25,381 nucleotides of DNA from an uncultured Erysipelotrichaceae bacterium (GTDB lineage: Bacteria > Bacillota_I > Bacilli_A > RF39 > UBA660). Position 1 is the first letter of the stretch. Each line of letters opens with the position of its first letter. Under the pieces are notes generated by a model, which worked only from the letters and a program-made list of their open reading frames with translations, made no database searches and had not been told where the DNA came from. The stretch lies in NCBI GenBank assembly GCA_902768065.1, contig CACXJP010000013.1, forward strand, positions 1 to 25,381, read 5' to 3'. The translations under genes and the position numbers were made by a program. Of the stretch, positions 1 to 25,381 are shown piece after piece.

Positions 1-130
1 TATTAATCATGGTAATAAAAACATTTATGAAATCAATCTATATGTGACAGGTTTAGAACAATTAAATAAATTATTACTTGTTTTAAATAAGAGTAGTTTT
101 GTTGAGAAAATAGAGAGGGCTATGAGATGA
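1..130 (+). CDS. relA: RelA/SpoT-type (p)ppGpp synthetase, C-terminal end (partial)
   Basis: This is the 3' end of a gene that begins outside the window. It reads in the frame starting at base 2 and stops at TGA 128-130. The last 42 residues contain INLYVTGLEQLNKLLLVLNK followed by a basic end, which fits the final beta-alpha-beta half of the ACT domain closing long RelA/SpoT proteins. Those proteins make and degrade the stringent-response alarmone (p)ppGpp. The stop overlaps the dtd start as ATGA, so the two are translationally coupled. The relA-dtd pair is classical Bacillota synteny and supports the name more than the short peptide does. Any other ACT-domain protein is possible from the peptide alone. 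Confidence 0.72.
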   Translation, partial: INHGNKNIYEINLYVTGLEQLNKLLLVLNKSSFVEKIERAMR

Positions 131-561
131 GAATACTTGTTCAAAGAAGTGGAGATGCTTCAGTAGTTGTTGATAATAAGGATATAGGTCACATAAAAAG
201 TGGCCTTGTTTTACTTGTTGGTTTTACTGAGGGGGATACGATCGATAGTATAAAATATTTAGTTAATAAGGTTGTAAATTTGAGAATTTTTCCAGATGAT
301 AATGATGTAATGAATAAAAGTATTCTTGATTACGGTGGAGAGATTTTATCTATATCACAATTTACTTTATATGCTGATACTAAAAAAGGTAATAGACCAA
401 GTTATATAAAAGCATTAGGTGGAGAAGATGCTATTAAATTATATGATATGTTTAATGAGGAATTAGGAAAATATGTTCATGTGGAAACTGGAGAGTTTGG
501 GGCTGATATGATTGTTAATATATCTAATATAGGTCCTACTACTATAATGTTAGAAAAATAA
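127..561 (+). CDS. dtd: D-aminoacyl-tRNA deacylase
   Basis: This enzyme hydrolyses D-aminoacyl-tRNAs (and glycine mischarged on tRNA-Ala), recycling the tRNA and keeping D-residues out of protein. It is a cytoplasmic dimer. The 144-residue length is normal for the DTD family. The N-terminus MRILVQRSGDASVVVD is typical. The hallmark SQFTLYAD motif lies at residues 77-84 and the Gly-Pro motif that gates the active site is at 136-137 (NIGPTT). The start ATG at 127 overlaps the upstream relA stop by four bases, as expected for relA-dtd coupling in Bacillota. A strong intrinsic terminator follows directly, so dtd is the last gene of that operon. The identification is secure. Confidence 0.96.
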   Translation: MRILVQRSGDASVVVDNKDIGHIKSGLVLLVGFTEGDTIDSIKYLVNKVVNLRIFPDDNDVMNKSILDYGGEILSISQFTLYADTKKGNRPSYIKALGGEDAIKLYDMFNEELGKYVHVETGEFGADMIVNISNIGPTTIMLEK

Positions 562-587
562 AGATACTATTTTAGTATCTTTTTTTT
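562..587 (+). terminator. Intrinsic terminator after dtd
   Basis: A perfect 8-bp stem AGATACTA / TAGTATCT (562-569 with 573-580) encloses a TTT loop. A run of seven T (581-587) follows, immediately after the dtd stop codon. Confidence 0.9.
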
Positions 588-626
588 AATCTTTGATATA
601 TAATATTAATTTGTATTGGGGGATAT

Positions 627-1778
627 ATGGTTAACACATCAACAGGACAATTATTTGAACAACTTAGTGATGCTGAAAAAAGTATTAGATCTAAGAATAA
701 TAATTCCGATCAGAAGTTAGCACTTGCTAATTATATCGGAAATTTATATTGTGCTCTAATATGTTTGGGACGTAGTGATATTAGTTTTAATAAAAATAAA
801 GTATTTGGAGGAAAGAAGAATTACTCTAAGTTTGTTAAACATATTAATTCTTATTCTGATAAATTAATAAAAAATTATATTGATAATAAGGAATTCCATA
901 AAGATTATTTCTATGAAATAATTCCTGATGTAGAAGAATTTAATTGTATGATGATGCATACTAAAAATAAGGAAAAATACTTTTCTAAAAAAGAGTTTAT
1001 GGATATTCTATTTCAATTTATGAAGAGTATTAATCAAGATGAGTTATTTGATAAATTATGTAAAAATGGCGATATTTATTCATCTAAAATGGGTAATGAT
1101 ATTGGAAATGATGGGTTTACTTTATATAATCCTTTGAATAAGCAAACGGATTTATTTGTAAAGAATTTAAAATATAATCTACGAGCTATGAATATATTAG
1201 TTCATGAAATAGGGCATGCGTATGATTTAAGTACTTTGAGTGGAGATGTTCATGAATATAATAATTATTTTTATCTATCATTATATGGAGAAGTAATGTC
1301 TAGATTATTTGAAAGATTATTTTTAGATTTTCTTAGAAAGAAAAATATAGCTTATGAAAATGTAATTGAGAAACAAATAGATTATAATTTACTTAATCAT
1401 GATTTTTTATTACAGGCTTTTATATTAAGTTTATTGGATGATGACTTTATTTTGGAAGATAAATATTTAAATTGTGATAGTGATGAAATAGTTGATATGA
1501 TTGGTAGTTATTTTATTGATAAGAAATTTATTAAAAACTATATTGAAGGTATTATTTCTTTTGACTTATCTGAGATTTATAACTATGCTTATGGAGATAT
1601 AATTTCATTATTCTTATTTGATGAAGTTAATAAATATGGATTTGATAATGAGATGATTGAATATTTTTTAAGAAATAGATGTGAATTATTTAGTGAAGAT
1701 TTTCTAAGAGAATGTGGATTTGGACCAGTTAATTATGTTAAATTGTATAAAAAAATTAATAAACATTTAATAAAATAA
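627..1778 (+). CDS. Putative zinc metallopeptidase, M3-like HExxH protein
   Basis: This 383-residue protein has no signal peptide or membrane segment and is probably cytoplasmic. It contains a clear zinc-protease motif, LVHEIGHAYD, with H193-E194 and H197. A candidate third ligand, E222, lies in GEVMSRLFERLF. The 25-residue gap from H197 to E222 equals the H477-E502 spacing I recall for thimet oligopeptidase. HExGH followed by a Glu-led helix resembles peptidase family M3 (oligoendopeptidase F), although this protein is much shorter than the usual ~600 residues and lacks the second His of HExGHxxH (Asp200 there). A peptide-cleaving role is inferred and the substrate is unknown. The ATG at 627 has a G-rich sequence (GGGGG) nine bases upstream. 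A TATAAT at 599-604 could be the -10, but no good -35 was seen. Confidence 0.7.
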   Translation: MVNTSTGQLFEQLSDAEKSIRSKNNNSDQKLALANYIGNLYCALICLGRSDISFNKNKVFGGKKNYSKFVKHINSYSDKLIKNYIDNKEFHKDYFYEIIPDVEEFNCMMMHTKNKEKYFSKKEFMDILFQFMKSINQDELFDKLCKNGDIYSSKMGNDIGNDGFTLYNPLNKQTDLFVKNLKYNLRAMNILVHEIGHAYDLSTLSGDVHEYNNYFYLSLYGEVMSRLFERLFLDFLRKKNIAYENVIEKQIDYNLLNHDFLLQAFILSLLDDDFILEDKYLNCDSDEIVDMIGSYFIDKKFIKNYIEGIISFDLSEIYNYAYGDIISLFLFDEVNKYGFDNEMIEYFLRNRCELFSEDFLRECGFGPVNYVKLYKKINKHLIK

Positions 1779-1795
1779 GTAATTATTTACTTTTT
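1777..1795 (+). terminator. Weak hairpin after the metallopeptidase gene
   Basis: A 6-bp stem AAGTAA / TTACTT (1777-1782 with 1787-1792) is followed by TTT. It begins within the stop codon and its 3' arm overlaps the -35 of the next gene's promoter. The stem is short and AT-rich, so termination here is uncertain. Confidence 0.4.
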
Positions 1796-1814
1796 AAACG
1801 ATTTGTGGTATAAT
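1786..1814 (+). promoter_or_regulatory. SigA-type promoter for the 199-residue unknown gene
   Basis: The -35 is TTTACT (1786-1791), followed by a 17-base spacer and a consensus -10 TATAAT (1809-1814). The preceding TGG gives an extended -10 (TGnTATAAT). A strong AAGGAGGG ribosome binding site and ATG follow at 1848. Confidence 0.8.
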
Positions 1815-1847
1815 ACGCTTATTCATTGAAAAGGAGGGTTAATATAA

Positions 1848-2447
1848 ATGGAAAAAGTTAGTCAAGAAATAAAGTTTATTTATGGAGAACCTTTTGTAGG
1901 TTTTTATCAGTTGAAATTACCTCAAGAATATCATTTTTCACATCCAACATTTATGAAAGATGTTCAGGAAATTAATGAAGAATATAGAGAATTAGTAGAG
2001 TATGTTCCAGTTGCAGTATGGAATGGTGCTTCTGTTACTATAGAAGATGTTGAATACTTACTTACTTTAAAAACGAAATTTGTTACTAATTTAAGAAATG
2101 ATTTAGCTGTGTTTCATGAAAAAAATTGGGTTGATTTGTCAGAGTTTGTAATGGGAAATTATTATTTAGGAACAAAAAACATAAATATTGAAACTTACAA
2201 AATGAATAATGGTTTAAATGTTGATGATGTAGATGATGATATTAGACTTGCTATTAATAAAATTGAACATTTAAAAAAATCAAATCCAATTGTAAGAGAA
2301 TATATTGCCATGTCTGCTTATCTTGTTCAGTTAGAAAGAGAAATTGCTGAATTAAAATTAATTGCAGAATCATTAAAATCTGCTCCAAAAAAAGATTCAT
2401 CTAATCTTTGTTTGTTTCAAGAAGTTGTAAAAAAGCATAGAAAATAG
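1848..2447 (+). CDS. Conserved-type hypothetical protein, 199 residues
   Basis: I do not recognise this protein. It has no signal peptide, no transmembrane segment and no metal or nucleotide-binding motif. The first half is mixed alpha/beta in appearance (FIYGEPFVGFYQLKLPQEYH near the N-terminus). The middle has an acidic stretch, NVDDVDDDIR. The last ~60 residues are helix-prone with heptad-like hydrophobics (YLVQLEREIAELKLIAESLK), suggesting a coiled coil or dimerising helix. It has its own near-consensus promoter, a strong AAGGAGGG ribosome binding site and a terminator, so it is expressed as a single-gene unit. It occupies the place between dtd and the hisS T-box where B. subtilis carries yrvJ, but it does not look like the YrvJ amidase. 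It is probably a soluble cytoplasmic protein. Confidence 0.75.
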   Translation: MEKVSQEIKFIYGEPFVGFYQLKLPQEYHFSHPTFMKDVQEINEEYRELVEYVPVAVWNGASVTIEDVEYLLTLKTKFVTNLRNDLAVFHEKNWVDLSEFVMGNYYLGTKNINIETYKMNNGLNVDDVDDDIRLAINKIEHLKKSNPIVREYIAMSAYLVQLEREIAELKLIAESLKSAPKKDSSNLCLFQEVVKKHRK

Positions 2448-2469
2448 TAGTATTTATGCTTTTTCTTTT
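2430..2469 (+). terminator. Intrinsic terminator after the 199-residue unknown gene
   Basis: The outer stem AAAAAGCATA (2430-2439) pairs with TATGCTTTTT (2455-2464), and an inner AATA/TATT closes a GTAG loop. A T-rich tract follows. The stop codon TAG (2445-2447) lies inside the hairpin. Confidence 0.8.
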
Positions 2470-2488
2470 GTATAAAATAAAAAAAGAA

Positions 2489-2517
2489 TTGTTTAATTGC
2501 TTAATTTGTTTTATAAT
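2489..2517 (+). promoter_or_regulatory. Promoter of the hisS-aspS T-box transcript
   Basis: TTGTTT (2489-2494) is followed by a 17-base spacer and TATAAT (2512-2517). Transcription would begin near 2524, just before the base of T-box Stem I. Confidence 0.8.
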
Positions 2518-2522
2518 ATAAA

Positions 2523-2710
2523 TAACTTTGTTGGAAAGAGTAGTTTTATAATAATATTTAGAGAGAGTATGGTTGGTGAAAATACTTTATTTAGTAAAAT
2601 GAAGACATCTGTTAAATACAAAGCGTGTAACTACGTTATAAGTATTAGAGTATAAATTAAGGTGGCACCACGAGAGCTTTCTCGTCCTTATAGGTGGCAT
2701 CTTTTTATTT
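2523..2710 (+). promoter_or_regulatory. T-box leader (tRNA-sensing riboswitch) of hisS-aspS
   Basis: All T-box parts can be traced. The Stem I base is CTTTGT/ACAAAG (2526-2531 with 2618-2623). The helix above the specifier loop is TTTTAT/GTAAAA (2544-2549 with 2594-2599). The distal arm AGTAT/ATACT (2566-2570 with 2582-2586) has a GGTTGGTG-containing loop preceded by AGAGAG. The T-box core AAGGTGGCACCACG lies at 2659-2672. The antiterminator is AAGG/CCTT plus ACGAGA/TCTCGT (2670-2675 with 2680-2685), leaving the tRNA-binding bulge TGGCACC. The competing terminator pairs GGTGGCACC (2661-2669) with GGTGGCATC (2693-2701), with one G-G mismatch, and is followed by TTTTTATTTT. The candidate specifier GACAT (2604-2608) holds both GAC (Asp) and CAT (His). 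The bulge base C2666 would pair with a G73 discriminator. Uncharged tRNA should permit readthrough into hisS-aspS. Confidence 0.95.
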
Positions 2711-2726
2711 TATTAGGAGGGATTTT

Positions 2727-4100
2727 ATGATAAAGAGACAAAAAGGTTGTAATGATTTATTTGGAAGAGAAGCTAAAGTATGGAAGTATGTTGATCAAGT
2801 AATTGATGCTTTAATGGAGAAGTATAATTATAATTATATTCGTACTCCAATAATTGAAGCTACTGAATTATTTCATAGAGGTGTAGGAGAAACTACTGAT
2901 ATTGTTACTAAAGAAAGCTATGATTTTGAAGATAAGGGTGGAAGAAAAATTACTTTAAGACCTGAAGGTACTGCAGGAGTTGTTAGAAGTTATATTGAAA
3001 ATAAAATGTATGGTGATCCTAATCAACCTGTAAAAGTATATTATAATGGAACAATGTATAGATATGAGAGACCTCAATCTGGAAGAGATAGAGAACTTAC
3101 TCAATTTGGTATGGAAATACTTGGCAGTGATGATCCGTTATCTGATGCAGAAATTATTAGTGCTGCTGTTAATCTTTATAAAACTTTAGGACTAAAAGAA
3201 ATTAAAGTTAACTTAAATACTTTAGGTGATAATGAATCTAGAAATGCTTATAGAGATGCTTTAATCAAACATTTTAAACCACATATTAAAGACTTTTGTG
3301 AAGATTGTCAGGAAAGATTAGAAAAAAATCCTTTAAGAATATTAGATTGTAAAGTTGATCATGATAATGAAATAATGAAGAGCGCTCCAAAGACTTTAGA
3401 TTATCTAAATGATGAGAGTCGTGATAGATTTGAGCGTGTTCAAGAGTACTTGGATATTATGCAAATTAATTATGAAATAAATCCAAGTATTGTTAGAGGA
3501 CTTGATTATTATAATCATACAGTATTTGAGATAGAGGCTAAAGTAGAAGGATTTGGTTCTAATAATGTAATTGGAGCTGGTGGAAGATATAACGGTCTTG
3601 TTAATCAATTAGATGGTCCTCAAACTCCATGTGTTGGATTTGCTACTGGTATAGGAAGAGTTGTAATGGCACTTGAGTTAGAAAAAGTAAAATTACCAAT
3701 TGTAGAAGATATTGATTTATTCTTGATGTATGTTAATGAAGATGAAAAGAAATATGCGGCATATTTAACACAAGAATTAAGACTTGCAGGATTTATTGTT
3801 GAGACAGAATATACTGGAAGAGGATTAAAAGGACAATTTAAACAGGCTGATAGATTAAATAGTAAATTTACTTGTGTTTTAAATAGTGAAGACTTAGATA
3901 ATAATGAAGTTAAGATTAAAAATAATAAAACAAAAGAAGAAGAAATTATTTCTTTAGATGTATTAATCTATTATTTAGATGAAAAACTTAATACTGAATT
4001 TGGTGAAGAGTTTGAAGATGATTGTGAATGTGGATGTGGACATCATCATGGAGATGAACATGAGTGCTGTGGACACTGTCATCATGAGGAGGAAGAATAA
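2727..4100 (+). CDS. hisS: Histidyl-tRNA synthetase with Cys/His-rich C-terminal tail
   Basis: This class II synthetase charges tRNA-His in the cytoplasm. Motif 2 includes TLRPEGTA (residues 76-83) and the YRYERPQSGRDRELTQFG region. The histidine-specific motifs are RGLDYYNH (257-264) and GGRYNGLV (285-292). A C-terminal anticodon-binding domain follows. I chose the ATG at 2727, which sits after a TTAGGAGGG ribosome binding site. An in-frame start at 2694 lies inside the T-box terminator and must be wrong. The chosen start gives 457 residues. About 425 is usual; the excess is a tail with six Cys (433, 435, 437, 447, 448, 451), seven His and many acidic residues, which looks metal-binding. The stop overlaps the aspS start (TAATG), and the final Glu codons supply GAGGAGGAA as the aspS ribosome binding site. 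Confidence 0.97.
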   Translation: MIKRQKGCNDLFGREAKVWKYVDQVIDALMEKYNYNYIRTPIIEATELFHRGVGETTDIVTKESYDFEDKGGRKITLRPEGTAGVVRSYIENKMYGDPNQPVKVYYNGTMYRYERPQSGRDRELTQFGMEILGSDDPLSDAEIISAAVNLYKTLGLKEIKVNLNTLGDNESRNAYRDALIKHFKPHIKDFCEDCQERLEKNPLRILDCKVDHDNEIMKSAPKTLDYLNDESRDRFERVQEYLDIMQINYEINPSIVRGLDYYNHTVFEIEAKVEGFGSNNVIGAGGRYNGLVNQLDGPQTPCVGFATGIGRVVMALELEKVKLPIVEDIDLFLMYVNEDEKKYAAYLTQELRLAGFIVETEYTGRGLKGQFKQADRLNSKFTCVLNSEDLDNNEVKIKNNKTKEEEIISLDVLIYYLDEKLNTEFGEEFEDDCECGCGHHHGDEHECCGHCHHEEEE

Positions 4101-5410
4101 TGACTATAAGTGAAGTTAAAAACCATTTTGATGAAGAAGTTGAAATAAGTGGTTTTGTTGATGAAATTAGAAATTTAAAATGGGTACAATTTGTAGTACT
4201 TAGGGATCATACTGGTAAAGTACAAATTACTATTGAAAAGAGTGAAGAGGCTAATAAAGAGTTAGTTGAAATAGTAGATAACTTAACTGTTGAATCTACT
4301 TTAAAAGTTACTGGTAAAGTAATGGATGCCCCTAAAGTAAAAATGGGTGGAGTTGAAATTATTCCTAGTAAAATAGATGTAACTTCAAAAAATGTTGGAG
4401 AATTGCCATTTAATTATAAAGATATTTCTACAGTTAATTTAGATACTAGACTTGATTATAGATATATTGATTTAAGAAGTGATAAGAATATCTTAATGTT
4501 TCAAATTCAAAGTACTTTAGTAAGATATATGAGAGAGTATCTATATAATAATGGATTTACAGAGATACATACACCTAAACTATTAGGAGCTGCATCAGAG
4601 TCTGGATCTGAGGTTTTTGAAGTTAAATATTTTGATAGAAAAGCTTATCTTGCACAAAGTCCACAATTTTATAAACAAATGGCTTTAGCAAGTGGATTTG
4701 GTAAAGTATTTGAAGTTGCTCCTTGTTTTAGAGCAGAGAATTCTAATACTTCTAGACATGCAACTGAATTTACTTCATTTGATGTAGAGTTTGCATATAT
4801 TAATGATTTTAATGATGTAATGAATTTAGAAGCTGAGATGCTTACTTATGCTTTTTCAAAAGTTAGTGAATTATATGGTGATAAAATTAAAGAGGTATTT
4901 GATTCTGAGATAATTGTTCCTAAGGGAGAATTCCCTAAGATGAGACTTGCTGATATATATAAAGAATTAGAAGAAAGATACGACTACAAAGTTGAAGAAA
5001 GTGATAAGAATGATCTTACTACTGAGGCTGAAAGATTATGTTATAAACTTGCTCAAGATAAATTTGGCTCAGAATTCCTATTTGTTGTAGATTTCCCAGC
5101 TGAGAAACGTGCTTTCTATCATATGAGAGATGAAAATGGAATACTTCAAGGATATGATTTAATTTGGAGAGGTGTAGAAATTACAACAGGTGCTCAAAGA
5201 GAACATAGATATGAGGAAATTGTTAAATCTGCTAAAGAAAAAGGACTAGGAGAAGATGTTAAATTCTATTTAGATTTCTTTAAACATGGATGTCCTCCAC
5301 ATGGTGGATTTGCAATAGGAGTAGATAGACTTACAATGCTACTTTTAAATATTCCAAGTGTTAAAGAAACTGAATTCTTATTTAGAGGGCCTAATAGGTT
5401 AGCACCATAA
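4100..5410 (+). CDS. aspS: Aspartyl-tRNA synthetase, short archaeal-type (likely Asp/Asn nondiscriminating)
   Basis: This class IIb synthetase has an N-terminal OB-fold anticodon-binding domain (about residues 1-100) and a catalytic domain. Motif 2 is FRAENSNTSRHATEFT (Arg211) and motif 3 is GGFAIGVDRL (402-411, Arg410). It ends in GPNRLAP, like the RLxP ending of AspRS rather than AsnRS. At 436 residues it lacks the GAD insertion of the ~590-residue bacterial AspRS, so it is the archaeal/AspRS2 type. In bacteria that type often also charges tRNA-Asn, with GatCAB then amidating Asp to Asn. That activity is inferred; no gat genes are visible here. It is co-transcribed and translationally coupled with hisS, under the upstream T-box. 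AsnRS is the main alternative but fits less well. Confidence 0.93.
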   Translation: MTISEVKNHFDEEVEISGFVDEIRNLKWVQFVVLRDHTGKVQITIEKSEEANKELVEIVDNLTVESTLKVTGKVMDAPKVKMGGVEIIPSKIDVTSKNVGELPFNYKDISTVNLDTRLDYRYIDLRSDKNILMFQIQSTLVRYMREYLYNNGFTEIHTPKLLGAASESGSEVFEVKYFDRKAYLAQSPQFYKQMALASGFGKVFEVAPCFRAENSNTSRHATEFTSFDVEFAYINDFNDVMNLEAEMLTYAFSKVSELYGDKIKEVFDSEIIVPKGEFPKMRLADIYKELEERYDYKVEESDKNDLTTEAERLCYKLAQDKFGSEFLFVVDFPAEKRAFYHMRDENGILQGYDLIWRGVEITTGAQREHRYEEIVKSAKEKGLGEDVKFYLDFFKHGCPPHGGFAIGVDRLTMLLLNIPSVKETEFLFRGPNRLAP

Positions 5411-5411
5411 T

Positions 5412-5440
5412 AAAAATAGTATTTTATATACTATTTTTTT
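5412..5440 (+). terminator. Intrinsic terminator after aspS
   Basis: An 8-bp stem AATAGTAT / ATACTATT (5415-5422 with 5428-5435), extendable by A-T pairs, has loop TTTAT. A T run extends to 5440, two bases after the tandem TAATAA stops. Confidence 0.88.
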
Positions 5441-5505
5441 GTTATAATTATACTTTAATTTTTTTTTGTTATTTGATATACTTGTTTTAGAATAGGGTGT
5501 CATAT

Positions 5506-6111
5506 ATGAGAAAAAAGAAAATTGAAAAATTGAATATACATGACATAAATAAGAACAATAGTAAAGATATATCTCATACAATAAATAAGATAAAAGAAAA
5601 TGAATGGAAATATATGGTGATTCTTGTTGCTTTCTTTATGACGTTGTTCTTTGTTATTGGTTATGTTTCTCTTAGAGTTAAGACTCTATCATTTTTTGAT
5701 TATACCAGTGATTTTAATGGTGCATATGTTTCGCTTTCAAGTAATGTTATTACGTTAGATGAAAATGATAAAATGAGTGATAGTATGGGACTTAGTAGTA
5801 GTGGAATTGATTTGGTGTTTCAAAATACTATTAATGAGGATTTTAATTATAAAATAATTCTAGTTGAAGATCTTGATATGAAAAATAAATGTGGTTGTTC
5901 AAGTGAAGGATTTAATATACAAGATATTAGATATTCTCTTAATGGATCAACAGTAAAGAGCTTATCAAATCAAAATATGCTACTTACAACTGGATATTTA
6001 GAGATGGGGAAGAAAGATAAAATTAATCTTAAAATATGGTTAGATAAAAATAGTCAGAGTTCAGGGCATTTCCATGGTAGAATATTTTTTGAGAAAATAG
6101 AAGAAGATTAG
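5506..6111 (+). CDS. Membrane-anchored extracytoplasmic protein with TasA/camelysin-like beta domain
   Basis: The ATG at 5506 is preferred over GTG 5497 because AGGGTG lies just upstream; this gives 201 residues. The lysine-rich N-terminus is cytoplasmic. One membrane segment (about residues 36-57, VILVAFFMTLFFVIGYVSL) follows and appears not to be cleaved. The outer domain has a pattern I associate with TasA/CalY-like fibre and SipW-substrate proteins: NGAYVSLSSNVITL, a long beta-rich stretch, a Cys pair in KCGCSSEG, then LKIWLDKNSQSSGHFHGRIFF. The final LWLD...GK/RIF pattern is the most recognisable part. The role is probably structural at the cell surface, but this is weakly supported. The gene is a single unit between the aspS terminator and a convergent terminator, and it interrupts otherwise conserved synteny between aspS and the 6S-like RNA. 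Confidence 0.72.
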   Translation: MRKKKIEKLNIHDINKNNSKDISHTINKIKENEWKYMVILVAFFMTLFFVIGYVSLRVKTLSFFDYTSDFNGAYVSLSSNVITLDENDKMSDSMGLSSSGIDLVFQNTINEDFNYKIILVEDLDMKNKCGCSSEGFNIQDIRYSLNGSTVKSLSNQNMLLTTGYLEMGKKDKINLKIWLDKNSQSSGHFHGRIFFEKIEED

Positions 6112-6127
6112 TTAATCTTCTTTTTTT
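6101..6127. terminator. Bidirectional terminator between convergent genes
   Basis: A 9-bp stem AAGAAGATT / AATCTTCTT (6101-6109 with 6114-6122) is followed by T6123-6127 on the plus strand, with a shorter T tract on the minus strand. Both convergent stop codons (6109-6111 plus, 6112-6114 minus) fall in the hairpin. Confidence 0.85.
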
Positions 6128-6876
6128 ATGAAATTCTTTATTAAATGTAATGTTTCTTTTTCTTTGTCTATGTATGAAAAGTGTCCAGCATTATTAAACG
6201 TTATTAATATAGATTTCTTTATGATTTTTTTTAATTTTTTTGCATTTTTTATAGGTGTATCTCTATCATTTTTTCCCCATATAATTAGTGTGGTGTTATG
6301 TATTTTTTTATAGTACTTATATAGATTTTCATTAATTATGTTTTTAAATGTCTTATACATATTATTTGGTAGAGATAGATAATCTTGTGAAGAATATTTT
6401 AAAAACAATTTTCTTCTAAATCTATATTTTTTTTCAAGTGGTAGAAGATTTGTTAATAATTTTAGGATTTTGTAGTAGAGTGTTTTAATCTTTAGTATAA
6501 TGTTTATTCTTTTTATTCCTGCGACATCAATTAATATTAATTTATTAATTTTTAAGTGATATTTTCCTAATAATATTGATGAAATTCTTCCTCCAAAAGA
6601 ATGGGCAATAATTATAATATTTGATAGATTTTTCTCCTCGATAAAAGAATATATTATTTCTGAATAATTGTAGATTGTTAAGTCTTTTTTTGGGGTAGGA
6701 CTATTTCCAAATCCTGGATAATCTATAATATAAATTGTATTTTCTTTTTTTAATTCATTTATGATAGTATTAAAAGTTTGTCTAGTATTTCCCCATCCAG
6801 GAAGTATTAGAATAGTGTTTTTTGAGGTACCAATCTTTTCATAATAAATGTTTATAGTATGATATTTGTAATACAT
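6112..6876 (-). CDS. Alpha/beta-hydrolase fold protein
   Basis: This 254-residue cytoplasmic protein has the complete alpha/beta-hydrolase triad. The oxyanion region is ILPGWGN, the nucleophile elbow is AHSFGG (Ser near residue 94), the acid is in IIWGKNDRDTP and the histidine is in NNAGHFSYIDKE near the C-terminus. YPGFGNSPTP is the usual loop of small-ester and lipid hydrolases of the family. The substrate cannot be read from the sequence. The middle (about residues 120-190) is a Lys/Leu-rich helical cap. The ATG at 6876 is preceded on the minus strand by AGGTGA. The gene is divergent from the 6S-like RNA, converges on the TasA-like gene, and is a single unit. It was probably inserted into the conserved aspS-tcdA interval. 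Confidence 0.88.
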   Translation of the reverse strand: MYYKYHTINIYYEKIGTSKNTILILPGWGNTRQTFNTIINELKKENTIYIIDYPGFGNSPTPKKDLTIYNYSEIIYSFIEEKNLSNIIIIAHSFGGRISSILLGKYHLKINKLILIDVAGIKRINIILKIKTLYYKILKLLTNLLPLEKKYRFRRKLFLKYSSQDYLSLPNNMYKTFKNIINENLYKYYKKIHNTTLIIWGKNDRDTPIKNAKKLKKIIKKSILITFNNAGHFSYIDKEKETLHLIKNFIKKED

Positions 6877-6925
6877 AAAATCACCTAGTTTAGTTTATGT
6901 ATTTTAGTAAATATTGTGAAAATAC

Positions 6926-6955
6926 TTGTATCAGAATTATCTAGTGTGATATAAT
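6926..6955 (+). promoter_or_regulatory. Promoter of the 6S-like RNA
   Basis: TTGTAT (6926-6931) is followed by an 18-base spacer and consensus TATAAT (6950-6955). The structured RNA begins seven bases after the -10, the spacing expected for a transcription start. Confidence 0.85.
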
Positions 6956-6961
6956 GTAATT

Positions 6962-7142
6962 GTCAGAGAGATACGAGTAAGACTCTACTAAAACCGACTA
7001 AAATAACGATACGGGAGTTTTGAACTGCTATTGGTGTTGAATACTCTTTATTTGAGGATCCTAAAGATAGCATAGAGACACCCACCTGGACTAAGGACAG
7101 GTTTTATCGTTGTCCCAGACGTATCTCAATTCTGACTTTTTT
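6962..7142 (+). ncRNA. ssrS: 6S-like RNA (SsrS/BsrA candidate)
   Basis: A non-coding stretch of about 180 nt folds into a closed rod. The ends pair as GTCAGA/TCTGAC (6962-6967 with 7131-7136) and GAGATACG/CGTATCTC (6968-6975 with 7120-7127), separated by a 3-nt bulge. Inside are AACGATA/TATCGTT (7005-7011 with 7105-7111), GGTGT/ACACC (7033-7037 with 7078-7082) and TCTTTA/TAAAGA capped by an 11-nt loop. A small 3'-side hairpin ACCTG/CAGGT lies at 7084-7102. Six T follow at 7137-7142. The long closing stem, open middle, terminal hairpin and ~180-nt size match 6S RNA, which mimics an open promoter and sequesters sigma-A RNA polymerase. In B. subtilis the 6S-1 gene bsrA lies between aspS and yrvM (tcdA), the same neighbourhood as here. 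It could be another structured RNA; I did not match a covariance model. Confidence 0.68.
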
Positions 7143-7143
7143 A

Positions 7144-7172
7144 TTGCATTTTTAAGCCTTTTATGATATAAT
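7144..7172 (+). promoter_or_regulatory. Promoter of the 270-residue unknown gene and tcdA
   Basis: TTGCAT (7144-7149), a 17-base spacer and TATAAT (7167-7172) are present, with TGa before the hexamer (extended -10). The promoter begins directly after the T run of the 6S-like RNA, so the following operon is transcribed independently of it. Confidence 0.82.
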
Positions 7173-7196
7173 AGCCGCTATATAGGAGTGGTGGAT

Positions 7197-8009
7197 ATGT
7201 TGATATTACCAATTGTTAATAAAAGACGTGTCATGAATGTTCAAATTAAATTAAAGGATGCATCTAAAGTTCGTAAAGGGGTTTGTTATGACGATGCTGG
7301 TGAGAGTGATATAATTGTCAATAGAGAAAAATTCTCTGAGTCAAGTTTTAAAAACTCAAAAACAGCAACAGCTCCTATCGATTTTATTAGAAGTAAATCA
7401 ATTTTGTATCCTAGAAGATTCTTAGTAACTACTAAAGTTGAGACTGATTCATCTTTATATGATGTTTATGAAGTCCCTCAACCACCTAGAAAAGTAAATG
7501 AAAGTATCGATAAACTTTATAGTAAGGCTATAGTTGATATGCAAAAGGAAATTCCTAATAGACCTAAAAGAGGTAGATATGTTTCATTTGAAGATTTAGG
7601 GTTTCATAAACAATTAACAAGTGATAAGATTGCTTTATTACAAAAAGTAGTTAAGGAATCAAGTGATTCTAATGATTTAGGAAATAAGCTTCAATCTGCA
7701 GGCATTGCTGATTTAGCAGATACTGCTGATTTTATAAATAATTTTGAATGTACAATCCTTTCAGATACAGAAATACCTGAGGATAGTTTACAAGATACAT
7801 TAAAAGCTATGAGTTCTATAAATACAAGAGATTATAGAAATTTAAATAAATACTATAAAATGGCAAAGTCTAACACTGAAATTTATACAAAGATTAGTTA
7901 CATAAATAAGGTTATCTATGATAAACCATTAGTATTACGTAGATTAGGGAATGTAGGTCAAAAAACTTTAATAAAGAAGAAGGTTGATTATGACTACAAA
8001 GCAGCATAA
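7197..8009 (+). CDS. Hypothetical protein upstream of tcdA, 270 residues
   Basis: I do not recognise this protein. The ATG at 7197 follows AGGAGTGG at a good distance; the in-frame GTGs at 7188 and 7191 lie inside that site and are not used. It is soluble with no signal or membrane segment. The N-terminal ~110 residues include basic patches (NKRRVMNVQIKLKDASKVRK) and KSILYPRRFLVTTKVET. A proline-rich linker follows (YEVPQPPRKVN), then a helical region. The C-terminus is strongly basic (RRLGNVGQKTLIKKKVDYDY). The charge pattern would suit nucleic-acid or ribosome contact, but that is a guess. It has its own strong promoter and overlaps tcdA by 20 bases, so the two are co-translated; a link to tRNA or RNA metabolism is plausible by context only. 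Confidence 0.75.
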   Translation: MLILPIVNKRRVMNVQIKLKDASKVRKGVCYDDAGESDIIVNREKFSESSFKNSKTATAPIDFIRSKSILYPRRFLVTTKVETDSSLYDVYEVPQPPRKVNESIDKLYSKAIVDMQKEIPNRPKRGRYVSFEDLGFHKQLTSDKIALLQKVVKESSDSNDLGNKLQSAGIADLADTADFINNFECTILSDTEIPEDSLQDTLKAMSSINTRDYRNLNKYYKMAKSNTEIYTKISYINKVIYDKPLVLRRLGNVGQKTLIKKKVDYDYKAA

Positions 8010-8691
8010 ATTTTCTAGACTTGAGAAAGTTATAGGAAAAGATAATTTAGATATTTTAAGTAAAAAAAGTGTACTAATTCTTGGCTGTGGTGGAGTTGGC
8101 GGATATGTTGCCGAAGCTTTAGCTAGAAGTAATGTTGGTACACTTATTTTAGTAGATTTTGATGATGTAGACATTAGTAATATAAATAGACAAATTGTTG
8201 CATTGACTTCTACTATTGGTAAGAGTAAGGTTGATGTTTTAGAAGAGAGAATCAGTGATATTAATGATAAATGTAAAGTATTAAAGATAAAGAAATACAT
8301 AGATTTAGATAATTATATAGAATTATTTGACTATGATATAGATTTCTTTGTTGATGCTTGTGATACTGTAAGTGTAAAAAAGGCAGTTATTAAAGAATGT
8401 ATTAATAGAAATATAAGTATGATTTCAAGTATGGGTACTGGTAATAAACTTGATCCATCTAAATTGGAAATTGTTGATATAAGAAAAACTGTTAATGATC
8501 CATTGGCAAGGATTATTAGAAAGTTTGTTAAAGATGAGAGAATTAAAGGGAAAGTTATGGTTTTATCTTCTACTGAATTGCCTAAAAAGACTGGAGATAG
8601 AACTCCCGGATCAACCGCTTTTGTTCCATCGTCTGCGGGACTTTTAATAGCAAGTTACGTTGTGAGAAGTTTTATTGAAAATAGTCAGTAG
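7990..8691 (+). CDS. tcdA: tRNA threonylcarbamoyladenosine (t6A37) dehydratase, ThiF/E1-like
   Basis: TcdA (YgdL in E. coli, YrvM in B. subtilis) uses ATP to cyclise t6A at position 37 of ANN-decoding tRNAs to ct6A. The ATG at 7990 is chosen because GAAGAAGG lies just upstream; the TTG at 7984 is not needed. This gives 233 residues, typical for the family. The E1/MoeB-type nucleotide-binding fold is plain: VLILGCGGVGGYVAEALARS (glycine loop), then LVDFDDVDISNINRQ with its conserved Asp and Asn-Arg-Gln, DACDTVSVK, and the TcdA-specific SSMGTGNKLDPSKLEIVDI with later NDPLARIIRK. The gene begins inside the preceding unknown gene and ends in a terminator. Its place after aspS and a 6S-like RNA repeats the Bacillus order. 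Confidence 0.94.
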   Translation: MTTKQHKFSRLEKVIGKDNLDILSKKSVLILGCGGVGGYVAEALARSNVGTLILVDFDDVDISNINRQIVALTSTIGKSKVDVLEERISDINDKCKVLKIKKYIDLDNYIELFDYDIDFFVDACDTVSVKKAVIKECINRNISMISSMGTGNKLDPSKLEIVDIRKTVNDPLARIIRKFVKDERIKGKVMVLSSTELPKKTGDRTPGSTAFVPSSAGLLIASYVVRSFIENSQ

Positions 8692-8702
8692 ACTATTTTT
8701 TA
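8679..8702 (+). terminator. Intrinsic terminator after tcdA
   Basis: An 8-bp stem AAATAGTC / GACTATTT (8679-8686 with 8691-8698) has an AGTA loop and a T tail. It overlaps the tcdA stop codon at 8689-8691. Confidence 0.85.
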
Positions 8703-8742
8703 GTTAGTTTTTTAATTGATTTAAGTTTATGGAGGAGATTTT

Positions 8743-9912
8743 ATGGAGAATATAAGAAAGATATTTCTTACTAGAACAATTCCTGATATGCTATGTGATA
8801 TATATAGTATGCCTGAGATAAAATTTGTTTTTGATGATAAAACGTTAAATGAATTTGTGAACTATTTGGACAAGGATGATAATGATTCATATACTAATGG
8901 ACTTAAATCAATTAATTATTTAGCTAAAAATAGTAAAGATGCAAGAAAAGGTGTTGATGATACATATATTTATGTTACAGATTCTGATAGATTTTTTTAT
9001 CTTCTAAAAAAACTTGTAGAATTTTATTTTGAGGATTATAAACATAGTATAAATGCTTCATACAACTTTATTCGTAGTATTTGGCTACGTATGGGATCTA
9101 ATGATATAGTAAATGTTGAAAAATTTCTTGAGAGGCAAGCATTATTTATGAAGAATTATTCTGTATTACCTGAATATAGAGAAATAGATACTTTTGATAA
9201 TAAAGATGTTCTTGCATATTGTATCAAAGATAATGAAGATTGGTTTGAAACAAATAAAAATATTGTGTTTTCTATACGTAAATATTCAGATGATTTATTT
9301 GATATTCCAATTAATTATGAATTTCCTGCGATTCATTTTGGTATTTCTAAAGAAAATGGTAAACCAATTTGTTATATTTATGGGATACAATCACTTAATG
9401 GATTTCATAACGAAAATATAAAATATGATTTGCAGCCAATTAGAAAGAAATTTCGCAATAAATATGTATCTGCAGACTTTATAATCTGTTTGAGCTTATT
9501 TCTTGATTTTTTGTATGATATTGGTGTTAGAATAGTTGAGGTTCCTACATTACAAGTTTTTAATTATTCTTATCATGAGAATTTGTCATCTAATATTAAT
9601 AATAGTTTTGGCAGTTATACAGATGGTGATAAAAAAGAAATTGAAGAGTTATATGAGAATGGTGATAGAAGTGATAGAGTAGAAGATTATATGCATACTA
9701 AGAAAATGGTTTCAAGATTTGTAGATAAGCAAGATTCTATTAGTTATAATAAGACTGAACGTTTGATATATACTTTTTTGGAAATAATTAATAATAATGA
9801 TTCTATTAAACTTGTTAGTGAGCCATACGGTCAAAGTGATAATATGGTGATTAATCTATATGGAAAGACAAATGTTTTAAGTGATTATAATAAAAAGAAG
9901 AGAACAATATAA
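8743..9912 (+). CDS. Hypothetical protein, 389 residues
   Basis: I do not recognise this protein. The start ATG at 8743 has a good GGAGGAG site. The protein is soluble-looking and rich in Asp, Asn and Tyr, with no signal peptide and no obvious catalytic signature. Landmarks are FLTRTIPDMLCDIYSMPEIK at the N-terminus, FIRSIWLRMGSND (~residues 107-119), FPAIHFGISKENGKPICYIY (~195-214) which reads as a beta hairpin, and FIICLSLFLDFLYDIGVRIVE, a hydrophobic helix-strand unit that is probably buried rather than membrane-spanning. Residues ~290-389 are charged and variable. GISKENGKPICYIYGIQSLN weakly recalls a GNAT-like core but not enough to assign. It lies between tcdA and lexA as a single-gene unit with a terminator at each end. 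Confidence 0.72.
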   Translation: MENIRKIFLTRTIPDMLCDIYSMPEIKFVFDDKTLNEFVNYLDKDDNDSYTNGLKSINYLAKNSKDARKGVDDTYIYVTDSDRFFYLLKKLVEFYFEDYKHSINASYNFIRSIWLRMGSNDIVNVEKFLERQALFMKNYSVLPEYREIDTFDNKDVLAYCIKDNEDWFETNKNIVFSIRKYSDDLFDIPINYEFPAIHFGISKENGKPICYIYGIQSLNGFHNENIKYDLQPIRKKFRNKYVSADFIICLSLFLDFLYDIGVRIVEVPTLQVFNYSYHENLSSNINNSFGSYTDGDKKEIEELYENGDRSDRVEDYMHTKKMVSRFVDKQDSISYNKTERLIYTFLEIINNNDSIKLVSEPYGQSDNMVINLYGKTNVLSDYNKKKRTI

Positions 9913-9928
9913 TATGTTCTCTTCTTTT
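9893..9928. terminator. Bidirectional terminator between the 389-residue gene and lexA
   Basis: A perfect 14-bp stem, AAAAGAAGAGAACA (9893-9906) with TGTTCTCTTCTTTT (9915-9928), has an 8-base loop. The arms themselves end in T tracts on either strand. It contains the plus-strand stop (9910-9912) and abuts the lexA stop (9927-9929). Confidence 0.92.
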
Positions 9929-10544
9929 ATAATTTTCTGTATAAACCAATTACTTTTCCTAAAATTGTACATTCTTTTAAGATAATTGGATCCATAGTAT
10001 CATTTTCTGGTTGTAATCTGAAGTATCCGTTTTCTTTATAGAATGTTTTAACTGTTACTTCATTATTATCATTCATTGCAACAACTGTTTCACCATTTCT
10101 TGCAGTATTTCTTCTTTCTACAATTAATATATCTCCATCATAAATACCTACGTTGATCATTGATTCACCACTTACTTTTAATGTAAATGTTTCTTCTTTC
10201 GTAGATATTAAGTTTGCTGGTAATGAGAAATATTCATCTGGCATTTCTATTGCTTCAATAGGTGATCCAGCAGTTACTTTACCAAGTAATGGTACATCAA
10301 CAATTTTATCATTTGTTTCTAAATATTCATTTGGAACTAATATTTCCAAAGTTCTGTTTTTATTATCATCTTTCTTTATATATCCTTTTTCCTCAAGTTG
10401 TTTAAGATGAAAATGAATTGTTGCAGGAGATGATAGGTGAGCTTCTTCACCAATTTCTCTAACTGTAGGTGGATATCCATTTTTAGCAATCATTTTCTTT
10501 AATATATCCAAAATAAACTTTTGTTTTCCAGTTAATTTTTCCAT
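9927..10544 (-). CDS. lexA: SOS-response repressor LexA
   Basis: LexA dimers repress SOS genes; RecA filaments on ssDNA trigger self-cleavage. The 205-residue length is normal. The N-terminal winged helix includes TVREIGEEAHLSSPATIHFHLKQLEEKGYI (residues 27-56). The cleavage site is Ala92-Gly93 in KVTAGSP. The catalytic dyad is Ser128 (SGESM) and Lys166 (EVTVKTF), so the protein should be cleavable. The ATG at 10544 follows AAGGAAGTG on the minus strand. Its promoter carries LexA-type boxes, indicating autoregulation. The gene faces a small membrane-protein gene with further boxes, the same arrangement as lexA-yneA in B. subtilis. It ends in a strong bidirectional terminator. Confidence 0.97.
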   Translation of the reverse strand: MEKLTGKQKFILDILKKMIAKNGYPPTVREIGEEAHLSSPATIHFHLKQLEEKGYIKKDDNKNRTLEILVPNEYLETNDKIVDVPLLGKVTAGSPIEAIEMPDEYFSLPANLISTKEETFTLKVSGESMINVGIYDGDILIVERRNTARNGETVVAMNDNNEVTVKTFYKENGYFRLQPENDTMDPIILKECTILGKVIGLYRKL

Positions 10545-10566
10545 AAATTCACTTCCTTATGGGTTT

Positions 10567-10595
10567 ATTTTATCATATATTTGTTCGTAAGTCAA
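10567..10595 (-). promoter_or_regulatory. lexA promoter
   Basis: Read on the minus strand: TTGACT (10590-10595), a 17-base spacer and TAAAAT (10567-10572), with TGa before it. The spacer holds a CGAACAAAT half-site, so LexA binding would cover the promoter. Confidence 0.85.
10574..10587 (-). promoter_or_regulatory. LexA box, degenerate, in the lexA promoter spacer
   Basis: On the minus strand this reads CGAACAAATATATG. The left half is perfect for the Gram-positive box (CGAAC-N4-GTTCG) and the right half is poor. It occupies the same promoter position as the good box of the divergent gene. Confidence 0.55.
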
Positions 10596-10606
10596 ACAAA
10601 CGTTTT
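10593..10606. promoter_or_regulatory. LexA box overlapping the lexA -35
   Basis: CAAACAAACGTTTT contains the symmetric core AAAC-N4-GTTT at 10594-10605. It deviates from GAAC-N4-GTTC by one base in each half and overlaps the -35 of lexA. Confidence 0.6.
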
Positions 10607-10626
10607 AATACTTTTTGTGTAAAGCA

Positions 10627-10640
10627 CGAACAAATGTTTT
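10627..10640. promoter_or_regulatory. LexA box upstream of the divergent small gene
   Basis: CGAACAAATGTTTT has core GAAC-N4-GTTT, one mismatch from GAAC-N4-GTTC. It lies ten bases upstream of the small gene's -35 and between the two divergent promoters. Confidence 0.8.
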
Positions 10641-10649
10641 AAAATATCA

Positions 10650-10678
10650 TTGACACGAACAAATATTCGGTATATACT
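10650..10678 (+). promoter_or_regulatory. SOS-controlled promoter of the 55-residue membrane protein
   Basis: Consensus TTGACA (10650-10655), a 17-base spacer and TATACT (10673-10678) are present. The spacer is nearly filled by a LexA box, so the promoter should be strong when LexA is cleaved and tightly closed otherwise. Confidence 0.9.
10656..10669. promoter_or_regulatory. LexA box inside the promoter spacer
   Basis: CGAACAAATATTCG matches CGAAC-N4-GTTCG at nine of ten specified bases. It starts immediately after the -35, directly blocking RNA polymerase when occupied. Confidence 0.88.
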
Positions 10679-10709
10679 TGAAATGTAAAAAAGAAAGGAG
10701 TGAATTAAA

Positions 10710-10877
10710 ATGATGAAAGCACAAAAAATTAGAGAAATTTTAAAGACGGGGATTGTTATAGGACTTATCTATATAATGTTTGTTCTATACTTATTATTTG
10801 TGAGTGATAGAGTTGAAAAATTAGAAAATAGATCTAGTGATGATCCAGTTTATTATTCATTAAAAATTGGTGATTAG
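10710..10877 (+). CDS. Small SOS-regulated membrane protein, YneA/SosA-like division-inhibitor candidate
   Basis: This 55-residue ORF is supported by a strong AAAGGAG site nine bases before ATG 10710 and by a consensus promoter with a LexA box. The basic N-terminus (MMKAQKIREILK) is followed by one membrane helix at about 13-31 (TGIVIGLIYIMFVLYLLF). An outer tail of about 24 residues follows, with VEKLENRSSDDPVYY. The predicted topology is N-in, C-out. It is transcribed away from lexA. In B. subtilis the same position holds yneA and in Staphylococcus sosA; both are SOS-induced single-pass proteins that delay division during DNA damage. It lacks the LysM domain of YneA and is shorter than SosA, so the function is inferred from context, regulation and topology, not sequence identity. 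polA follows after 37 bases with no terminator. Confidence 0.85.
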   Translation: MMKAQKIREILKTGIVIGLIYIMFVLYLLFVSDRVEKLENRSSDDPVYYSLKIGD

Positions 10878-10891
10878 AGTATATTTTATGT

Positions 10892-10897
10892 TATACT
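10892..10897 (+). promoter_or_regulatory. Extended -10 candidate promoter for polA
   Basis: TATACT is preceded by TGt, giving an extended -10. There is no convincing -35 (TTGGTG at 10867 is too far). It would give polA a basal, SOS-independent transcript. Confidence 0.5.
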
Positions 10898-10914
10898 AGA
10901 TGCAGGTGATTAAA

Positions 10915-13515
10915 ATGAAAAAGATTATATTAGTAGATGGTAATAATTTACTTTTTAGAAGTTTTTTTGCAACTGCATATCAAGGAACTATCATGAGAAA
11001 TTCTAAAGGTTTTCCAACAAATGCATTATATGGTTTTATTAATATGATGAATAGAATAATTAAGGAAGAAAATCCAAGTTATATAATGGTTGCATTTGAT
11101 AAGGGAAAAACCTTTAGACATGATAAATATGATGATTATAAGGCTGGTAGGGCTGCTATGCCGGATGAATTAAAGTTGCAGTTTCCTAAGGCTAAAGAAG
11201 TATTACAGGCAATGGGTATTAAGTATTATGAAATAGATAATTATGAAGCAGATGATATTATTGGTACTCTTGCTAAAAAGGTGGATGAAGAAGATGAATT
11301 TATTGCTACAATTGTAAGTAGTGATAAAGATTTATTACAATTAATTAGTGATGAAGTTGTAGTAAAATTATTAAAATCTAATGATCATATAATGATGACC
11401 AAAGATGAATTTAAAAATACATATGGTATTGATCCAATAAAGATGATTGATTTGAAAGCACTAATGGGTGATTCTAGTGATAATATTCCTGGAGTAAAAG
11501 GAATAGGGGAAAAGACAGCTATTAAGCTTCTTACTGAATATAAATCATTGGATGGATTATATGAACATATTGATGAAATAAAGGGTAAAACGAAAGAAAA
11601 ACTAGAGCAGGATAAAGATAATGCTTATATGAGTTATGACTTAGCTACTATATATAGAGAGGTTCCATTAGATTTTGATTTAGAAGATTGTATTTATAAC
11701 GGTTATAATGAAGTGAGATTTAAAGAAGAATTAGAAGAGTTAGAATTTTACTCACTATTAAAAAAGATAGATTTTAGTGGAGTAGAATCAAAAGAAGAGA
11801 AGAAAGAAGAAATTAGTATAAGTGATATTTCCGAATTAAAGAATAAAGAATTTGCTTTCTATTTAGAAACTAGAGGAAATATATATAGTAAAAGTGAAAT
11901 CTTAGGAATTAGTATATATGATGGGGAGAAGTATTATTATATTCCAGAAAATGAGATTGAAAAGTATGATTCTTTATTCAATAATAGTATTGAAAAGTAT
12001 ACTTATGATTTTAAAAAGTGTTTAGTTGTTCTAAATAAAAAAATTAATATAAAGAGTGTTAATTATGATGCAATGATAGCAATGTATTTACTTGATTATG
12101 TTGTTAAAGATGATATAAGCTTTGTTGCTAGAAGCTTTGGTTATAACATTACTGATTATGAGACATTCTTTGGTACTGAAAAAAGACCAAAATTATATGA
12201 TGAGGAAGAGCTAAAAAAACTTGGATGTTTAAAAGCAAAATTTATTTATGAGACAAGGAAAAAAGTTTTAGATAAATTAAAAGAAGATGGAGAAGAAGAA
12301 TTATTTAATAATATTGAAATGCCTTTAGCTAGTGTTTTAGCTGATATGGAGATTACTGGTATCAAGGTAGATAGAGGTTATTTAAAAGACGTTGAAGTTG
12401 ATTTAGATAAACAAATTAAAGTATTGGAAAAAGAAATATATGATTTAGCAGGTAAGGAGTTTAATATATTAAGTCCTTCACAACTTGGACCAATTCTATT
12501 TGTTGATTTAGGTATAAAATATCCAAAGAGAATTAAAGAAGGGCAAAGGTTTCTTACTAATAAAGAAATACTAGATAAAATAAGAGATAAGCATCCTATT
12601 GTTGAGAAAATATTGGAATATAGAACATTAACAAAATTATATTCTAATTATGCTGTTGGATTGGAAGCTGAAATAAGAGAAGATCAAAGAATTCATACAA
12701 TTTTTACTCAAACATTAACAAGAACAGGTAGATTATCAAGTGTTGAGCCTAATTTGCAAAATATTCCTGCAAGAAGTGAATATTCTAGATTAATTAGAAA
12801 AGCATTTATTCCTGATGAAGATTCTGTATTATTATCTAGTGACTATTCTCAAGTTGAACTTAGAATATTTGCTCATATGTCAAATGAGGAAAATCTTATA
12901 AAAGCTTTTATTGAAGAAAAAGATATTCATGCTAAAACTGCATCTGATATTTTTCATGTACCTATGGAAGAAGTAACTAAAGATATGAGAAGAAATGCTA
13001 AAGCTGTTAATTTTGGTATATTGTATGGTATTAGTGGGTTTGGATTATCTGAAGATTTAGGTATTGATATAAAAACTGCTAAGAACTTTATTGATGATTA
13101 TTTAGAGACTTATCCAGGTATTCTAAAATATATGGAAGAAGCTAAAGCAATGGCATATAAATATGGTTATGTAAAGACTTTAATGAATCGTAAGAGAGTT
13201 ATTGAAGAGTTAAATAATAGAAATTATATGATTAGAAGTAGTGGAGAAAGAATGGCATTAAATACACCAATTCAGGGTACTGCTGCTGATATTTTGAAAA
13301 AGGCTATGGTTGAAATATATGATGAATTCAATAAGCGTAATTTAAAGAGTAAAATGTTAATTCAAGTACACGATGAACTCGTATTTAATGTTTTAAATGA
13401 TGAACTAGAGGTTGTTAAAAAAATAGTTAAGGATAAAATGGAAAATACAATTAAATTATCAGTTCCTTTAAAAGTAGATATTGAAATTGGAAATAATTGG
13501 TATGAAGCAAAGTAG
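10915..13515 (+). CDS. polA: DNA polymerase I (5' nuclease, degenerate exo domain, polymerase)
   Basis: PolA fills repair gaps and removes RNA primers. ATG 10915 is chosen because AGGTGA precedes it; the ATG at 10900 has no such site. The protein has 866 residues. The N-terminal 5' nuclease runs over about 1-290 (ILVDGNNLLFRSFF, YEADDIIGTLA, SSDKDLLQL, GDSSDNIPGVKGIGEKTA). The middle domain is 3'-5' exonuclease-like, but FAFYLETRG replaces the FAFDTET motif and the last acidic motif is absent, so proofreading is probably lost, as in other Bacillota Pol I. Polymerase motifs are intact: DYSQVELR (Asp643), RRNAKAVNFGILYG (692-705) and VHDE (Asp820). It lies downstream of the SOS gene and overlaps the fpg ribosome binding site at its stop, forming polA-fpg as in B. 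subtilis polA-mutM. Confidence 0.97.
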   Translation: MKKIILVDGNNLLFRSFFATAYQGTIMRNSKGFPTNALYGFINMMNRIIKEENPSYIMVAFDKGKTFRHDKYDDYKAGRAAMPDELKLQFPKAKEVLQAMGIKYYEIDNYEADDIIGTLAKKVDEEDEFIATIVSSDKDLLQLISDEVVVKLLKSNDHIMMTKDEFKNTYGIDPIKMIDLKALMGDSSDNIPGVKGIGEKTAIKLLTEYKSLDGLYEHIDEIKGKTKEKLEQDKDNAYMSYDLATIYREVPLDFDLEDCIYNGYNEVRFKEELEELEFYSLLKKIDFSGVESKEEKKEEISISDISELKNKEFAFYLETRGNIYSKSEILGISIYDGEKYYYIPENEIEKYDSLFNNSIEKYTYDFKKCLVVLNKKINIKSVNYDAMIAMYLLDYVVKDDISFVARSFGYNITDYETFFGTEKRPKLYDEEELKKLGCLKAKFIYETRKKVLDKLKEDGEEELFNNIEMPLASVLADMEITGIKVDRGYLKDVEVDLDKQIKVLEKEIYDLAGKEFNILSPSQLGPILFVDLGIKYPKRIKEGQRFLTNKEILDKIRDKHPIVEKILEYRTLTKLYSNYAVGLEAEIREDQRIHTIFTQTLTRTGRLSSVEPNLQNIPARSEYSRLIRKAFIPDEDSVLLSSDYSQVELRIFAHMSNEENLIKAFIEEKDIHAKTASDIFHVPMEEVTKDMRRNAKAVNFGILYGISGFGLSEDLGIDIKTAKNFIDDYLETYPGILKYMEEAKAMAYKYGYVKTLMNRKRVIEELNNRNYMIRSSGERMALNTPIQGTAADILKKAMVEIYDEFNKRNLKSKMLIQVHDELVFNVLNDELEVVKKIVKDKMENTIKLSVPLKVDIEIGNNWYEAK

Positions 13516-13523
13516 GTGAGATT

Positions 13524-14345
13524 ATGCCAGAAAAACCCGAGGTAATTACTGTTGTTAAAAAATTAATTCCGGAAATAGTTCATAAAGAAATAACAGGATG
13601 TAATGTTTTTTGGAATAATATTATTGCTTATCCGAATGTGGATGAATTTATAAATAATGTTGTGGGTCAAAAAATAAATAACATTAAAACTAGAGGGAAA
13701 TTTATTGTTATTGAACTTGATAATTTTTCATTACTTATACATTTGCGAATGGAAGGAAAATTTCTTTTTAGAAAAAAAGAGGATCCAATTAATAAGCATG
13801 AACATGTTGAGTTTATTCTTGATGATGATATTAGTTTTAGATTTCATGATGTTAGAAAGTTTGGAAAAATGTATTTAATAAAAAAAGAGGATACATATAA
13901 AGTCAAACCATTATCTGATTTGGGCCTTGAGTATGATGATTCAAAATTAAATAGCGATTATCTAATAGAAAAGTTTAAGAATAAGAGATTACCAATAAAA
14001 ACGGTATTATTGGATCAAAGTATTATTACTGGGATTGGTAATATATATGATGATGAAATATTATTTATGAGTGGTATAAATCCTTATAGAAGGGCTTGTG
14101 ATATTACTTCTGATGAATGTGACAAGATTATTGAAAATACTAGAATTGTTCTAGAAAAGGCTATTAAATTGGGTGGAACAACAATAAAAAGTTTTACATC
14201 TTCAGAGGGAGTACATGGTTTGTTTCAGAATGAATTGCTTGTTCATGGAAAGGGTGGAAGCGAATGCCCTAAATGTAAGAGTATTTTGTTAAAAGCAAAG
14301 ATAAATGGAAGAGGAACACATTATTGTGAAAAGTGTCAAAAATAG
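13524..14345 (+). CDS. mutM: Formamidopyrimidine-DNA glycosylase (Fpg/MutM)
   Basis: This bifunctional base-excision enzyme removes 8-oxoguanine and formamidopyrimidines and cleaves the abasic site. The N-terminus MPEKPEVITVV keeps the catalytic Pro (exposed after Met removal) and Glu, but has Lys where MPELPE is usual. LRMEGKF and RFHDVRKFGK are family motifs, followed by the helix-two-turn-helix ITGIGNIYDDEILF. GGTTIKSFTSSEGVHGLFQ leads to a four-Cys zinc finger (248, 251, 268, 271) with GRGTHYC inserting at the lesion. The 273-residue length is normal. The ribosome binding site TAGGTGAG overlaps the polA stop codon, so the genes are translationally linked. A strong terminator follows. Confidence 0.96.
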   Translation: MPEKPEVITVVKKLIPEIVHKEITGCNVFWNNIIAYPNVDEFINNVVGQKINNIKTRGKFIVIELDNFSLLIHLRMEGKFLFRKKEDPINKHEHVEFILDDDISFRFHDVRKFGKMYLIKKEDTYKVKPLSDLGLEYDDSKLNSDYLIEKFKNKRLPIKTVLLDQSIITGIGNIYDDEILFMSGINPYRRACDITSDECDKIIENTRIVLEKAIKLGGTTIKSFTSSEGVHGLFQNELLVHGKGGSECPKCKSILLKAKINGRGTHYCEKCQK

Positions 14346-14347
14346 TT

Positions 14348-14377
14348 AAGAATAGGAATTTACCTATTCTTTTTTTT
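14348..14377 (+). terminator. Intrinsic terminator after fpg
   Basis: The stem AAGAATAGG / CCTATTCTT (14348-14356 with 14363-14371) has loop AATTTA and continues into a T run to 14377. Confidence 0.92.
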
Positions 14378-14425
14378 GTGTTTATATAGTATATTTATCA
14401 TAGTATGATAGGGTGTGATGATAGT

Positions 14426-15832
14426 ATGAAAAAAACAAAAATAATATGTAGTATAGGTCCAGCATCAAATAATTTTGAAACTATGAAACAGATGGTTTTA
14501 AAAGGAATGAATTGTGCTCGTATTAATTTATCTCATGCATCTGAAGATGATATTACTGATACGATAAATAATGTTAGAATGGTAAGAAAATATACTAATA
14601 TGCCTGTGGCTATTATGTATGATACAAAAGGACCTGAATTTAGAACTCTAGAATTTGAAAATGATGGAATAACAATAAATACAGGACAAACTATTAAAAT
14701 GGTTAAAGGAAATGTTTTGGGAAATAATTATGAATTTTCAGTTAATCATCCTGAGGCAATAGACTATATAGAAATAGGCTCTCACGTTCTTATTGATAAT
14801 GCTTTACTTGATTTAGAAGTTATTGAAAAAGGAGAAGATTATGTCTTATTAGAGGCCTTAAATGATGGAGAAATATGTAATCATAAAACTATAAATGTTC
14901 CGGGAGTTAATTTAAATTTAAAATTTATAAGTGAAATAGATAGATATGAAATATCATATGCTGCATCTCATTCTTGCGATTATTTAGCTTTATCATTTGT
15001 AAATAAGAAGGAAGATGTTTTAGAAGCAAAGGAAATTATAGAGGAAGTTGGCGGAGATGCAAGAATTATTTCAAAGATTGAAAGCCAAACAGGAATTGAT
15101 AATATTGATGAGATAATTGATATAAGTGATGGAATAATGATTGCCCGTGGAGATTTAGGTGTTGAAGTTCCAATGGAAATGCTTCCTATTTTGCAAAAGG
15201 AAATAATAAAAAAATGTCGTGAACAGGGGAAATTTGCTATTGTTGCAACTGAAATGTTGGCTTCTATGTATAAAAGTCCACGACCAACAAGAGCTGAAGT
15301 TTCTGATATTGCAAATGCAGTAATTGATGGTACAGATTGTGTTATGTTATCTGGTGAAACAACTATTGGAAAATATCCTATTGAGTCAGTTGCATATATG
15401 TCTAGAATATGTGAATATGTTGAGTCAACAATAGATTACTCTGAACAGATTGAATATAAAGGTAAAATAGGTATATCTGATACTATAGCCAAGTTAGTGG
15501 AAGAATCTGTTTTGTATGATGATATCAAATTAATTGTAACTGCTACAATGAGTGGATTTACTGCTAGGAAGATTAGTAATTTAAGACCAAATTGTACAAT
15601 ACTTGCTATTTGTCCATCTAGCCATATAGCTGAAAAAGTTTCTCTTAATTTTGGTGTTAAGCCTGTTATAACAGATATTGAGTTTAGAAATATGGAAGAA
15701 TTGGTCAATGAGGCTAGAATTCTTTCACAAAGTGAATTTAATTTATCTTATGGAGATAAAGTAGTGATAACTGGAGGTTTTCCTTTCGGAGAATCAAATA
15801 ATACAAACTTTATTAGAATCATAGAAATTTAA
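14426..15832 (+). CDS. pyk: Pyruvate kinase
   Basis: Pyruvate kinase converts phosphoenolpyruvate and ADP to pyruvate and ATP, the last step of glycolysis. ATG 14426 (MKKTKIICSIGPAS) is preferred. AGGGTG lies upstream of it, whereas ATG 14405 has no ribosome binding site. This gives 468 residues, with no extra C-terminal PEP-utiliser domain such as the B. subtilis enzyme carries. Motifs are MNCARINLSHAS, YDTKGPEFRT, the B-domain lid (about 70-170), IISKIES (catalytic Lys), IMIARGDLGVEVP (Mg/PEP-binding) and VATEMLASM with PRPTRAEVSDIANAVIDGTD and MLSGETTIGKYP. The family usually has ATQML; here Gln is Glu. The gene stands alone between two strong terminators. No clear promoter consensus was found upstream. 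Confidence 0.97.
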   Translation: MKKTKIICSIGPASNNFETMKQMVLKGMNCARINLSHASEDDITDTINNVRMVRKYTNMPVAIMYDTKGPEFRTLEFENDGITINTGQTIKMVKGNVLGNNYEFSVNHPEAIDYIEIGSHVLIDNALLDLEVIEKGEDYVLLEALNDGEICNHKTINVPGVNLNLKFISEIDRYEISYAASHSCDYLALSFVNKKEDVLEAKEIIEEVGGDARIISKIESQTGIDNIDEIIDISDGIMIARGDLGVEVPMEMLPILQKEIIKKCREQGKFAIVATEMLASMYKSPRPTRAEVSDIANAVIDGTDCVMLSGETTIGKYPIESVAYMSRICEYVESTIDYSEQIEYKGKIGISDTIAKLVEESVLYDDIKLIVTATMSGFTARKISNLRPNCTILAICPSSHIAEKVSLNFGVKPVITDIEFRNMEELVNEARILSQSEFNLSYGDKVVITGGFPFGESNNTNFIRIIEI

Positions 15833-15857
15833 AAAAATAATAAAAAAAATTTGTTGT

Positions 15858-15893
15858 AAATTGACATTGTAAAACCAATGTCAATTTTTCTTT
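15858..15893 (+). terminator. Intrinsic terminator after pyk
   Basis: A perfect 12-bp stem AAATTGACATTG / CAATGTCAATTT (15858-15869 with 15876-15887) has loop TAAAAC and is followed by a T-rich tail. Confidence 0.93.
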
Positions 15894-16156
15894 TGTATTT
15901 GTCAAATAAAAGCCGATAAACGCTTATTTTATTTACATTGTTGATATTACTATTTTTGAACAAAATATAACCAATTTTACATATGTGTACATTTTTGTAT
16001 TATTTTCGCATAATTTGTTTACTTATATTTTACATTAAAATGTATGTCAAATTATTATTTTGCTGAAGTGTCAATTTTTTTTGAAATGATGTTTAAAAAA
16101 TTGAGTCAAATCGTTGATATACAATGGGTTTACATATTTTTTTTATAAAAAATATA
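15894..16156. other. AT-rich gene-free stretch upstream of the secreted protein gene
   Basis: No ORF of note or strong RNA fold was seen. The stretch is very AT-rich, with poly-T runs, several scattered TGTCAA / GTCAA words, and small palindromes. TACATT-AA-AATGTA lies at 16031-16044 and TTGAGTCAA lies near 16100. These could be binding sites for an unknown regulator of the downstream surface-protein gene, but no arrangement is regular enough to name. It might also be a curved upstream promoter region. Confidence 0.4.
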
Positions 16157-16184
16157 TTGACAATGATTGGTTTTTAAGTAAGAT
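16157..16184 (+). promoter_or_regulatory. Promoter of the secreted anchored protein gene
   Basis: Consensus TTGACA (16157-16162), a 16-base spacer and TAAGAT (16179-16184). It is followed by a ~50-base leader and an AAAAGGAAG ribosome binding site. Confidence 0.65.
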
Positions 16185-16242
16185 AACATTCATATGGGAT
16201 GATGTGACCTCATTAAATCAGTAAAAAAGGAAGTTGATTTTA

Positions 16243-17715
16243 ATGGCTAAGACGTTAAGTAGAAGTTTATTTTTGTTTATATTATTATTGTTACTATTAT
16301 TTATTCCAATGAATGTTTTTGCTCAGGATAATAATAGTGATTTAGATTTAGGCGATACAAATGATAGTACCGTTGTTTTAGAATGTGAAGATTTAACTAA
16401 TCTTCAAGATGATTTGCTTCTACAAAATCAATTAGATGATGGTAACGTTTTACTATTAAATGATAGTGTTGATGAGACTAATGTTGATTCTGAACTTGAA
16501 ACAATAAAGAATATAATTGGTGATAGTATCAATGTTGGATTGTTAGAAAGTCAGGCTTATGATTACGATGAATCTAATAAGAGTGTTTTAAACACTGAGG
16601 TTGAAAATGAAATTAAGAAAAGAATGGTTGAAAATAATTTTGATTATGATTCACTTGGATATGATTTTGCTGCAGACTTTGTTAGATATAGTGATTTTGA
16701 TTATACAGGTATAATTAGGATTTTTCATAATTCTTTATATTTAGATCAAATATCACTTTTTGTTGTATATCTAAATACAAATGAACATACTGATGATGAA
16801 CAAGCATATGTAGATAATTTTATTGATAATAACCAATTTGTGTTTGAAAATGAATTCCCTTTAGAAGAATACTTTGAGGATGGTTATGATTTGGAAGAGA
16901 GAGTTAATTCTTTTGCAAGTCAATATGATATTGAATGTGCATCATTGACTCCATATCATATTGGTGGAACAAGCGACTTTCCATTTGCATGTTTTTATAA
17001 TCATAAATATTATGGTAAATTAATTGCAACTTTAAATGAAAGAATCAAAGTTAAGGTACCAAGTAATATAACTAATACAAATGATTATATTCTTAACAAA
17101 GTTAAAGAGTTCTTTATAAATAAATACAACGAAATGGGTATATCTGATTTTATTGATAATGATACTGAATTTTATTATAGTGGTAATTTTGTTTTTGCTA
17201 GAAGCTCAACTTATGGTTATGATTTTAAGGTAGGAACTTTTGTTGCTGATATTGTTAATGTGCCTGTAGTTAATCCGGAACCAAATCATGATGAATCAAA
17301 TTATTCTAATGATAGTAGTAATTCAAACTCAAATTCTAATTATAATAATTATAGAAGAAACTATAGCTATTCTAGAACATACTATACATACTATGATGAG
17401 GATAGTAATTCTCAGACTGGTAGTACATTAGGGTCTTCTGATACTGTAATTGATATAAGTGATATTATTAAAAGTGATACTAAGAAGGTAAATACAATAA
17501 AAAATAGTAAGAAAACAAATAAAAAAAGTAGTTCTAAGGTTAATAATAATAAAACTGATAGTAAGGATATAGAAGAGAAAAAAGATGAGACTACTGAAAA
17601 GATGAGTGCTACAAAAATATTATTTATAGTTTTAGCAGGTGTTTCATTAGCTGGTATTGTAATTGCAATAATTAATAAGATACTTATAAATAGCGAATCT
17701 AGTATTGATGTATAA
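16243..17715 (+). CDS. Secreted, C-terminally membrane-anchored surface protein
   Basis: I recognise the architecture but not the family. ATG 16243 follows AAAAGGAAG; the upstream TTG 16234 is not used. This gives 490 residues. A signal peptide (MAKTLSRSLFLFILLLLLLF) ends with a likely cleavage at NVFA-QD near residue 28. A long acidic extracellular region follows, with alpha/beta segments such as KRMVENNFDYDSLGYDFAAD and the Cys-containing YDIECASLTPYHIGG and DFPFACFYN. Residues ~350-390 are an Asn/Ser/Tyr-rich linker, followed by a Lys/Ser/Asn-rich stretch (KNSKKTNKKSSSKVNNNKTD). A terminal membrane helix (ILFIVLAGVSLAGIVIAIIN) precedes a short tail. No LPxTG sortase motif is present. The linker may span the wall and display the N-terminal domain. 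It is a single-gene unit with its own promoter and terminator. Confidence 0.8.
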   Translation: MAKTLSRSLFLFILLLLLLFIPMNVFAQDNNSDLDLGDTNDSTVVLECEDLTNLQDDLLLQNQLDDGNVLLLNDSVDETNVDSELETIKNIIGDSINVGLLESQAYDYDESNKSVLNTEVENEIKKRMVENNFDYDSLGYDFAADFVRYSDFDYTGIIRIFHNSLYLDQISLFVVYLNTNEHTDDEQAYVDNFIDNNQFVFENEFPLEEYFEDGYDLEERVNSFASQYDIECASLTPYHIGGTSDFPFACFYNHKYYGKLIATLNERIKVKVPSNITNTNDYILNKVKEFFINKYNEMGISDFIDNDTEFYYSGNFVFARSSTYGYDFKVGTFVADIVNVPVVNPEPNHDESNYSNDSSNSNSNSNYNNYRRNYSYSRTYYTYYDEDSNSQTGSTLGSSDTVIDISDIIKSDTKKVNTIKNSKKTNKKSSSKVNNNKTDSKDIEEKKDETTEKMSATKILFIVLAGVSLAGIVIAIINKILINSESSIDV

Positions 17716-17716
17716 A

Positions 17717-17740
17717 AAAATAAGGATTAATCCTTATTTT
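17717..17740. terminator. Bidirectional terminator
   Basis: A perfect palindrome AAAATAAGGA / TCCTTATTTT (17717-17726 with 17731-17740) encloses TTAA. It is flanked by A/T tracts that give a U tail in both directions. It separates the secreted protein gene from the minus-strand operon, whose last stop (17727-17729) lies in the loop region. Confidence 0.9.
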
Positions 17741-18053
17741 TAATATCTTTATATAATAAATATAACTTTTGAATACTATTTTCTAGGAAATAGTAATGAA
17801 AAATATATGGAATAAATAATAGCAATAGAATTATAAAAATTGCAATTAGTATTATTTGTTCGAAACACATCATTGCTAGGAAGAATAGTACTGCACATAT
17901 TCCTACAAAGACTGTTACTATTAGATGAATTAATCTTTCATGTTGGTAAAATGATATGTAATTTAGCATATCATTTTTATATTCTTTGGTTATTTCTTTA
18001 TTTTCTATTTTCTTTTCAACCTCTTCAATATATTCCTTTATTTGCTTTTTCAT
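17727..18053 (-). CDS. Small membrane protein downstream of gmk, 108 residues
   Basis: I do not recognise the family. The N-terminal 40 residues are a charged helix (IEEVEKKIENKEITKEYKND), probably cytoplasmic and coiled-coil prone. Two membrane helices follow at about 41-63 and 66-88, then a short basic tail (LLYKDIKNKD), so both ends are predicted inside. The start overlaps the gmk stop as ATGA, with GGAG nine bases upstream inside the end of gmk, so translation is coupled. In B. subtilis the gene after gmk is rpoZ (omega); this protein has no resemblance to omega. The overlap, ribosome binding site and terminator make it a real gene. Confidence 0.78.
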   Translation of the reverse strand: MKKQIKEYIEEVEKKIENKEITKEYKNDMLNYISFYQHERLIHLIVTVFVGICAVLFFLAMMCFEQIILIAIFIILLLLFIPYIFHYYFLENSIQKLYLLYKDIKNKD

Positions 18054-18730
18054 ATTTTATCTCCTAAACCTGAATTGTCAAATTCATCATTCATTAATAA
18101 TTCGTGGATTTCTTCTTCTTTTGTATCTAGGTAAACTTCTTCAATACGGTCAACTCTACATTTTTCTGCTTTTATTATAGATTCAATTTTATCTACTGCA
18201 GTATCAATTTCATCATTTACAACAACATAGTTGTATTTTGTTACTTCATTAACTTCTCTATATGCGGCATTGAACCTTTTTATTATTTTGTCATTTGTTT
18301 CTGTTCCTCTTCCTTTTAATCTTTTAACAAGCTCTTTAAGTGAAGGTGGCATTATGAAAATAAACAATGCTTCAGGTATTAACTTTTTAATATTAGTTGC
18401 ACCTTCTATTTCAATTTCTAGAATTACATCAATGCCTTTATTTATTTTTTCTCTTATATATTCTTTAGGTGTACCATAGTAATTTCCAGCATAATTAGTA
18501 TATTCTAGAAAATATTCTTCTTTAATCTTGTTTTTAAATTCATCTTCTGTAATAAAGTAATAATTCACACCATCTTTTTCGCCAGTTCTTGGTTTTCTAC
18601 TTGTTGCTGAAACTGATAACCATCTATCTTTCGAATTGTTTTCTAATAATTTTTTAATTATTGTTCCTTTTCCTGCACCAGATGGGGCACTAATTACAAT
18701 TATTTGACCAGTGTTTTTACTTTTGATCAT
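18050..18730 (-). CDS. gmk: Guanylate kinase
   Basis: Gmk phosphorylates GMP to GDP with ATP, feeding GTP, dGTP and (p)ppGpp pools. The start is placed at 18730 (MIKSKNTG) because AGGAG lies nine bases upstream; the in-frame ATG at 18739 is only one base from that site. This gives 226 residues. The P-loop is APSGAGKGT (residues 15-23), with Ala in place of the usual first Gly. VSATSRKPRTGEKDGVNYYF is the GMP-binding region. FLEYTNYAGNYYGTP and DVILEIEIEGATNIK are family motifs, and the lid contains RLKGRGTETNDKIIKRF. The C-terminus is about 20 residues longer than usual and acidic (TKEEEIHELLMNDEFDNSG). It overlaps the 3' end of tmcAL and is coupled to a small membrane protein gene. Confidence 0.96.
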   Translation of the reverse strand: MIKSKNTGQIIVISAPSGAGKGTIIKKLLENNSKDRWLSVSATSRKPRTGEKDGVNYYFITEDEFKNKIKEEYFLEYTNYAGNYYGTPKEYIREKINKGIDVILEIEIEGATNIKKLIPEALFIFIMPPSLKELVKRLKGRGTETNDKIIKRFNAAYREVNEVTKYNYVVVNDEIDTAVDKIESIIKAEKCRVDRIEEVYLDTKEEEIHELLMNDEFDNSGLGDKI

Positions 18731-19859
18731 TTTCTTCATCTCCTATATATATTATTTTTTCACATTCTTTTTTAAATAAATTATTATTACTTGTTATATC
18801 ATATATTTTTGTTGTTTCTAATTCGAATTCTAACATGTCATCTTTTTCTCTTAATAATTTACTTATTAAAGGAATAGTTATGTCTTTTTTTATTGTATTT
18901 AAATAAGTCCTTCCTGTTTTATTTAAACCTAGGATTCTAATATATTTAATTTCTTTAAATGATTTAGCTTTTTCTTTTGTAAAATTACATAATATATGGT
19001 TTAGCATTCTTGTGATTTTATTGTATGTATATCTTTTACTTTTAATAAGCTTTATAAAGTCATCAATATTTTTGGCATTTGTTATTTCTTTTTTTAGTAG
19101 TTTATCAATTCCTTCATCTACAGTTTGATAAATTGATAAGTCGTTTTCTGTGATTATTTTATATTTTAGAATATCAAAATAATCATCTATAAAATGAAAA
19201 TCGTGTAAATAGTCTAATTCTAATTCTGGAATAAAATCTTTAACATCGTCATTCTTTTTTAGTAATTCTCTAATTGATGTTGCTGAATCAATTCCTTTAT
19301 GATAATCATTTGTTCTTTTGATTGTTTCATATTTAATTTTATAATTATTTTTTAAAATTGTTTTAATATAACTTACTCCTAGTAGGTCATTTGGAGTAGT
19401 GATTTTCTTTCCTGTTAAATCAAATATAGATTGTGATAGTGCTGTTGGATAATTATATCCAAGTTTTGAATATATTTTAACTAATTTATCTAATTCATTA
19501 TTATCGATTTGCGTTTTGGCAATTAATTCTAAATCATCAGTGTTATTTGATTCACTTCCAAATACTATTTTTTCTACATTTAAATTTTCTAAAAGTGTTA
19601 TTGCTCCATAGGCAAAAAAATCTGCAGCTTCTGTTGCAAATGGATAGGGTAGTTCAATTACTAAATCAACACCTAATTTTAGAGCTATTTCTGTTCTTTT
19701 GAATTTATCTATAATAGTAGGTATTCCTCTTTGTGTAAAATTACCACTCATAATTAAAATAATAGCATGTTCTGGATACTTTTCTTTAATTGAATTCAGA
19801 TGATATAAATGACCATTTGTGAATGGATTATATTCTGCGATAATTCCAATTGCGTTCAT
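18717..19859 (-). CDS. tmcAL: tRNA(Met) cytidine acetate ligase (TmcAL, YlbM family)
   Basis: TmcAL activates acetate with ATP and acetylates the wobble cytidine (ac4C34) of elongator tRNA-Met. The 380-residue length fits the family. The N-terminus NAIGIIAEYNPFTNGHLYHL is diagnostic, followed by IMSGNFTQRGIPTIIDKFKR, KLGVDLVIELPYPFATEAAD and VFGSES. The nucleotidyltransferase motif reads TNGH rather than the usual HNGH; Thr at the first place is known in other members of the superfamily, so activity is probably kept. The ATG at 19859 has AGGGTTA (minus strand) just upstream. The 3' end overlaps gmk by 14 bases, so the minus-strand genes form one operon. It is divergent from murG. Confidence 0.94.
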   Translation of the reverse strand: MNAIGIIAEYNPFTNGHLYHLNSIKEKYPEHAIILIMSGNFTQRGIPTIIDKFKRTEIALKLGVDLVIELPYPFATEAADFFAYGAITLLENLNVEKIVFGSESNNTDDLELIAKTQIDNNELDKLVKIYSKLGYNYPTALSQSIFDLTGKKITTPNDLLGVSYIKTILKNNYKIKYETIKRTNDYHKGIDSATSIRELLKKNDDVKDFIPELELDYLHDFHFIDDYFDILKYKIITENDLSIYQTVDEGIDKLLKKEITNAKNIDDFIKLIKSKRYTYNKITRMLNHILCNFTKEKAKSFKEIKYIRILGLNKTGRTYLNTIKKDITIPLISKLLREKDDMLEFELETTKIYDITSNNNLFKKECEKIIYIGDEENDQK

Positions 19860-20017
19860 AGTAACCCTCTTTTCTTTGATTTGTATTTTATCATATTATT
19901 TATACATTTACAATTATTGATTGGTTTAGTAATATAATATTTTGTTTCAAAATAAAATATAAGTGTAAAGTATTATTTTTATTTAATATATTGTGATATT
20001 TATCTTATTAAATATGT

Positions 20018-20023
20018 TATAAT
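20018..20023 (+). promoter_or_regulatory. Extended -10 promoter of murG
   Basis: Consensus TATAAT is preceded by TGt (extended -10). It lies 22 bases before the murG ATG and 11 before a GGAGGG site. The -35 is poor, typical of extended -10 promoters. Confidence 0.7.
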
Positions 20024-20044
20024 TTGGTTAAATGGAGGGATTAG

Positions 20045-21121
20045 ATGAAGGTTATTGTAGTAGCAGGTGGAACAGGCGGACATATCTATCCCGCAATTGC
20101 GATTATTAGAAAAATCCAAGAAATGGAAAAAGACTCTGAAATTTTATATATTGGTACAAATGATAGAATGGAAAAAGATATTATTCCAAAGATGGGAATT
20201 AAATTTGTTGGATTAGAAATGAGTGGGTTAAACAGAAAAAATATTTTTGCAAATATTGGGGTGTTGAAAAAATTTAGAAAAGCGGTAAAACGAGCAGAAG
20301 AAGAAATTGATAAATTTAAACCAGATGTTGTTGTGGGAGCAGGGGGATATATAACAGCTCCAGTTTTGTATGCTGCTCATAAGAAGAATATTCCAACACT
20401 TATACATGAGCAGAATTCAATTCCCGGACTATCTAATAAGTTTATTAGTAAATTTGCGGATAGAATATGTGTTTCGCTTCCACATAGTTTAGAATTATTT
20501 CCTAAAGAAAAGGTTTGTTATACAGGTAATCCTAGAAGTGAGGAAATTATAAAAGTTGATGTTTTAAAGAAAAGTAAAATTGGTTTTTCTGAAAATAAAA
20601 AATTAGTAGTTGTTGTAATGGGATCTTTAGGAAGTACAACAATGACTAAAAAAATAATGGAGTTAATTCCCGGTTTTAATGATAAAGAATATCAAGTATT
20701 GATTATTACTGGAAAAGCTTATTATGATGATTATAAGGATATAGAGGTATCTAAAAATGTTAAGATTGTTCCTTTTATGGATAATCTAATAAATTTACTT
20801 AAAGATAGTGATTTAATAGTATCTAGAGCAGGAGCATCTACAATTGCAGAGATTACTGCAATAGGGTTGCCTGCAATATTAGTTCCTTCTCCTTATGTTA
20901 CAAATAATCATCAATATAAAAATGCAAAGGAATTAAGTGATAAAGGTGCTTGTATAATAGTTAGCGAAGAAGATTTTTCTAAGGATAAGATTATTAATGA
21001 AATTGATAAATTGTTTGATAATAGTGATCTTTATGATAAAATGTCTAAGGAAAGTAGAAAATTGGGAATAGATGATTCTGCAACTAGAATATATGAAGAA
21101 ATTAGAAAAATAATCAGGTGA
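20045..21121 (+). CDS. murG: UDP-GlcNAc:lipid I N-acetylglucosaminyltransferase
   Basis: MurG transfers GlcNAc from UDP-GlcNAc to lipid I, giving lipid II at the inner face of the membrane. The 358 residues form two Rossmann-like domains. The N-terminal glycine loop is AGGTGGHIYPAIAI (His13), and LIHEQNSIPGLSNKF and CYTGNPRSEEI follow. The C-terminal UDP-GlcNAc site has VVVMGSLGSTTMTKK, SRAGASTIAEITAIGLPAILVP and NNHQYKNAKEL. ATG 20045 has GGAGGG upstream. The stop TGA (21119-21121) sits within the ribosome binding site region of murB, so murG, murB and ftsQ are coupled. This order is that of the Bacillus dcw cluster. Confidence 0.97.
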   Translation: MKVIVVAGGTGGHIYPAIAIIRKIQEMEKDSEILYIGTNDRMEKDIIPKMGIKFVGLEMSGLNRKNIFANIGVLKKFRKAVKRAEEEIDKFKPDVVVGAGGYITAPVLYAAHKKNIPTLIHEQNSIPGLSNKFISKFADRICVSLPHSLELFPKEKVCYTGNPRSEEIIKVDVLKKSKIGFSENKKLVVVVMGSLGSTTMTKKIMELIPGFNDKEYQVLIITGKAYYDDYKDIEVSKNVKIVPFMDNLINLLKDSDLIVSRAGASTIAEITAIGLPAILVPSPYVTNNHQYKNAKELSDKGACIIVSEEDFSKDKIINEIDKLFDNSDLYDKMSKESRKLGIDDSATRIYEEIRKIIR

Positions 21122-21126
21122 TTTTC

Positions 21127-22035
21127 ATGAATGATATAATTAATTTAATTAAAGAAAAGAATATTGGTAAAATTGAAGAAAATGTATCTTTGAAAAAATA
21201 TACTACTTATTGTGCTGGTGGAAAAGCTAGAGCAATAGTTTATCCAAAGAATGTAAATTCATTAATCAGATTACTAAATATTTTGCGCTCTAACAATATA
21301 AAACATAAAATATTGGGGAATGGATCTAATTTACTTTTTAGTGATTCTTTATATGATGGAGTGTTAATTAAATTGAGTGAATTTAATGATATTAAGTTTA
21401 TAGGAAAAACTAAAATAAGAGTAGGTGCTGGTTATTCATTGATAAAATTGAGTTTGCAAACAGCAAAGAAAGGACTTACTGGTTTAGAATTTGCTTCTGG
21501 TATTCCTGGTAGTGTAGGTGGAGCAGTGTTTATGAATGCTGGTGCTTATAAGTCTGATATGGGATATGTTGTTGAAAGTGTTAAGGTTTTAACTCCAGAA
21601 TTAAATGTTATTAATTTAGTAAATAAAGAGATGGATTTCCATTATAGGAGTTCTTTTTTACAAAAACATCCTGGTTATATTTGCTTGGAGGTTGTTTTGA
21701 AATTAAAAGTTGGGAAAAGAGAAGCAATAGAAGAAGTAATTCGTGAGAGAAGAAAGAGAAGAATAGAATCTCAACCTTTGGAATATCCAAGTGCGGGTAG
21801 TGTGTTTAGAAATCCACCAGATAATTTTGCTGGTAAATTGATAGAAGATATTGGTTTAAAGGGTAAGAAAAAGGGTGGAGCAATGATAAGCAGCAAACAT
21901 GCTAATTTCATTGTTAATTATAAAAATGCTTGTAGTAGTGATATAAAATACTTAATTGATTTAGCACATGATAAAGTATTAGAAGAATATGGAATAAATA
22001 TGAAAATAGAACAAGAATTTGTTAATTGGGAGTAA
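21127..22035 (+). CDS. murB: UDP-N-acetylenolpyruvoylglucosamine reductase
   Basis: This FAD enzyme reduces UDP-GlcNAc-enolpyruvate to UDP-MurNAc with NADPH, the second committed step of peptidoglycan synthesis. ATG 21127 follows AGGTGATTTTC; the GTG 21118 lies inside that site and is rejected. This gives 302 residues. FAD-binding motifs are GNGSNLLFSD and EFASGIPGSVGGAVFMNAGAY. The catalytic serine motif is YPSAGSVFRNP and the acid end is KIEQEFVNWE. NFAGKLIEDIGLKGKKKGGA and HANFIVN are family marks. The compact SxFLQ region (YRSSFLQ) fits the Gram-positive type II enzyme. The 3' end carries the GGGAG used by ftsQ. Confidence 0.97.
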   Translation: MNDIINLIKEKNIGKIEENVSLKKYTTYCAGGKARAIVYPKNVNSLIRLLNILRSNNIKHKILGNGSNLLFSDSLYDGVLIKLSEFNDIKFIGKTKIRVGAGYSLIKLSLQTAKKGLTGLEFASGIPGSVGGAVFMNAGAYKSDMGYVVESVKVLTPELNVINLVNKEMDFHYRSSFLQKHPGYICLEVVLKLKVGKREAIEEVIRERRKRRIESQPLEYPSAGSVFRNPPDNFAGKLIEDIGLKGKKKGGAMISSKHANFIVNYKNACSSDIKYLIDLAHDKVLEEYGINMKIEQEFVNWE

Positions 22036-22036
22036 T

Positions 22037-22726
22037 ATGTCAAAGAAAATAGTCAAAAAAACTAAAGTAAGATTTGCAGGTTTATTTATGGTTCTTTTAG
22101 TTATATTAGGACTATTTTTTGGCGTATATTTTTCTTTGAAAATAAAAACTAAAAATATTATTATTAAAGGTAATAATTATTTAAATGACGATTATATTAT
22201 AGAACTTGCGGATATAAAAAATTATCCTAATTTTATATTGATGAAGACACGTAGCAGGGAAAAAAAGGTATCTAAATCTAAATATATTGATTCTTGTAAT
22301 ATAAAAAAGAAATTAGGTTTTACATTAGAGGTTTATGTTGTAGAGAATAAAGCTTTATTTTTTGATACTAATAAAGATAAATATGTTTTAGAAAATGATA
22401 GTAGTGTTCCTCAAGATGAAATAAGTGAGAATTTTAGAGTACCTCGTCTTCTTAATTATGTACCTGATAAAAAGTATTCTAAATTCATTAAAGGTATGAC
22501 AAAGATAAAAGATAATACTTTATCAAAAATTAGTGATATCGAATATCAACCTAATGATTATGATAAAGATAGATTTTTGTTATATATGGATGATGGTAAT
22601 ATGGTTTATTTAACACTTACTAAATTTAAAATGATAAATCATTATAATGAAGTTTTAACTCAATTAGAAGGACATAAGGGAATATTATATTTGGATAGTG
22701 GAAATCATTTTCAAATAAAAGAGTAG
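22037..22726 (+). CDS. ftsQ: Cell division protein FtsQ/DivIB
   Basis: FtsQ/DivIB is a bitopic divisome protein that joins FtsL and FtsB (DivIC) and regulates septal peptidoglycan synthesis. ATG 22037 is preceded by GGGAG inside the end of murB; the upstream TTG 22019 is rejected. This gives 229 residues. A basic cytoplasmic N-terminus (MSKKIVKKTKVRF) leads to one membrane helix at about 14-36. The POTRA domain follows (KNIIIKGNNYLNDDYIIELADI), then the beta domain with LEVYVVENKALFF. The C-terminus (GILYLDSGNHFQIKE) is short. Sequence identity to other FtsQ is visibly low, but topology, POTRA pattern and position between murB and ftsA make the call firm. A terminator follows, so ftsA is in a separate unit. 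Confidence 0.9.
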   Translation: MSKKIVKKTKVRFAGLFMVLLVILGLFFGVYFSLKIKTKNIIIKGNNYLNDDYIIELADIKNYPNFILMKTRSREKKVSKSKYIDSCNIKKKLGFTLEVYVVENKALFFDTNKDKYVLENDSSVPQDEISENFRVPRLLNYVPDKKYSKFIKGMTKIKDNTLSKISDIEYQPNDYDKDRFLLYMDDGNMVYLTLTKFKMINHYNEVLTQLEGHKGILYLDSGNHFQIKE

Positions 22727-22754
22727 GATTATAATAAAAAAGTATAATTTTAAT

Positions 22755-22782
22755 GGGGAAAGTTTTTCCTTTCTTTTTTTTT
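22755..22782 (+). terminator. Intrinsic terminator after ftsQ
   Basis: GGGGAAA / TTTCCTT (22755-22761 with 22765-22771, two G-U pairs at the base) has loop GTT and a T-rich tail to 22782. Confidence 0.75.
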
Positions 22783-22792
22783 GTTGTCATAG

Positions 22793-22798
22793 TATAAT
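22793..22798 (+). promoter_or_regulatory. -10 element of the ftsA-ftsZ promoter
   Basis: TATAAT lies 26 bases before the ftsA ATG, right after the ftsQ terminator. The -35 region is T-rich without a clear hexamer. Confidence 0.55.
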
Positions 22799-22824
22799 TA
22801 AATTTGAAGATAGGAGATGGAGAT

Positions 22825-24000
22825 ATGAATGATTTTTATACAGGTATTGATTTAGGTACAGATAGTATTAAAATTATTGTTTGTGAAAAAATTGGTGATA
22901 AGTATAATGTTCTTTCTAAAACTAGTCATCCATCTTCTGGGATTGAAAGAGGTTTTATTTCTGATATAAAATCTGCTACTAATAGTGTTAAGTCAGCTAT
23001 AGAAGAAGTTAATAATATATTAGGGATTGAAATAAATAAAGTTATTGCATCTGTTCCACCTGAAGGTTGTAAATTTGATATTTTAAGTGGTGATTGTGAT
23101 GTTGATGATTACAATGAGATAAGTGGTAAAGATGTAAGTAATGTGTTACTTTCTGCTTTAAAAAATCATGATTTTGAAGATTATGAATTAGTTACTGCAA
23201 TGCCAATTAATTTTACAATAGACGGTGAGGAAAGTGTTAAAGATCCTAAGGGACTTAAGGGAAGTGCAATTAATACTAGAGTTGTTGTTTCTAGTTCACC
23301 AAAAGAGTCATTATATAGAATTCTTTCTGTTTTAAAGTTAGCTGGTTTAGAAGTTGTTGATATTTGTTATTCATCATTTGGCGATTACTATGCATTAAGT
23401 AATAAAAAAGAGGATGCTCTTGTTGGTGCAATAATAAACATAGGTGAAAATTCTACTAATATTTCTGTTTTTAATAGAGGAATTCAAATAAAAAATGGCG
23501 TTATTCCTTTAGGCAGTAAAAATGTTGATAAGGATTTGACTTATGTTTTTAAATCAAAGATTAGTCAGTCAAGAGATATAAAAGAACATTTTGCTGTTGC
23601 TATGGCTAGTTACGCTGATAGTAATGATAAGTGGAATTTAGAAATAGATAAGAATAATACAAAAGAAATTAATCAACTTGGAGTTTCTAAAGTTGTAGAA
23701 GCAAGGGTTAGAGAATTATTAAAACTTGCGAAAAATGAAATAAAAAACTTAACAAATAGAGAAATTCGTTATATAATTATAACAGGTGGCTTGACTGAAT
23801 TGGCTGGTTTTCAGTATTTAGTTGAGCAAGAATTTGGTTTTGTTGCTAGGGTTGGGAACATTACAACTATTGGGATAAGACATAACAAGTATAGTAGTTG
23901 TCTTGGCATCATTAAGTATTTTAATGAAAAACTAAATTTGAGAGATAAGCATTATAATATGTTTACAGATGAAGAAATAGAAGAGATTAGAAGTGTATAA
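22825..24000 (+). CDS. ftsA: Cell division protein FtsA (actin-like)
   Basis: FtsA is an actin-fold ATPase that tethers FtsZ to the membrane and recruits later divisome proteins. ATG 22825 (MNDFYTGIDLGTDSIK) follows GGAGATGGAGAT; the upstream TTG 22804 is rejected. This gives 391 residues. Phosphate loop 1 is GIDLGTDSIK. The SHS2/1C domain includes VIASVPPEGCKFD and the inserted region around NHDFEDYELVTAMPINFTID. Phosphate loop 2 is GAIINIGENSTNISVF, and the adenosine motif is IIITGGLTELAGFQYLVEQE. The last residues (NMFTDEEIEEIRSV) are acidic and do not look like the usual basic amphipathic membrane-targeting helix. ftsZ follows after 59 bases with no terminator. Confidence 0.95.
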   Translation: MNDFYTGIDLGTDSIKIIVCEKIGDKYNVLSKTSHPSSGIERGFISDIKSATNSVKSAIEEVNNILGIEINKVIASVPPEGCKFDILSGDCDVDDYNEISGKDVSNVLLSALKNHDFEDYELVTAMPINFTIDGEESVKDPKGLKGSAINTRVVVSSSPKESLYRILSVLKLAGLEVVDICYSSFGDYYALSNKKEDALVGAIINIGENSTNISVFNRGIQIKNGVIPLGSKNVDKDLTYVFKSKISQSRDIKEHFAVAMASYADSNDKWNLEIDKNNTKEINQLGVSKVVEARVRELLKLAKNEIKNLTNREIRYIIITGGLTELAGFQYLVEQEFGFVARVGNITTIGIRHNKYSSCLGIIKYFNEKLNLRDKHYNMFTDEEIEEIRSV

Positions 24001-24059
24001 CTTTATATAGATGTTAATTGTAATTTTTATTACGATTTCTGATGTAAGGAGGACAAGGT

Positions 24060-25199
24060 ATGATAGGCGGATTAGAAATGGATCAATTAGCTAAAATCAA
24101 AGTCATTGGATTAGGTGGCGGCGGTGGAAATGCTATTAATAGAATGGTTGAATCTGGTGTTAAAGGTGTAGAATTTATTGCAGCTAATACAGATTTACAA
24201 GTATTAAATTCATCAAAAGCAGATGTTAAAATCCAAATTGGTGCTACTTTGACAGATGGACTTGGAGCAGGTGGAAAACCTGAAGTTGGTAAAGAATCTG
24301 CAGTTGAATCTAAAAAAGAAATTGAAGATGCATTAAGTGGTGCAGATATGGTATTTATTACAGCTGGAATGGGTGGAGGAACTGGTACTGGAGCTGCTGC
24401 AATAGTTGCAGAAATTGCTCAAGGATTAGGTGCTCTTACAGTTGCAATAGTTACAAAGCCATTCTCATTCGAAGGAAAGAGAAGAATGGAAAATGCACTT
24501 AAAGGTATTGAAGAATTAAGAAAGCATGTAGATACATTAATTGTTATTCCAAATGATAGATTAAGAGAAATAATTGATAAATCAACACCTATGTTAGAAG
24601 CATTCAAAGAAGTAGATAATGTATTAAGACGTGGTGTTCAATCTATATCTGACTTGATTGCTGTAGTTGGACTTGTTAACCTTGACTTTGCAGATGTTAA
24701 AGCTGTAATGGAAGGTAGTGGACGTGCAATTATTGGTATTGGTATTGGTATGGGAGAAGATAGAGCACTTGAAGCTGCAAAACAAGCAGTATCTAGTCCA
24801 CTTCTTGAACAATCTATTGAAGGTGCTACAGATGCAATAATTAATATTACTGGTGGGGTTAACTTAACTTTATTTGAAGCTGAACAAGCTGCAGAAGTTG
24901 TTAGAAGTGCAAGTAATACTGATATAAATACAATCTTTGGTTCTGTTATTAATGAGAACTTAAGTGATGAGGTAATTGTTACTGTAATTGCTACTGGTTT
25001 TGATAAGAAACAAAGTGCTCCAGAGCCAATTTATAGTAATACAAATCAAACTCCATCTAGAAGAAGTCAAGCAAGAGATGATTATCCATATCAACCAGAA
25101 ATTCTTCAAACTGATGAAGATGATGATGCTGATAGTTCAAATCCAGTAGGTGGAGGAGACTATGAGGTACCTGCATTTTTAAGAGATAGAAATTATTAA
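24060..25199 (+). CDS. ftsZ: Cell division protein FtsZ (bacterial tubulin)
   Basis: FtsZ polymerises with GTP into the Z ring at mid-cell. The ATG at 24060 has AAGGAGG upstream at good spacing; the internal ATG at 24078 lacks one. The protein has 379 residues. The tubulin signature GGGTGTG is at 105-111. The T7 loop NLDFAD (Asn207, Asp209, Asp212) carries the catalytic acids. Residues ~1-310 are the conserved globular core. A short variable linker rich in Ser, Asn and Asp ([20 protein letters not shown] onward) leads to the C-terminal peptide [13 protein letters not shown], the docking tail for FtsA, SepF or ZapA-type partners. Codon choice is smoother and less AT-extreme than its neighbours, as expected for a highly expressed gene. 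It ends in a strong terminator. Confidence 0.99.
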
Positions 25200-25210
25200 A
25201 ACAGTTATGT

Positions 25211-25240
25211 AAAGATAGCGTAAAAGCTATCTTTTATTTT
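25211..25240 (+). terminator. Intrinsic terminator after ftsZ
   Basis: A perfect 9-bp stem AAAGATAGC / GCTATCTTT (25211-25219 with 25226-25234) has loop GTAAAA and is followed by TATTTT. Confidence 0.9.
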
Positions 25241-25249
25241 GTATAGAAT

Positions 25250-25279
25250 TTGAAGAAGAGTATAAATATATGATATTAT
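25250..25279 (+). promoter_or_regulatory. Promoter of the gene after ftsZ
   Basis: TTGAAG (25250-25255), an 18-base spacer and TATTAT (25274-25279), preceded by TGa (extended -10). A GGGAAGGTG site and ATG 25310 follow. Confidence 0.6.
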
Positions 25280-25309
25280 TACCTTATAAGATGGGAAGGT
25301 GTGTAAATA

Positions 25310-25381
25310 ATGAGAAATAGTAGAAAAAAAATAAAAGTATTTTTATTTGTTCTTATTAGTATATTAACAATAAGTATAGGG
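25310..25381 (+). CDS. Exported or membrane-anchored protein, N-terminus only (partial)
   Basis: Only 24 residues are in the window: a basic start (MRNSRKKIK) and a hydrophobic stretch (VFLFVLISILTISIG) running off the end. This is a signal peptide or membrane anchor. The ATG at 25310 has GGAAGGTG upstream and its own promoter after the ftsZ terminator. In Bacillus the next gene after ftsZ is often spoIIGA, but the basic N-terminus here looks more like an exported protein. No function can be given. Confidence 0.65.
   Translation, partial: MRNSRKKIKVFLFVLISILTISIG

Follow-up and report, generated by a model that had tools for sequence, protein, structure and literature searches.

According to the SosA paper (PMC6851548), the characterised Gram-positive genes for bitopic membrane proteins at the place beside lexA, as far as that paper lists them, delay division. 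In SosA of Staphylococcus aureus itself, the residues just outside the membrane are essential (PMC6851548). As described for YneA of Bacillus subtilis (PMC13396833), this protein reaches the division site via its helix, binds TM7 of FtsW and needs its LysM domain to inhibit; without LysM, the helix alone still goes to midcell and does not block division. The helix residues K5, E6, F10, V11 and F14 are required for midcell localisation, K5 and F14 also for activity (PMC13396833). The same authors report low-confidence models that put SosA, ChiZ and SidA on FtsW too, with SidA on the other side of TM7, and they suggest that the extended helix of SosA may disturb the catalytic cavity. How an FtsW-bound helix stops septal wall synthesis is stated there as an open question for YneA (PMC13396833, 2026). 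SidA of Caulobacter crescentus is an inner-membrane protein of 29 residues which stops division through FtsW (PMC4211646). In a study of the gut SOS meta-regulon, the COGs of Gram-positive SOS division inhibitors were scattered across several categories, and the passages of that study considered here contain no description of the family presented below (PMC3998124).

The locus described here comes from a lineage which we take to be placed in GTDB order RF39. In the window, i.e. the whole stretch of 25,381 nucleotides that was analysed, the SOS repressor gene lexA lies on the minus strand (9927..10544; TIGR00498, 225 bits). Facing it on the plus strand is a candidate SOS checkpoint protein gene (P0001, 10710..10877) with 55 codons for a single-helix membrane protein. 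As claimed in a preliminary description, the gene is preceded by a promoter TTGACA-17-TATACT (10650..10678, plus strand) with a LexA (SOS) box, CGAACAAATATTCG, in its spacer (10656..10669) and a second LexA box, CGAACAAATGTTTT, upstream (10627..10640). The exact promoter string occurs once in the whole window, compared to a mean of 0.01 in shuffled sequences. Another box, CAAACAAACGTTTT (10593..10606), is found on the lexA side and overlaps a -35 element of lexA (TTGACT, minus strand, from 10595). The ribosome-binding site AAAGGAG (10694..10700, plus strand) is followed by the ATG at 10710, and both this site and the 55-residue ORF with its basic N-terminus, one helix and outer tail agree with the preliminary description by translation and prediction.

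The downstream neighbour on the plus strand is polA, encoding DNA polymerase I (10915..13515, likely start 10915; PRK05755, 998 bits), which probably lies outside the function of the 55-aa protein. A TATACT element is present just 5' of polA at 10892-10897, and similar elements were seen by eye before polA in L017, L024, L027, L028 and L035, all of them loci without the small gene. This suggests that polA has its own promoter. The ftsQ-ftsA-ftsZ genes reported for the window were recovered as well: FtsA and FtsZ match NCBIfam models, as does polA, and ftsQ is assigned from a POTRA_1 domain match. Three long ORFs of the window, 8743-9912, 627-1778 and 16234-17715 (389, 383 and 493 aa), gave no Pfam match at E≤0.001; the last one resembles, by eye, a membrane-anchored, S/N-rich surface protein.

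Next, the conservation of the small ORF was analysed at 80 related lexA loci, obtained by a scan with the LexA of the window. The genomes behind them are nearly all metagenome-assembled and labelled as Bacilli, Bacillales, Erysipelotrichaceae, Tenericutes, Candidatus Onthousia and Candidatus Scybalousia, among others. At 71 of the 80 loci, a single-helix ORF of 46-62 aa faces lexA, and all 71 ORFs have an ATG start and a Shine-Dalgarno match of at least four bases. A search for frame-disrupting changes retrieved a broken copy at one of the 80 loci (L061), situated upstream of lexA, in which the promoter and the box are still recognisable, the usual ATG is gone and the frame is broken. At eight further loci (L017, L024, L027, L028, L035, L076, L079 and L080) no helix-bearing ORF of at least 40 aa was found near lexA. 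There, polA is the next ORF in seven cases and another gene in L080, and all eight have kept, by eye, a lexA-side TGTCAAACA...TGTTT box. Since the small gene is absent or decayed at 9 of the 80 loci, some lineages manage without it.

Purifying selection in the relatives was confirmed as well. In 20 disjoint pairs with a protein identity of at least 60%, the pooled pN/pS is 0.31 in frame, compared with 0.78 and 2.55 when the two shifted frames are read, and the numbers of changes at codon positions 1, 2 and 3 are 194, 65 and 293, respectively. This set was used instead of a wider one (pS<0.65), the median pN/pS of which (0.83) is uninformative because distant pairs are saturated. Among 24 chosen pairs, indels in multiples of three make up 9 of the 11 inside the ORF versus 11 of the 69 outside. 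Together, these patterns indicate that the amino acids are kept, beyond a mere open frame. The 55-aa ORF is a real gene under purifying selection.

Based on the alignment of the 72 members (the 71 loci and the window), the protein can be divided into three parts, all encoded on the plus strand. The basic N-terminus (residues 1-13, 10710..10748), predicted to be cytoplasmic, holds the nearly invariant K12; the transmembrane helix (approximately residues 14-32, 10749..10805) holds Y21, which is invariant; and a tail of about 23 residues follows, starting with the membrane-proximal outer motif R34-V-E-K-L38-E39 (10809..10826). K12, R34 and L38 are each conserved in at least 90% of the members. 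In the family core, the helix thus carries K-x8-Y, and R-[VIMFL]-x-x-[LI]-[EDN] follows immediately beyond the membrane. This latter motif is present in 71 of the 72 members versus 3.5% of shuffled tails, with 18-26 residues after the motif arginine. Compared with the C-side, the N-side carries more positive charge in 68 of the 72 members, and by this charge rule the N-terminus is predicted to be inside and the C-terminus outside. AlphaFold2, run on the alignment, gives a single straight helix for residues 3-44, poorly supported past residue 40 (block-mean pLDDT of 95, 97 and 86 for residues 11-20, 21-30 and 31-40, and below 60 beyond). The helix extends past the membrane, where the conserved turn lies. 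With a periodicity of 100 degrees, no significant conservation of one helix face was observed (p 0.089 for helix and turn, 0.052 for the helix alone).

At E≤0.01, each matching Pfam or PHROGs family hits at most two of the 72 members: two Pfam families each match one member, and phrog_28320 matches one at 8.4e-05, with two other PHROGs being weaker. LysM was not among the Pfam matches of the 72 members at this threshold, in line with the preliminary claim of an SOS-controlled, lexA-facing ORF without this domain. The NCBIfam models gave no match to the 55-aa protein of the window, and the PDB gave no relative at E≤0.1, with none below E 0.4 and two rows at chance level up to E 1. A search of the protein collection retrieved 127 relatives at E≤0.1. 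Among the best 120 of these, five have a source name, in all cases ‘hypothetical protein’, and a sixth has a placeholder. The gene was supposed to be too short for gene calling and hence missing from most annotations of relatives. The former does not hold, as 55 codons are callable and proteins of the family had already been predicted in the collection; of the latter, it stands that they are rarely named, while they are often predicted.

The LexA boxes are conserved along with the ORF. A box with at most two mismatches is found 5' of the start in 70 of the 72 ORFs, where mononucleotide shuffles would give 0.87. The promoters match at least 10 of the 12 consensus bases in 71 of the 72 cases, and the best promoter match contains a box with at most two mismatches in 69 and with at most three in all 72, the three-mismatch boxes being those of L026, L034 and L066. 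In all 12 genomes inspected for it, a related box lies just upstream of the recA promoter, including three genomes without the small gene, so the LexA operator can be regarded as real in this group. Induction of the 55-aa protein by DNA damage would be expected from this arrangement. In L044, L069 and L074, the distance from lexA to the small ORF is about 60 nt longer (ORF start at 190-195), and two boxes are present, near positions 115 and 145.

A strict box pattern, used to look for other SOS targets, did not stand out from its reversed control, with 6 versus 14 matches in four genomes with the small gene and 13 versus 25 in seven genomes without it; no regulon is proposed. One of the 6 matches is the small gene's own box (G001), and in the other three genomes the gene's own box falls outside the strict pattern. 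Of the remaining strict-pattern matches, two were inspected: one lies just 3' of a GNAT-like gene in L241, and the other, in L243, has an scpB-like gene on one side and a 150-aa ORF on the other (gene names by eye).

A gene beside lexA, a LexA operator and a predicted single helix are three traits of the SosA/YneA/ChiZ/DivS group that are found here. Like the present family, SosA is encoded beside lexA, is SOS-controlled, has one helix and an outer C-terminus without LysM, and carries a conserved stretch just outside the membrane (PMC6851548). SosA is longer (77 aa versus 46-62 aa), and, compared by description, the outer residues tested in it are at positions 40/41 (Y, E) and 44/45 (D, H) (PMC6851548), while the present family has R-x-x-x-L-[ED] directly at the membrane. 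ChiZ and DivS of Actinobacteria are also SOS-regulated bitopic inhibitors encoded near lexA; by description, they differ in coming from another phylum, and ChiZ has LysM (PMC6851548). SidA shares with the family that it is a small, LexA-controlled membrane protein and demonstrates that a tiny size can suffice, but it comes from a Proteobacterium and, by description, is even shorter (PMC4211646). With its 29 aa, SidA also rules out calling the 55-aa protein the smallest known SOS division inhibitor (PMC4211646).

YneA is likewise LexA-controlled, with one helix, an outer C-terminus and a gene near lexA (PMC13396833), and the spacing of its K5 and F14 equals that of K12 and Y21 in the 55-aa protein. 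However, the 55-aa protein is half as long, lacks LysM and does not match NF010723. This model, with which B. subtilis YneA scores 93.8 bits, gave no match to the family members P0001, P0005, P0008 and P0010, and it exceeded its cut-off in one of the 295 genomes of a phylum sample, in a frame of 522 residues. In the 11 of 19 genomes for which the place of lexA was listed, no YneA-profile match was located on the lexA contig. Homology to YneA is not supported, the likeness of the helices being no better than that of control N-terminal helices on 12- and 20-residue cores. Over 99 control N-terminal segments, which include some soluble N-termini, the best rank of YneA was 22 for the 12-residue core and 24 for the 20-residue core, while for 28 residues it was 5. 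Rank 5 was obtained with B. spizizenii YneA in a register that leaves the lysines unpaired. The K-9-[FY] spacing itself, striking by eye, occurs in 20 of the 99 controls and serves as a lead only. The earlier proposal that the protein shrank from a LysM-bearing form was not borne out either: among the ORFs listed beside lexA, none with a helix plus LysM stood out by eye. As the YneA likeness does not exceed the controls, neither homology nor shrinkage is claimed.

Because of its position, control and architecture, we consider it rather likely that the 55-aa protein, repressed by LexA, acts as a checkpoint protein in the manner of SosA, YneA or SidA, and the family is probably a brake on cell division. 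We infer division inhibition by analogy with these proteins, and by the same analogy FtsW is the best guess for the target. Upon DNA damage, LexA would be cleaved and the promoter freed, its spacer no longer being covered by LexA. The small bitopic protein would then be made, with its N-terminus inside and its short tail outside. Docking of the helix, which carries the invariant tyrosine, and of the R-x-x-x-L-[ED] turn just outside the membrane onto a membrane-embedded part of the division synthase might delay septum synthesis until repair. Removal of the protein could be carried out by a CtpA-type protease, which was found in 12 of 12 related genomes tested, nine of them with the small gene.

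RecA is present in the nine related genomes with the small gene that were tested for it. FtsW exceeds its cut-off in 15 of 15 related genomes with the small gene, with the matched frame of G623 holding a stop; where no intact copy of the gene is present, the cut-off is exceeded in 6 of 9 genomes. An FtsW above the cut-off is therefore missing in 3 of 9 versus 0 of 15 (hypergeometric 0.04), a hint that its absence tracks the absence of the small gene in genomes that are related to each other and for which completeness was not established. The three genomes, G011, G619 and G621 (loci L024, L027 and L079), have only lower-scoring SEDS proteins, with no FtsW above the TIGR02614 cut-off, and all three are without the small gene at lexA.

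In its most specific form, the proposal is that of an SOS division inhibitor without LysM, new and minimal, in bacteria of the Gram-positive type. A protein of about 50 residues would block the SEDS polymerase FtsW or its partners by means of its single helix, the R-x-x-x-L-[ED] turn conserved next to the membrane, and its short tail; its gene is widely retained opposite lexA in an order of uncultured gut bacteria. We put this forward tentatively, as less likely than not. The strongest counter-argument comes from YneA, the helix of which does not inhibit without LysM; by this argument, a protein lacking LysM would either work in another way or leave division unaffected. SosA and SidA answer this objection by analogy only.

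Several other explanations can be considered. The helix and the juxtamembrane conservation would fit any bitopic regulator, and the target is not named by the sequence; the protein might thus be a LexA-controlled membrane regulator of something else, such as a protease, a transporter or an envelope-stress sensor, made after damage. We regard such a regulator as unlikely, albeit worth keeping in mind, given that the bitopic genes characterised beside lexA in Gram-positives, as listed in the SosA paper, delay division (PMC6851548). An SOS-induced membrane-depolarising peptide, acting on the bilayer instead of the divisome and leading to dormancy or persistence, seems quite improbable. Its known precedent is TisB of Escherichia coli, which is a small, LexA-controlled membrane peptide as well, and the 55-aa protein is equally small and hydrophobic, with one helix and a LexA operator. 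TisB is a type I toxin with an antisense RNA, and Rfam, which covers described families and would miss a new antisense RNA, gave no match in the window at gathering thresholds. Neither the tisB gene nor the sidA gene is known to lie beside lexA. The conserved Y21, R34, L38 and E/D39 and the retained outer tail also suggest a protein contact, not a generic pore.

A leader or coupling ORF that ties polA translation to the SOS response was considered because 37 nt separate the end of the ORF from the likely start of polA, no terminator-like site was found between the two, and polA lies downstream in 67 of the 71 assessable members. This seems very improbable, as the amino acids themselves are conserved, and the lexA-facing ORF is kept in the four members (L042, L046, L056 and L068) without polA found within about 600 nt; in L007, L009, L014 and L015, the polA start is about 150-160 nt away. 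For a chance ORF between two divergent promoters, which a short frame in AT-rich DNA might suggest, the probability is close to nil: it is refuted by the conservation, and the selection and indel patterns are also against it.

As a checkpoint candidate, the uncharacterised, conserved, lexA-facing minimal membrane protein represents a new family of an already known kind, set apart from SosA and SidA by description. A search of the literature on LexA or SOS in RF39/Faecimonas, and on LexA-linked division inhibitors in Mycoplasmatota, retrieved nothing relevant, and wider searches led to the known inhibitors, among other papers. With this family, a large gut lineage, most of it uncultured, gains a candidate SOS checkpoint protein. 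Its members could also serve as naturally minimal constructs for asking how an FtsW-bound helix stops septal wall synthesis: the YneA helix alone does not inhibit, and here there is nothing but a short tail apart from the helix and the turn. If the proposal is true, tiny FtsW-directed brakes arose more than once, this one standing beside SidA and SosA, and the wall-binding domain would be dispensable. The value of the finding is reduced by the 29-residue SidA, which already shows a tiny inhibitor in another phylum (PMC4211646).

To describe the spread of the family, a profile of the 72 proteins was searched against whole genomes, blind to the position of lexA; as these genomes partly overlap those behind the profile, the search is not fully independent. 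Nine genomes whose lexA locus has the small gene gave exactly one match each, and none was obtained in the genomes of L017, L024 and L028, which have no small gene at lexA. A class sample of 296 genomes yielded matches in 30 at E≤0.01; of the 30 corresponding loci (L081-L110), 17 hold lexA. From an order sample of 241 genomes, 84 matches were obtained in 78 of them, six genomes having two each. Among the matches with the place of lexA listed, at least 49 face lexA by coordinates and 13 do not, two of the latter being at E<0.001 (G280 and G534). Of the other 22, eight are among the 23 loci L191-L213, all of which hold lexA, which leaves 14. At E≤1e-6, 38 order-sample matches remain; 29 face lexA by coordinates, eight more are in short loci that hold lexA, and one is left without assignment.

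The reading of 54 lexA loci of the class sample revealed 37 with a LexA at least 57% identical to that of the window, and a lexA-facing single-helix ORF was recognised in 27 of these, leaving out the ambiguous L115. In the most distant of these ORFs (e.g., L114, L149, L153 and L154), the full motif is no longer present. At three lexA loci from genomes of 2.7-3.0 Mb (L112, L121 and L127), the small ORF that faces lexA, again with a single helix and SOS boxes, is a different one. These ORFs, 57 aa long in L121, have similar C-termini, IIPFLEVxAYQ plus two residues, and can be considered an unrelated-looking candidate of the same kind.
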